Assembly (NCBI GenBank): GCA_007126575.1
Contig: SLBA01000158.1
Span: 1 to 49,795 of the forward strand
DNA from: Gemmatimonadota bacterium
GTDB taxonomy: Bacteria; Gemmatimonadota; Gemmatimonadetes; Longimicrobiales; Gaopeijiaceae
Length of the DNA: 49,795 nucleotides
Direction of reading: 5' to 3'
Part shown: positions 1-49,795 of the stretch, in pieces
Layout of the letters: each line of letters starts with the position of its first letter
Position numbering within the stretch: position 1 is the stretch's first letter
The notes under the pieces: model-generated
Database searches by the model: none
What the model was told of the DNA's origin: nothing
Seen by the model: the letters and a program-made list of their open reading frames with translations, nothing else
Position numbers and translations under genes: made by a program

Positions 1-559
1 CGGGATCCAGCCCCCGCGCCCGGACGGTCTCTTCGATCATCCCGGCGATCAGCGCCGGCTCGCCCGCGCCCCTGCGCTGGTGTGCGGGCTCGAACCAGTT
101 CCAGCAGCGGGTCGCGTTCGCCGCGGTGGACTGCTCCGGGTAGAGGACCGCGACCCCCCGCTCCCGGGCCAGCTGGTCCATGCGGGTACCCCGAGCCATG
201 TCGTCGGCGTCCTGCGTGCACCCGTGCAGGAGCACCAGGAGTGGAGCCCTCGGCTCACCTGGCTCCCCTTGCGGATCCGCCAGGACGGTCATTCCAGGAC
301 GCCCCGTCGGTGCGGGCGCCCTCACCGCGTCGGGCGGGGGCAGGTAGAGGCGCCAGGCCCGGTCCCCGTGCGGCGATCGGAAGGTGCCGCGAATCACCTC
401 GCCTGCGGATCGATCGACCCCGGATGGCTCGACCTCGGGCCGAAGTTCCCCATTCTCAGGACTGTGACCCCGCATCGCGCGCTCCCTGTCGGCCGGTGGC
501 AACTCCCCCCCGACCCCGCTCAGGGTGATCAGAAGAAGAAGACTTCCGAACTTGATCAT
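1..559 (-). CDS. Secreted PHB-depolymerase-family esterase (3' end outside window)
   Basis: The first 186 residues of an alpha/beta-hydrolase of the PHB depolymerase/feruloyl esterase (LpqC-like) family; the stop lies beyond base 1. Residues 1-18 form a signal peptide (MIKFGSLLLL, then a small-residue stretch). After a low-complexity linker come the oxyanion-hole motif HGCTQ (112-116), a CWNWF motif (152-156) and RRGAGEP (162-168), all typical of this family. The nucleophile Ser, Asp and His would lie beyond the edge. The ATG at 559 is preceded by GGGAGG. It follows the TonB receptor gene on the same strand after 90 bases that hold two short hairpins. A secreted esterase beside a receptor and acyl-CoA enzymes fits polyester or oligo-hydroxyester attack, but the substrate is inferred. 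Confidence 0.8.
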   Translation of the reverse strand, partial: MIKFGSLLLLITLSGVGGELPPADRERAMRGHSPENGELRPEVEPSGVDRSAGEVIRGTFRSPHGDRAWRLYLPPPDAVRAPAPTGRPGMTVLADPQGEPGEPRAPLLVLLHGCTQDADDMARGTRMDQLARERGVAVLYPEQSTAANATRCWNWFEPAHQRRGAGEPALIAGMIEETVRARGLDP

Positions 560-564
560 GACGA

Positions 565-607
565 CCCTCCCGACCGGGAGGGACTCCCCGACCCGAAGGC
601 CGGGGAG
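565..607 (-). other. Two adjacent hairpins between receptor and esterase genes
   Basis: CCCTCCC at 565-571 pairs with GGGAGGG at 576-582 (4-base loop), and CTCCCCG at 584-590 pairs with CGGGGAG at 601-607 (10-base loop). Neither is followed by a T-run on the minus strand, so they are not classic intrinsic terminators. The first sequesters the GGGAGG that would serve as the esterase ribosome binding site, so it could modulate translation or mRNA decay. The role is inferred. Confidence 0.4.
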
Positions 608-649
608 CCGCACTCCCGGAGTGTACAGTGCCTTGAAACCGACGCGTCC

Positions 650-3121
650 TCAGAGCTCCCACCGGGCGCCGATGAGGAAGATGGATCCGAGCGCCGGCAT
701 GTTCACCATCTGAATGTACGGCTGATCGATCCCGCACGAGCGCTCCGCGCCCGCCGACTCGCCCCCGCAGGCGAAGAGGTTCTGCGCAGAGGCATTCAGG
801 TGCAGGCCCGTGCCGGGCACCTGGTACCGGAGCGTCAGATCGAGCGCCGTGTGGGTCGGGATCTTCCCCTGGTTGATCCCCGACTGGAAGTTGTACCCGT
901 TCACGTAGCGAAGGGTGGCACCCCCGCCGAAGCCGTTGAACTCCCGGCCGTCGATTCCGAGCGACCACTTCGTGCTCGGCGAGTTGAGCGCGGTGGCCTC
1001 CTGGGCCGGTCCACCCTCGGCCCGATCGCTCGAGAGTCCCACGTACGAGAAGGTGCTCTTCACGTCCACCCGCGGATTCACGATGAAGGTGCCGCCGAAG
1101 TCCAGACCGCGGATATCGGCCTCCCCGAGATTCCAGTAGGTGAGAGGAATCTGCGGACCGCCATCCTCATTGGTGACGGGCTGACCCTCGAACTCCCCGC
1201 TCGCCCAGTACGCCGTGGTCGGCTCGGCGCTGAAGATCGTGGCGCCGAAGGGATTCGCGAACACGGTCAGCGGGCTCATGAAGTCCTGGTACGAACCCAC
1301 GTACCCCGCCACGTCGACCAGAAAGCGATCCCCCAGCACGCCACGGTATCCGAGCTCCCAGGTCTGGTTGGACTCCGGGGTGAGGGGATCGAGTCGCGCC
1401 ACCTCGTCCCCATCGGCGTTGCGCATGATGAATCCGTCGGTGTTGTGGAAGACGCCGACGAAGGGCACGAAGTCGGGGATCCAGAAGTTGGTCTGCAGGA
1501 TCGTCGGCGACTTGAAGGCCCGGTTGTAGGTGAAGCGCACGGCCTGATCGGCGCTCGGAGACCAGACCACCCCGGCCTTCGGGCTGAACTGCGTGTCGTA
1601 GTTCTCGTGATCGTCGACCCGGGCGGCCAGGACCAGGCGCAGCTCCGGGGTGATCGGGGTCTCGACCTGTCCGTAGACGCCGAGCTGGCTGATGATCACG
1701 TCCTCGCCGGTGAGCCGGTCGGTGAGCCATTGCCGGTCGCTCGAGACCGCGTCGCGGCGGTACTGCGCACCCCAGGTGATCTCGCTCCCGCGGAGCGCCC
1801 CGAGGGTGAACTGGTTCTGGACCTCGGCGGCGAGCAGGCGGCCGTCCGAGGGCCAGTCGGAGCCCAGGCGGATCTCGTCGTCGGTCGGATCCTCGTTGGC
1901 GGCACGGTTCTCGGTGAAGCGGTTCAGCGCGTAGGAGTCGCCCGACTGCGACTGGGTGCGGTACAGGTTGAAGAACCAGCCGGGGGTCGTGAAGCGCGCC
2001 TGCAGGTAGTTGTAGGTCCAGTCGTCGAACTGGTTGCGGCCCACGTTCGTCTGCCCGACGCCATTGAGCCGGCTCGCGCCCGCACCGAGTTCGACCCGGC
2101 TCTCGTCCATATAGTAGACAAGCGATCCCTGGCCCCGGATCGCCTGGTTCTGCCACTCCACTCCACTCGCGCTGTCGGGGTGGAAGTTCCCACCGGTTCC
2201 CACCTCCCAGAGCGGACTCTCGGCGTCACCGTAGTTCAGTCGGTTCTCGAAGTCGTTCACACTGTGGTACTCGGCGGTCACCTTGTAGCCCAGGTTGTCG
2301 GCGACCCCGGCGTGCCGGACCTGCACGTTCTGATAGCTGCGCGATCCGGCCGTCACCATGGCCGAGGTTCCGGGAAAGTCCCGGGGGTCCTTCGACTCCA
2401 GGCTGATCACACCGCTCGAGGCATCCGGGCCGTAGAGGGCGGATCCCGGTCCCACCAGCACCTCCATCCCGGCCAGGTCGATCTGCGGGATCGGGGTGAA
2501 CTGGCCCAGGGGGAGGCCGCTCTCGGGAAGCACGGCGATCCGGCCGTCCTCCATCATGAGCATCCGGTTGTTGAACGACGAGTTGAAGCCGCGCGCATTG
2601 ACCGCGACCCCGGTCACCCCGACCTGGATGAAGTCGAGGCCCTTCACCTGCTTGAGCGCGTTCGCGAAGCTCCCGCCGGGCTGACCCATGATCTCGTCGG
2701 TCCCGACGCGCGTGACCGTGGCCGGGGCCTCGGTCTGGCGCTGCGCTCGGCGGCCGGGCGAGACCACGATCCCCGTGAGCGCGATCGGGAGGATGTCGAG
2801 GGTCACGTTGACCCGCGTCTCCTGCCCGGCGGTCACCTGGACGTCATCGATCCGGACCTCGCGAAAGCCGAGCTGAAAGGCCTGGAGCTGCCAGGTGCCC
2901 GCCGGGACCGAGGCGAACCGGTAGCTTCCCCGGGCGTCGGTCGCCTGGCGGAGTCCAGTGCCCGGGATGGTGACCTGGGCGCCGGATACCGGTGCGCCCT
3001 CCTGCGTCACCACCGTGCCCATGACGCTTCCCGTCTGCTGGGCCTCGGCGGTTCCGGTCGGGATCGCGACGCTGATCATCAGCGCCAGCCCCAGAATCAG
3101 AACGTTGATTCGAGTACGCAT
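650..3121 (-). CDS. TonB-dependent outer-membrane receptor with carboxypeptidase-regulatory domain
   Basis: An 823-residue outer-membrane receptor. The chosen start (MRTRINVLIL) gives a clear signal peptide ending near TAEAQ and has GAGGAG 7 bases upstream; longer in-frame starts exist up to 3259. The domains are a carboxypeptidase-regulatory-like beta-sandwich (about 30-115), a TonB plug (about 130-240, including the RGFNSSFNN and YGPDASSG stretches) and a beta-barrel to the C-terminal RWEL. The family binds large or scarce substrates and imports them using TonB energy. It is downstream of the acyl-CoA operon but separated by 185 bases containing a LacI-type palindrome shared with the regulator at 11064-12122, so co-regulation with that operon is likely. 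The ligand is unknown. Confidence 0.9.
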   Translation of the reverse strand: MRTRINVLILGLALMISVAIPTGTAEAQQTGSVMGTVVTQEGAPVSGAQVTIPGTGLRQATDARGSYRFASVPAGTWQLQAFQLGFREVRIDDVQVTAGQETRVNVTLDILPIALTGIVVSPGRRAQRQTEAPATVTRVGTDEIMGQPGGSFANALKQVKGLDFIQVGVTGVAVNARGFNSSFNNRMLMMEDGRIAVLPESGLPLGQFTPIPQIDLAGMEVLVGPGSALYGPDASSGVISLESKDPRDFPGTSAMVTAGSRSYQNVQVRHAGVADNLGYKVTAEYHSVNDFENRLNYGDAESPLWEVGTGGNFHPDSASGVEWQNQAIRGQGSLVYYMDESRVELGAGASRLNGVGQTNVGRNQFDDWTYNYLQARFTTPGWFFNLYRTQSQSGDSYALNRFTENRAANEDPTDDEIRLGSDWPSDGRLLAAEVQNQFTLGALRGSEITWGAQYRRDAVSSDRQWLTDRLTGEDVIISQLGVYGQVETPITPELRLVLAARVDDHENYDTQFSPKAGVVWSPSADQAVRFTYNRAFKSPTILQTNFWIPDFVPFVGVFHNTDGFIMRNADGDEVARLDPLTPESNQTWELGYRGVLGDRFLVDVAGYVGSYQDFMSPLTVFANPFGATIFSAEPTTAYWASGEFEGQPVTNEDGGPQIPLTYWNLGEADIRGLDFGGTFIVNPRVDVKSTFSYVGLSSDRAEGGPAQEATALNSPSTKWSLGIDGREFNGFGGGATLRYVNGYNFQSGINQGKIPTHTALDLTLRYQVPGTGLHLNASAQNLFACGGESAGAERSCGIDQPYIQMVNMPALGSIFLIGARWEL

Positions 3122-3180
3122 TGCTGTCTCCTCATTCATCGGAGTGCCACGTTTTCCGTCCGGGCGATCTCCCGGCGCGG

Positions 3181-3198
3181 TGCTGGTACGTATTAGCA
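3181..3198 (-). promoter_or_regulatory. LacI-type operator in front of the TonB receptor
   Basis: Read on the minus strand this is TGCTAATACGTACCAGCA, an 18-bp imperfect palindrome with central CG and 6 of 8 symmetric pairs. Its first 12 bases are identical to a site upstream of the LacI-family gene (12130-12147). Central CG palindromes are typical of LacI-family operators. It lies 60 bases upstream of the receptor ATG. The TGCTAATAC part also resembles an extended -10, so it may overlap the core promoter. Confidence 0.6.
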
Positions 3199-3306
3199 TC
3201 GTCGCCAGTCCGGCGACGTCGTTGTGGGAGGCCGAGTTCCGGCGGGCCTCCCCTTCCACCGGTCAGGGAGGGTCCCTCGGCCACTCCTCGGTGTGCTGGT
3301 GCGTCT

Positions 3307-3720
3307 TCATACCAGGACCTCGGCTTCGCCGGTGACCACCTCGGTCCCATCCTGGGTCGTGCAGACCGTCTCGAGGCGAGCCCGGCGCCGCTCGGGGTCG
3401 AGTTCGCGCACCGTCACCCGGGCGGTCACGGTGTCTCCGATCCGCACCGGCGCGGTGAATCGGAGGGTCTGCCCCACGTAGATCGTCCCCGGGCCCGGCA
3501 GGCGGGTCCCCAGGACGGTCGAGATGAGCGAGGCCGAGAGCATTCCGTGCGCGACCCGCCCCTTGAAGCGGGACTCCGACGCGGCCACCTCGTCGATGTG
3601 CGCCGGGTTCATGTCGCCGGTCACCCCGGCGAATAAGATCACGTCAGCCTCGGTGACGGTCTTGCTGAAGTGGGCGCTCTGGCCCACCTCGAGCGCTTCG
3701 AATCGAGCGGTGTCGGTCAT
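3307..3720 (-). CDS. MaoC-family (R)-specific enoyl-CoA hydratase
   Basis: A 137-residue single hot-dog-fold hydratase of the MaoC/PhaJ type. The hydratase motif is visible as GDMNPAHID, with Asp36 and His41 in the Asp-x4-His arrangement used for catalysis in PhaJ, followed by VAHGM (about 57-61). The family interconverts (R)-3-hydroxyacyl-CoA and trans-2-enoyl-CoA, a route between PHA monomers and beta-oxidation. It starts 2 bases after the symporter stop and is the last gene of the LacI-headed operon. Its presence is one reason to suspect (R)-hydroxyacids as the substrate of the cluster. It has no signal peptide, so it is cytoplasmic. Confidence 0.88.
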   Translation of the reverse strand: MTDTARFEALEVGQSAHFSKTVTEADVILFAGVTGDMNPAHIDEVAASESRFKGRVAHGMLSASLISTVLGTRLPGPGTIYVGQTLRFTAPVRIGDTVTARVTVRELDPERRRARLETVCTTQDGTEVVTGEAEVLV

Positions 3721-3722
3721 CG

Positions 3723-5267
3723 TCAGGCCTCCATCACGACCCGGATGTCCGGGTCCAGGGTGTCTGCCGCCGTCTCACGGGTCACCCACGAGACGCCGAA
3801 GAACATCAGGATCGAAAGAACGAGGGAAAGACCGGACACGGTGACTCCCACGGGAAACGAGTAGAGCTCGAAGAAGGCGAAGGTCTCGAACACGAGGGTG
3901 ATCGAGAGCCCGGTCCCGATCGAAGCGATCGCCCCGGCCCGCGTGGCCCCCTTCCAGTTGAGCCCGATCGCCAGCGCGGGCACGAGGGTCGAGGCGAACA
4001 GCCCCCAGCCGAACACCCCCAGGAAGGCCACGAGCATCCCGGAGTACTGGGCCAGGAGGGCGGCCGCCACCGAGATGATCACGGTGCAGATGCGCCCCCA
4101 CAGGAGCTCGTTGTCGATGCGCTTGCCTAGCGAGACCGGGATGTCGTGCATCATCGCCGCGGCCCCGATGTTCATGAAGGAGTTCACGGTGCTCATGATC
4201 GCCGCCGCTACCCCCGAGAAGACGAGCGCCGCCAGGATCAGCGGCGTGTAGTTCAGCAGGAAGATCGGGGTGGCGTTGTCGGGATTCGCGAGGGGGGCCA
4301 GCGCACCGTCCACGGTCAGCGCCTTCACCGAGACTCCGACCCCGAAGTACAGGAGCATCGCCACGATCAGGGCGAAGGTCGTGACCAGGGGGTACCAGCG
4401 CAGCTTCCGCGGGTCGCGCAGCATGTAGAACTTGTGGACCACGTGCGGCTGCCCGAGCGATCCCATCCCGAAGACGAAGAAGAAGGAGAGCGCGGCGATC
4501 GGGGTCAGGTGCCCCCAGGGGCCGAGAAACCCGGGGTCCGCCGCCAGGATGGTCTCCGAGATCCCCGAAAGCCCTCCCCCGGCCTGCAGGGTGAAGAGGA
4601 AGACGAGGACCGAGGCGACCGCCATGAGCGAGCCCTGGAAGACGTCGGTGTAGATGCCGGCCACGATCCCGCCACCCACCGCGTACGCCATCGTGATCCC
4701 CATCCCCAGCCAGATCCCCCACCCCACCCCGATCCCGAAGACCGCGTCGATCACGAGCCCCAGCGCCAGGATGTTGGTGGCCATGTATCCGATCACCGCC
4801 ACCAGGATCGAGACCCCGGCGAGCCCCTGTGCCAGGGGAGACCGATACCGGGCCCCGATCGCGTCCGGCAGGGTGATCGTGTTGCGCACCTCGGCCATCA
4901 GGCGGAGCCGCTTCGCCAGCACCCAGGCGCCCATCGCGTTGGTCAGCGCCGCGGGCAGGATGATGAACATCGCCCCGAGCCCGATCGAGTAGACGAGCCC
5001 GGGCCCCCCGATGAAGGCGAACCCCGAGAGGGTGGCCGACATGACCGAGAGCGAGAGCGCGATCAGCCCGATCCCCTTGCCCGCCACGAAGAAGTCGCCC
5101 GCCGTGCGGGTGCGACGGGTGGCCCACGCCCCGATCACCGTCACGATCGCGAAGTAGCCGATCGCGACCCAGACGATCGTGGGCTCGACCACGTGGGGCA
5201 ACTCTTCGACCTGCGCCGTCACCGAGCCCGGCAGGATCCCGGCCGAGAGGAGTCCGAGGAGGCTCAT
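3723..5267 (-). CDS. Sodium:solute symporter (SSS family)
   Basis: A 514-residue inner-membrane protein with about 13 hydrophobic segments and the layout of the PutP/PanF/ActP-like sodium:solute symporter family: an early TRTAGDFFVAGKG segment, GYMATNILALG, and the core MSTVNSFMNIGAAAMMHD near residue 360. Members import prolines, pantothenate, short carboxylates or sugars with Na+. Here the neighbours are acyl-CoA ligases and a hydratase, so a monocarboxylate or hydroxy-acid is the likeliest cargo (inference). It overlaps the preceding four-helix membrane gene by ATGA and is followed 2 bases later by the MaoC gene. Confidence 0.88.
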   Translation of the reverse strand: MSLLGLLSAGILPGSVTAQVEELPHVVEPTIVWVAIGYFAIVTVIGAWATRRTRTAGDFFVAGKGIGLIALSLSVMSATLSGFAFIGGPGLVYSIGLGAMFIILPAALTNAMGAWVLAKRLRLMAEVRNTITLPDAIGARYRSPLAQGLAGVSILVAVIGYMATNILALGLVIDAVFGIGVGWGIWLGMGITMAYAVGGGIVAGIYTDVFQGSLMAVASVLVFLFTLQAGGGLSGISETILAADPGFLGPWGHLTPIAALSFFFVFGMGSLGQPHVVHKFYMLRDPRKLRWYPLVTTFALIVAMLLYFGVGVSVKALTVDGALAPLANPDNATPIFLLNYTPLILAALVFSGVAAAIMSTVNSFMNIGAAAMMHDIPVSLGKRIDNELLWGRICTVIISVAAALLAQYSGMLVAFLGVFGWGLFASTLVPALAIGLNWKGATRAGAIASIGTGLSITLVFETFAFFELYSFPVGVTVSGLSLVLSILMFFGVSWVTRETAADTLDPDIRVVMEA

Positions 5268-5767
5268 TTCGGCATCTCTCCCCTCGCCCGCAGGGCCTCG
5301 TCGCGCACCCGCTCCAGGTCGCCCTCACCCAGCGTCAGGTCGTCGAAGGTCCAGGCATACGCAACCGGCACCAGGAAGAAGGGGAGGAATCCGATCCCGT
5401 ACATTATGACCGCGGCCCGGGGGGGCAGCCCCAGCCAGAGCTCCGGGTCACCGGGATCCGCGGGGGGCAGGGCCAGGACGAGCCCGAAGCCCCCCATCAC
5501 GATCACCAGGACCATCGAGAAGGGGATCCAGAGGCGCCCGATGCTCCCGCCCCGCGCGGCCCCCACGGCCATCGTCGCGACCATGATCACCGAGGTCCCG
5601 ATCATGAAGAGCCAGGGCGCCCACCCCGGGGTGCCGCCCGGGAGGAACGCCGATGCGTAGGCGAGCCCGATCGCGATCGCCGACGCCACGATCAGCCCGA
5701 GCGCCCAGCGGTGCATGTCGGGGCCCGCAGGCTTCGCGGGCTGCGGGGACTGCGCTTCGTCGCTCAT
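5264..5767 (-). CDS. Small four-helix membrane protein, likely partner of the symporter
   Basis: 167 residues; no family recognised. Four hydrophobic helices are clear (about 22-43, 51-74, 81-103 and 123-146), with a short Pro-rich cytoplasmic N-terminus and a charged C-terminal tail (LERVRDEALRARGEMPK). The start at 5767 overlaps the stop of the upstream acyl-CoA synthetase by ATGA, and its own stop overlaps the symporter start by ATGA, so translation is probably coupled. Some SSS carriers have a small membrane partner encoded directly upstream (for example DUF485 with ActP, YhdT with PanF). By analogy this could be such a subunit, although I see no sequence match to those families. Confidence 0.7.
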   Translation of the reverse strand: MSDEAQSPQPAKPAGPDMHRWALGLIVASAIAIGLAYASAFLPGGTPGWAPWLFMIGTSVIMVATMAVGAARGGSIGRLWIPFSMVLVIVMGGFGLVLALPPADPGDPELWLGLPPRAAVIMYGIGFLPFFLVPVAYAWTFDDLTLGEGDLERVRDEALRARGEMPK

Positions 5768-7443
5768 CGCGTCTCCTCGTTCGCGGAGGCGGGGGCGGGG
5801 GCCGCCCCCTCGTACATCGCGTCGATCACTCCCCGGTACCGCTCCGCCACCACCGCCCGCCGCACCTTCAGCGTCGGGGTCAGCTCCCCACGCTCCACCG
5901 TCCACTCCTCGGCGAGCAGGTGATAGCGCCGCACCTGCTCGGTGCGCGAGAGGTCCCGATTGACCCGGGCCACCGCGCGGTCGACCCGCTCGAGCACCCG
6001 GGGATGCCCCACGAGGGCCTCCCAGTCACCCGAAATCCCTTCAGCCCCAGCCCAGCCCTCGACCTCGCTCCGGTTCAACACGAAGAGCGCCGAGACGAAC
6101 TTGCGCCCCTCGCCCACGAGCATCGCCTGGGCTATCCACGGGTCCCGCGCGAGCCGGGTCTCGATCGGCAGCGGCGCCACCTTCTTTCCCGTCGACAGGG
6201 CCACGAGCTCCTTCTTTCGCCCGGTCACATGCAGGAAGCCCGCATCGTCGATCCGCCCCAGGTCCCCCGTGAGGAGCCAGTTCCCATCGGGTGTGAAGGC
6301 CCGATGCGTCTCGTCGGGGCGGTTGAGATAGCCCGAAAAGGTGAGCGGCCCCCGGCGCAGGAGGATCTCGCCGTCGGTGGCGATCCTGATCTCCGTGCCG
6401 GGCATCGGGAAGCCGGCGCTCGCCAGGTCGTGCCGCTCGGGCCGATTCATCGTGGCGCACAGGTGTTCGGTCAGTCCGTACGCGCCCAGCACCCGCACCC
6501 CCACCGACTCGAGCGCCCCCGACACCTCGGGGTCGAGCGTCGCCCCTCCCGAGGTCGCCACGCGCAGCCTGCGCCCGAAGTAATGGGGCACCCGCTCCGC
6601 CGGATCACCCCCGGTGGCCGCGTGCTCCCGAATCCCCTCCACGGCCTTCTCGAAGAAGCGCGGAAGCCCCCCGAAGACCGTGGGATCATGGGCGCGCGCG
6701 GCCTCCCAGACCCGCCGGTGGTCTTCGACCAGGACGGCCTCGATCCCCGTCAGGATCCGCGTGTAGAGCCCGAAGACCCGCTCCGCCGCATGACAGTAGG
6801 GCAGAAACGAGAGGGTCACGTCGCCCTCGCGCAGCCCCAGCGCCTCGCGGATCGAGGCGGCCGAGGCGAGCAGGTAGTGGTGCGAGAGCCGGGCCCCCTT
6901 CGGCTCGCCCGTCGACCCCGAGGTATAGATGAGGAGGGCGTCGTCGCCGAGCCCGGCTCCGGAGCCGGGCCACCGGTCCGGACTCTCGCCCGCCGACTCC
7001 GTGAGACCGGGCGAGTCGACCTCGCCCTCATCGAGAACCTGCCGCAGCCGGGGGAGCTCGCCCGTCAGCCCGCGCAGGAGCTCGGTCCGCTCCGCGAGGT
7101 CGGCCACGGCGAGAACGACCCCGGCGTCGGCCAGCAGCGCGCGGCTCTGGGCGGGAGCGCTCGACGGATACAGCCCGACCGGCACCGCCCCCGCCATGAG
7201 CGCCCCCAGGTCCGCGATCGGCCAGAGGGGTCGACTCCCCGCCCAGATCGCAACCCGGTCCCCGGGCTCCACCCCCTCGGCCCGCAGCCGCCGGGCAAAG
7301 GCCTCGGAGCGCCGCGCCCACTCGCCCCAGCTCAGCACCCGACCCTCGGGGAAGGTGCGAAGCGCCGGCGCCTCGGTGTGGCGCGCCACCCGGCTCCGGA
7401 AGAGCTCGACGACATTGGGCTGCCCCGCGCTCAGCACCGTCAT
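5764..7443 (-). CDS. AMP-forming long-chain-type acyl-CoA synthetase
   Basis: A 559-residue adenylate-forming enzyme of the FAA1/COG1022 type. The ATP-binding loop YTSGSTGEPKG, the adenine-contact segment GAYGLTE and the TGD(L)GRID motif are present, and the C-terminal GELTPTLKVRR carries the family's catalytic Lys at about 526. It activates a free fatty or hydroxy-fatty acid to its CoA thioester in the cytoplasm. Its start overlaps the stop of the KASIII-like B gene by ATGA and its stop overlaps the membrane-protein gene. It is one of two acyl-CoA ligases in the operon, suggesting two distinct acids to be activated or one short- and one long-chain substrate. Confidence 0.88.
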   Translation of the reverse strand: MTVLSAGQPNVVELFRSRVARHTEAPALRTFPEGRVLSWGEWARRSEAFARRLRAEGVEPGDRVAIWAGSRPLWPIADLGALMAGAVPVGLYPSSAPAQSRALLADAGVVLAVADLAERTELLRGLTGELPRLRQVLDEGEVDSPGLTESAGESPDRWPGSGAGLGDDALLIYTSGSTGEPKGARLSHHYLLASAASIREALGLREGDVTLSFLPYCHAAERVFGLYTRILTGIEAVLVEDHRRVWEAARAHDPTVFGGLPRFFEKAVEGIREHAATGGDPAERVPHYFGRRLRVATSGGATLDPEVSGALESVGVRVLGAYGLTEHLCATMNRPERHDLASAGFPMPGTEIRIATDGEILLRRGPLTFSGYLNRPDETHRAFTPDGNWLLTGDLGRIDDAGFLHVTGRKKELVALSTGKKVAPLPIETRLARDPWIAQAMLVGEGRKFVSALFVLNRSEVEGWAGAEGISGDWEALVGHPRVLERVDRAVARVNRDLSRTEQVRRYHLLAEEWTVERGELTPTLKVRRAVVAERYRGVIDAMYEGAAPAPASANEETR

Positions 7444-8483
7444 GCGGCCTCCTCGCCCTCGAAGGGGCCCCAGTGGAGCGCGGTGGCGGCCCAGCTGTAG
7501 CCGGTCCCGGCCGAGAGCGCCACTGCGAGCATCCCCTCGCGCAGCCGCCCCATCGCCTCGCCCTCGGCCAGCGCGATGATGGGATCGACCGCCGAGATGT
7601 GCCCGTAGCGATCCAGGTAGAGCGAGTTCTCTTCCGCCAGCCCCAGCTCGGCCAGGATCGACTCGAAGATCGACCGCTTGGTGTGCAGGGTGGCCAGGAA
7701 GTCCAGCTCGTCCGGCTCCCGGCCGCTCCGCCGGATCGCCTCGCGGGCCACCCCGATGAACCGCTCCATCGAGACCGCGTCGAGCCCCGCCTTCATCGAT
7801 TCCAGGTCGTGCACGCCGAGGCTGTGGAGGCCGTCGCGGACTGTCGCCTCCGAGGTGGGCATCCGGCTCCCCCCGGCGGGCACCCGGACGTGCTCCGAGA
7901 AGCTCCCGTCGGTGCGGAAGGCCGAACGGAGGATCACGTTGCGGGGCCAGTCGCGCCGGAGCACCACGGCGGCCGCCCCGTCGCCGAAGTTGAACATGAA
8001 GCGGGCGCTGCGGTCGGTGTAGTCCAGGAGCTCGGCCTCGCGCGACGCGGCGGCGAGCACGACGGTCCGGAGCGCCGGATCGGCGTGCATCATGTCGGCG
8101 GCAACCCGAAGGGCGACCGGCGCCCCGGCCGAAACCGCCGCGATCTCGAAGGCGAAGGCCCGCTCCGCCCCGATCAGGTGCTGGATCCGCGGCGCGGCAA
8201 GCCAGACCGGGTAGTCCTTGTGCGGACTTCCGAAGTAGAGCACGGCGTCGATCTCGGATGGCTCGAGGGGCGCTCCGAGTCGACCGCCTGCATCCTCGAT
8301 GGCGACCAGGGCGGCGCGGGCGGCCAGGTCGCTGACCTGATCCCCGGGGCCGCCCACCCGCTTCTCGAGCAGTCCCATCCGGTCGCGCACCACCTCGACG
8401 GGGATCCCGGAGCGGCGGGCGAGCTCGTCGGCCGTCATCACTCCCTCGGGGAAGGCGGTCCCCAGTCCGGCGATCCCGATCAT
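7440..8483 (-). CDS. KASIII-like thiolase-fold protein B with Ser in place of catalytic Cys
   Basis: 347 residues with the FabH/3-oxoacyl-ACP synthase III fold, starting with MIGIAGLGTAFPEG. The position of the nucleophile (normally Cys in an AACAG context) reads AAVSAG, with Ser118 encoded by TCG at 8130-8132. The catalytic His is kept (His267 in LHTKRS) but without the usual QAN, and the GN-T position of the third catalytic residue reads YGHIS (His295). It is therefore unlikely to be an ordinary condensing enzyme. It sits between two acyl-CoA ligase genes: its ATG shares one base with the upstream stop, and its stop overlaps the next start by ATGA. It may be the non-acylated subunit of a heteromer with KASIII-like A. 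Confidence 0.82.
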   Translation of the reverse strand: MIGIAGLGTAFPEGVMTADELARRSGIPVEVVRDRMGLLEKRVGGPGDQVSDLAARAALVAIEDAGGRLGAPLEPSEIDAVLYFGSPHKDYPVWLAAPRIQHLIGAERAFAFEIAAVSAGAPVALRVAADMMHADPALRTVVLAAASREAELLDYTDRSARFMFNFGDGAAAVVLRRDWPRNVILRSAFRTDGSFSEHVRVPAGGSRMPTSEATVRDGLHSLGVHDLESMKAGLDAVSMERFIGVAREAIRRSGREPDELDFLATLHTKRSIFESILAELGLAEENSLYLDRYGHISAVDPIIALAEGEAMGRLREGMLAVALSAGTGYSWAATALHWGPFEGEEAA

Positions 8484-10039
8484 CAGGCCCCCTCGGGCCG
8501 GCCGAAGGTCCGCTCCAGGAGGGGACGGTCGGGCTTGCCGATCGAGGTCCGCGGGATCGCGTCGACGAAGGCGAAGTCGGCGGGCACCTTGAAGCGGGCG
8601 AGCCGGGTCTCGAGGAAGTCGCGGAGCTGGTCGGCGGTGACCGCGCCGGCCTCGCGGGGGGCCACGATCGCGACGGGCACCTCGCTCCACTTCGGGTGCG
8701 GCCGTCCGATCACGCAGACCTCGGCCACCTCGGGGTGCTCCAGGATCGCCTGCTCCACCTCGGCGGGGTAGATGTTCTCGCCCCCGCTCTTGAGCATCTG
8801 CTTCTTGCGGCCCGCGATGAAGGTGAAGCCCTCGGCGTCCCACGAGGCCAGATCGCCGGTGCGAAACCAGCCCCCCGCGAAGGCCTCCTCGGTCTCCTGC
8901 GGACGCCCCCAGTACTCGCGAAAGAGGTTGGGGCCCTGCAGGACGATCTCGCCGACCTCGCCGGGGGCCACATCCTCTCCCGCGGGCCCCACGATCCGGG
9001 CGTCGAGGCTGAAGGAGGGTTTCCCTGCGAATCCCGATGCCGACGCCGCGCGGTCGAGCTGGTCGAGCTCGGTGAGAAAGGCGGTCGGCGCGGTCTCGGT
9101 GAGCCCGTACCCCCCGGCGAAGGGCACCCCCTTCTCGCGAAACCGCTCGACGATCTCGAGCGGGCAGGCATCCCCCCCATTGTACATGAAGCGCAGCGAG
9201 CTCAGATCGGCATCGGGCCAGTCCGGAGAATTCACCAGCATCGTATGGATCGCCGGCACCCCGAGCATGACGTTCACCCCCTCGTCGCGGATCACCGCGA
9301 GCGTCTCCTCGGGATCGAAGCGCCGGGGCATGATCACGCGGCCCCCGGCCAGGAGAGTGGGCAGGGTGAACAGCCCGATCCCCCCCACATGCATGAGAGG
9401 CAGGATCGTAAGCGAGGTGTCGCGCCAGGTCAGCCCCACGGCCAGGATGTCGTTGATCGCGTTCCAGAAGAGGTTCCGGTGCGTCAGGAGCGCGCCCTTG
9501 GGGCGGCCGGTGGTGCCCGAGGTGTAGACCATCAGGACAGGCTCGTCGTCGCCCGGGAGCTGCGCCATGGGGGTCGGGCGATGAGGGAGCTCGCCCTCCG
9601 ACGCCGAGTCCGCGAGCGTCTCGTACTCGCCGGGGACCCCGACCACACGGCATCCGGCGGTCTCGGAGAGGGCCTCGCCGAGTTCCTCCTGTTCGGGGCC
9701 CACGAAAACCACCTCGACCCCGGCGTCCGCCGTCTGGAAGGCGAGTTCGGCGGCCGTGAGCCGCCAGTTCAGGGGCACGGCGATGGCACCCATCCGGCCT
9801 GCAGCGAAAAGCAGGTCCAGGAAGCGGGCGTCGTTCCACATCAGGATCCCGAACCGATCCCCCGCCCCGACACCGGTCCCTTCCAGCGCGGCGACCGCGC
9901 GCTCGACGCCGACGGCCATCTCCCGGTAGCTGCGGCTCCCCTCGGGGGTGACGAGCGCGGTCCGATCGGGGTGCATGAGGGCGGCCTTGTCCATCCAGTA
10001 GCCGATCCCCGGGATGTGGCGGGCGCGGGCGTCGCTCAT
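8483..10039 (-). CDS. AMP-forming acyl-CoA ligase (FadD-like)
   Basis: 518 residues of the class I adenylate-forming superfamily. The P-loop YTSGTTGRPKG, the ILPLMHVGG segment, GGYGLTETAP, the TGDLASWD hinge-region motif, and IPRTSIGKPDRP with catalytic Lys502 are all present, so the enzyme looks fully competent. It makes acyl-AMP and then acyl-CoA from a carboxylic acid. The sequence resembles medium-chain or cyclic-acid ligases more than the FAA1 type encoded at 5764-7443, so the two probably have different substrates. The start overlaps the KASIII-like A stop by ATGA. The product could feed the two KASIII-like proteins that flank it. Confidence 0.88.
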   Translation of the reverse strand: MSDARARHIPGIGYWMDKAALMHPDRTALVTPEGSRSYREMAVGVERAVAALEGTGVGAGDRFGILMWNDARFLDLLFAAGRMGAIAVPLNWRLTAAELAFQTADAGVEVVFVGPEQEELGEALSETAGCRVVGVPGEYETLADSASEGELPHRPTPMAQLPGDDEPVLMVYTSGTTGRPKGALLTHRNLFWNAINDILAVGLTWRDTSLTILPLMHVGGIGLFTLPTLLAGGRVIMPRRFDPEETLAVIRDEGVNVMLGVPAIHTMLVNSPDWPDADLSSLRFMYNGGDACPLEIVERFREKGVPFAGGYGLTETAPTAFLTELDQLDRAASASGFAGKPSFSLDARIVGPAGEDVAPGEVGEIVLQGPNLFREYWGRPQETEEAFAGGWFRTGDLASWDAEGFTFIAGRKKQMLKSGGENIYPAEVEQAILEHPEVAEVCVIGRPHPKWSEVPVAIVAPREAGAVTADQLRDFLETRLARFKVPADFAFVDAIPRTSIGKPDRPLLERTFGRPEGA

Positions 10040-11067
10040 GGGGCCTCCCGGGGATTCCAGATCATCGCCAGGGAGCCCATCGCCAGCCCGGCCCCCGATC
10101 CGGTGAACATCAGAAGCTCGCCGGGTCGGATCCGGTCCGACCGGACCGCGTCGTCGAGCGCCATCGGCAGACAGGCCGATCCGGTGTAGCCCCACGTGCC
10201 CATGATCGTGGGCGCCTTCTCGATGGGCTCGTCCAGGAGCCGCATCACCTCGCGGATCGTCGAGAGATTGACCTGGGTCCAGAGCCAGTGGTCGACCTCG
10301 GGAACCCGGCGATCGATCCGGCCCAGGACGTCGCGGACGATGGCCGGCCACCCCTCGAGATTCACCTCGGGCGGATACTTCTTCACGAAGTGCAGTCGAT
10401 TGCGGTAGCCCTCGGCGAGCACCTCGGGGGTGATGGGCTCCGCGGTGCCTCCGGCGAAGACGCCGAGCCCGTCCGAGAGGGATCCGTCGGCGCGAAACTC
10501 CGAGGCCAGGATCCCCGGCTCCGGGCTGCGCCCCACCACCACCGCCCCCGCCCCGTCGGCGAAGATCGTCACCGTCTTCTTGTCGGTCGGGTCCACGAAC
10601 TTCGTCATGGCGTACGCGGCGACCACCAGGATCCGGTTCAGCCGGGGCTCGGCCACCAGGTACTTGGCGGCCAGGTCGAGGGCGGTCACGAATCCGGCGC
10701 ACGCCGCATTCAGGTCGAAGGTGCCCGTCGTGTAGGGAAGCCCGAGCCGTCCGTGCAGCACCGAGGCGGTCGGGGGCGAGATGTACTCGGGGGTGTCGGT
10801 CGAGACCACCAGGAGGTCGATCTCGTCCGTCCCCAGCCCGGCCGCCTCCATCGCCCGGCGCGCCGCGGGCTCCGCCAGGTCGGCGACCGACTCGTCGGGG
10901 CCGCACCACCGGCGCTCCCGGATCCCCAGCGTTCCCGACACGAACTCGTCGATCTCCTCGCCCAGGCTGCGCGAGAGCTCGGCATTCGTGACCACGCGCT
11001 CGGGCACGAAGCTGCCGGTGCCCAGGATCGTCGGGTGCGTCGTGTGGGTCGGGGGTCGGCTCATCAT
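10036..11067 (-). CDS. KASIII-like protein A with catalytic Cys but no His/Asn
   Basis: 343 residues with the FabH fold. The nucleophile is intact (Cys123 in NAACAGF, codon at 10699-10701), and the C-terminal glycine-rich GSGAGLAMGS is present. The HQAN motif reads TQVN, so the catalytic His is Thr264, and the GN-T motif reads WGYTG, so the catalytic Asn is Tyr294. Loss of His and Asn removes the decarboxylation machinery but leaves an acylatable Cys, as in acyltransferase or heteromeric members such as PqsC/PqsB-like systems and CerJ-type enzymes. It begins at the LacI-family stop (ATGA overlap; two consecutive ATGs at 11067 and 11064). Pairing with protein B is inferred from their reciprocal defects. 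Confidence 0.85.
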   Translation of the reverse strand: MMSRPPTHTTHPTILGTGSFVPERVVTNAELSRSLGEEIDEFVSGTLGIRERRWCGPDESVADLAEPAARRAMEAAGLGTDEIDLLVVSTDTPEYISPPTASVLHGRLGLPYTTGTFDLNAACAGFVTALDLAAKYLVAEPRLNRILVVAAYAMTKFVDPTDKKTVTIFADGAGAVVVGRSPEPGILASEFRADGSLSDGLGVFAGGTAEPITPEVLAEGYRNRLHFVKKYPPEVNLEGWPAIVRDVLGRIDRRVPEVDHWLWTQVNLSTIREVMRLLDEPIEKAPTIMGTWGYTGSACLPMALDDAVRSDRIRPGELLMFTGSGAGLAMGSLAMIWNPREAP

Positions 11068-12122
11068 GGCTCCCTTCGGGGCGGAGGTGCGGTGGTCTGG
11101 CGCGAGACGAACTCGACCTCGAGCGGCTTGCCCGAAAGGGCGCCCGTGTCCCGGCCGTCGAGGGTCAGCAGGAGGAGCCGCGCCGCACGTGCCCCGAGCC
11201 CGCGGGCCGGCACCATGACCGTGGTCAGCTCGGGGGTCACGTAGCGCGCCATCTCGATGTCGTCGCAGCCCACGATCGAGAACTCCGAGGGCACCCGCAC
11301 CCCGGCCGCCGCGCACGCCTTGAGCGCGCCGAGCGCCATGAGGTCGTTGGCGCAGAAGAGTCCGGTCGGGGGCACCTCGAGGGCCAGGAGAGCCGCCATC
11401 GCGCGGTCGCCTCCCGCCACCGAGGCGGGTGCCCTGCGCAGGAGGGGAGAGGTGATGGCGCAGCCCGCCTCCCGGAGCGCCTGCACGAAGCCCCGCTCGC
11501 GCATGCGGAAGGTGTACGAGGGATCGGCCGGACCCATGAAGGCCAGCGACCGATGCCCCAGCGAGAGGAGGTGCTCGGCCGCCTTCCGTCCCGCCCCGGT
11601 CGCATCGCTCGCGACGCCGGGGTACCGGCCGGTGGGCTCGTCGACCACCACGACGTTTGCGTCGGCGAGGGCCTCGTCGGGCATCGTCTCGACCGGCACC
11701 CCGGCCAGGATCACCCCGTCGACCTGCCGCTCGCGCAGACGCATCACATGCTCCGCCGCGGGGATCTGCCCGCTGTCGGCCAGGAGGACCCCATAGCCGG
11801 CTTCGCCCGCCACCCGTTCGGCGCCACTGACGACCTCCGTGAAAAATGGGTTGTCGAGCTCCGGGACCACGATTCCGAGCGCGAAGGAACGGCGCTGCAC
11901 CAGCCCGCGGGCCAGGAGGTTGGGGCGGTACCCAAGCTCCCGGGCGGACTCGATCACCCGCTCACGCGTCTCGTCGGCGATTCGAGCCTTCGGATTCCCG
12001 CTCAGTACCAGCGAGACCGTCGACTGCGAAACGCCCGCGTGCGCGGCCACATCATGGCCCGTCACACGTCGGCGGCCCCCCGAAGGGCCTCCCCGGTCAG
12101 AATCCTTCGAGCGGGTGCTCAT
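11064..12122 (-). CDS. LacI-family transcriptional regulator of the acyl cluster
   Basis: 352 residues. The N-terminal helix-turn-helix VTGHDVAAHAGVSQSTVSLV (20-39) and the hinge reading ARELGYRPNLLARGL are classic LacI/PurR. A periplasmic-binding-protein-like effector domain follows (about 75-345; FALGIVVPELDNPFF, GLFCANDLMALGAL, SIVGCDDIEMA). I use the ATG at 12122 because it begins just before the DNA-binding domain; a TTG at 12134 is in frame. Two operator-like palindromes overlap the promoter and this ATG, so autoregulation is likely. It is the first gene of the operon. LacI proteins mostly sense sugars or nucleosides, so control of acyl-CoA genes is unusual. Confidence 0.93.
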   Translation of the reverse strand: MSTRSKDSDRGGPSGGRRRVTGHDVAAHAGVSQSTVSLVLSGNPKARIADETRERVIESARELGYRPNLLARGLVQRRSFALGIVVPELDNPFFTEVVSGAERVAGEAGYGVLLADSGQIPAAEHVMRLRERQVDGVILAGVPVETMPDEALADANVVVVDEPTGRYPGVASDATGAGRKAAEHLLSLGHRSLAFMGPADPSYTFRMRERGFVQALREAGCAITSPLLRRAPASVAGGDRAMAALLALEVPPTGLFCANDLMALGALKACAAAGVRVPSEFSIVGCDDIEMARYVTPELTTVMVPARGLGARAARLLLLTLDGRDTGALSGKPLEVEFVSRQTTAPPPRREP

Positions 12123-12133
12123 ACGTATCACCA
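12116..12133. promoter_or_regulatory. LacI-type operator overlapping the regulator's start codon
   Basis: Plus strand TGCTCATACGTATCACCA: central CG, perfect inner ATACGTAT, and 6 of 8 symmetric pairs. The half-site TGCT.ATA matches the other two sites. Its centre is 14 bp from the centre of the adjacent site (12130-12147). It covers the ATG at 12122, so bound repressor would block transcription or early elongation. Confidence 0.6.
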
Positions 12134-12147
12134 AATACGTATTAGCA
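12130..12147. promoter_or_regulatory. LacI-type operator in the regulator's promoter
   Basis: Minus strand TGCTAATACGTATTTGGT: central CG, perfect inner 10-bp palindrome AATACGTATT, and 5 of 8 symmetric pairs over the full site. Twelve bases (TGCTAATACGTA) are identical to the receptor site at 3181-3198. It covers the likely -10 region of the promoter, consistent with repression. Confidence 0.62.
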
Positions 12148-12160
12148 ATCGGAATGTCAA
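12132..12160 (-). promoter_or_regulatory. Candidate promoter of the LacI-headed operon
   Basis: On the minus strand TTGACA (12160-12155, perfect -35) is followed after 17 bases by TATTTG (12137-12132), a weaker -10. An alternative extended -10, TGCTAATAC (12147-12139), lies within the same stretch. Either would start RNA within about 10 bases of the ATG at 12122, giving a nearly leaderless message. It is embedded in two operator palindromes. Confidence 0.5.
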
Positions 12161-12279
12161 GTTTTGGTAACGGGGCACTCGAACGAGGAACGAACTCAGC
12201 CGACTTCAGCCGCGCTCAGCAAAGCCCCGCCCAGCCCAGCCCGGCGAACAGAAGGGGAGCGGGAGGGGATCCCGAGGTG

Positions 12280-13131
12280 CTACCAGAGCGAGAGGGTACG
12301 GAAGTACCCGAAGGTCACTGCGGCGCCGGCGGGGAGGTTCTGCCCGTGGATCGGCACACGGGCGCCCACGTAGGCGTCACCGCCCTGCACCTCGATGCCA
12401 ACCCTCGGCAGGAGCTGAACCATCTCGCGCCGGGCGGTCTCGAGGAGGAGTCCGTCGATCATCCAGGGGTCCGAGCTCAGCCCCTCTCCGGCGAGCTGTG
12501 CGCTGATCGCACCGAAGTCGGCACCGACGGCGGCGTACCAGAACCATTCGTTGCCGGGGCGCCGCCGGGCTTCGAAGTTCGGGTCCCGCCAACGATGCCC
12601 GATCCATCCCGCCACCCAGTAGGGCCGCGGGTAGAGTGAGTGGCCCAGCTCGAGCATGAGCTCCAGGTCACGCTGCCCTTCGCCCAGGGGAATGATCTCG
12701 GCGTCGACATCGAAGTCTCCGCCGGCCAGCTTGACGCCTCCGCGCAGGGCCAACGGAAGCGGGAGCGAGGCCCCGCGGAAGAGTTCGGGAGCGATCCGCA
12801 CGAAGAACTTCGGATCGCCGAGCCCCGAGCTGGTTCGGTCCCGGGCCAGGTCGTCGAAGCGAAGGTGGTGAAAGGGGATCTGGGCCCAGACATCGAGCCC
12901 CCGGACGATCCCGACGTTCAGGGTCGTGAAGACCGACAGCGTTCGGGCATGGCCCTCGGCGAAGATCTCCTTTCGGGTCCCGGTGTGATCGTAGGACTCC
13001 CGGGTGTCGTGGTAGAAGGTCCCGACATCGACCCATCCCTCGCCCGGGGCAGTCACCCACTGCCCTTCGACCGAGGGGGTCCAGATGATCGTGCAGAGCA
13101 GAGCGGTGAGGCCAACGCCGACGGCCCTCAT
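12280..13131 (-). CDS. Predicted outer-membrane beta-barrel protein
   Basis: 283 residues. The start at 13131 gives a signal peptide (MRAVGVGLTALLCTII... cut near VEGQ) and overlaps the DUF3179 stop by ATGA; a longer start at 13170 would bury the signal. The mature part alternates polar and hydrophobic residues, with features of the phenol-degradation MetA/transporter-like outer-membrane family (early GLDVWAQIPF, GLGDPKFFVRIAPEL) and ends with an aromatic residue (TLSLW), as expected for an outer-membrane barrel. It is translationally coupled to the DUF3179 lipoprotein, so the two may act together in the envelope. The substrate is unknown. Confidence 0.7.
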   Translation of the reverse strand: MRAVGVGLTALLCTIIWTPSVEGQWVTAPGEGWVDVGTFYHDTRESYDHTGTRKEIFAEGHARTLSVFTTLNVGIVRGLDVWAQIPFHHLRFDDLARDRTSSGLGDPKFFVRIAPELFRGASLPLPLALRGGVKLAGGDFDVDAEIIPLGEGQRDLELMLELGHSLYPRPYWVAGWIGHRWRDPNFEARRRPGNEWFWYAAVGADFGAISAQLAGEGLSSDPWMIDGLLLETARREMVQLLPRVGIEVQGGDAYVGARVPIHGQNLPAGAAVTFGYFRTLSLW

Positions 13132-14297
13132 CGAGTCCACAGCTGGGTGTCCGGGTGGAAGTCGGTCCATGCGAACCAGAAGGCGGTGTAGGCCTCGGTG
13201 ATCGGGACCAGGCGCTCCCCTTCGAGCGGCCCGCTCACCGCCAGCCCGTCGAGCCGCCAGGTCGAGCCGGTCTCGGCATCTCGAAACGCCCCATCGTGCC
13301 CCGAGAAGGTCAGGGTTTCCGATCCCAGGTTCCGCCGGAAGCCCGCCGCGCCCTGCGCCTCGCGGTCCCAGAAGACCACGACGCTCGTGGCATTCACGAA
13401 GTCGTGCACCGCGAAGGTCGGCGCAGCGCCGGCATCCAGCTCGAGGAAGGGGTAGGCCGCGCCCCCGTCCGGCCGGTCCGACGGGATCCCGAACACGCGC
13501 TCCTTGTTCAGGCGTCTGGAATCAGGATTCGACTGCTCCTGCACGGTCCCCTCGTTTCCGACCTGCTCGTAGATCCGGTACGGGTTGACCGAGTAGTCCC
13601 GGTTGAAGCCGGTGTCCGAGCTCACGACACGGGTGTCGGGGTGGAGTCGCTTCCATGCTCCCCAGGTCAGGTCCAGGGTCGGGATCTGGGGGAGCACGGT
13701 CCCGTCGCGCACACCGCAGCGGGCCTGGCCCCACATCTGAAGCCAGAGCGAGAACTCGTCGTTCCGATCGTAGAGGACCAGGTTGTTGCGGAAGAGCGCG
13801 CCCGAAACCCCGAGCTCGGCCCCCCCGATCGGGGTCCGATCGAAGGCGAGCGCCGTGGCCGTCAGCGGGCAGTATGTCACGGCGACGGAAGCGCCCGTCG
13901 GCGGATCCAGATTCACCACCTCGTGCTTGTACATGATCCAGTAAGGCACGGCGATCGGCTCGCCGTCGACCACCACCCCGATCACCCGATCCTCGTCGGT
14001 GACATAGGACGCGCCGGCGTGGTCGGGAGCGACGAGGGTGGGATTCTGAAGCGTGGGGACCGCGTTGCTTCCCACGCCCCCACCCACGAAGTCGCCATTC
14101 GGAACCGAGCACTGGATCCCCTCGAAGAGGTTCGAGGGCCGGTCGCCGTTGTCATCGTTGTTCGAAGGCGAGACCCCGTCATCGCAGCCGGAGAGTGCCA
14201 GCAGCACCCCCGTCAGCAGGGGGAGCGCGAGCGAAGCGACGCGAAGCGGGAAGTCCGAGACCTCGGCCGTTCGCCTCCTCGTGAATCCGGATTTCAT
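13128..14297 (-). CDS. DUF3179 lipoprotein (paralogue 1)
   Basis: 389 residues. There is a positively charged N-terminus, a hydrophobic stretch and a lipobox LSGC with Cys38, followed by a Ser/Asn/Asp-rich linker. The DUF3179 domain spans about 60-385 and shows HEVVN (125-129), TYCPLT with Cys143, GVSGALFRNNLVLYDR, a WKRLHPDT segment, and a C-terminal WFAWTDFHPDT. The conserved His and Cys are shared by all three paralogues in this window. The family function is not established. It forms an ATGA-coupled pair with the outer-membrane barrel gene downstream. Confidence 0.85.
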   Translation of the reverse strand: MKSGFTRRRTAEVSDFPLRVASLALPLLTGVLLALSGCDDGVSPSNNDDNGDRPSNLFEGIQCSVPNGDFVGGGVGSNAVPTLQNPTLVAPDHAGASYVTDEDRVIGVVVDGEPIAVPYWIMYKHEVVNLDPPTGASVAVTYCPLTATALAFDRTPIGGAELGVSGALFRNNLVLYDRNDEFSLWLQMWGQARCGVRDGTVLPQIPTLDLTWGAWKRLHPDTRVVSSDTGFNRDYSVNPYRIYEQVGNEGTVQEQSNPDSRRLNKERVFGIPSDRPDGGAAYPFLELDAGAAPTFAVHDFVNATSVVVFWDREAQGAAGFRRNLGSETLTFSGHDGAFRDAETGSTWRLDGLAVSGPLEGERLVPITEAYTAFWFAWTDFHPDTQLWTR

Positions 14298-14646
14298 TCA
14301 GACCCTCCAGCCGAAGCGTTGTGGCATCGATGCGGCGGGCGCCGGGCGGGTGCGGTGGATGCCCAGCCGACGCAGGGGACACCCAGCCGATGCGGCAAGC
14401 GACCCCCGATCGCGCCCTCACCCAGCGAATCCCCGAAGGTCCGGGTTCGGTTCCCGGTCATTGCCAGTATCCTCGTGGGATCCCGGACAGAAGTGTCCAC
14501 ACCCTCTGTCCGGAAGCGAGGGTGTGGACAGTTGTGTCCGCGACCGAACCCGGCGAGGGGCGGCCCCGCGTGGTGCCGCAGGAACGCCGGTTCCCGTGCG
14601 AGGGCACCCGAATGCCACGCCGATTCTTCCACCAAACGTCGCGACG
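14298..14646. other. Non-coding gap with nested inverted repeats
   Basis: About 350 bases between the DUF5916 stop and the DUF3179 start, without a convincing gene. It holds a perfect 13-bp stem (14494-14506 with 14518-14530, 11-base loop), a second possible stem CGGACAG/CTGTCCG (14484-14490 with 14506-14512) that shares bases with it, and two copies of GGACA-N4-TGTCC (14485-14498 and 14526-14539). The rest shows short GC-rich repeats (a CAGCCGA motif twice near 14360-14393). Confidence 0.65.
14484..14539. repeat. Composite inverted repeat with two GGACA-N4-TGTCC units
   Basis: Units at 14485-14498 (GGACAGAAGTGTCC) and 14526-14539 (GGACAGTTGTGTCC) flank a 13-bp perfect stem. Two mutually exclusive hairpins can form. 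No T-run follows on either strand. It could be a dispersed palindromic element, a transcription-factor binding array or a transcript-end structure; a genome-wide count would separate these. Confidence 0.6.
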
Positions 14647-16905
14647 TCAGAAGATCAGGGTATGGGTGTACTTGATCATCAGGTTGCGCCCCGCGGACCG
14701 GGGCGGCCGCGGGCCGTCGAAGGCATCCCGGTCCATGTGAATCCCCTCGTTCAGGACCACCCACAGGTCGGTGCCCTCGCGCAGGTGGTAGCGGAACCTG
14801 GCATTGACCGTGGTCAGGTCGGCCAGGTTGCTGTACTGAGCGAAAACACTCAGGGAAAGGCTCGTGTTCAGGGCGATCTGGGTGTTGAACTGAGCCAGAC
14901 CGGCGGTCACCGCCTCATCCCGTTCGGAAAAGCTCAGGTGGTTCACCTCGAGCCCCCCGCCGAATTCGAGGTACTTCGACTGATTCCAAGCCGGAGAGAC
15001 GTTGACGCTCCAGCGCCGTCCATCGTAGAACTGGCCGGCGCTCACGGTCAGGTTCCCTCGAAAGGGTCGGCTCCTCGCCATCTGCAGGCGGAGCTCCCCC
15101 GAATGGAAGGTGAACTCTCCCGGCTCGATCGGGAGTCCCGCCACCAGGAACGCACTCCGAACGTCCTCGAAACGGCGCTCCGCCTTCAGGCGCACACTGG
15201 TGCCCCCCTTGAACTCGACGTTCGCCTCGGAGGCCATCGACCCGGACTCGGTCGTGCCGTCGAGGCTGCGGGCGAAGCGGCCCGCGTCGGCGTTCCACGC
15301 CATCGAGCGAAAGGGGGACTCCGCGTCCTGAAAGCGCTTGTACTGGATTCGACCTCCTAGATAGTTGAACCCCCTCCGGTTCTGGAATCCCAGGCCGGGG
15401 TTGTAGTTCGCCCCCACCCGCATCGCATCGGCCGAGTACGACAGCCCTTCGTCGCGCAGCCGCTCCCACCGGCCCTGGATCACGCCCCCATCGAGTTCGG
15501 ATCCCTCGTCGATCCGCTCGTCGTAGCTTCGGGCCCACTTGACCGTCAGCCACTCGTCACCGAACAGGCGCAGCTGTCCGTCGAGGCCGTACGCGATATT
15601 GTCCCGGCCTTCGGAACCGAGCCGCGAGGTCACCATGGCCCCCACCGACGAATACGGGTTCAGGACCTGCTGCGAGAGCCGCGCGACGGTCATGTTCTCG
15701 GGGCTCCCCTCGATGCCCCCCGCCGTCTGCATCGAGAGCACCCCGAAGTCGGCCCCTCCAAGGCGGCCCACCGCACGTCCGCCCCCGTAGATTCGAACCG
15801 GCTCCCCCCCGTCCAGCCCGATCCGCCGACTGTGGAACAGTCGGTTCACGCCCCCTCCGGCGTTGAACTGGAAGGTCGAGGACCGCTCCTGGAAGAACTG
15901 CCGCTTCTCGGGAAAGAAGAGGGGAAAGCGGGTGAGGTTGATCTGCTGCACATCGGCCTCGACCTGCGCGAAATCGGTGTTGAGCGTCAGGTCGAGCGCG
16001 ATGTTCGGGACCGGAGACACCTTCACGTCGAGACCGATCTCGGCCGTCCGGTCGGACCGCACCTCCCACCCGGTCGGCTGCTGGGCGGGACCGACGAGTC
16101 CCGGGGCCCAGTTGGTCCCGAACAGTGAGTACGGGGTGACATACACGGGCGTCTCCTGCCGTACCCCCTGCAGTCGAATGCGCTGGGCCTGCGACGGCTT
16201 CGCGAACGCCAGCCCCCCCCACGCCGGATCGATCGCGGGAAAGATCTGGCGCTCGTTCTTGCGGGCCACGAATCGATACACGATCAGCCCCATCGTGACC
16301 TCACCATCCCGCGACTGGAATCCGAAACTCGAAAAGGGAATTCGGAATTCCGCAAACCACCCCTCGCCCGTCTGGGTGGTGGCCACGTCCCAGTGGGCAT
16401 TCCAGTCCGTGTTCATCGGCATCCCACCCGAAAAGACCCCGTCGTTCGACACCGTGCGGTCGGAGCGGGCCCCCGCTGGATTCGTGATGAACCAGACCGC
16501 GGTCTCGTGGTCGTTGAAGCTGTCGAGCACGACCGCCAGCACGTCGTCGCCGCTGTACTGGTTCCGATAGAAGGTGTTGCTTCTCACGCCATCGGGATTC
16601 GAGTCGTACAGCCGGCCGGACACGTACAGGTACTCCGAGTCATGCGCCACCCGGATCTTGGAGTGCTCGGTCAGCTCCCCGCCGAAGGTGGGCGAGAACA
16701 TGGTGAGGGGAAGCACCGGCACCTCGTCCCAGGCGTCCTCGTCGATGACGCCGTCGATCTGTATCGGACCCGAGATCCGGGGAATATCGAGCGGCACCGA
16801 AACCGACGTCGGGCTCTGAGCCCCCGCCTCACCGGGCAGCGTCAGCACGAGAACGGCCAGGATGGTCGAAGCGAAGGCCAGCGGGACCGGCAGGGTGAGG
16901 GTCAT
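14647..16905 (-). CDS. DUF5916 outer-membrane protein with CBM9-like N-terminal domain
   Basis: 752 residues from the ATG at 16905, which gives a signal peptide ending GEAGAQ near residue 30; an in-frame start at 16965 would add 20 residues. The N-terminal part (about 40-230) resembles the carbohydrate-binding family 9-like domain (IQIDGVIDEDAWDEVP, YLYVSGRLYDSNPDGV, WNAHWDVATTQTGEGW). The rest is a DUF5916 beta-barrel (LTLNTDFAQVEADVQQINLTR and FPLFFPEKRQFFQE are hallmarks), ending in an aromatic residue. This family is common in Bacteroidota and Gemmatimonadota and its function is unknown. It lies between two DUF3179 genes on the same strand. Confidence 0.85.
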   Translation of the reverse strand: MTLTLPVPLAFASTILAVLVLTLPGEAGAQSPTSVSVPLDIPRISGPIQIDGVIDEDAWDEVPVLPLTMFSPTFGGELTEHSKIRVAHDSEYLYVSGRLYDSNPDGVRSNTFYRNQYSGDDVLAVVLDSFNDHETAVWFITNPAGARSDRTVSNDGVFSGGMPMNTDWNAHWDVATTQTGEGWFAEFRIPFSSFGFQSRDGEVTMGLIVYRFVARKNERQIFPAIDPAWGGLAFAKPSQAQRIRLQGVRQETPVYVTPYSLFGTNWAPGLVGPAQQPTGWEVRSDRTAEIGLDVKVSPVPNIALDLTLNTDFAQVEADVQQINLTRFPLFFPEKRQFFQERSSTFQFNAGGGVNRLFHSRRIGLDGGEPVRIYGGGRAVGRLGGADFGVLSMQTAGGIEGSPENMTVARLSQQVLNPYSSVGAMVTSRLGSEGRDNIAYGLDGQLRLFGDEWLTVKWARSYDERIDEGSELDGGVIQGRWERLRDEGLSYSADAMRVGANYNPGLGFQNRRGFNYLGGRIQYKRFQDAESPFRSMAWNADAGRFARSLDGTTESGSMASEANVEFKGGTSVRLKAERRFEDVRSAFLVAGLPIEPGEFTFHSGELRLQMARSRPFRGNLTVSAGQFYDGRRWSVNVSPAWNQSKYLEFGGGLEVNHLSFSERDEAVTAGLAQFNTQIALNTSLSLSVFAQYSNLADLTTVNARFRYHLREGTDLWVVLNEGIHMDRDAFDGPRPPRSAGRNLMIKYTHTLIF

Positions 16906-17062
16906 TACTCTCGCAGAGAAGCATTCGAGTAGCGCCGCCGTTCGTGTAATCAGGGAGGGGCGCAACGTCGATCAGTGGATACGGGGAGAACGTACCCTCA
17001 ATGGTCCACGTCAGCCCCTCCCTCCGCAAGCCCTCCGCCCTGATGCGGAGGCCCCGTCCGAC

Positions 17063-18202
17063 TCAGCCCTCGGGCTCCCAGAGCTCGGCATCCGGCTGGA
17101 AGGCCATCCATGCGAACCAGAAGGACACATACGCCTCGGCCACGGGTTCCAGCCGGCGACCCTCCGACGATCCGGCGACCGCCAGCCCGTCGACGCGCCA
17201 CGTGGAGCCGGTCTGTGTATCGACGATCCGGTCCTCCTCGACGCTGAAGGTCAGCTCGGTCCCATCGACACGCGCGTCGAAGGCCATCGCCCCCCCGGCC
17301 CGCTGGTCCCAGAGGACCACCGCATCCCTGCCCTGTGCACTCGCGTGGACGGCGGCGACCGGCCCGGGCTCCGCATCGGCCAGAGCGTTGAAGGGAAAGC
17401 CTACCCCCCCACTGCCGTTCACTTCGGGGATTCCCAGGGTGCGCTCCTTCATGGGCCGACGGGAGTCCACCGAGGGCTGTGGAAAGAGCAGCTGGCTGTT
17501 CGACTCGTAGCTCCCGTAAGGGTAGGAGCGGTAGTCACGGCCCATTCCGAGGTTTCCAGTGACCACCTTCGTCTCCGGATGCAGCTCGGTCCAGCCGCCC
17601 CAGGTCATCTCGAACGAGGGAACCATGGTGAGCCGGGTGCCGTCGGCCGGCCCACAACGGGCCTCCCTGGCCATCTGGAACCAGAGCGAGGACGGGTCCC
17701 CCCGATCGAACATCACCAGGTTGTTCTGAAAGAGAACGCCCGAGACCCCAAGGGTGGCACCGCCGGCCGCCTCGCGATCGAACACCAGGCTCGAGCCGGT
17801 CAGCGGACAATAGCTCGCCGCAACCTGGAGCCCCGACGGAAAGTCGATATTCACGATCTCGTGCCACCACCCGACATTGTGCGGAATCGCCCATGCCTCT
17901 CCGTCGACGAGGAGTCCGATGACGCGGTCGCTTCCAAACAGGTAGTTGACCGACGGGTCGTCTGCGGAGACGAAGGTCGGGTTCTGGAGCGAGGGAATCC
18001 CGTCGGGGGGCGGGCCCCCAGCAAAGAGCTCGCTCTCGGGAACGCTGCAGCGCAGGTTCTGGAAGGGCCGATCGCTGCTCGGGCCGAACAGGTCGGAGCA
18101 CCCGGTCGCCAGGAAGGCCAGCGCCATGATGAGCAGGACACTGCGCGGAGCCCCGCCTTGGCGGGTGGGACGAAGGGCTGGACGCGGGAATGCAGCGGGC
18201 AT
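17063..18202 (-). CDS. DUF3179 lipoprotein (paralogue 2)
   Basis: 379 residues. The start at 18202 has GGAG 7 bases upstream and a signal/lipobox LATGC with Cys35; a longer in-frame ATG at 18241 exists. The DUF3179 domain shows HEIVN (114-118), SYCPLT with Cys132, GVSGVLFQNNLVMFDR, a LHPETKVV segment and the C-terminal WFAWMAFQPD. Overall it is very close in layout to paralogue 1, suggesting local duplication. It is transcribed divergently from paralogue 3 across a 226-base gap. The function is unknown. Confidence 0.85.
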   Translation of the reverse strand: MPAAFPRPALRPTRQGGAPRSVLLIMALAFLATGCSDLFGPSSDRPFQNLRCSVPESELFAGGPPPDGIPSLQNPTFVSADDPSVNYLFGSDRVIGLLVDGEAWAIPHNVGWWHEIVNIDFPSGLQVAASYCPLTGSSLVFDREAAGGATLGVSGVLFQNNLVMFDRGDPSSLWFQMAREARCGPADGTRLTMVPSFEMTWGGWTELHPETKVVTGNLGMGRDYRSYPYGSYESNSQLLFPQPSVDSRRPMKERTLGIPEVNGSGGVGFPFNALADAEPGPVAAVHASAQGRDAVVLWDQRAGGAMAFDARVDGTELTFSVEEDRIVDTQTGSTWRVDGLAVAGSSEGRRLEPVAEAYVSFWFAWMAFQPDAELWEPEG

Positions 18203-18428
18203 CAGAGATCTCCGGATCAGGGCCTTGTCGGCGGCAGCCATCGGTACGCCCCCGCCTCATTTCAGCAAATGAACGGGGGGCGGCGAGGGTTCCCCGCCGT
18301 GTGGAACTCGCTCGTCGGGCTGTGAATTCAAAGGACAGAGGCAGGGGAGGACGGCAGCCCACGGCTCGCCCCCTCAGCCCTCCAGGCGCACATCCCATTC
18401 TCTCCCATCTCCGCACGGGGGTTCGACC

Positions 18429-19478
18429 ATGAATTCGACCAGGCTGATCGCCCTTCTGGCCTTTGCGACGGTGATCCTCGTGCTCGGACTGCTTTCGGAC
18501 TCGGCCGCCTCGGAGACCGATCCGAGCCTTCCCGTTGCCGAGACCCCCTACGTTCTCGGTGACCCGATCGAGGCCTATGTGGAGTTCATGATGTCGGGCG
18601 GACCGCCACCCGATGGGATCCCCGCGATCGACAACCCCCGGTTCATCAGCGCCGACGAGGCCGGGCTCCGTCCCGAGGCGATGGTGATCGGCTTCGCGCA
18701 CGGGGGCGAGGCGAAGGCATATCCACAGAGCATCCTCGTGCACCACGAGATCGTGAACGATGTCGTGGGAGGGCTGAATGTGGGGGTCACCTACTGTCCG
18801 CTGACCGCCACCGCGCAGGGGTTCGAGCGGGGTGAGACCACCTTCGGCGTCTCGGGCCAGCTCCTGAACAGCAACCTGGTCCTCTTCGACCGCGAGACCG
18901 AGAGCTACTTTTCGCAGATCAACGCCACCGGGCTGACGGGAGAGCACCGCGGCCACACCCTCGCCGAGGTCAACCTGATCTGGACGACCTGGGAGCGGTG
19001 GCGCGCGGCCCACCCCGACACCCGCGTGCTGAGCGATCGCACCGGCCACCTGCGCAACTACGACCGGGACCCCTACGGATCCTACACGCCCCTGCGCGGC
19101 TACTATGTCGAGGACCGTACCATGTTTCCGGTGATGCATCGGTCCGGATCCGAGCACCAGAAGGAGATGGTCGTGGGAGCCCGGACCGCCGATGTGAGCG
19201 CGCGATTCGTTCTCAGGGCGCTCGAAGAGGAACGGATCCAGATGACCGAGAACTTCCTGGCGGTCTACGACCCGACCTTCCACACCGGGGTCATCTACGA
19301 GCGGCCCGACGGAGTGGAGCTGGACGGGCTGGGGGTCTCGCCCGAAGGAGACTACGAGTTCAACGGAGCGGTCCACGCCCCGAGGGAGCTGCCCTTCGAG
19401 CCGCTCGTGTCGGTCGACGTCTTCTACTTCGCCTGGCACGCCTTCTACCCCGACTCGGAACACCCCCGAGTCCCATGA
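18429..19478 (+). CDS. DUF3179 protein (paralogue 3)
   Basis: 349 residues, with an N-terminal hydrophobic segment (about 5-22) but no lipobox Cys, so it is secreted or membrane-anchored rather than lipidated. The DUF3179 domain shows HEIVN (106-110), TYCPLT with Cys123, GVSGQLLNSNLVLFDR, WRAAHPDT and the C-terminal YFAWHAFYPD. It differs from the other two in strand, anchoring and downstream partner: its stop overlaps by ATGA the start of a small membrane protein carrying a Cys-Cys pair. The function of the family is unknown. Confidence 0.85.
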   Translation: MNSTRLIALLAFATVILVLGLLSDSAASETDPSLPVAETPYVLGDPIEAYVEFMMSGGPPPDGIPAIDNPRFISADEAGLRPEAMVIGFAHGGEAKAYPQSILVHHEIVNDVVGGLNVGVTYCPLTATAQGFERGETTFGVSGQLLNSNLVLFDRETESYFSQINATGLTGEHRGHTLAEVNLIWTTWERWRAAHPDTRVLSDRTGHLRNYDRDPYGSYTPLRGYYVEDRTMFPVMHRSGSEHQKEMVVGARTADVSARFVLRALEEERIQMTENFLAVYDPTFHTGVIYERPDGVELDGLGVSPEGDYEFNGAVHAPRELPFEPLVSVDVFYFAWHAFYPDSEHPRVP

Positions 19479-20029
19479 ATCCGCGTCACGTACTGCAGAC
19501 CCTGGCGGACCTGTGGGGCCGAGGATCGATGCGCGCGCTCGTCATCGGCATCTCGGCCCTCTACCTCCCCCTCTTCCTGTTCGCCCTGCAGGACATCTCG
19601 CTCGGGGGCCGGGCGTTCGAGTTCCTCACGACCGACTGGACCCGGATGTTCGACCGGACGGGGAGCTTCACCTTCGAGCCGATCGCCCGACTGACCCTGC
19701 CGGGGCTGACGATCCTCCTGTCCCCCATCAACATCCTTATCGGGGGGCTGATCTCCCTCCTGGTGGGACTCAACCTCGCGGTCACCTGGATCGCGATTCG
19801 GCAACCACGGGCGTGCCGGTTCAACCGCTCCACCGGGATCCTCGCCAGCCTGCCGGCTCTCCTCGCGGGGGGCGCCTGCTGCGCACCCGCGATCGCGCTC
19901 ATCCTCGGCCTCCAGATCTCCTCGCTGATGATCTCGGTCGTGCAGGTTCTGATCCCGGTCTCGGTGATCCTCCTGCTGATCACCCTCGGGCTGATCCTCG
20001 CCCGCACGAACCCCGAGCTCGTCGAGTAG
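19475..20029 (+). CDS. Membrane protein with GGACCAP motif, coupled to DUF3179
   Basis: 184 residues; family not identified. It has about four to five hydrophobic segments (near 21-38, 74-108, 122-148 and 152-176). The striking feature is a vicinal Cys pair inside a membrane segment, AGGACCAPAI (131-140; Cys135, Cys136), reminiscent of metal- or thiol-handling membrane proteins such as the MerT-type CC pair, although the rest does not match MerT. It is translationally coupled (ATGA) to DUF3179 paralogue 3. I infer a functional pair, possibly redox or metal related; no function is shown. Confidence 0.75.
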   Translation: MNPRHVLQTLADLWGRGSMRALVIGISALYLPLFLFALQDISLGGRAFEFLTTDWTRMFDRTGSFTFEPIARLTLPGLTILLSPINILIGGLISLLVGLNLAVTWIAIRQPRACRFNRSTGILASLPALLAGGACCAPAIALILGLQISSLMISVVQVLIPVSVILLLITLGLILARTNPELVE

Positions 20030-20051
20030 ACAGGGAGGCCTTCCGGAGAGG

Positions 20052-20609
20052 TCAGTACTCGTAGCCCTCGACTTCCCCCGGGGGCGCCTCGACCCCCAGT
20101 CCCTCGGCGATCCGGTTCACGAAATTGAAGTAGGCGATGATCATGTTCGCCTGCAGGATTTCGTCATCGGCGAGCCCGACCTCGCGGAGCCGGTCGATCG
20201 CACCGGCGTCGATCTCGGCCGGCGCCCTCGTCAGCCCCTGCGAATACTCGACCAACGCCCGCTCACGGTCCGAGAGCTCGACCCCATCCAGGTCATCCCG
20301 CAGCCGTCGCACCCGGTCCTGGTCCTTCCACCAGGCGTGCAGCGCAGCCTCGTGGTGCAGTGTGCAGTAGGTGCAGTCGTTGGCGACCGACACGACCACC
20401 GCGATCATCTCCCGCTCGGCTCGACTCAGTCCGCCGCGCGAAAACATCAGCTCCAGGTACAGATCGAGGTGGAGCTTCATGGCGCGGGGGGCTAAGCTCT
20501 GCACGCGCATGATGTTCGACAGCTTCCCCCGGCGACCGGAGATTTCGCGATACACCTCTGCGAGCTCCCCCTCGGCCTCCTCTTCGGACACCATTGGAAT
20601 CCAGCTCAT
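20052..20609 (-). CDS. AhpD-like peroxidase-related protein
   Basis: 185 residues of the carboxymuconolactone-decarboxylase/AhpD fold, resembling the 'uncharacterized peroxidase-related enzyme' subgroup. The redox motif is complete: CTYC with Cys79 and Cys82, followed by His86 (CTLHH). Family members act as thiol peroxidases or as disulfide partners. The protein has no signal peptide, so it is cytoplasmic. The gene converges on the DUF3179/membrane-protein pair and is divergent from the DoxX-like gene across 84 bases. Confidence 0.85.
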   Translation of the reverse strand: MSWIPMVSEEEAEGELAEVYREISGRRGKLSNIMRVQSLAPRAMKLHLDLYLELMFSRGGLSRAEREMIAVVVSVANDCTYCTLHHEAALHAWWKDQDRVRRLRDDLDGVELSDRERALVEYSQGLTRAPAEIDAGAIDRLREVGLADDEILQANMIIAYFNFVNRIAEGLGVEAPPGEVEGYEY

Positions 20610-20693
20610 GAGGAGCTCCCGGAACCCGAGGGATCAGGCATGCGTTTGGCACACTGACGTCCCCCTACTTCTTTTCTCCGACGCCGAGGATCC

Positions 20694-21131
20694 ATGAAAG
20701 CGTTCTCTCTGCTGGCTCTGCGCATCTCGATCGCGCTCCTTGTTCTGCTCTGGGGCATGGACAAAATCGTGGACCCGGACCATGCGATTCGGGTCTCCGA
20801 CAACTTCTACTTCGGACTGCTCAGCGTCTCGGCACTCATGCCCGTGCTGGGCGCCGGCCAGATCGTCGTGGCCGTAATGGCGATGATCGGATCCTTCCGA
20901 AAGATCATCGACCCGATCATCCTTCTGATCAACCTCGGCTCCCTCGCGGGCGTCTGGCGGTCGATCATCGATCCGTGGGGATGGGTTCTCGACGGGACCA
21001 ACGTCCTGTTTTTCCCCTCGCTCATCGTGGCTGCGGGATGTCTGGTACTGATCGCCTTTCAGGACGAAGAGGTGTTTGTCCTCGATCGTCGGGTGGGAGC
21101 GGCGAATCGGGAACCCCGACCGGCAGGCTGA
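20694..21131 (+). CDS. DoxX-like membrane protein
   Basis: 145 residues with four hydrophobic helices (about 4-20, 37-64, 72-89 and 100-121), similar in size and layout to DoxX/DoxD-like proteins. These are often linked to redox or terminal oxidase functions but are poorly characterised. The tail (FQDEEVFVLDRR...) is hydrophilic and its coding bases overlap the 3' end of the opposite-strand histidine kinase gene by 110 bases. The start has GAGGA just upstream. Divergence from the AhpD-like gene hints at a shared redox regulation, which is an inference. Confidence 0.75.
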   Translation: MKAFSLLALRISIALLVLLWGMDKIVDPDHAIRVSDNFYFGLLSVSALMPVLGAGQIVVAVMAMIGSFRKIIDPIILLINLGSLAGVWRSIIDPWGWVLDGTNVLFFPSLIVAAGCLVLIAFQDEEVFVLDRRVGAANREPRPAG

Positions 21132-22449
21132 GATGAAAGGCGGCACCTCCCGTCGGTCGGTTGCGAGCGGTCAGGGTGCCGCCCATCGCGATGGCCAGCC
21201 GGCGGGAGATCGCCAGCCCCAGGCCGGTGCCACCCGAATCCCCCCTCGTGGTGACAAACGGCGAGAAAATCCGGTCCATCAACTCCTCCGGAATTCCCGG
21301 ACCGGTATCCAGGACCTCGATCTCGATCCGCTCCCCTTCCCGCCGGCAGTGAAGCTCTCCCCGGCCCTCGACCATCGCCTCGGCGGCATTCGAGAGCAGG
21401 TTGGTCACCACCTGCTCGAGCCGCAGCTCCGGGACTCTCACCTCCCCCTCCCATTCGATCCGTTCCTCCCACCGGATCGCTCGTCCCCGCACCATCTCCT
21501 CGATCTTGAGCAGCCGACGAAGGAGCTTGTCGATCCGGACCGTCCCCTCTCCCGATGGTGCCCGGGAGTAGCCCAGGAGTTCGTCGGCCAGGCCGCGAAT
21601 GCGCTCGGCCTGCCGCCCGATGCCGCTCATGGACTCGAGGAGTTCCTCGCGGCTCACATCCGGGTCGGTCCGCGCCAGCTCGATCTCGGCCATGATGACC
21701 GCCAGCGGATTTCGGAGTTCGTGGGCGACGCCCGCCAGAGACTCCCCGAGTGTGGCGAGCTTGCGCTGCCGACTCCATTCCAACTCCGCGGCGACTTCCT
21801 TGGTGCGGTCCATCAGGATCACCTGGTGCCCCTCCGGATCGTCCTGCCCGAAGGCGGCGACGATGTAGTGCGACGTCCGGACACTCTCGTCCTCGTCGGT
21901 CTCGATCGAGCCGGTCCAGCCGCCCCGTGACTCGATCACGGAGAGAGGGGGCAGATCCTTCAGCCCTTCGATGCTCCCGATTCGAGTCCCCAGCATCTGG
22001 CCTCTGGATTTCCCCAGCACCGCTTCGGCCGCCGGATTCACCTCGAGGATCCGGCCTTCGGCATCGGTTCGAATCACACCATTCTCCGTGCCCTCGAAGA
22101 GAATCCGGTACCCTCGCGTGACCCGGCGCGTGTAGAGCGCGAACCCGGCCACGAGGGCCTCGGTGAAGGCGAGAGCGATGGACAGTGAAACGATCGTCGC
22201 CCGGTCGGCAGGAACCCCGTAGCCGAAGCCGAAGAGCCGCTCCCCCAGCACCAGGAGGCCGACGCTCCCCACGATCGAAGAGACCAGGGCCACACTTCCG
22301 TAGCGATACACCAGCATGGCCACCGGCAGTACATGGACCCACCACAGCAGGTGCGAGGCGACCCCCGCCCAGGGAATCAGCAGGGGGTGCAGGGCAGGAG
22401 CCAGGGTGAGGGCCATCAGCGCAGCCCAGAAGCGCGTTCCGGAGTTCAT
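21022..22449 (-). CDS. Membrane PAS sensor histidine kinase
   Basis: 475 residues. The start at 22449 begins a hydrophobic sensor part with several membrane helices (about 7-107), followed by a PAS domain (115-215; FEGTENGVIRTDAEGRIL). The H-box GVAHELRNPL has phospho-acceptor His243. The ATPase domain has the N-box NLLSNAAEAM, G1 DTGPGIP, an F-box (IFSPFVTTR) and G2 GGTGLGLAIS. The kinase core ends near HLSLPVG; a further 31 residues overlap the convergent DoxX-like gene. No response regulator is adjacent. It is divergent from the ECF sigma gene, so the two could be co-regulated. Confidence 0.9.
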   Translation of the reverse strand: MNSGTRFWAALMALTLAPALHPLLIPWAGVASHLLWWVHVLPVAMLVYRYGSVALVSSIVGSVGLLVLGERLFGFGYGVPADRATIVSLSIALAFTEALVAGFALYTRRVTRGYRILFEGTENGVIRTDAEGRILEVNPAAEAVLGKSRGQMLGTRIGSIEGLKDLPPLSVIESRGGWTGSIETDEDESVRTSHYIVAAFGQDDPEGHQVILMDRTKEVAAELEWSRQRKLATLGESLAGVAHELRNPLAVIMAEIELARTDPDVSREELLESMSGIGRQAERIRGLADELLGYSRAPSGEGTVRIDKLLRRLLKIEEMVRGRAIRWEERIEWEGEVRVPELRLEQVVTNLLSNAAEAMVEGRGELHCRREGERIEIEVLDTGPGIPEELMDRIFSPFVTTRGDSGGTGLGLAISRRLAIAMGGTLTARNRPTGGAAFHLSLPVGVPDSPLPPDDRGQTPLRPERRSVPDIPQPR

Positions 22450-22728
22450 CGCCTGCCTTGTGCTCGAGTAAACGGAGGTCGTTCCGGCCCCGCGCCTGGC
22501 GGCCACCATAGACCAAACGCCCGAGCCGGCCAGTGGAGTTCCGCGTCGTCCGACGTGGCCGCGAGGATCGGGTCTCCCCGTTTCGCGTTTCCGCGTCAGG
22601 CGGTAGACTACCACCACGTGGCATCAGGGTCCCCCCGCGCCGGGGCCCCTTCCTGAACTCCTCGTGACCGGGGGCATGTTTCACCGTGAATCGTCTGGAC
22701 CGTTTCGAACCAAACGGGGCCTCGAGCC
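22450..22728. other. Divergent intergenic region, kinase / ECF sigma
   Basis: 279 bases between divergent starts. I see a CCACGTGG palindrome at 22614-22621 and a GC-rich imperfect hairpin near 22630-22650, but no convincing -35/-10 pair on either strand. Confidence 0.4.
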
Positions 22729-23346
22729 GTGGCTGACTCCGACGCGCACGACGAGACGTTCGAAGCCGAGGCGCTTCCGCAGATGGACGCCGTGTACCGC
22801 TTCGCCCTGCGCCTGTCGAAGAGTGAGGATCGGGCCCAGGATCTGACACAGGAGACCTTCCTGAGAGCGTATCAGAACTGGGAGAAGTACACGCAGGGAA
22901 CCAAAGTGAAGAGCTGGCTGTTCACCATCTGCAGGAACCTCTTCCTCAGAAAGGAGGAGCGCGGCAAGCGCCACGACGAGATCGTGACGGGGGTGGCCGA
23001 CAAGGATCCCCGCCAGATCTCGCGGGAAGCCACCGTCTTCATGGCCGTGCGGGACCGCGACCCCGAGGGCCACTTCTGGCGCGAGATGGTCGACGCCAGG
23101 GTGCTCGAGGCCATCGACGACCTTCCCGACGAATTCAGGGAGGCCGTCGTCCTCTCCGATCTGGAAGGACTGCCGTACCAGGAGGTGGCCGAAATCGTCG
23201 ACGTGCCGGTGGGAACGGTGAAGAGCCGGCTCTTCCGCGGCCGTCGGATCCTTCAGGAAGCACTATACGAATATGCGGTTCAAGAGGGGATCATCGGCGA
23301 GCAGACCGCCGCCCGCATCCGAAACAGAGGGGAAGCGTCCAAATGA
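22729..23346 (+). CDS. ECF-type RNA polymerase sigma factor
   Basis: 205 residues from a GTG at 22729; the first ATG (22783) would cut into region 2. The sigma-2 region is clear (VYRFALRLSKSEDRAQDLTQ and ETFLRAYQNWEKYTQGTKVK, then SWLFTICRNLFL), and sigma-4 (LPDEFREAVVLSDLEGLPYQ, EVAEIVDVPVGTVKSRLFRG) carries the -35-binding HTH. The gene overlaps its anti-sigma gene by ATGA, the usual arrangement, so the pair is co-made. The target promoter was not identified in this window. Confidence 0.92.
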   Translation: MADSDAHDETFEAEALPQMDAVYRFALRLSKSEDRAQDLTQETFLRAYQNWEKYTQGTKVKSWLFTICRNLFLRKEERGKRHDEIVTGVADKDPRQISREATVFMAVRDRDPEGHFWREMVDARVLEAIDDLPDEFREAVVLSDLEGLPYQEVAEIVDVPVGTVKSRLFRGRRILQEALYEYAVQEGIIGEQTAARIRNRGEASK

Positions 23347-23675
23347 AATGGATCCACGAACTTCGGCGCCTTCTCCGACGCTCGAATCGGAAGATCTCGA
23401 AAGAGGCGCTGGCCGAAGCCGTCACCTGCCAGGAGGCCGCCGAGCGGATCTTCGAGTGGCTCGACAACGAACTCGACCCCGAGCTCGAGGCGAAGGTCGG
23501 AGCGCACCTCGAGACCTGCGCCCGGTGCTATCCCTTCCTCGTATTCGAAGAGGCCTTCCAGGAGGCCATCGCCAAGGTCGAACAGAGCGAGACCGCACCC
23601 GGTGACCTTCGAGACCGGATCATGCAGTCTCTCGAGACCGAAGGGTTCGAAAGCAGCGGCTCCTCGAGCGCCTGA
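23343..23675 (+). CDS. Anti-sigma factor with zinc-finger (ZAS) domain
   Basis: 110 residues. The ZAS motif is complete: an upstream Cys29, then His55-x3-Cys59-x2-Cys62 (HLETCARC). No membrane helix is visible, so this is a soluble anti-sigma like RsrA/ChrR-type proteins; such zinc-binding forms often respond to oxidants, though nothing here shows the signal. It overlaps the sigma gene by ATGA and is followed 5 bases later by the SprT-like gene, which probably shares the transcript. Confidence 0.88.
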   Translation: MKWIHELRRLLRRSNRKISKEALAEAVTCQEAAERIFEWLDNELDPELEAKVGAHLETCARCYPFLVFEEAFQEAIAKVEQSETAPGDLRDRIMQSLETEGFESSGSSSA

Positions 23676-23680
23676 TCGGC

Positions 23681-24439
23681 ATGACCCCGATGACCGAAGA
23701 GGCCTTTCTCGACGCGCTCCGTTCGCGGGGTGCCGACCGGCTTCGCAGGGTGCGATTCCGCTGGAACCGGCGCACGATCTGGTCGCTCACCCAGGGGGGC
23801 ACCGTGCTGAACCTGCACGTCGGGTTCCGGCAGACGACCCCCGATCTCCTCGATCACTTCGCCCTCATCGTGCTGCATCCCCGGGGAGGCCCTCCCACCG
23901 TCCGAAGGGCGCGGGACCGGGTCCAGCGCCATCCGCCCCTCCGCGACGCCCTCCGCCGGATCCGGGCGACGCCGCCCCCCCGCGCACGTCGCCGCACCCG
24001 CAGGGGCCTCCGCCCCGGTCCGAACTGCGCGACCCCCGCGCAACAGGTCTACCTCGACGAGCTCTATCGGCATCTGGCCGAGGGGGCCTTTCCCGACGGC
24101 CTCCCCCACGAGCTCCCCCTCCGGCTCAGCCACCGCATGCGCTCGACGCTCGGCTGGGTTGCCCTGGGCGAGCGCGAGGGGGCCCGTGCGGTCGGGGAGC
24201 TCGCCCTGAACCTCGACCTGATGCTCGAGGTCAATGACGAGCTGCGCGTCGAGGTCATGCTCCACGAGATGGCACACATCGAGGCCTGGCTCCTGCACGG
24301 CGACCGAGGACACGGCGCGGCGTGGAAAGCCATCGCGCGCAGGGTCGGGTGCCGGCCCCGGGCTCGCTTCGACACGCAGGTGACCGCACGGCCCCACCGT
24401 AGAGACCGGATCCTGCGCGTCCCTCCCCTTCCCGCCTGA
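23681..24439 (+). CDS. SprT-like zinc metalloprotease
   Basis: 252 residues. The zinc-binding motif HEMAH (195-199) is followed by DRGHGAAWKAIARRVG, the usual third-ligand region of SprT/Spartan-like peptidases. The N-terminal 115 residues are Arg-rich and basic (RRTRRGLRPGP), plausible for nucleic-acid binding. A second in-frame ATG lies at 23690. It follows the anti-sigma gene after 5 bases. SprT family members in eukaryotes act on DNA-protein crosslinks; the bacterial role is less defined. Confidence 0.8.
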   Translation: MTPMTEEAFLDALRSRGADRLRRVRFRWNRRTIWSLTQGGTVLNLHVGFRQTTPDLLDHFALIVLHPRGGPPTVRRARDRVQRHPPLRDALRRIRATPPPRARRRTRRGLRPGPNCATPAQQVYLDELYRHLAEGAFPDGLPHELPLRLSHRMRSTLGWVALGEREGARAVGELALNLDLMLEVNDELRVEVMLHEMAHIEAWLLHGDRGHGAAWKAIARRVGCRPRARFDTQVTARPHRRDRILRVPPLPA

Positions 24440-24459
24440 CGCACTGACGAACTGACGCA
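24436..24459 (+). repeat. Three tandem 8-bp repeats over a stop codon
   Basis: CTGACGCA-CTGACGAA-CTGACGCA, beginning at the SprT-like stop (TGA at 24437-24439). This short direct repeat array supplies extra stop codons and may vary by slippage. It lies just upstream of the GntR promoter. Confidence 0.7.
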
Positions 24460-24460
24460 C

Positions 24461-24489
24461 TGGACACTACAGGTACGGACATGTAATAT
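24461..24489 (+). promoter_or_regulatory. Candidate sigma-70-type promoter for the GntR-family gene
   Basis: TGGACA (24461-24466), 17-base spacer, TAATAT (24484-24489): 5/6 and 5/6 matches to the housekeeping consensus. It predicts a transcript start near 24496 and a leader of about 27 bases before the ATG at 24523. Confidence 0.6.
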
Positions 24490-24522
24490 TCAGCGACCCC
24501 ATCCCCCCAACTTCGGCACCCC

Positions 24523-25338
24523 ATGTCCGACTCGCTCCGGCCCGGAATCCCCCTGCACGAGCAGGTCTCGGCCCGCCTGCGCGCCGAGATCCAGTCGGGA
24601 GCCCTCGCCCCGCACGAACAGCTGCCCTCCGAGAATGCACTCTGCGAGCGCTTCGACGTGAGTCGGGTGACGGTACGTCGCGCCCTGCAGACCCTCGAGG
24701 CCGACGGGCTCATCTACCGCCGACAGGGGCTGGGCTCCTTCGTCTGCGAGCGCAGGATGGCTCAGGGGCTCGTCCGGCTCACCGACTTTGCACAGGACCT
24801 GGCCCGAGCGGGGCTCGAAGCGTCCTCCCGGGTCCTGCACCAGGCGAACGAGGCGTGCCCGGCGGTGGTCGCGGAGCACCTGGGCGTCGACCCCGAGTCC
24901 ACGGTCCTGAGGCTGGACCGACTTCGGCTGGGTGACGGGACCCCGATCGCCCTCGACCGCACCTGGCTGCCGCCCTACTACGCCCAGCTGCTCGAGGGGC
25001 ACGACCTGGCGACCGAGACCCTCTACCAGGTGCTCGAGCGCGAGTATGGGATCCCCGCCCTCTCGGGGCGCTACCGGATCACCGCCGCCTCGGCGGATCC
25101 GAAGACCGCCGAGACGCTGGGGGTCTCCGAGGGCGAGGCCCTCCTGGTGATCGAGCGGACCTCGCGGACGGTCGGTGACCGGGCCATCTACTTCCAGCGG
25201 CGGTACTACCGCAGCGACCGGCTCGCCTACGAGCTCGAACTGGCCCGCGATCCGGCCGACACGTCCCATCCGACCGACTCGGAGACGGGCATGCCACTCA
25301 GGGAGTTCGAGGCGGTCTATCACCCGGGTCCCACCTGA
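24523..25338 (+). CDS. GntR/HutC-family regulator with UTRA domain
   Basis: 271 residues. The N-terminal winged HTH ([51 protein letters not shown]) is typical GntR; residues about 90-260 form a UTRA ligand-binding domain ([57 protein letters not shown]). HutC-type members sense small metabolites such as urocanate or amino-sugars. It is convergent with the amine-catabolic block, ending 9 bases before that block's last stop, making it the obvious candidate regulator; the effector is unknown. Confidence 0.9.
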
Positions 25339-25347
25339 CGGATTCCC

Positions 25348-26382
25348 TCAGTCGGGGTACTCGATCCGGACCGCCAGCTCCCGGTAGTCGTCGAAGCTCT
25401 GCACCACGCCCCCCCCCGGCCACCGGAAATCGGCCAGCGGCTCCGTCGTGCGATAGAGCGCCGTGTAGAGCGTCCCCCATCCCTTGCGGAAATCCGAGCT
25501 GTAGAGGGGGGCCCGCAGGAAGCGCTGGGTCAGCGACTCGAGCGTCTCGGACTGGTCCTCGAGGCGCTCGCCCAGGTACCGCTCCCGTTCGAGGCTGGCC
25601 GTCGCCCCCGCGTACTCCTTCCAGTCGACCCGACGCTGGTGGTTGGTGGCCAGGGGCCGCTTCGTGACGATCGGCGCCCGATCGGGCGAGAGGAAAAGGG
25701 TCGCGAACGCCCCCTTCCGATCGATTATGGTCACATTGTAGGCCATGTGGGTCGGCACCCGGCGCAGGACGCGCACGGCCTCGGCGGTCGTCTCGCAGAT
25801 CTCGAGCACGTAGCGCAGGATCAGGGGCATCCCGAACCCGTCTCCGACCACCCGGCGCCCCCCGAAGGCGAGCGAGGCGGCGAGCCCTCTCTCGTTGACC
25901 CCGTCGAGCGCTCCCCACATGCAGTCGCTCATCGCGATCACCTGCCGATCGGTCCACCGGCTCCGCAGGGTGACCGCCTCGAGAAGACGCGGGTCGTAGT
26001 CGTAGTTGCGAACGAGCGCAGGCTCCTCGCCCCTCCATACCCCCTGGGAGCAGGACGCCAGGAAGGGCGGCGGGCGGTAGAGACTCAGGAACCGGGCCTC
26101 GACGTCGCCACCCCCGGCGAGCTCCACCAGCTCGTCATACGTGCTCTCGAGCTCAGGCATGTGTCTGCGGAGGGCTTTCCGGCAGGTCAGATAGCCGGGG
26201 CGCGCCGCATCGCCCTCGCGCAGGTACCACCCGCGGTACGCCGGCCAGAACCGGCGGAAGAGGGCCTGCCATTTCTCTCCCGGGCTCGGCTCGTCGATCG
26301 AGGCGAAGATGACGCTGACCTTGCCCGCCTCCATCCGTTCCGAGGGAGCGCCTGCGAGTGCCGGAGGCCGCTTGGGCAGCAT
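25348..26382 (-). CDS. C45-type Ntn-hydrolase / acyltransferase
   Basis: 344 residues related to the acyl-CoA:6-aminopenicillanic-acid acyltransferase (peptidase C45) family. The likely autoproteolytic nucleophile is Cys111 in LASCSQGVW, followed by the RNYDYDP strand (125-131) that in the family carries an active-site Arg and Asp, then CMWGALDGVNERGLAASLAF, as in choloylglycine/C45 folds. Members cleave or transfer amide-linked acyl groups. It starts 4 bases after the ATP-grasp stop; an alternative start at 26334 is possible. In this context it may remove an acyl group added by the ligase, which is an inference. Confidence 0.8.
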   Translation of the reverse strand: MLPKRPPALAGAPSERMEAGKVSVIFASIDEPSPGEKWQALFRRFWPAYRGWYLREGDAARPGYLTCRKALRRHMPELESTYDELVELAGGGDVEARFLSLYRPPPFLASCSQGVWRGEEPALVRNYDYDPRLLEAVTLRSRWTDRQVIAMSDCMWGALDGVNERGLAASLAFGGRRVVGDGFGMPLILRYVLEICETTAEAVRVLRRVPTHMAYNVTIIDRKGAFATLFLSPDRAPIVTKRPLATNHQRRVDWKEYAGATASLERERYLGERLEDQSETLESLTQRFLRAPLYSSDFRKGWGTLYTALYRTTEPLADFRWPGGGVVQSFDDYRELAVRIEYPD

Positions 26383-26386
26383 CCGC

Positions 26387-27922
26387 TCAGAGGATCTTGA
26401 AATTTCCCACCTCCATGAACTGCGCCATCTCCGGCTCTTCTTCCGGATTCACCGGCACGCTGTCGTACTGTCCCAGGACCGCGTCGATCCAGGCCCGGGC
26501 CCGGTCGTTCAGCTCGTGGTCGTCGGTCATCAGGCGCCCGGGGGTGATCAGGATCCCCAGGTCCGCGCCCTGGTAGCGGTAGTCGCCCTCCTTGGTGATC
26601 CGTAGGAAGAACCCCCGGTTCTCCTCTTCGACGGTGCGCCGGTGGGTCTGCGTACGCTGGAACACGATGTGCCCGTCGTCGGACATCTCCCACACCCCCG
26701 AGCGCGGGGCGCGGGTGACGTGCTCGACCGTGTCGGCCGTGTGCTTGATCACGAGCTGGCTCCACGAATCGATGTTCTCGGACGAGGCCCAGCGCGCGTT
26801 GAGGGCCTCGACGTCGAGCTCGAAGTCGACGTCGGACCACTCGAGCAGGTGAAAGAGGAAGAGGGGCGCGTCGGCATGGGCGAAGGCCGCCAGATTCGTC
26901 ATGGCGCTCGCCCCGGTGATGCGCGGGTTGACCTCGCCGAGATAGACCTCGTCGGTGTCCAGGTCGGTCAGGAAGTCCAGCTCGAAGTAGCCCCGGTAGC
27001 CCATCTTCCGCAGCTCCTCGCCGAAGCGGACCGTGGCCTCCCGGGCCCGCTCGCGGACCACCGAGGGGAAGGCCTCGGCGAAGACCTCGTTGCCGCACCA
27101 TCCGCCGCGGTAGGGGGTGAGCTCCGAGAAGCCCACGAGCTCGGTCATGAGCGGCCCCACGATCGTGCCGTGCCGGGTCACGCACGCCTCGAGCGCCGAG
27201 CCCCGACAGCGGATCCGCTTCATCACCTTCACCTCTTCGTCGGCGACGATCTCGTCGGCGTGCCGATCCCACTCCTCTTCGCTCGAGATGAAGAAGGTTG
27301 TATGCCCCGAGTCACCGAAGGCGGTCTGGATCACCAGGTCGTCTCCCAGCTCCCCGGAGACCTCCTTGAGGTGCTCCCAGCTCCTGACGGGCGTCAGCAC
27401 GTTCGGGACCGAGGGGACCCCGGCCCGATCCGCGATCCGGGTGGCCGAGATCTTGTCGTCGACCTCACGCCGGAGCGCCGCGGGGGGGAAGCAGACCTCG
27501 AGCCCCAGCTCCTCGCAGAGCCGCTCGGTCTCTTCGTCGAAGAAGAGGAACATCGCCTTGCCCCCCGGACCCCGCCGATCGATGTAGTCGACCACCTCCT
27601 TGTGCTCCAGCAGGTAGTTGTTGATGTCCTCGATGCAGGTGAACTCCCGGTGCGGCTTCTCGGACGGGACGAAGACGTGCGGGTGTTCCCCGTCGAAGCA
27701 GTCGATGTAGTTGATGAAGTGGAAGTTCCGCACCCACTCGTCCATCCCGAGCAGGTTGAAGTTCGTGGCGCTGATGAAGTAGGTCGGGGTCTGGTTCCGG
27801 AAGAAGTAGCGCCGGATGTCGGAGACGCCCTTCAGCATCGGTCTCTTCTCGGATCCGGACGAGGACCCCGTCTCCTCGCCGTCGAAATTCTCTGCCCAGT
27901 GCTCGTCTCTCGCGTCCGCCAT
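26387..27922 (-). CDS. Biotin-carboxylase-like ATP-grasp ligase
   Basis: 511 residues. Three consecutive ATGs lie at 27928, 27925 and 27922; AGGAG is 8 bases from the third, so I use 27922. The fold is ATP-grasp (carbamoyl-phosphate-synthase/biotin-carboxylase-like): residues about 155-370 contain KISATRIADRAGVPSV, the flexible loop TAFGDSGHTTFF and the metal-binding GYRGYFELDFLTD and EVNPRITGASAMT. There is no biotin-carrier or carboxyltransferase partner, so it is more likely an amide-forming ligase. It overlaps the decarboxylase stop and precedes the C45 gene by 4 bases. The substrate is unknown. Confidence 0.82.
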   Translation of the reverse strand: MADARDEHWAENFDGEETGSSSGSEKRPMLKGVSDIRRYFFRNQTPTYFISATNFNLLGMDEWVRNFHFINYIDCFDGEHPHVFVPSEKPHREFTCIEDINNYLLEHKEVVDYIDRRGPGGKAMFLFFDEETERLCEELGLEVCFPPAALRREVDDKISATRIADRAGVPSVPNVLTPVRSWEHLKEVSGELGDDLVIQTAFGDSGHTTFFISSEEEWDRHADEIVADEEVKVMKRIRCRGSALEACVTRHGTIVGPLMTELVGFSELTPYRGGWCGNEVFAEAFPSVVRERAREATVRFGEELRKMGYRGYFELDFLTDLDTDEVYLGEVNPRITGASAMTNLAAFAHADAPLFLFHLLEWSDVDFELDVEALNARWASSENIDSWSQLVIKHTADTVEHVTRAPRSGVWEMSDDGHIVFQRTQTHRRTVEEENRGFFLRITKEGDYRYQGADLGILITPGRLMTDDHELNDRARAWIDAVLGQYDSVPVNPEEEPEMAQFMEVGNFKIL

Positions 27923-27924
27923 CA

Positions 27925-30891
27925 TCATCGCTCCTCTCGTTCGGTCAGTAGGCTTCTGGTCTCTTCGTCGGGCTCCCGGCCGGGCCTGGAGCGCCCGGCG
28001 GTCACTCCATTTCCCTCTGTGCTCCGGGCCTCGTCGGCGGTCCTCCCGTCCGGCGCTGCCACCTCGAGGGCCTGCAGCGCCTCGGGCCGGAAGATCCTCA
28101 GCCCGAACTCAGGCCGGTAGCCGTGAATTTCGGTCACATCCAGCGCTCTCAGGTAGTCCAGGATCTGGCGACTCATCACCTGGCCCGGCACCAGCACCGG
28201 AAAGCCCGGGGGATACGGCGTCACGAACGATGCGGAGACGACCTCCTCACCCTCGGCGACCCGCTCGACCAGCGCCGCGTCGAGCTTGACGTGCCCGCAG
28301 GCGTCGCTGTCGTAGGCCAGGAAGAAGGCCTGCCGCATGTCCCCCTCGGGGGTGGCGCTGTCAGGATCCGAGCGGAAGGCCCGATGGAATCGACTGAAGT
28401 ACGGGAGCGGGGGCAGCTCCTGGGTGAGCGAGGCGACCCGCTCCCGGTGCAGCCTGCGCGAGGCGTCGCTGTCGTGCCCGGCCCGCTCGTCGAGCTCCCG
28501 GGCCAGGCGGGTGAGCGCCTTCATCAGGTGGGCTACCGTGGCCGAGGTGGTCCCGATATGGATAAGGAAGAGGACCGTGTTTCTCGAGGTCTTGTTCACC
28601 TGGATCGAGAACCGATCCATGAGCAGGCGCTTGAACTCGTCGCCATCCATCCCCGTGCGCCCCACGTGCAGCGTGATCCGGGTGGGGTCGAGGGCGAACT
28701 CGTCCGAGCACCAGGTCCGGGTCATCTCGGCCCAGCCCTGCCCGGCCTGATAGTAGTAATGGAGGCCCGAGGGCCGGTGCTCCTCGGGGATCATGTCGCG
28801 CGGGCCGAGCACCCGGAAGTACCGTTGAAGGAGGTCGTCGGAATGGATCCGCTTGCGCAGATTCATGGCGATCTCGACACTCTCCTGGACCAGGGTGTAG
28901 CCCTCGAGCTCCACCTGGCAGCGGCCCATGTCGAGGGACGCCAGGATCGGGTAGTTGGGCGAGGTGGAGGTATGCGTCATGTAGGCCTCCTCGAACGCGA
29001 TGCTCGCCTTCTGTTCGAAGTCCTCGTCCTGGATGTGGATCATCGACCCCTGGCGAAGCGCGGTCAGCGTCTTGTGGGTGGAGTGCGTCGCGTACACTCG
29101 CACCCTCGCCTTGTCGGGATCCGGGAGGAGGTGGTTCCGGGTCCAGCGCTCCGCATCGGAGCCGGAGTCGTCCGCGTCGAAGTCGGCCTTCCAGGAGCGG
29201 TACTCCTCTCGGTAGGCCTCTCTCTTCAGGCGCGCCCGGAGCCTGCGGGCGGCAGCCATGGCCGTGCGTCGGCGCAGCGTCGGATGGAAGCGCCCGTACG
29301 CGAACCACGCCTCGTCCCAGACGAAGATCATGTCGGGCTTGATCGCCAGGACCTGCTCCATGACCCGCTCCGGGTCGTAGGTGATCCCGTCGAAGGTGAT
29401 GTTCGTGAGCAGGAGCATCTTCACCCGATCCAGCTTGCCCGCGTCACGAAGCTCGATGAGTCGTCGCTTGATCTCCTTGAGCGAAACCCCACCGTACATC
29501 GAGTACTCGGAGAGCGGATAGGAGCTGAGGTACACCGGAAGCGCCCCGCTCATGATGACCGCGTAGGGGTGCGACTTGTGGCAGTCGTGCGAGAGCAGGA
29601 CGATGTCGCCGGGTCGGATCAGCCCCTGCATGACGATCTTGTTCGCCGTCGAGGTGCCATTGGTCACGAAGTAGGTCTTCGTGGATCCGAAGGCGCGGGC
29701 GGCCAGATGCTGAGCACGCTTCAGCGGTCCATGCGGCTGGAGGAGGGAGTCGAGCCCCCCGGTGGTCGCCGACGTCTCGCCCATGAAGCCGCTGGGCCCG
29801 AAAAAGGAGGCGATCTCCTGAATCCAGTTGGATTTCACGATGGACTTCCCCTGGCCGATGGGAAGGGCGTGAAAGACCCCCGTCGGCTTCCGGCTGTACC
29901 GCTGCAGCGCGGTGAGGAAGGGGGTCTCCGCCCGGGCCGCCACCCCGTTCAGGATGCTCAGGTGGAGCTCCCGGTAATAGTCCTGTCGGTTGAAGAGCCG
30001 GTCGAAATTCTCGGTCTCGGCACCGGCCACCTGCTCCAGGGGGGTGTCGGTGACCAGGAAGAGGTCCAGCTCGGGCCGGAGCTCCGCCAGGACCTTTCCG
30101 AGGTGGCGGCTCCGGGTGCTTCCAAGCAGGGAAGCGAGCGACTCCATCCGGTCATCGAGAAGCCCCGCCGCCTCGGGGGCCAGGGCGAGTCCTCCAGTCG
30201 AGGACCGGAAGGGAAAGATGTACCGGACCACCGCAGCCTGGATGTCTCCATTCAGGAGGACCGCCGCCATGGCATCCTCGAACGACCGGGCCACCACGAG
30301 TTCGTAGATGAAGTCGTCGTCGGGAGACCGGAAGGCCCGAAGCCCCTGCTTCAGCTCGGTGGCCTGGTCGAGGGTGATGTCGTCCACCACGAGAACCTCG
30401 AAGTACGGTCGGGTCTCGGAGCGGGTCTCCTCGGCGACGCTCTCGATGATCCTCGACACGTTGACGAGGTCGGCGTACTCGCTGAGCCGCGTGGCCGACA
30501 GATCGAGCTTCCGATAGGTGTCCTTGGTCAGGAACTGGACGATCCGGGCCGCCTGCTCCGCGAAGGCCTCGTAGGCCCCCTTTTCGTAAAACGCCGCCAG
30601 CCGCTGAAAGCCCCGGGGGCCCGGGAACGCCCAGTACGGCTCGTAGGGCTCCAGGGTCCGGAGCCCCCGTGCAACCTCGTCCTTCCAGGGTTCGAGATCC
30701 TCGCCCAGCCGCCGGGCCTTGAGCAGCCGGCGTCCGTGGTCGCGGAGTTCGTTCCAGGCGTCCATGCGCATCTGCGCCATGTGGTACTGGACATCCGGGA
30801 CGCCCGGTCGGGCGGACTCGCCCCCGACAGGCTCTCCGTCGGAATCCGGGCCATCGGCCTCGTCCGGGGTGGCATCGGGGCCTCGAATCAT
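27925..30891 (-). CDS. Orn/Lys/Arg decarboxylase family protein, 988 residues
   Basis: A large PLP enzyme of the bacterial inducible lysine/arginine/ornithine decarboxylase family. An N-terminal receiver-like wing domain (about 155-230; FEVLVVDDITLDQA) is followed by the AAT-like core with TNGTSTANK, HDCHKS, VWDEAWFAYG, and the PLP motif HSTHKTLTALRQ with Lys607 (codon 29071-29073). Enterobacterial members have about 710-760 residues; this one is longer at both ends. The start at 30891 has a perfect AGGAGG 9 bases upstream; an alternative at 30924 overlaps the nitrilase stop. It is likely cytoplasmic, converting a basic amino acid to its diamine; the exact substrate cannot be read from the sequence. 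Confidence 0.87.
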   Translation of the reverse strand: MIRGPDATPDEADGPDSDGEPVGGESARPGVPDVQYHMAQMRMDAWNELRDHGRRLLKARRLGEDLEPWKDEVARGLRTLEPYEPYWAFPGPRGFQRLAAFYEKGAYEAFAEQAARIVQFLTKDTYRKLDLSATRLSEYADLVNVSRIIESVAEETRSETRPYFEVLVVDDITLDQATELKQGLRAFRSPDDDFIYELVVARSFEDAMAAVLLNGDIQAAVVRYIFPFRSSTGGLALAPEAAGLLDDRMESLASLLGSTRSRHLGKVLAELRPELDLFLVTDTPLEQVAGAETENFDRLFNRQDYYRELHLSILNGVAARAETPFLTALQRYSRKPTGVFHALPIGQGKSIVKSNWIQEIASFFGPSGFMGETSATTGGLDSLLQPHGPLKRAQHLAARAFGSTKTYFVTNGTSTANKIVMQGLIRPGDIVLLSHDCHKSHPYAVIMSGALPVYLSSYPLSEYSMYGGVSLKEIKRRLIELRDAGKLDRVKMLLLTNITFDGITYDPERVMEQVLAIKPDMIFVWDEAWFAYGRFHPTLRRRTAMAAARRLRARLKREAYREEYRSWKADFDADDSGSDAERWTRNHLLPDPDKARVRVYATHSTHKTLTALRQGSMIHIQDEDFEQKASIAFEEAYMTHTSTSPNYPILASLDMGRCQVELEGYTLVQESVEIAMNLRKRIHSDDLLQRYFRVLGPRDMIPEEHRPSGLHYYYQAGQGWAEMTRTWCSDEFALDPTRITLHVGRTGMDGDEFKRLLMDRFSIQVNKTSRNTVLFLIHIGTTSATVAHLMKALTRLARELDERAGHDSDASRRLHRERVASLTQELPPLPYFSRFHRAFRSDPDSATPEGDMRQAFFLAYDSDACGHVKLDAALVERVAEGEEVVSASFVTPYPPGFPVLVPGQVMSRQILDYLRALDVTEIHGYRPEFGLRIFRPEALQALEVAAPDGRTADEARSTEGNGVTAGRSRPGREPDEETRSLLTEREER

Positions 30892-30920
30892 GGATCTCAA
30901 CCTCCTGAGAACAGTACCGA

Positions 30921-31814
30921 TCATCCGGTCGGCTCGGTGTCCCGACCTCTCGGTCGTCCCGAGGCTCTCTCGGGCTTTTCCAGCGGTCCCAGCGTGTCCA
31001 GGTACTCGCTTCCCTTCCCCCGGCGACCATAGATCTTGAACTGGACCTTGCGGTCGCGGAAGCTCTTTAGGGGCTGCCCGAGCGCCATGAGGCCCCGCTC
31101 GCGGGACCTTCGCACGGTCTCGAGGTCGATCTCGAGGGGAATCAGCTCCTCGGTCGCGCCCGCCTGGTGGACGATCTCGCCGTGTGGGCCCACCACGATC
31201 GATCGCCCGACCCCCCCGGCCCCCATCCCGTTGATGTCCACGAAGTAGCACTGGTTCGTGGCCGCGGTGCTTCGGGCGATCGCGAGCTCAACATCGCGAT
31301 CCACGGTCCCGGTCAGCGAGGGGTGCAGGATCACCTCGGCCCCCATCGCGACCAGGGTCCGCGAGGTCTCGGGCACCCAGGAATCGTAGCAGATCGAGAC
31401 CCCGAAGCGCCCCACGTCGGGCACATCGAAGACCAGGAACTCCCGACCCGGCTCGACCCCCTCCTCGTAGGGAGTGAAGGGGAAGAGCTTGCGGTGCCGC
31501 CCCACCACCTCGCCATCGGGATCGATCACCGAGGCGGTGTTGTAGATACGGCCCCTGTGCTTCTCGTAGAGCGACCCGGTGACGAGCCAGAGAGAATGCC
31601 GACGCGCCATGGCGCAGAATTTCTCTTCGGCCGGCCCCGGCAGGGGCTCCGCCTTGCTCTTCGACGGGCCGTAGGCGGCCAGCTCGCTGAACACGACCAT
31701 CTCGACCCAGGGGAACTGGGCCATCAGGTTTCGGAGCGCCGCCTCGAGATAGGGCAGATTGCTGGCCGTGCTCCCGATCCTCAGCTGAAGGCCGGCGATC
31801 CCGAAGGGCCTCAC
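30921..31814 (-). CDS. Nitrilase-superfamily amidohydrolase
   Basis: 297 residues from a GTG at 31814 that overlaps the transaminase stop (GTGA). The Glu-Lys-Cys triad is complete: Glu44 (FSELAAYGP), Lys109 (GRHRKLFPF) and Cys142 (SICYDSW). The family hydrolyses C-N bonds such as N-carbamoylputrescine (AguB) or omega-amides. In an operon with a basic-amino-acid decarboxylase and a GABA-type transaminase, an omega-amidase or N-carbamoyl-amine role is plausible; no agmatine deiminase is seen nearby, which argues against a plain agmatine route. Confidence 0.88.
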   Translation of the reverse strand: MRPFGIAGLQLRIGSTASNLPYLEAALRNLMAQFPWVEMVVFSELAAYGPSKSKAEPLPGPAEEKFCAMARRHSLWLVTGSLYEKHRGRIYNTASVIDPDGEVVGRHRKLFPFTPYEEGVEPGREFLVFDVPDVGRFGVSICYDSWVPETSRTLVAMGAEVILHPSLTGTVDRDVELAIARSTAATNQCYFVDINGMGAGGVGRSIVVGPHGEIVHQAGATEELIPLEIDLETVRRSRERGLMALGQPLKSFRDRKVQFKIYGRRGKGSEYLDTLGPLEKPERASGRPRGRDTEPTG

Positions 31815-33154
31815 GCGGTGGCTCCGACGGCCGCCTCCGATCCGGCTCCGACGTGCAGGAGCACCGCATCCTCGATCACGGTGAGCCCCCGATCCAGCTC
31901 CTCGTCGGTGATCACGAGGGGGCTCAGGATCCGGATCACGTTGCCCGAGGGGCCGGACTTGATCACGAGCACCCCGTTCTCGAGACAGGTCAGCGTGACC
32001 GCAGTGGCCAGCTGGGTCGCCGGCCGGTGGGGATCCCCCCCCTCGACCAGCTCCATCGCCATCATCGCGCCGATCCCGCGCACATCTCCCACCACGTCGG
32101 TCCGCTCGGCGAGCGCCTCGAAGCGGGCGCGGATGCGGTCACCCACCTCCATCGCCCGGGTGTTCAGGTCGAGCTCCTCCATCAGACGGATCGTGGCCAG
32201 CGACGAGGCGCAGGCCACCGGGTTGCCCCCGTAGGTGCCCCCGATCGTGCCCGGCCGGGCGGCGTCCATCACCTCGGGGCGCCCGATGACGGCGGCGATC
32301 GGCAGCCCGCCCCCCATCGACTTGGCCCAGGTCGAGAGGTCGGGGATCACCCCGAAGTGCTCGTAGGCGGCCCAGCGGCCGGTGCGGCAGAATCCCGTCT
32401 GCACCTCGTCGAAGATCAGCACGATCCCATGCTCGTCGCAGATCTCGCGAAGCCCCTGCAGGTATCCCGGGGGTGCGGGCACGAAGCCCCCCTCACCCTG
32501 AACGGGCTCGATGATGATGGCGGCCACATCGTCGGCCGAGACCACCGTCTGGAAGGTCTCGCGGAGCCGATTCAGCTCACGGGTCGCGAAGGCCTCGGGC
32601 GTGTGCCCCTCGCCTCGTGCGTAGTGGTTCGGGAAGGGCACCCGGTAGATCTCGGGCGCGAAGGGGCCACACCCCATCTTGTAGGTCACCTTCGAGGTGA
32701 GCGACATCCCCAGGAGCGTCCGACCGTGAAAGGCCTCGGAGAAGCAGATCACTGCGGGGCGTCCGGTGGCCTGGCGCGCGATCTTGACCGCGTTCTCGAC
32801 CGCCTCGGCGCCCGAGTTGACCAGGAGCACCTTCGTCCCCTCGCCCCCCTCGCGGTGATGCGGAAAGAGGGTGGCGAGCTTCTCGGCCAGCTCCACGTAG
32901 GGCTCGTAGGTCGCCACGTGGAAGCAGGCGTGCAGGAGCTCCCCGGCCTGCGTGCGGATGGCATCGACCACGGCCTCCTGGCAGTGGCCCGCGTTCATCA
33001 CCCCGATTCCGCCGGCGAAGTCCAGGAGCTCGTTTCCGTCGGCGTCGGTGATGACGGCTCCGCGTCCTTTGACCGCGGTGGCCGTGGTGACGCGGGGAAC
33101 CCCGCGGGGGACGACCGCCTCGCGCCGTGCGAGCAGCTTTTCGTTTTCCGTCAT
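31811..33154 (-). CDS. gabT: 4-aminobutyrate-type aminotransferase (class III)
   Basis: 447 residues. Class III PLP aminotransferase: NSGAEAVENAVKIAR, FHGRTLLGMSLT, EPVQGEGGFVPAPPGYL, FDEVQTGFCRTG and the Lys-bearing TWAKSMGGGLPIAAVIGR. It resembles GABA and 5-aminovalerate transaminases. The start at 33154 (MTENEK) is preferred to an in-frame TTG at 33181. It is followed by the nitrilase (4-base overlap) and preceded, after 228 bases with an intrinsic terminator, by the SSADH-like gene. Together they convert an omega-amino acid to a semialdehyde and then a dicarboxylate. Confidence 0.88.
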   Translation of the reverse strand: MTENEKLLARREAVVPRGVPRVTTATAVKGRGAVITDADGNELLDFAGGIGVMNAGHCQEAVVDAIRTQAGELLHACFHVATYEPYVELAEKLATLFPHHREGGEGTKVLLVNSGAEAVENAVKIARQATGRPAVICFSEAFHGRTLLGMSLTSKVTYKMGCGPFAPEIYRVPFPNHYARGEGHTPEAFATRELNRLRETFQTVVSADDVAAIIIEPVQGEGGFVPAPPGYLQGLREICDEHGIVLIFDEVQTGFCRTGRWAAYEHFGVIPDLSTWAKSMGGGLPIAAVIGRPEVMDAARPGTIGGTYGGNPVACASSLATIRLMEELDLNTRAMEVGDRIRARFEALAERTDVVGDVRGIGAMMAMELVEGGDPHRPATQLATAVTLTCLENGVLVIKSGPSGNVIRILSPLVITDEELDRGLTVIEDAVLLHVGAGSEAAVGATA

Positions 33155-33306
33155 GAGCCTGTTCGGATTCTGGGGTCGCAATGCGACCGGGTGAAGGATT
33201 CCGGAGCGGGACCCCGCCCCGCGACAGATACGCCCGACCGCCCGGACAGGATTCGCCCGCGAGGCCGCGCCATTTCGCCATGATCGGCGGGCTGGCCGGG
33301 GTCCCG

Positions 33307-33347
33307 TTGAACAATAACCGGCGGCCTTCCCGAGAGCCAGCCGCCGG
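33307..33347 (-). terminator. Intrinsic terminator after the semialdehyde dehydrogenase gene
   Basis: CCGGCGGC (33318-33325) and GCCGCCGG (33340-33347) form an 8-bp perfect stem with a 14-base loop; on the minus strand it is followed by the T-rich tail TTATTGTTCAA (33317-33307). It lies 36 bases after the dehydrogenase stop. It implies a separate transcript for the transaminase onwards, at least in part. Confidence 0.65.
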
Positions 33348-33382
33348 AGAGCGGCGCCGGCTTCAGAACGCCCTCGAGCGCC

Positions 33383-34756
33383 TCACTCGACCCAGACCGT
33401 CTTGATGTTCACGAACTCGCGGATCCCGTGGGCCGAGAGCTCCCGTCCGTACCCGCTCTCCTTGACGCCCCCGAAAGGCAGACGCGGATCGGATCGCACC
33501 ATCCCGTTCACGAAGCAGGCGCCGGCATCGAGCTCGTCGCGGGCGATCCGCTCGCCCCGCTCCCGGTCGCCGGTGAAGACCGCCGCCCCCAGCCCGAAGA
33601 CCGAATCGTTGGCCACCCGGATCGCCTCGGCCTCGTCGGCCACCCCGATGATCGAGGCGACGGGTCCGAAGAGCTCCTCGTCCCAGGCGGGCATTCCCGG
33701 CCGCACATCCGCCAGGACCGTGGCCGGATAAAAGGCCCCCGGCCCCTCGGGCGGCTCCCCGCCGAGCAGGAGCGTGGCCCCGGCCTCGACGCTCTTTCGG
33801 ACCTGCTCGTGCAGCTCGTCTCGCAGGTCCATCCGGGCCTGGGGACCCAGGGTGGTCCGCTCGTCCATGGGATCGCCCATGACGACCTGTCGCATCTGCT
33901 CGACCATCCGGTCGCGGAACTCGTCGACGAGTGGCTCCACGACCAGGAAGCGCTTGGCCGCGATGCAGCTCTGCCCCCCGTTCAGCATTCGGCTCTTCAC
34001 GCAGGTCGCCACCGCCCGGTCGAGATCCGCGTCCTCGAGGATCAGGTAGGCATCGCTCCCTCCGAGCTCGAGCACGGTCTTCTTGATCTGCGCTCCCGCC
34101 TGGCTTGCGACCGCCCGCCCGGCCCGGACGCTCCCCGTGAGCGTCACGGCGCGCACGAGCGGGTGCTCGATGATCGCGCTCGTCTGGTCGAGATCCACGA
34201 GCACCGACCGGAAGAGGGCGGCAGGAAAGCCGGCCTGGTGAAACACCTCTTCGATCGCGAGCGCGCAGCGGGGCACGTTCGGGGCGTGCTTCAGGATCCC
34301 CGCGTTGCCCGCCATCAGGGTCGGCGCCGCAAAGCGGAAGACCTGCCAGAAGGGGAAGTTCCAGGGCATGATCGCCAGGACGACCCCGATCGGGCGGTAG
34401 GCCACGTACGTGGTGGCCTCGGCGTCGGGTGTCGCCACCGGCTCGGGGGCGAGCTGTCCCTCGGCGTGCTCCGCATAGTACTCGCAGACCCACGCGCACT
34501 TCTCGACCTCGCCGCGGGCCTCGCCGATCGGCTTGCCCATCTCGCGCGTCATGAGCACCGCAAACTCCTCGGCTCGCTCCCTGAGGATCGCGGCCGCCTG
34601 CCGCATCCGCTCCGCGCGGTGGGCGAAGTCGGTCGTTCGCCACGCCCTCTGGGCCTCGTGGGCGTCTCCGAGGATCGTCTTCACCTCGGCCTCATCCATC
34701 TCCGGGTGCTCCCAGAGGGTATCGCCCGTGGCGGGATTGATGGCGGTCCAACTCAT
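33383..34756 (-). CDS. gabD: NAD(P)-dependent semialdehyde dehydrogenase (SSADH-like)
   Basis: 457 residues of the aldehyde dehydrogenase superfamily, succinate-semialdehyde-like subgroup: WNFPFWQVFR, TGSVRAGRAVA, catalytic Glu in LELGGSDAY, catalytic Cys in NGGQSCIAAKR, and the ending PFGGVKESGYGREL. AAGGAG sits 7 bases before the ATG at 34756. With the transaminase it would oxidise succinate or glutarate semialdehyde to the dicarboxylate. The intrinsic terminator at 33307-33347 separates its transcript from the downstream transaminase, so the two may be tuned independently. Confidence 0.88.
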   Translation of the reverse strand: MSWTAINPATGDTLWEHPEMDEAEVKTILGDAHEAQRAWRTTDFAHRAERMRQAAAILRERAEEFAVLMTREMGKPIGEARGEVEKCAWVCEYYAEHAEGQLAPEPVATPDAEATTYVAYRPIGVVLAIMPWNFPFWQVFRFAAPTLMAGNAGILKHAPNVPRCALAIEEVFHQAGFPAALFRSVLVDLDQTSAIIEHPLVRAVTLTGSVRAGRAVASQAGAQIKKTVLELGGSDAYLILEDADLDRAVATCVKSRMLNGGQSCIAAKRFLVVEPLVDEFRDRMVEQMRQVVMGDPMDERTTLGPQARMDLRDELHEQVRKSVEAGATLLLGGEPPEGPGAFYPATVLADVRPGMPAWDEELFGPVASIIGVADEAEAIRVANDSVFGLGAAVFTGDRERGERIARDELDAGACFVNGMVRSDPRLPFGGVKESGYGRELSAHGIREFVNIKTVWVE

Positions 34757-34820
34757 GTATCGGCTCCTTGGCCGGAAGTGCGATTCGGTTGTGAAGAGCG
34801 GCCCGATCCTGTCGATGCGG

Positions 34821-36452
34821 TCACCCCTGACAGGGCGCGTTCGGATCGGGGATCGGCCCGTCGATCTCGGGGGGAGTCGGGTGGTTCGCGACCCGCAGGG
34901 TGATCTCGGCCGCGAATTCGGCCACCCTCGCCACCTTCTCGTACTCGATCAGGTCCGGAGTGTCCGACGGCAGGTGGTAGTCGTCGTGGAGCCCCGACCC
35001 GATCTTCACCACGGGGATCCCCCAGCGGGCGAAGTTCCAGTGGTCGGAACGGCAGTAGAGCTGCTCCGGATGATCGGGGTCATCGTACTCGTAGTCGAGC
35101 ACGAAGGGGGTGGACAGGGCCGCATTGACCTCCTCGACCCACTCGCCGTACTCGCTCGAGAGCCGACGCGAGCCCACCAGGAAGATCGAGTCCGGATGAT
35201 TCCGGCCCACCATGTCCATGTTGATGTGGCCGATCATCCGATCCCGGTCCACCGTGGGATTGTCGGTGAAGTACTCGGAGCCCAGCAGCCCCGACTCCTC
35301 GGCGGCGTGCCAGATGAACAGGACCGAGCGGGCGGGCCGCTCCGCCTCATCCAGATGCGCCAGGTACTCGGCCACCTCGAGGATCGCCGCGGTACCCGAC
35401 GCATTGTCGTCGGCCCCGTTGTAGATCGAGTCCCCGTCGACGGGCGTCCCGACCCCCATGTGGTCGTAGTGCGCGCCGAGCGTCATGAACTCGTCGGTGA
35501 GCTCCGGATCCGCGCCCGGATAGATCGCCACCACGTTGCGCCCCTCGTAGGGCTGGACCTGCGAGTCCAGGGTGTAGGAGAGGGTCCCGAGACCCGACGT
35601 ACGCGGCTCGCGCGCCTCGTCGGCCGAGGAGGCGAGAAGGGCCTCCATCGCCTCGGGCGACATCAGAAAGAAGGGGGGCGAATCGCCCGGCTCCTCTCCC
35701 CCCTGCAGCGAGACGGCTCCCTTCATCGAGATGTCGAGCGCGTAGTTCCAGAAGTCCTCGAGATCTCCCTCGGCCACCAGGATCACCGCCGCCGCGGGGC
35801 TCTGCGGCCCGAAGAGCACCGCCAGCTCCATGCGCGGCGGGATCGTGACGCCCGGCTCGCCCTCGACGTCGGCCGGCGGGTCCATCCGCACGATCACCGC
35901 GGCACCACTGACCTGCTGCATGCTCAGCGCGCCCTCGGGGACCGTCGGGTCGAAGAGGTGTCCGCCGAAGACGAGGGGGGCCTCGCCCGAGGCGCGCATG
36001 GTCGCCGGCAGCCCCGCAAGCCCGGAGACGAAGAGCAGGTCCTCGTCGCTCAGAGGCGTCGCCGAACCGTTCTCTTCCGCCGTGATCGACAGATCGACAC
36101 GGGTGATCCGCCGCTCGAGGGGAACCCCCTGGAAGTAGGTGCCGTCATCGCCTCCGGGCAGAAGCCCCAGCCGCTCCGCCTCTCCGGCCAGGTAGTCCCC
36201 CGCCATCTCCTTTTCGGGGCTTCCCGTCTCGCGGCCTCGCATCGAGTCGTGTGCAAGGAGGCCGATCCGGTGCCGCAGGTCGTCGGGCGTGATCCCCGGC
36301 TCGGTGGCGCCCGCCTGCGGACTGGGTGCGGGTACGGCGGCCGGCGGTGGAGCCTCGGCCGGTGGGCCCGGCGAAGCGCAGGAGGCGATGGCCAGCGTCG
36401 CGAGGACGCCGAACGAGAAGGAGAGGCGACGAGCGGGGGAGCGATCGAGCAT
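34821..36452 (-). CDS. M28-family zinc aminopeptidase lipoprotein
   Basis: 543 residues. The signal peptide ends in a lipobox IASC (Cys25), followed by a Pro/Ala-rich linker. The M28 co-catalytic zinc ligands are visible: LGAHYDHMG, NGADDNASGTAA, WHAAEESGLLGS, NMDMVGR and DDYHLPSD. Between about 120 and 290 is a PA-like insert, as in many extracellular M28 peptidases. It would cleave peptides at the cell envelope. It lies 45 bases downstream of the SulP gene on the same strand. Confidence 0.88.
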   Translation of the reverse strand: MLDRSPARRLSFSFGVLATLAIASCASPGPPAEAPPPAAVPAPSPQAGATEPGITPDDLRHRIGLLAHDSMRGRETGSPEKEMAGDYLAGEAERLGLLPGGDDGTYFQGVPLERRITRVDLSITAEENGSATPLSDEDLLFVSGLAGLPATMRASGEAPLVFGGHLFDPTVPEGALSMQQVSGAAVIVRMDPPADVEGEPGVTIPPRMELAVLFGPQSPAAAVILVAEGDLEDFWNYALDISMKGAVSLQGGEEPGDSPPFFLMSPEAMEALLASSADEAREPRTSGLGTLSYTLDSQVQPYEGRNVVAIYPGADPELTDEFMTLGAHYDHMGVGTPVDGDSIYNGADDNASGTAAILEVAEYLAHLDEAERPARSVLFIWHAAEESGLLGSEYFTDNPTVDRDRMIGHINMDMVGRNHPDSIFLVGSRRLSSEYGEWVEEVNAALSTPFVLDYEYDDPDHPEQLYCRSDHWNFARWGIPVVKIGSGLHDDYHLPSDTPDLIEYEKVARVAEFAAEITLRVANHPTPPEIDGPIPDPNAPCQG

Positions 36453-36497
36453 GACACCATCCGGGGTGGGTTGGACCGAAAGAGACGACGTGCCTCC

Positions 36498-38189
36498 CTA
36501 CCCCGGGACCGGAGCCCGGATCCGGTCCGCCTCGTCGACGGCGTCGCACACCTCGTGGAAGAACCGATCGGGGCCGATCCGTTGATCGAGTCCGGCGCGG
36601 CGCAGGCGATCCATCACCGGCCCCTTCACTCCCGCGAAGTACACCGCGATCCCCATCCTCGCCAGGTACCCCAGGAGCTCCTCGAGGTGATGGAGCCCCG
36701 TCGAGTCGACCCCGTTGACCGCATGGAAGTCGAAGACGAAGGTGTGCGGGGCCGGATCGGCCTCCACGAGCCCCCGCACCTGATCGCGCAGGAACTCCAC
36801 GTTGGCGAAGCAGAGCGCGGAGTCGAGCCGGTAGATGGTGACGCCCTCGGGGGCTTCCGCCTCCGGATGACGGGCCAGGTTCCGGTAGGTTTCGGTGCCG
36901 GGCAGCCGCCCCAGGACGGCGGCGTGCGGGCGCGAGGTCTCGTAGACGAGGGCCCCCAGCGAGACGAGGACCCCCACGAGGATCCCCTCCTCGATCCCCA
37001 GCCCCAGGGTGGCGGCGAAGGTGATCGCCATCATCCAGAAGTCCTGGCGATCGACCCGCCACAGGTGCACGGCCTCGCGCCAGTTCACCAGGTTCGCCAC
37101 CGCCACCATGACGATGGCGGCGAGCACCGCGGTGGGCAGGGTCCGGAAGAGCCCCGTCAGGAAGAGGAGGGTCAGCCCGATGATCGCGGCGCTCACGAGG
37201 GTGGCGACGGTGGTCCGGGCCCCGGCCTGATCGTTGACCGCGGTGCGCGAGAAGCCCCCGGTAGTCGGGAAGGCGCGGAATAAGGCGCCCACCAGGTTTG
37301 CGGCACCGAGCGCCACGAGCTCCCGGTTCGGGTCGACCTCGTGGCGGTTCTTGGTGGCGTAGACCTTGGCCACGGCGATCGACTCCATGAAGCCGACCAG
37401 GGCGATCGTGAGCGCCACCGGCATGAGCGCCCAGACGCTCGCCGGATCCAGTGGCGGAAGAACGGGTGCGGGGAGGCCTCCCGGAACCACTCCGACCACG
37501 CGGAGCCCGGCCCCCTCGAGCCCCAGGAGCCAGACGGCGGCGGTGAAGAGCGCCACTACCGTCAGTGCGGCCGGAAAGGTCGGGCGCCAACGCTTCAGCC
37601 CGACCAGGAGCCCGATCGCCACGATCCCCATCGCGAGCGTCAGCCCGTGAATCGCGCCCACCTGGCCCCAGAGCGCGCCCAGGATCTCGTGGACGTGATT
37701 CGAGTTGGGCAGGTCGACGCCGAAGAGGTGCCGCAGCTGGCTCGCCCCGATGATCAGGGCGGCGGCAGTCGTGAACCCCGCCAGCACCGGGTGCGAGAGG
37801 AAGTTGGTGAGAAAGCCGAACCTCAGGAGCCCCATCGAGAGCTGGATCACCCCGACCATCAGCGCCAGGAGGAGGGCCAGGGCGATGTACCGATCCGGAT
37901 CCCCTCCCGCCAGCGGCCCCACACCCGCCGCGACGAGAAGGGACACCATCGCCACCGGGCCCACCGCGAGCTGCCGCGAGGTCCCCATCAGCGCATAGAC
38001 CACGAGGGGCACGAGCGAGGCGTAGAGCCCGTAGATCGGGGGCATCCCGGCGATCAGGGCGTACGCCATTCCCTGCGGAATGAGCATGACCCCCACGGTG
38101 AGGCCGGCCGAAAGGTCGGAGCCCAGCTGCTCCCGATCGTACCCCTCGAGCTGACGCCCGAGGGGCAGTCGGGCCAGAAGTCGGGTCAT
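36498..38189 (-). CDS. SulP-family anion transporter with STAS domain
   Basis: 563 residues. About 11-12 membrane segments (first near GLTVGVMLIPQGMAYALIAG), the GGFSRTAVNDQAGARTT segment, and a C-terminal STAS domain (about 440-555; VFDFHAVNGVDSTGLHHLEE). SulP proteins move sulfate, bicarbonate or other oxyanions. Its start overlaps the CstB-like stop by ATGA, so here it most likely handles sulfate, sulfite or thiosulfate made by the sulfur enzymes. Confidence 0.9.
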   Translation of the reverse strand: MTRLLARLPLGRQLEGYDREQLGSDLSAGLTVGVMLIPQGMAYALIAGMPPIYGLYASLVPLVVYALMGTSRQLAVGPVAMVSLLVAAGVGPLAGGDPDRYIALALLLALMVGVIQLSMGLLRFGFLTNFLSHPVLAGFTTAAALIIGASQLRHLFGVDLPNSNHVHEILGALWGQVGAIHGLTLAMGIVAIGLLVGLKRWRPTFPAALTVVALFTAAVWLLGLEGAGLRVVGVVPGGLPAPVLPPLDPASVWALMPVALTIALVGFMESIAVAKVYATKNRHEVDPNRELVALGAANLVGALFRAFPTTGGFSRTAVNDQAGARTTVATLVSAAIIGLTLLFLTGLFRTLPTAVLAAIVMVAVANLVNWREAVHLWRVDRQDFWMMAITFAATLGLGIEEGILVGVLVSLGALVYETSRPHAAVLGRLPGTETYRNLARHPEAEAPEGVTIYRLDSALCFANVEFLRDQVRGLVEADPAPHTFVFDFHAVNGVDSTGLHHLEELLGYLARMGIAVYFAGVKGPVMDRLRRAGLDQRIGPDRFFHEVCDAVDEADRIRAPVPG

Positions 38190-39646
38190 GAGGCCTGGTG
38201 CACCGGCTCCTCGGTCACGACCTCACCGTGCTCCCGCCAGCTCGCGAACTCCCCGTCGATGAAGGTCACGTCGAAGCCTTCCCGGGCGAGGTACGAGGCG
38301 GCGGCCGCCGACCGACCGCCACTGACGCAGTGAACCAGCAGGTGCCGGCCCTCGGGAATCCGTTCCCGGGCGAGCGAGGGGAGCCGGGTGTACGAGGCGC
38401 TGATCGCACCCGGGATGTGCCCCGAGGCGAACTCGGCCGCGAAGCGGACATCGACGACCTCCACGTCCTCTCTGCCCTGGAGTTCGGCGACCCGCGCGAA
38501 ATCCGCCTGCGGAATCGTCTCCGACACCCCACCCCGGTCGAAGTACCGGGTCAGGGTCTCGGGAGTGACGAAGCCCACGATCCGGTCGTATCCGATGCGG
38601 ACCAGGTCTCGGACCGCCTCGTCGACCGCGGCCTCCTCGATCACCAGGAGGATCGGGAGGGTCTCGTCTTCGACCAGCGATCCCACCGCCATGTTGAAGC
38701 TCTTGTTGAGCGGCGCGTAAATGGCATCCGGCAGGTGCCGGGCCATGAAGGCGGAGCGGTCGAGACGGGTGTCGACCACGAGCGTCTCGCCCTTCTCGAC
38801 CGTGCGCTCGAGCTCGGCCACCGTGTACTTGCGCGGCTGGGGGAGGTCCCCCAGCAGGGGGACGCCCCGGTTGTTCTCGCGCTTCATGCGGGCAAAATAG
38901 GTCTGCGGCTCGGGCTGCCCTGCGAGGATGGCCTCGACGAAGGACTCCTCGCCCATGGCCGCGACGCTGAGCGAGGCGTTGTACAGGCGCTCGTAGCCCA
39001 CCGTGGTCTGGGGCACCGCGCCGAGCGCCTTGCCACAGGTGGAGCCGGCCCCGTGCGCGGGCCAGACCTGCACATAGTCCTCGAGCTCGGTGAAACGCGG
39101 GAGCGACTGGAAGAGCTGGCGGGCCGAGGGCTCCTGCACCCCGTGCATCCCGGCGGCCTGCTCGAGCAGGTCGGGGCGCCCCAGGTCTCCCACGAAGACG
39201 AAGTCACCCGTGGCCACCCCGATCGGCGTCGACGCGCCCCCCCCGCGGTCCACCAGGACGTAGCTCAGGTGCTCCGGGGTGTGGCCCGGCGTGTGCACGG
39301 CCCGCACTTCGATCCCCCCCACCCGGAAGGTGTCTCCATCCTTCAGGAAGCGCGCTTCGTACGTCCCGCCTCTCGCCCAGTCGCTGGCCCAGTCCTCGCC
39401 TCCCTCGTCCGACAGGTAGGTGAGGGTGCCGAAGCGCTCGGCGAACTCCCGGGCGCCCGACAGGAAGTCGGCGTGGATGTGGGTTTCGGCCACCGCGATG
39501 ATGCGCAGCCCCTCGGACTCGGCGGCCTCGACGTAGCGGTCGATGTCGCGCTCGGGATCGATGATCAGGGCCTCACCCGTCTGCTGACAGCCGACGAGGT
39601 AGGCGTACTGGGCGAGCTTCGGGTCGAAAATCTGTCGGAAAAGCAT
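38186..39646 (-). CDS. CstB-like persulfide dioxygenase-rhodanese fusion
   Basis: 486 residues. The N-terminal metallo-beta-lactamase domain of the ETHE1/persulfide-dioxygenase type (THIHADFLSG 55-63, HTPGHTPEH, GDFVFVGDLGRPDLL) is followed by a rhodanese-like domain lacking its Cys (about 275-365) and an active C-terminal rhodanese (Cys440 in HCVSGGRS). This three-part layout is that of CstB, which turns low-molecular-weight persulfide into thiosulfate. It is coupled to the YeeE-like genes upstream and SulP downstream, consistent with sulfide or persulfide detoxification. Confidence 0.88.
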   Translation of the reverse strand: MLFRQIFDPKLAQYAYLVGCQQTGEALIIDPERDIDRYVEAAESEGLRIIAVAETHIHADFLSGAREFAERFGTLTYLSDEGGEDWASDWARGGTYEARFLKDGDTFRVGGIEVRAVHTPGHTPEHLSYVLVDRGGGASTPIGVATGDFVFVGDLGRPDLLEQAAGMHGVQEPSARQLFQSLPRFTELEDYVQVWPAHGAGSTCGKALGAVPQTTVGYERLYNASLSVAAMGEESFVEAILAGQPEPQTYFARMKRENNRGVPLLGDLPQPRKYTVAELERTVEKGETLVVDTRLDRSAFMARHLPDAIYAPLNKSFNMAVGSLVEDETLPILLVIEEAAVDEAVRDLVRIGYDRIVGFVTPETLTRYFDRGGVSETIPQADFARVAELQGREDVEVVDVRFAAEFASGHIPGAISASYTRLPSLARERIPEGRHLLVHCVSGGRSAAAASYLAREGFDVTFIDGEFASWREHGEVVTEEPVHQAS

Positions 39647-39674
39647 GATGGTCCATCCTCGTATTCAGGGTTGA

Positions 39675-40130
39675 TCAGTGCGGAAGTCGGGACCGCAGGA
39701 CCGAGTAGCTCCACGTTCCGAGCAGTGCGGCCAGAAGTCCCACCACGAGTACGCTCACCCCGGCTCCGAGGAGCGCGAAGATCGGTCCCGGGCACGCGCC
39801 CAGGAGTGCCCAGCCCATCCCGAAGATCGTGCCGCCCATCCAGTAGCGTGCCGCCGGGATCCGGCTGTCCCCCCACTCCTTGGGCGACAGCTCGATCGGC
39901 TCGCCCGAGAGCGTCTTGAGGCCCGTGCGCTTCAGGATCTGGATCGAGAGGGTGGCCACGGCCACGGCACTCCCGATGATCCCGTACATGTGGAAGCTCT
40001 GGAAGCGGAACATCTCCTGGATCCGGAACCAGGACACGACCTCGCTCTGCACGAAGATCACGCCCAGGTAGGCTCCCATCAGGACAAAGGCGAGGAGCGC
40101 CGTCCATTCCGTCGTCTTCTCAGTCGTCAT
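39675..40130 (-). CDS. YeeE/YedE-like half transporter (DUF6691 type)
   Basis: 151 residues with about four membrane segments and the conserved GMGWALLGACPGP motif whose Cys is typical of thiosulfate/sulfur-importing YeeE-related proteins. Together with the larger YeeE gene just upstream (16 bases) it forms a split two-part transporter as in PmpA/PmpB systems. It likely moves thiosulfate or another sulfur species across the inner membrane. Confidence 0.85.
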   Translation of the reverse strand: MTTEKTTEWTALLAFVLMGAYLGVIFVQSEVVSWFRIQEMFRFQSFHMYGIIGSAVAVATLSIQILKRTGLKTLSGEPIELSPKEWGDSRIPAARYWMGGTIFGMGWALLGACPGPIFALLGAGVSVLVVGLLAALLGTWSYSVLRSRLPH

Positions 40131-40146
40131 TCGTCATCTCCCCCGG

Positions 40147-40722
40147 TCAGCCGAGAAGGATGGGCAGAAGCCCGAAGGTCACCAGGAGCCCGCCCGCGAA
40201 GAAGCCGAGCACGGCGATCAGCGAGGGGAGCTGCAGGTTCGCGATCCCCGAGATGGCGTGTCCGCTCGTGCACCCTCCGGCCCAGCGGGCTCCGAAGCCG
40301 ACCATGAACCCTCCGATCACGACCACGACGAATCCCGCGGGCGACAGGAGCCGATCCCAGCCGAAGAGCTCCACCGGAACCAACCCCGAGAAGTCCTGGA
40401 TCCCGAGCGCGGCAAGGTCGGCCCGGGTGGCGGCCGAGATCGACTGTCCGGCGTCGGGTACGCCCAGCAGGCTCACCGCCAGAAGGGCCCCGAGCGCGAT
40501 TCCGAACACGAAGGCGAGGTTCCAGAGCCCCGAAGCCTTCCAGTCATAGCGGAGAAACGACGGCTTCCAGGAATCCGGGGCCGGCGACGCGGCGCACATG
40601 TGCCGCAGGCTGGACGAGATCCCGAAGACCTTTCCTCCGACCAGGAGGAGGAGGGGCACGATCAGCCCCAGGAGGGGACCGGCCACGTACCAGGGCCAGG
40701 GAGCGGAGAGCACTTCGAGCAT
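40147..40722 (-). CDS. YeeE/YedE-family sulfur transporter
   Basis: 191 residues with four to five membrane segments and the hallmark GFGARWAGGCTSGHAISG region split here around Cys in AGGCTSGH; further Cys in SLRHMCAAS. The start at 40722 has GGAGGA 8 bases upstream. First gene of the sulfur operon, directly behind the palindromic operator and promoter. It is the partner of the half-size protein that follows. Confidence 0.87.
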   Translation of the reverse strand: MLEVLSAPWPWYVAGPLLGLIVPLLLLVGGKVFGISSSLRHMCAASPAPDSWKPSFLRYDWKASGLWNLAFVFGIALGALLAVSLLGVPDAGQSISAATRADLAALGIQDFSGLVPVELFGWDRLLSPAGFVVVVIGGFMVGFGARWAGGCTSGHAISGIANLQLPSLIAVLGFFAGGLLVTFGLLPILLG

Positions 40723-40763
40723 GTCGGCATTCCTCCATCGACTCGGGGTTCCAGCTTGTTGCT

Positions 40764-40779
40764 ACTTGTAAGTACAAGT
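40764..40779. promoter_or_regulatory. Palindromic operator of the sulfur operon
   Basis: ACTTGTA-AG-TACAAGT, a perfect 7-bp inverted repeat with 2-base spacer, located about 7-22 bases after the predicted transcript start and 42 bases before the first ATG. Sulfur operons of this type are usually controlled by persulfide-sensing repressors (CsoR-like CstR or ArsR-type BigR/SqrR); none is encoded here, so the regulator would act in trans. Confidence 0.6.
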
Positions 40780-40792
40780 GAGCGGGTACACC

Positions 40793-40820
40793 ACGATAAC
40801 ATCTTCCGGCCGGGGGTCAA
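40793..40820 (-). promoter_or_regulatory. Candidate promoter of the sulfur operon
   Basis: On the minus strand TTGACC (40820-40815), 16-base spacer, TATCGT (40798-40793). It lies just after the stop of the matrixin-like gene and just upstream of the operator, a typical repressible layout. Confidence 0.5.
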
Positions 40821-40827
40821 GGGGATC

Positions 40828-41745
40828 TCAGTTCACGAGCTGCGGACAGATGTCTCGCAGAAGCGCCACGTCGCTCGGATGCAGCGCGGGGACCGGCCCC
40901 GTGTGCACTTCACTCATCACGGCGCCCGTCGCCTCGGTGTGCCCCAGCCCCAGGGCGTGCCCGAGCTCGTGGGCCATCAGGAGGACAAGCTCCTCCTGAT
41001 CGTCGAAGTAGTAGATCCGGATCTCGCGCTCCGACACCTCGGACACCCGCCCCCGGCGGAAGCGGACCTGCTCCCCGTAGTATGCCGACTCGACCGTGCG
41101 CGCGGGGAACTCCTCGCGCAGCCCCTCCCAGAACCGGTTTCGCTCCCGCACCTCGCGGTTCAGTCGCTCGGCCTCTTCGGTCAGTTCGCGCTCCCGCGCC
41201 GCCATCGACGCCTGCGTCTCCTCGATCTCGCGGAGCACGTCGGGAGGGGCCCCGCCCCGATCGTTCCACTCCCGGATCCACTCGTTGTGGCGCCCCACCT
41301 CGGCGTTCAGCCGCTCGAAGGCGCGATCCAGGTCGGCCCGCCGGGTTTCGAGGCGGGCGTCGATCGCGTCGAGCTCGTCGGCCCTCCGGTTCCGCTCCTG
41401 CACCACCGCCTGCCGGTCGTCGAAGACGAAGCGGACGGGGAGGCCCTCGTCCGCATCGTGCCGGAAGAGGGTCCGGCCGGCGACCTCCTCCCAGTACCCG
41501 ACCGCCCGGACCATCGCTTGCTCGGCCTCGGACTCGCTGACCCCGAACCGCGGGTCGATCTCGCCGATCCGCCAGGCCAGGGGCGCCGCGCAGGGCTCGG
41601 CCGATCCGCCGCGAGCCTCCACCTCCGCTTCGAGCAGCCCGCTCGAACCCAGCCCGTCGGGACCGGTGGCAGCCAGCCAGGTGGCGAGCACGAGCACCCC
41701 CACGAGGGTCCAGGCCAGCCAGGAGACGCCGGAACGTCGGGCCAT
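40828..41745 (-). CDS. Matrixin-like zinc protease with coiled-coil insert
   Basis: 305 residues. An N-terminal membrane anchor or signal (about 6-26), a beta-rich part (50-110), a highly charged coiled-coil-like insert (about 111-210, rich in Glu/Arg/Leu), and then the metzincin zinc motif HELGHALGLGH (259-269) with a downstream Met in AVMSEV (277). The motif and Met-turn are those of matrixins; the 100-residue helical insert before the catalytic helix is unusual for them. The gene starts 2 bases after the stop of a TonB-plug protein, so the two are probably co-translated. Confidence 0.82.
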   Translation of the reverse strand: MARRSGVSWLAWTLVGVLVLATWLAATGPDGLGSSGLLEAEVEARGGSAEPCAAPLAWRIGEIDPRFGVSESEAEQAMVRAVGYWEEVAGRTLFRHDADEGLPVRFVFDDRQAVVQERNRRADELDAIDARLETRRADLDRAFERLNAEVGRHNEWIREWNDRGGAPPDVLREIEETQASMAARERELTEEAERLNREVRERNRFWEGLREEFPARTVESAYYGEQVRFRRGRVSEVSEREIRIYYFDDQEELVLLMAHELGHALGLGHTEATGAVMSEVHTGPVPALHPSDVALLRDICPQLVN

Positions 41746-41747
41746 CT

Positions 41748-42563
41748 TCAGCCCCCCCGCCGTGTCCAGAGCACGATGACCCCGCACATCGAATCCGAGC
41801 TCAGGAACTCGAACGGGATCTGCGACGGGCCCGTGTAGACCTCCATGATCTCGAGCTGGGAGACGGTCACGAAATCGTCGATGTTCACCGCATCGTCGCT
41901 TCGAGCCACCCGGAAGCCGTCGAGCCAGACCTCGGGGTTGCAGGTGCGCTGGCTCACCGAGCCACGGGCCCGAAGGGTCACGTTCCCGCTCGAGTTGACC
42001 CGCACGCTGGGCATGGTCTGGAGGAGGCTCGACACCCGGCTGGTGGCGCGCTGCTCGAATTCGTCGCGGGTGAAGATGCGTCCCAGCCCCAGTGCCTGCT
42101 GTCGAGCGACCCGGTCGTACACGCCGACCAGCGGCCCGGTCCCGCGGCGGGCCTCGACCTCGACGGTGACCGGGTCGATCGCGATCGCGTCGCGCATGAG
42201 GCGCAGTTCGACCCGGGTGGTCTGCTCGCCCCCGGCAACCTCGACCTCGACCTCGATCGGTCGGTAGGCGAGGTGCTCGACCTCGACCCGGTAGAGCCCC
42301 GGAGGAAGCAGCTCCATCCGGAACTCCCCGCTCTCGCCGGTGACCGCACTGCGCTCCTCGGGTCCCCGCAGGGTGACGCGCGCTCCGGGCACCGCGGGGC
42401 CGGTCTCGCCCTCCCGGACCAGCCCCAGCAGTCGACCGAACTCCTCGGTCTCGGGAGGACGGTCCTGCGCGGCGAGGGCCGGGACCAGCGCGGGCGCAGC
42501 GCACACGACTCCGAGGATCGCGAGCACGGTTGCCACGGACCGGAGTGCGGTGGAGGGAGTCAT
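41748..42563 (-). CDS. Secreted TonB-plug protein without a barrel
   Basis: 271 residues. A signal peptide (start at 42563, cut near LAAQ) is followed by a carboxypeptidase-regulatory-like domain (about 43-125; VPGARVTLRGP, GEFRMELLPPGLYRVEV) and a TonB-receptor plug-like region (about 150-268; FTRDEFEQRATSRVSSLLQT, ISSNG-type turn, EVWLDGFRVA, DFVTVSQLEIMEVYTGPSQI). It then stops: there is no barrel. Such short plug proteins occur in Gemmatimonadota-like genomes, and their role is unknown. It is paired with the protease gene downstream and divergent from an ECF sigma gene. Confidence 0.8.
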   Translation of the reverse strand: MTPSTALRSVATVLAILGVVCAAPALVPALAAQDRPPETEEFGRLLGLVREGETGPAVPGARVTLRGPEERSAVTGESGEFRMELLPPGLYRVEVEHLAYRPIEVEVEVAGGEQTTRVELRLMRDAIAIDPVTVEVEARRGTGPLVGVYDRVARQQALGLGRIFTRDEFEQRATSRVSSLLQTMPSVRVNSSGNVTLRARGSVSQRTCNPEVWLDGFRVARSDDAVNIDDFVTVSQLEIMEVYTGPSQIPFEFLSSDSMCGVIVLWTRRGG

Positions 42564-42686
42564 GACGCTGCCTTTGGGGAAAGGGATGCGGACCGCTTCG
42601 AGGCTGTACACCGAGCGCCTCGGAAAGGTGAAGATGCCCGACGGCCGTGTCCAGTTAAAGCTCCCGGGCATGGTCGTTGCAGGGCG

Positions 42687-42715
42687 TTGCCGGGGGCGAG
42701 TCCCCGATCTATTCT
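42687..42715 (+). promoter_or_regulatory. Candidate promoter of the ECF-kinase operon
   Basis: TTGCCG (42687-42692), 17-base spacer, TATTCT (42710-42715); AAGGAG at 42722-42727 is the ribosome binding site 8 bases before the ATG. The spacer holds a small CGGGG/CCCCG hairpin. Confidence 0.4.
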
Positions 42716-42735
42716 GTCCTCAAGGAGTAGACCCG

Positions 42736-43278
42736 ATGACGACCAGTGATTCGGCAGGCGCCCCGGTCATGGCCCTTCTATACGACGAGCTTCGCGAGCT
42801 GGCGCATTTCCAGCTGGCGCGCGAGACCGGTGCGCCCACCCTCCAGACCACCGAGCTCGTTCACGAAGCCTACCTGCGCCTGGGCGACGACGCGCGCCTT
42901 CGGGGGCGCGGCCGGGCCTACTTCTTCGGCGCGGCGGCCCAGGCAATGCGGCGCATCCTGATCGAGGCGGCCCGGCGACGCACCGCGGCCAAGCGGGGAG
43001 GGGGTGCAGTGCCGGTCACCCTCGACGAGGAGCATGCGGCCGTCGACGCCTACGCCCTCGAACTGCTCGATCTCGACCGGGCGCTCAACGCGCTCGAAGC
43101 GGAGAATCCCCGTCTGGCCCGCGTCGTGGAGCTCCGCTTCTTCGGCGGACTGAGCGTCGAGGAGACCGCCGAGGCCCTCGAGATCTCTCCCCGCACCGTC
43201 AAGTCCGACTGGGCCGAGGCCCGCACGTCTCTGCACCGCCTCCTCGAGCCCCGGTCCGAGTCCCCCCCCGAGCCATGA
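42736..43278 (+). CDS. ECF sigma factor of the kinase-linked type
   Basis: 180 residues. Region 2 (LYDELRELAHFQLARE, LQTTELVHEAYLRLGDD, AYFFGAAAQAMRRILIEAAR) and region 4 (LEAENPRLARVVELRFFGGL, SVEETAEALEISPRTVKSDW) match the ECF subgroup usually encoded next to Ser/Thr kinases in Planctomycetes, Acidobacteria and Gemmatimonadota. It overlaps the kinase gene by ATGA and no anti-sigma gene is present, so phosphorylation is the likely control. This is family knowledge plus inference. Confidence 0.9.
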   Translation: MTTSDSAGAPVMALLYDELRELAHFQLARETGAPTLQTTELVHEAYLRLGDDARLRGRGRAYFFGAAAQAMRRILIEAARRRTAAKRGGGAVPVTLDEEHAAVDAYALELLDLDRALNALEAENPRLARVVELRFFGGLSVEETAEALEISPRTVKSDWAEARTSLHRLLEPRSESPPEP

Positions 43279-46190
43279 TCCACCTTCCCTCGGACCCCGA
43301 CGGCCGGGATCCGGCCGGGGGGCTTCACCCCGGGCTGGCGGCCGCCCTCCTGCGCTGGGCCGAGCAGCCCCTCGAGCCCGGAGCCGAGGTGGGGCGCTAC
43401 CGGATCGTTCGCCCCCTGGGTCGGGGTGGCATGGGCACCGTGTACCTGGCCCACGATCCGGTCCTGGACCGTTCCGTGGCCCTCAAGTTCCTTCCGATCG
43501 GCCTGGATACCGGTCCCGCCGGAGGCGATGACGACGGCGAGGCGGGCGCGGATCGCCTGGTGGCCGAGGCGCGCGCCGCCTCGGCCCTCGACCATCCCAA
43601 CATCGGGACGATCTACGAGGTCGGGCGCGACGCCCGGGGTCGCCGCTTCATCGCGATGGCCAGCTACGAGGGAGGCACGCTCCGGGACCGACTCCGCGAC
43701 GGCCCCCTCCCCACCGCCGACGCCCTCCGCATCGGGGCCCAGGTGGCGGAGGGGCTGGCCTCCGCGCACGGCAGCGGGATCATCCACCGCGACGTGAAGC
43801 CCGAAAACCTGGTCTTCGACCGGGGTGGCCGGGTCAAGATCGTGGACTTCGGCCTCGCGGTCCCCCGCTCCACCGGGCGATCCTCGGGCTCCACCGGGGG
43901 CACGATCGCCTACATGAGTCCGGAGCAGCTTTCCGGCGAACCCTGCGAGGAGCGATCCGACCTCTGGTCGCTCGGCGTCGTCCTCTTCGAGATGTTCACC
44001 GGCCACCGCCCCTGGGATGCCTCGGACCGCGAGAGCCTGCGAGAGGCGATCCTCGAGAGCCCGGCCCCTCCGGTGCCCGCGCCCGACGCCCTCGTCACGG
44101 ACCTCGTATCGAGTCTCCTCAGCCTGGACGCCGACGGGCGGCCCGCGAGCGCTGCCCAGTGCGCCCGCACCCTGCGCGGCGCGCTCTCTTCCGGCCGTCG
44201 GCGCTGGAGCCCGACGCAACGATCCACCGCGTGGGCCGCCTTCGCGGCGGTCGCGGTTCTCCTGGTCGTGGGCGGCCTCCTCATCGGGCGTGAGCTCCCC
44301 CGCATCACCGCGGCCGACGGCTGGGCGATCGGCGCACTCGACGATCGGGCGCGTGTGGTGGTCGCCGACTTCGAGGCCGCCGACGACCTCTACGAGCTCG
44401 CCCTCGCCGGCCGCGAAGCGCTCATGGTCGACCTGCAGCAGTCCTCGACCGTCACCGCGCTGAGCCGTACGCAGGTGGCCGAGATCCTCGGGCGGATGGG
44501 ACTCCCCGCCGACTCCAGGGTCACGGTCCCCCTCGCCCTCGAGGTGGCGCAGCGCGCGGGAGCGGGCGCCGTGCTCGAGGGCACCGTCGCCCGGGCCGGC
44601 TCCCGCGTGTCGGTCACCGGACGGGCCCTGGACCCGCAGAGCGGGGAGGAGTTCTTTTCGGTTCGGGCCTCGGCCGCCTCGCGACGCCTCCTGGGCACCA
44701 TCGAACGCCTCTCGAGGGAGATGCGGTATCGGCTCGGAGAGAGCCGGGAGGCGCTGGCCGGGAACCTTCCTCTTCCCGAGGTCACGACCCCGTCGATCGA
44801 AGCGCTCCGGTACTACGCCGAGGCGGAACGGATCATGCCCACCGACAGCGAGCGGGCCCTCCGGCTGGTCGGGTCCGCGCTCGAACGGGATTCCACCTTC
44901 GCGATGGCCCACCGCCTCGCCAGCGCCCAGGCCCACAACCGGCTCTCGTTCAGCGACGCGCAATATCACCTCGAGCAGGCGTGGCGGCACCGGCACCGGT
45001 TGCCGGAACGGGAGCGACTCCATCTCGAGGGGGCCCGTGCGGTCAATACGGAGTTCGACCCCCTCCGGGCGATCGAGATCTATCAGCTCATCCTGGACCG
45101 ATACCCGAACGACATGCGGGCGGCGAACAACGTGGGCACGATCCGGCAGTCGTGGCTCGACGACCACCAGGGAGCGATCGAGGCGTACGGTCTGGCGATG
45201 GAGCTGGAGCCGGACGGTGGCTTCGCGCTTTCGAACGCCCTGGGCACCGCCCTGGTCCTCGGAGACCTGCCCCTCGCCGATTCACTGGCCGAACGCGCCA
45301 GCAGCGCCGGACTCCACTCCTTCGTGAGCCGCTGGTCGGCGGCGAGAGCCTTTGCCCTGGGGGACCTCGACGAGGCCTGGGAACGCTGTGACCGACTGGT
45401 GACGAGCGCCGGCCCCGGGATCCCGCAGGCCGGAGACCTCGAGGTCTGCGGATCGATGGAGATCGTCTCGGGGCGCCTCGAGATCGGGATGAACCGGCTC
45501 GAGGCCGCGGTGAATCGGCACCTGGCCGAGGGGAGCCACCGGAACGTGGCGCACGCGGTCCAGGCGCTCGTGATGGCGGACCTCCTGCGGGGGGACCACG
45601 AGAGCGCCGCACGACGCCTGGCCGGACTTCCCGAACTGCTGCCCGCCGAGGACTTCGGCGAGCCCGACCGCTTCATCACCCGCACCAACTCGGGGATCCA
45701 GGCCCACCTTATGGGGCGGCCGGACATCGCCGAGGCCATCGCGAATCGGTATCCCCCCTATCCGGAGCCCGACCACTGGTTCGGGATCGGGTCCGATGCA
45801 CTCGTCACCGCCGCGGCCCAGGTCCGGGCGGGCGATGGCCCGGGCGCGCTCGAGACCCTGGACTCGGCCTTCCCCACCGGCGTCCTTCCCATCGGGCTGC
45901 GGATCTGGCAGGAACTGCTCAGTGGAATGGCCAGTGAGCTCAGCGGAGAGCTGGAACGGGCCGAGCGCCACTACGCCGCGGCCGCCAACCCGGGGTTCTT
46001 CACCTTCCGCTACGCCACCAAGGATCGGATCCACCTGCTCGTTTCTCTGGAGGGGCTGCTGCGCGTCCAGGAATCGCTGGGAGCCGCGAGCCGGGCAGCC
46101 GAGACCCGACGGCGCCTCGAGCGCCAGTATCCTCCCGACGCCGCACCCCCGGCTTCGAGCTATCCCGCACTCATCGCCGCCCTCCCCTGA
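43275..46190 (+). CDS. Transmembrane Ser/Thr protein kinase with TPR region
   Basis: 971 residues. The Hanks-type kinase domain has the glycine loop [10 protein letters not shown], Lys71 (ALKFL), HRDVKPEN (Asp173), DFG (191-193) and APE-like MSPEQLSG. A single membrane helix (about 320-338) is followed by a FlgO-like nucleoside-independent domain (about 350-470; [40 protein letters not shown]) and TPR-like helices (about 480-950). The kinase is intracellular and the TPR part extracytoplasmic, suggesting a sensor that signals to the sigma factor encoded by the overlapping upstream gene. Confidence 0.9.
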
Positions 46191-48038
46191 TCAGCGGCCC
46201 ATCCCCCACCCTTCCCGGCGGGGATCGGCCCCTGCCTGCCATCCGCCCGGCACCCGAAGGATCGAGTGGATCCCGCTGGTGAGCGCCTGCTCGGTCACAT
46301 CGTGCCCCCGCGCCTCGAGCACCTCGCGGAAGGTGGCCGGGAACCGGTCGCGCTCCAGGACCGTCGCCGGGCTGTTGTAGGCCGCGAAGTTCGGAAGGTC
46401 GGCCGCCTCCTGCGGGCTCAGCCCCCACGAGAGCATCCCCAGCAGCGACTTGGCGGTGTAGTGGATGATCGCGGCGCCCCCCGGCGATCCGGTGGCCGCG
46501 ACGAACTCCCCCGACTCTCGGTCGAAGACCAGGGTCGGCGCCATGCTCGACCGGGGCCGCTTTCCCCCCTCGACCCGGTTCGCGATCGGGAGCCCCATCT
46601 CATCCACGGGCACCCGCGAGAAGTCGGTCAGCTCGTTGTTCAGAAGGAATCCGCCCGCCAGCCCCGTCCCCCCATCCGACATGATCCGGGCCCCGAATCC
46701 CGACTCGATCGTCATCGTCATCGACACCGCGTTGCCGTACGAGTCGACCACGCTCAGGTGGCTGGTGCCCGACTCGGTCTGCACCGGATGCCGTCCGAAC
46801 GCGACCTCGACCGGTGCCGGATCCCCCGCCTCGGCCTCGCGCATCGAGCGCTCCCCGATCAACTCCGCCCGAGCCGCCAGGTAGTCGGGATCCAGCAGGG
46901 TGGACCAGTCGTCGCCGGGTGCATCGACGAAGCGCGCGTCGGCCACGAAGCGCTCCCGGTCCGCGTAGGCGAGCCGCGACGCCTCGCTGTACAGGTGCAT
47001 CCAGTCGGGGTCGGGGAGGCCGTCATCCGCCAGCGGCGCGTCACCGCCCGGAACCGCTGCGAGGATCCCCAGGATCTGCGCCACCGCCAGGTGCCCGGAC
47101 GAGGGCGGAGGGAACCCGCAGAGCCTCCACTCCGCCCAGTCGCTGCAGAGTGGGTCGACCTCGACGTCCTGCCTCGGATACTCCGCCAGATCCTCTACCG
47201 CCAGAAGCCCCGGACGCTCCGGATGCGAGCGGACCCGATGCACGATGTCCTCGGCGACGTCCCCGTGGTAGAATGCCTCCAGCCCCTCGTTGGCCACCCG
47301 CGTCAGTACCTCGGCGAGCGCCGGGTTGCGCAGTCGGTGTCCGACCGGCCACGGGTCACCCGCCTCGTCGTAATAGAAGGCTCCCGCGAGCGCGTCCCGG
47401 CGCAGCGCATCATCGCCCTCGAGGAGGGCGTTCAGGCGGGGACTCATCTCGAAGCCTTCCTCCGACAAGGTGATCGCCGGGCGAAAGACTTCGTCCCAGG
47501 CCAGTCGCCCGTGACGCTGGTGGGCCTGGTGGAGCATCGCGATCGTGCCGGGCGTCCCGACCGAGAGGCCGCTCCTGACCGCATCTCCGAAGGGGATCGG
47601 CTCCCCGTCCGCACCCAGGAAGAGGGTCTCGTCGGCCTCGGCCGGCGCGGTCTCGCGCCCGTCGAAGGCGGTGACGGCCTCTCCGTCGAAGTGCATCAGG
47701 AAGGCCCCGCCCCCGATTCCACTCGACTGGGGCTCGACCAGGGTCAGCACCATCTGCATGGCGATCGCGGCGTCTACCGCGGACCCCCCGGCCTCTAGCA
47801 CCTGGAAGCCCGCATCCACGGCCAGCGGGTGCGCGGCGGTGGCCATGTGCGACTCCGCCTCCCACCCCGGCTTCTCGGTGTACCCGGTCCCGATCTCGGG
47901 CGCGAGGGGCAGCTCGTAGGTCAGGACGGCGTCGGTGGCAGGCGGGGGCGGCGCATCGGCCGGCTCGCACGCCACGAGGATTGCCAGCGGCGCGATCGCC
48001 AGGAGGGAGGCCAGAGAGGTACGAGGGAGATCACTCAT
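46191..48038 (-). CDS. ggt: Gamma-glutamyltransferase lipoprotein
   Basis: 615 residues. A lipobox-like LVAC (Cys24) suggests anchoring. The family motifs are visible: MATAAHPLAVDAGFQVLEAG, GSAVDAAIAMQMVLTLVEP, SSGIGGGAFLM, and the autoprocessing site before Thr425 (ESGTSHLSVVDSYGNAV), the N-terminal nucleophile of the small subunit; RSSMAPTLVF and GSPGG follow. It transfers or hydrolyses gamma-glutamyl groups such as those of glutathione in the periplasm or cell surface. Its stop abuts the kinase stop with no gap (convergent). Confidence 0.92.
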   Translation of the reverse strand: MSDLPRTSLASLLAIAPLAILVACEPADAPPPPATDAVLTYELPLAPEIGTGYTEKPGWEAESHMATAAHPLAVDAGFQVLEAGGSAVDAAIAMQMVLTLVEPQSSGIGGGAFLMHFDGEAVTAFDGRETAPAEADETLFLGADGEPIPFGDAVRSGLSVGTPGTIAMLHQAHQRHGRLAWDEVFRPAITLSEEGFEMSPRLNALLEGDDALRRDALAGAFYYDEAGDPWPVGHRLRNPALAEVLTRVANEGLEAFYHGDVAEDIVHRVRSHPERPGLLAVEDLAEYPRQDVEVDPLCSDWAEWRLCGFPPPSSGHLAVAQILGILAAVPGGDAPLADDGLPDPDWMHLYSEASRLAYADRERFVADARFVDAPGDDWSTLLDPDYLAARAELIGERSMREAEAGDPAPVEVAFGRHPVQTESGTSHLSVVDSYGNAVSMTMTIESGFGARIMSDGGTGLAGGFLLNNELTDFSRVPVDEMGLPIANRVEGGKRPRSSMAPTLVFDRESGEFVAATGSPGGAAIIHYTAKSLLGMLSWGLSPQEAADLPNFAAYNSPATVLERDRFPATFREVLEARGHDVTEQALTSGIHSILRVPGGWQAGADPRREGWGMGR

Positions 48039-48228
48039 CGTCGCGTTCGCCTGTCAGGGGAAGTCATCGGGTCGATGTGAGGGGATGGATGGAAGGCTAC
48101 GGAGCCGACCCGCCCCGGGCAAGGTCGGCTCGATGGAACTCTCGGCCGGGGATCGAGTGTTTCAAGGCCGCGTGAGGAGGCCGCCCCGGCCTCGTCGCAG
48201 TCCCACCAAACAGGAACTCGACCCACCG

Positions 48229-48900
48229 ATGAGCGCCCCCATCCCCCCGCGCGAAGAGGAACGACTCGCCGCCCTCGAGGCGTACGACATCATGGACTCC
48301 GAGGCCGAAGCGACCTTCGACGACCTGGTCGCGATCGCCTCGAAGGTGTGCGCGACCGAGATCGCCCTGATCACGCTCATCGACGCGGATCGTCAGTGGT
48401 TCAAGGCAAAACTGGGATTCGAAGCCTCGGAGACACCGCGAGAGCTCGCCTTCTGCTCGCATGCGATCGTCGACGAGAGGACCACGGTGGTGCCCGACGC
48501 CACCCGCGACGACCGATTCAAGGACAACCCGTTCGTCACCGCCGACCCCTCGATCCGGTTCTACGCCGGGGCGCCCCTGCGCACCCCGGACGGCCACGGG
48601 CTCGGCACCATCTGCGTGATCGACACCGAACCCCGCGAACTCGAGGACTGGCAGGTCGAGGTCCTGGAGTCCCTCTCGCGCCAGGCCATGCGCCTTATGG
48701 AACTGAGGAAGATTTCGGCCCGCCTCGCCGATTCCCTCCAGAGAATCCGGACCCTCGGTGAGCTGCTACCAGTGTGTGCCTGGTGCCGGAAGGTCCGCAA
48801 CGACGACGAGTACTGGGTCCAGCTCGAGGAGTACGTCGCGCAGCGCTCCGACACCCGGATCAGTCACGGGATCTGTCCGGACTGTTCAGAGAATCTGTAG
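48229..48900 (+). CDS. GAF-domain protein with C-terminal zinc-ribbon-like motif
   Basis: 223 residues. A GAF domain (about 30-155; EIALITLIDADRQWFKAKLG, FCSHAIVDERTTVVPDATRD, FYAGAPLRTPDGHGLGTICV) is followed by a linker helix and a compact C-terminal CAWCRKVRNDDEYW ... SHGICPDC segment with Cys183, Cys186, Cys216, Cys219 and His213, which looks like a small metal site. This C-terminal module also occurs behind receiver and PAS domains in other bacteria. No output domain is present, so it may act by protein contact. Its 3' end overlaps the opposite-strand gene by 41 bases. Confidence 0.82.
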   Translation: MSAPIPPREEERLAALEAYDIMDSEAEATFDDLVAIASKVCATEIALITLIDADRQWFKAKLGFEASETPRELAFCSHAIVDERTTVVPDATRDDRFKDNPFVTADPSIRFYAGAPLRTPDGHGLGTICVIDTEPRELEDWQVEVLESLSRQAMRLMELRKISARLADSLQRIRTLGELLPVCAWCRKVRNDDEYWVQLEEYVAQRSDTRISHGICPDCSENL

Positions 48901-49549
48901 GAGCCACCGCAGGCGGGCTCCCCAGCTCGACCTCCCGCACCAGGAGACCGGTCGTCGACACCCGGACCTCGAAGCGCGCCGGACGCTGCACCTGGATATA
49001 CGTGGCGGATCCGTACTCCGTGTCCACCAGAAGGGCCAGGAGCGTATACCGTCGGGCCAGCTCGAACAGGTCGACCGGCTTGTCCGTCTTGAGCGAGTGG
49101 ACCGTGCGGGGCTCGGTGCGCTCGTCGTCGATCGCGACGTAGCGGCCGCTCAGCCGATCCAGCTCGTACTGCGTGTGGACCCCGATGATGTTCGCCAGGG
49201 GGTGCCACTTCAGGATGTGTGCGTCGACCAGCAGCTGGTCTCCGAGCACGTGAAAGGTGGTGTCCCGTCCATCGGGAAACTCGACGAAGGCCTGGAATGC
49301 CCGCTCGCCCGTGGGCACCGTGGTCACGACCGCCGCGACCTCCTCGAGGGTCAGCGCCCGGTAGCCCTGCGTCGAGACCCCCAGGGTGGCCGCGAGAGCC
49401 GCGAGCGAGAGGAAGAGGGCGCCCGTCCCCCCGCTCCCCAGCGAGCCGATCCAGCGTTTCCCCATCAGAGCCCGTGCGGCCACGATCAGCAGGATCAGGC
49501 TCAGGGCCGCAAAGGCCCCGGCGACTAGGAAGAAGGGCGCATCGGGCAT
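48860..49549 (-). CDS. Membrane-anchored protein of unknown function
   Basis: 229 residues. Two hydrophobic helices (about 5-27 and 41-60) are followed by a soluble domain (about 65-210) with beta-strands (AFVEFPDGRDTTFHVLGDQL, LVDAHILKWHPLANIIGVHT, YELDRLSGRYVAIDDERTEP). No family recognised with confidence. The start at 49549 begins with MPDAPFF, ahead of the first helix. Its last 41 bases overlap the convergent GAF gene. Confidence 0.7.
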   Translation of the reverse strand: MPDAPFFLVAGAFAALSLILLIVAARALMGKRWIGSLGSGGTGALFLSLAALAATLGVSTQGYRALTLEEVAAVVTTVPTGERAFQAFVEFPDGRDTTFHVLGDQLLVDAHILKWHPLANIIGVHTQYELDRLSGRYVAIDDERTEPRTVHSLKTDKPVDLFELARRYTLLALLVDTEYGSATYIQVQRPARFEVRVSTTGLLVREVELGSPPAVAPTDSLNSPDRSRD

Positions 49550-49795
49550 GATCGGACTCCAGGAGTTGAACCGGGTGTGGACTGCGGAATCTCGCCTGCG
49601 CGGCCCGCGACTGAAAGTCCCGAGAAGATCGCGGCAGACCCGGGTCGGTTGGCCAAACCCCGTCGTTGCCCACACATTGCGTGGGCCGTCGCTCAACCAG
49701 AACCCCAACCCCCACACCCGTGCCCCGATCGACCCGATGACCGCTCGAACCCATGCCGGTGCCGGCCTCTTCGCGACGATCCGTCGAAGAATCGA
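49550..49795. other. Non-coding end of window
   Basis: About 246 bases without a convincing gene. A small hairpin GCCCAC/GTGGGC (49668-49673 with 49681-49686) is present. An ATG at 49737 opens a frame to the window edge, but it has no ribosome binding site and only 19 codons are visible. Confidence 0.4.

Follow-up and report, generated by a model that had tools for sequence, protein, structure and literature searches.

What task could hold together a decarboxylase, an ATP-grasp protein and two putative amide hydrolases of different families beside genes for the breakdown of GABA? This question is raised by contig SLBA01000158.1 of a Gemmatimonadota bacterium (assembly GCA_007126575.1; 3.68 Mb, 205 contigs), of which the whole stretch analysed, 49,795 nucleotides in length, is referred to here as the window. 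Six open reading frames (ORFs), all on the minus strand, occupy positions 25348-34756, and they are listed below in the order of transcription, followed by a convergent regulator gene.

33383..34756, minus strand: SSADH-type aldehyde dehydrogenase, 457 aa (PF00171, E 2e-141; PRK09406, 578 bits)
31811..33154, minus strand: GABA-T-type class III aminotransferase, about 447 aa (PF00202, E 5e-128)
30921..31814, minus strand: nitrilase-superfamily amidohydrolase (NIT), 297 aa, GTG start (PF00795, E 2e-38)
27925..30924, minus strand: PLP-dependent decarboxylase of the Orn/Lys/Arg type (DEC), 999 aa (PF01276, E 6e-74)
26387..27928, minus strand: ATP-grasp protein (ATPG), 513 aa (NCBIfam NF005096, 'biotin carboxylase')
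25348..26382, minus strand: C45-family Ntn hydrolase (C45), 344 aa (PF03417, E 1e-30)
24523..25338, plus strand: GntR/UTRA transcription regulator, convergent (PF07702 and PF00392)

An earlier note on this DNA had described six packed genes of these families on one strand, which is borne out by the ORF coordinates, Pfam and NCBIfam. From GABA-T through C45, the junctions are overlaps of 4 bases or a gap of 4 bases; SSADH is less tightly attached to the block, since 228 bases separate it from the aminotransferase gene. Upstream of SSADH, at a distance of 64 bases, an M28-family peptidase gene (34821-36452) is located on the same strand. The GntR/UTRA regulator gene, whose end lies 9 bases from the stop of C45 and which scores 154 bits as HutC-like against a cut-off of 220, is a possible candidate regulator of the block. 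No close homologue of it was found among the 87 related loci described below, and therefore its link with the block is local only.

Are these genes more than chance neighbours? We compared 87 loci, that is, the best 80 of at least 537 relatives of ATPG on genome contigs together with seven plasmid loci, and the counts over them describe this best-scoring set, not frequencies across all bacteria. Genes in the compared loci are longest-ORF calls, and some absences are contig ends. The loci span Gemmatimonadota, Planctomycetota, Myxococcota, Bacteroidota, Acidobacteria and Alpha-, Beta- and Gammaproteobacteria. ATPG, DEC, C45 and NIT occur together in most of them, often with GABA-T and SSADH as well: after gene selection, DEC is present in 82 of the 87 loci, C45 in 77, GABA-T in 51 and SSADH in 43, while raw ORF matches place NIT in 67. 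The modal order is GABA-T, NIT, DEC, ATPG, C45, with SSADH before or after. DEC and ATPG are on the same strand in 78/78 loci, ATPG and C45 in 79/80, and C45 starts no more than 300 bases after ATPG in 77 of these 80. The distance matrices of NIT, DEC, ATPG and C45 are also correlated, with r = 0.46-0.77 against a permuted maximum of 0.23 (500 permutations). As strand agreement and the correlated matrices show, the association of these genes exceeds chance. In nine loci, a protein of about 135-150 aa is encoded between NIT and DEC (L084 5979-6425, L113 6819-7217 and other Bacteroidota).

The earlier note had made its proposal depend on a conserved neighbourhood, and the neighbourhood is indeed conserved over 87 loci of many phyla. 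The surroundings do vary (ectoine, choline, nif, arginine), as would be expected of unrelated neighbours grouped by accident or through general nitrogen catabolism, but gene order and co-inheritance persist over many phyla, which makes this the least probable of all the explanations considered. The distribution of ATPG is patchy, since at E <= 1e-100 it was found in 12 of 395 Gemmatimonadota genomes and in 11 of 398 from Pseudomonadota. Across phyla, homologues share 52-84% identity with the ATPG of the window; the closest relatives among the matches listed, at 81-84%, come from metagenome-assembled Gemmatimonadetes, and a phage collection gave no ATPG match. In a literature collection with few subscription journals, no paper on PRK06524 or this gene combination was found, although an earlier description may exist.

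Where does the route lead? The aminotransferase scores 491.8 bits against TIGR00700 for GABA-T (cut-off 507), and its closest PDB chains are GabT. The motifs GGIG, FHGRT, GEGG and AKS are invariant or nearly so in 36 GABA-T sequences, and the GABA-T signature residues are present in 36/36. The best PDB relatives of the dehydrogenase are the SSADHs 4it9 and 3efv, its PRK09406 score being below the cut-off of 730. Because both enzymes are ordinary members of their families, GABA should be a late intermediate, and its conversion to succinate by GABA-T and SSADH at the end of the route is well supported by their sequences. The suggestion of the earlier note that the transaminase acts on a protected diamine is made doubtful by the GABA-T signature, and also by the occurrence of NIT, GABA-T and SSADH together without DEC, ATPG and C45, a sign that this end of the route is the ordinary breakdown of GABA.

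The preceding step is probably the hydrolysis of an amide bond by NIT. This protein, with predicted catalytic residues E44, K109, E117 and C142, forms its own orthologous group, at least 51% identical to 29 relatives, and reached no NCBIfam equivalog cut-off; its identification as N-carbamoylputrescine amidase (AguB, TIGR03381) was rejected at 74.8 bits against a cut-off of 410. Among the 87 loci, 67 contain NIT, 6 contain an amidase-signature amidase and none contains both, that is, the amidase occurs in 6 of the 20 loci without NIT, one of these six being weak and partial, and in 0 of the 67 loci with it. A hypergeometric estimate by hand gives <0.001 for this exclusivity, a value that ignores relatedness, the loci being less independent than they look. 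Such replacement suggests that the two unrelated families serve one function, amide hydrolysis, in agreement with the role that the earlier note had assigned to the nitrilase. In the route, this hydrolysis would come directly before the GABA-T step, and its product is probably GABA, because there are loci in which NIT is accompanied by GABA-T and SSADH only. For example, in three genomes without detected ATPG (L173-L175), NIT is located beside a TonB receptor, sulfotransferase-family proteins and an MFS transporter, and in L173 and L175 also with a MocR regulator, SSADH and GABA-T, where DEC, ATPG and C45 are absent. This context suggests that an amide compound is imported and gives rise to GABA.

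Then, what does the decarboxylase act on? Its nearest solved relative is Rv2531c of M. tuberculosis (structure 9n0o, E 4e-242), the activity of which is reported as unknown (PMC12910592). The PLP lysine K618, together with D537 and H449, is found in 72/72 DECs. The canonical active-site Glu of Arg/Lys decarboxylases is absent: in each of the 72 cluster DECs, their motif VVEKTG is replaced by V/I-N-K-T, with Asn777 where the aligned enzymes have the conserved Glu, and Arg781 is present in 69/72. Rv2531c belongs to the same decarboxylase family and likewise has Asn in place of the conserved Glu, but has Ile where the cluster enzymes carry Arg781. From Asn777 and Arg781, based on sequence position and general structural knowledge, we infer a substrate that lacks a free, positively charged omega-amine. 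With Asn in place of the conserved Glu in 72/72, a plain decarboxylase that forms free diamines is doubtful.

The same residues would suit an amide or carbonyl side group, a point in favour of a different route, in which DEC, alone or with ATPG and C45, forms 4-aminobutanamide or 4-guanidinobutanamide, NIT releases GABA or 4-guanidinobutyrate, and the last steps are those of GABA-T and SSADH. In this case, DEC would be an oxidative amide-forming decarboxylase, or would act on a gamma-glutamyl amide. The trio of NIT, GABA-T and SSADH repeats the pattern of DavA-DavT-DavD, which are a nitrilase-family amidase, a GABA-T-like aminotransferase and an SSADH-like dehydrogenase; the exchange of NIT for another amidase family and its occurrence with GABA-T and SSADH alone fit as well, and the named hosts look mainly aerobic, judging by names only. 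Although this is the best account of these three enzymes, it leaves ATPG and C45, the most constant pair, idle, and this DEC is absent from an Osedax symbiont and from Thiofilum, both of which possess NIT, ATPG and C45. Moreover, we know of no oxygenase activity for this decarboxylase fold. We therefore regard the amide route as unlikely, and rank it below the protected route proposed further on.

Could ATPG be the biotin carboxylase that its annotation suggests? It scores 789.9 bits against NF005096 (PRK06524), above the cut-off of 684, and the nearest solved folds to its AlphaFold2 model (42 sequences, pLDDT 86.6) are biotin carboxylases, with a TM of only about 0.56; the rows of the structure-model alignments were taken from the window and the genome loci only. 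The likeness consists of the fold, the ATP-grasp acidic residues and the Asn-Pro-Arg motif, with Asp318, Glu332, Asn334 and Arg336 kept. However, in a profile alignment to pyruvate carboxylase, the positions of biotin carboxylase K159 and E296 are Q201 and A340 in 61/61 aligned ATPG sequences, and we take the former to be the place of the ATP-site Lys and the latter that of the catalytic Glu. Judged by its active site, ATPG is not a working biotin carboxylase, and the name of NF005096 is probably wrong for these proteins. A GGW-GNE loop is conserved in ATPG. With two catalytic residues of biotin carboxylase replaced and the ATP-grasp residues kept, the ligase of the earlier note is plausible, because the active site is unlike that of a working biotin carboxylase.

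The nearest fold brings in one more explanation, guanidine or urea processing, in which ATPG would attach a carboxyl group to a guanidino or urea nitrogen and the carboxylated product would be hydrolysed by the amidases. Biotin carboxylase acts on the ureido nitrogen of biotin, arginine-linked operons are found among the loci, and amidase-signature amidases include allophanate hydrolase. With the residues at the K159 and E296 positions replaced throughout, such carboxylation by ATPG was rejected, and ureohydrolase genes are rare in the clusters, which leaves this explanation very improbable.

The partner of ATPG, C45, scores 163.9 bits against NF040521, well above the cut-off of 85. The best fold for its AlphaFold2 model (pLDDT 93) is isopenicillin N acyltransferase 2x1c (TM 0.71), with which it shares the fold and the N-terminal nucleophile Cys, but only about 14% identity. 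The predicted autoproteolytic nucleophile, Cys111, is invariant, as are Arg125, Asp128, Asn247 and Arg266, and the Ntn hydrolase named in the earlier note can be recognised in these features. The proteins that follow ATPG in L082 and L098 were rejected as C45 substitutes, since they appear to be unrelated proteins that consist of repeats and carry a secretion tail.

The C45 family includes Drosophila Tan and is related to acid ceramidase and NAAA, so a cycle similar to that of Ebony and Tan has to be weighed. ATPG would couple GABA, beta-alanine or another amino acid to the amine made by DEC, C45 would split the conjugate as required, and NIT, GABA-T and SSADH would clear GABA. In line with it, ATPG and C45 are the tightest pair of the set, biotin-carboxylase-like folds include dipeptide ligases, and in rhizobia and Roseobacter the genes after C45 are for dipeptide-type ABC transporters. 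However, the catabolic neighbours and regulators suggest breakdown over storage, and an exporter or carrier was not found. Such a cycle is rather improbable, though less so than the guanidine or urea processing above.

Which compound might enter the route? In five Halomonas-type loci and two more genomes (L150 and L151), NIT-ATPG-C45-DEC is found within an ectoine-degradation cluster that carries doeA, doeB, EhuR, an Lrp-type regulator, eutB and eutC; in L103, L104, L111, L112, L114, L150 and L151, the module is located between the Lrp-type regulator and dehydrogenase/aminotransferase genes. In the Osedax symbiont, ATPG-C45-NIT lies beside choline/betaine genes and a MocR regulator, and no Orn/Lys/Arg decarboxylase was found in that genome. 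On the rhizobial plasmids L032, L033 and L034, the genes after DEC-ATPG-C45 encode a dipeptide-type ABC transporter, an amidase and a beta-lactamase-fold hydrolase, and on the Rhizobium leguminosarum plasmid (L032) this cluster is directly beside nifHDKEN. L033 has an extra partial copy of ATPG.

The arginine-linked operons are those of Shinella (L030) and Thiofilum (L068), where ATPG, C45 and NIT are present and DEC is absent. Their partners are an amino acid permease, an agmatinase-family enzyme, 5-guanidino-2-oxopentanoate decarboxylase, aldehyde dehydrogenase, D-amino acid dehydrogenase, racemase and RidA, so that the three genes keep company with an agmatinase-type ureohydrolase and with enzymes that lead to GABA by way of arginine racemase and 2-ketoarginine decarboxylase. 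The racemase (L030 15584-17563, L068 19269-21134) is fused to an arginase-like domain without metal-binding motifs; arginase activity was therefore rejected, and with it the idea that these operons form ornithine by arginase. The domain is possibly ligand-sensing. In addition, PuuR-like regulators are found in seven loci, beside GABA-T in several.

Our preferred reading, to which we give a probability of about 0.4, is a catabolic operon with Puu-like logic and non-homologous enzymes, in which a basic amino acid or amine is carried under amide protection to GABA and then to succinate. ATPG would couple a carboxylic acid to the omega-amine at the expense of ATP, DEC would strip the alpha-carboxyl, probably from an N-acylated or otherwise non-cationic substrate as Asn777 and Arg781 suggest, and an aminotransferase and an aldehyde dehydrogenase would oxidise the omega end to an acid. 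C45 and NIT would then cut the amide bonds and free GABA for GABA-T and SSADH. The substrate, the order of steps, the acyl group and which hydrolase cuts which bond are presumptive. The protecting group would prevent aminoaldehydes from spontaneously closing to pyrrolines. In this protected route ATPG and C45 fit as a ligase/hydrolase pair, and every gene has a role, with one hydrolase surplus.

In favour of the protected route is the conserved gene set and order over many phyla, and the arginine-route neighbours in L030 and L068 together with the PuuR-like regulators argue for a substrate most likely of the arginine/ornithine/putrescine family. On the other hand, two amide hydrolases for one ligase are one too many, C45 is missing nearby in L074, L079, L082, L098 and L108, and the arginine route of L030 and L068 is complete without ATPG, C45 and NIT, whose task there is unexplained. 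The ectoine clusters of the Halomonas-type loci and the choline/betaine genes of the Osedax symbiont may indicate another substrate, and we are not aware of a known activity for ATPG, for this C45 or for any enzyme of the DEC family.

The more specific form of the proposal is tentative and somewhat doubtful: a new ATP-grasp ligase would acylate the substrate, an N-acyl-amino-acid decarboxylase of the Rv2531c family would act on it, and C45 and NIT would release the product, as a widespread undescribed route to GABA. If true, it would be the first functional hint for the Rv2531c family, the activity of which would become testable. If confirmed, there would be a new protected route into GABA, with functions for enzyme families without known activity in this setting. 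The set is found in many phyla (at least 537 related stretches), including rhizobial symbiosis plasmids, and the annotation of ATPG as 'biotin carboxylase' is misleading.

How does this cluster compare with known systems? The Puu pathway (E. coli puuABCDE) likewise clusters an ATP-dependent ligase, an amide hydrolase, an aldehyde dehydrogenase and a GABA aminotransferase, and some of the loci share a PuuR-like regulator. Of the non-homologous counterpart proposed in the earlier note, the plausible ligase and the amide hydrolases are supported, and the PuuR-like regulators agree with it, whereas a transaminase working on the protected diamine is doubtful, as is a plain diamine-forming decarboxylase. 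The ligase PuuA is glutamine-synthetase-like and the hydrolase PuuD is class I amidotransferase-like, whereas the candidate ligase here is an ATP-grasp protein (NF005096) and the hydrolases are of the C45 Ntn and nitrilase families. No FAD-dependent oxidase (PuuB) was found among the six genes and the two direct neighbours scanned, and the cluster adds a decarboxylase and a nitrilase. With DavB-DavA-DavT-DavD of the lysine delta-aminovalerate pathway, the cluster shares the series of nitrilase-family amidase, GABA-T-like aminotransferase and SSADH-like dehydrogenase, but in place of the FAD monooxygenase it has a decarboxylase, an ATP-grasp protein and a C45 hydrolase.
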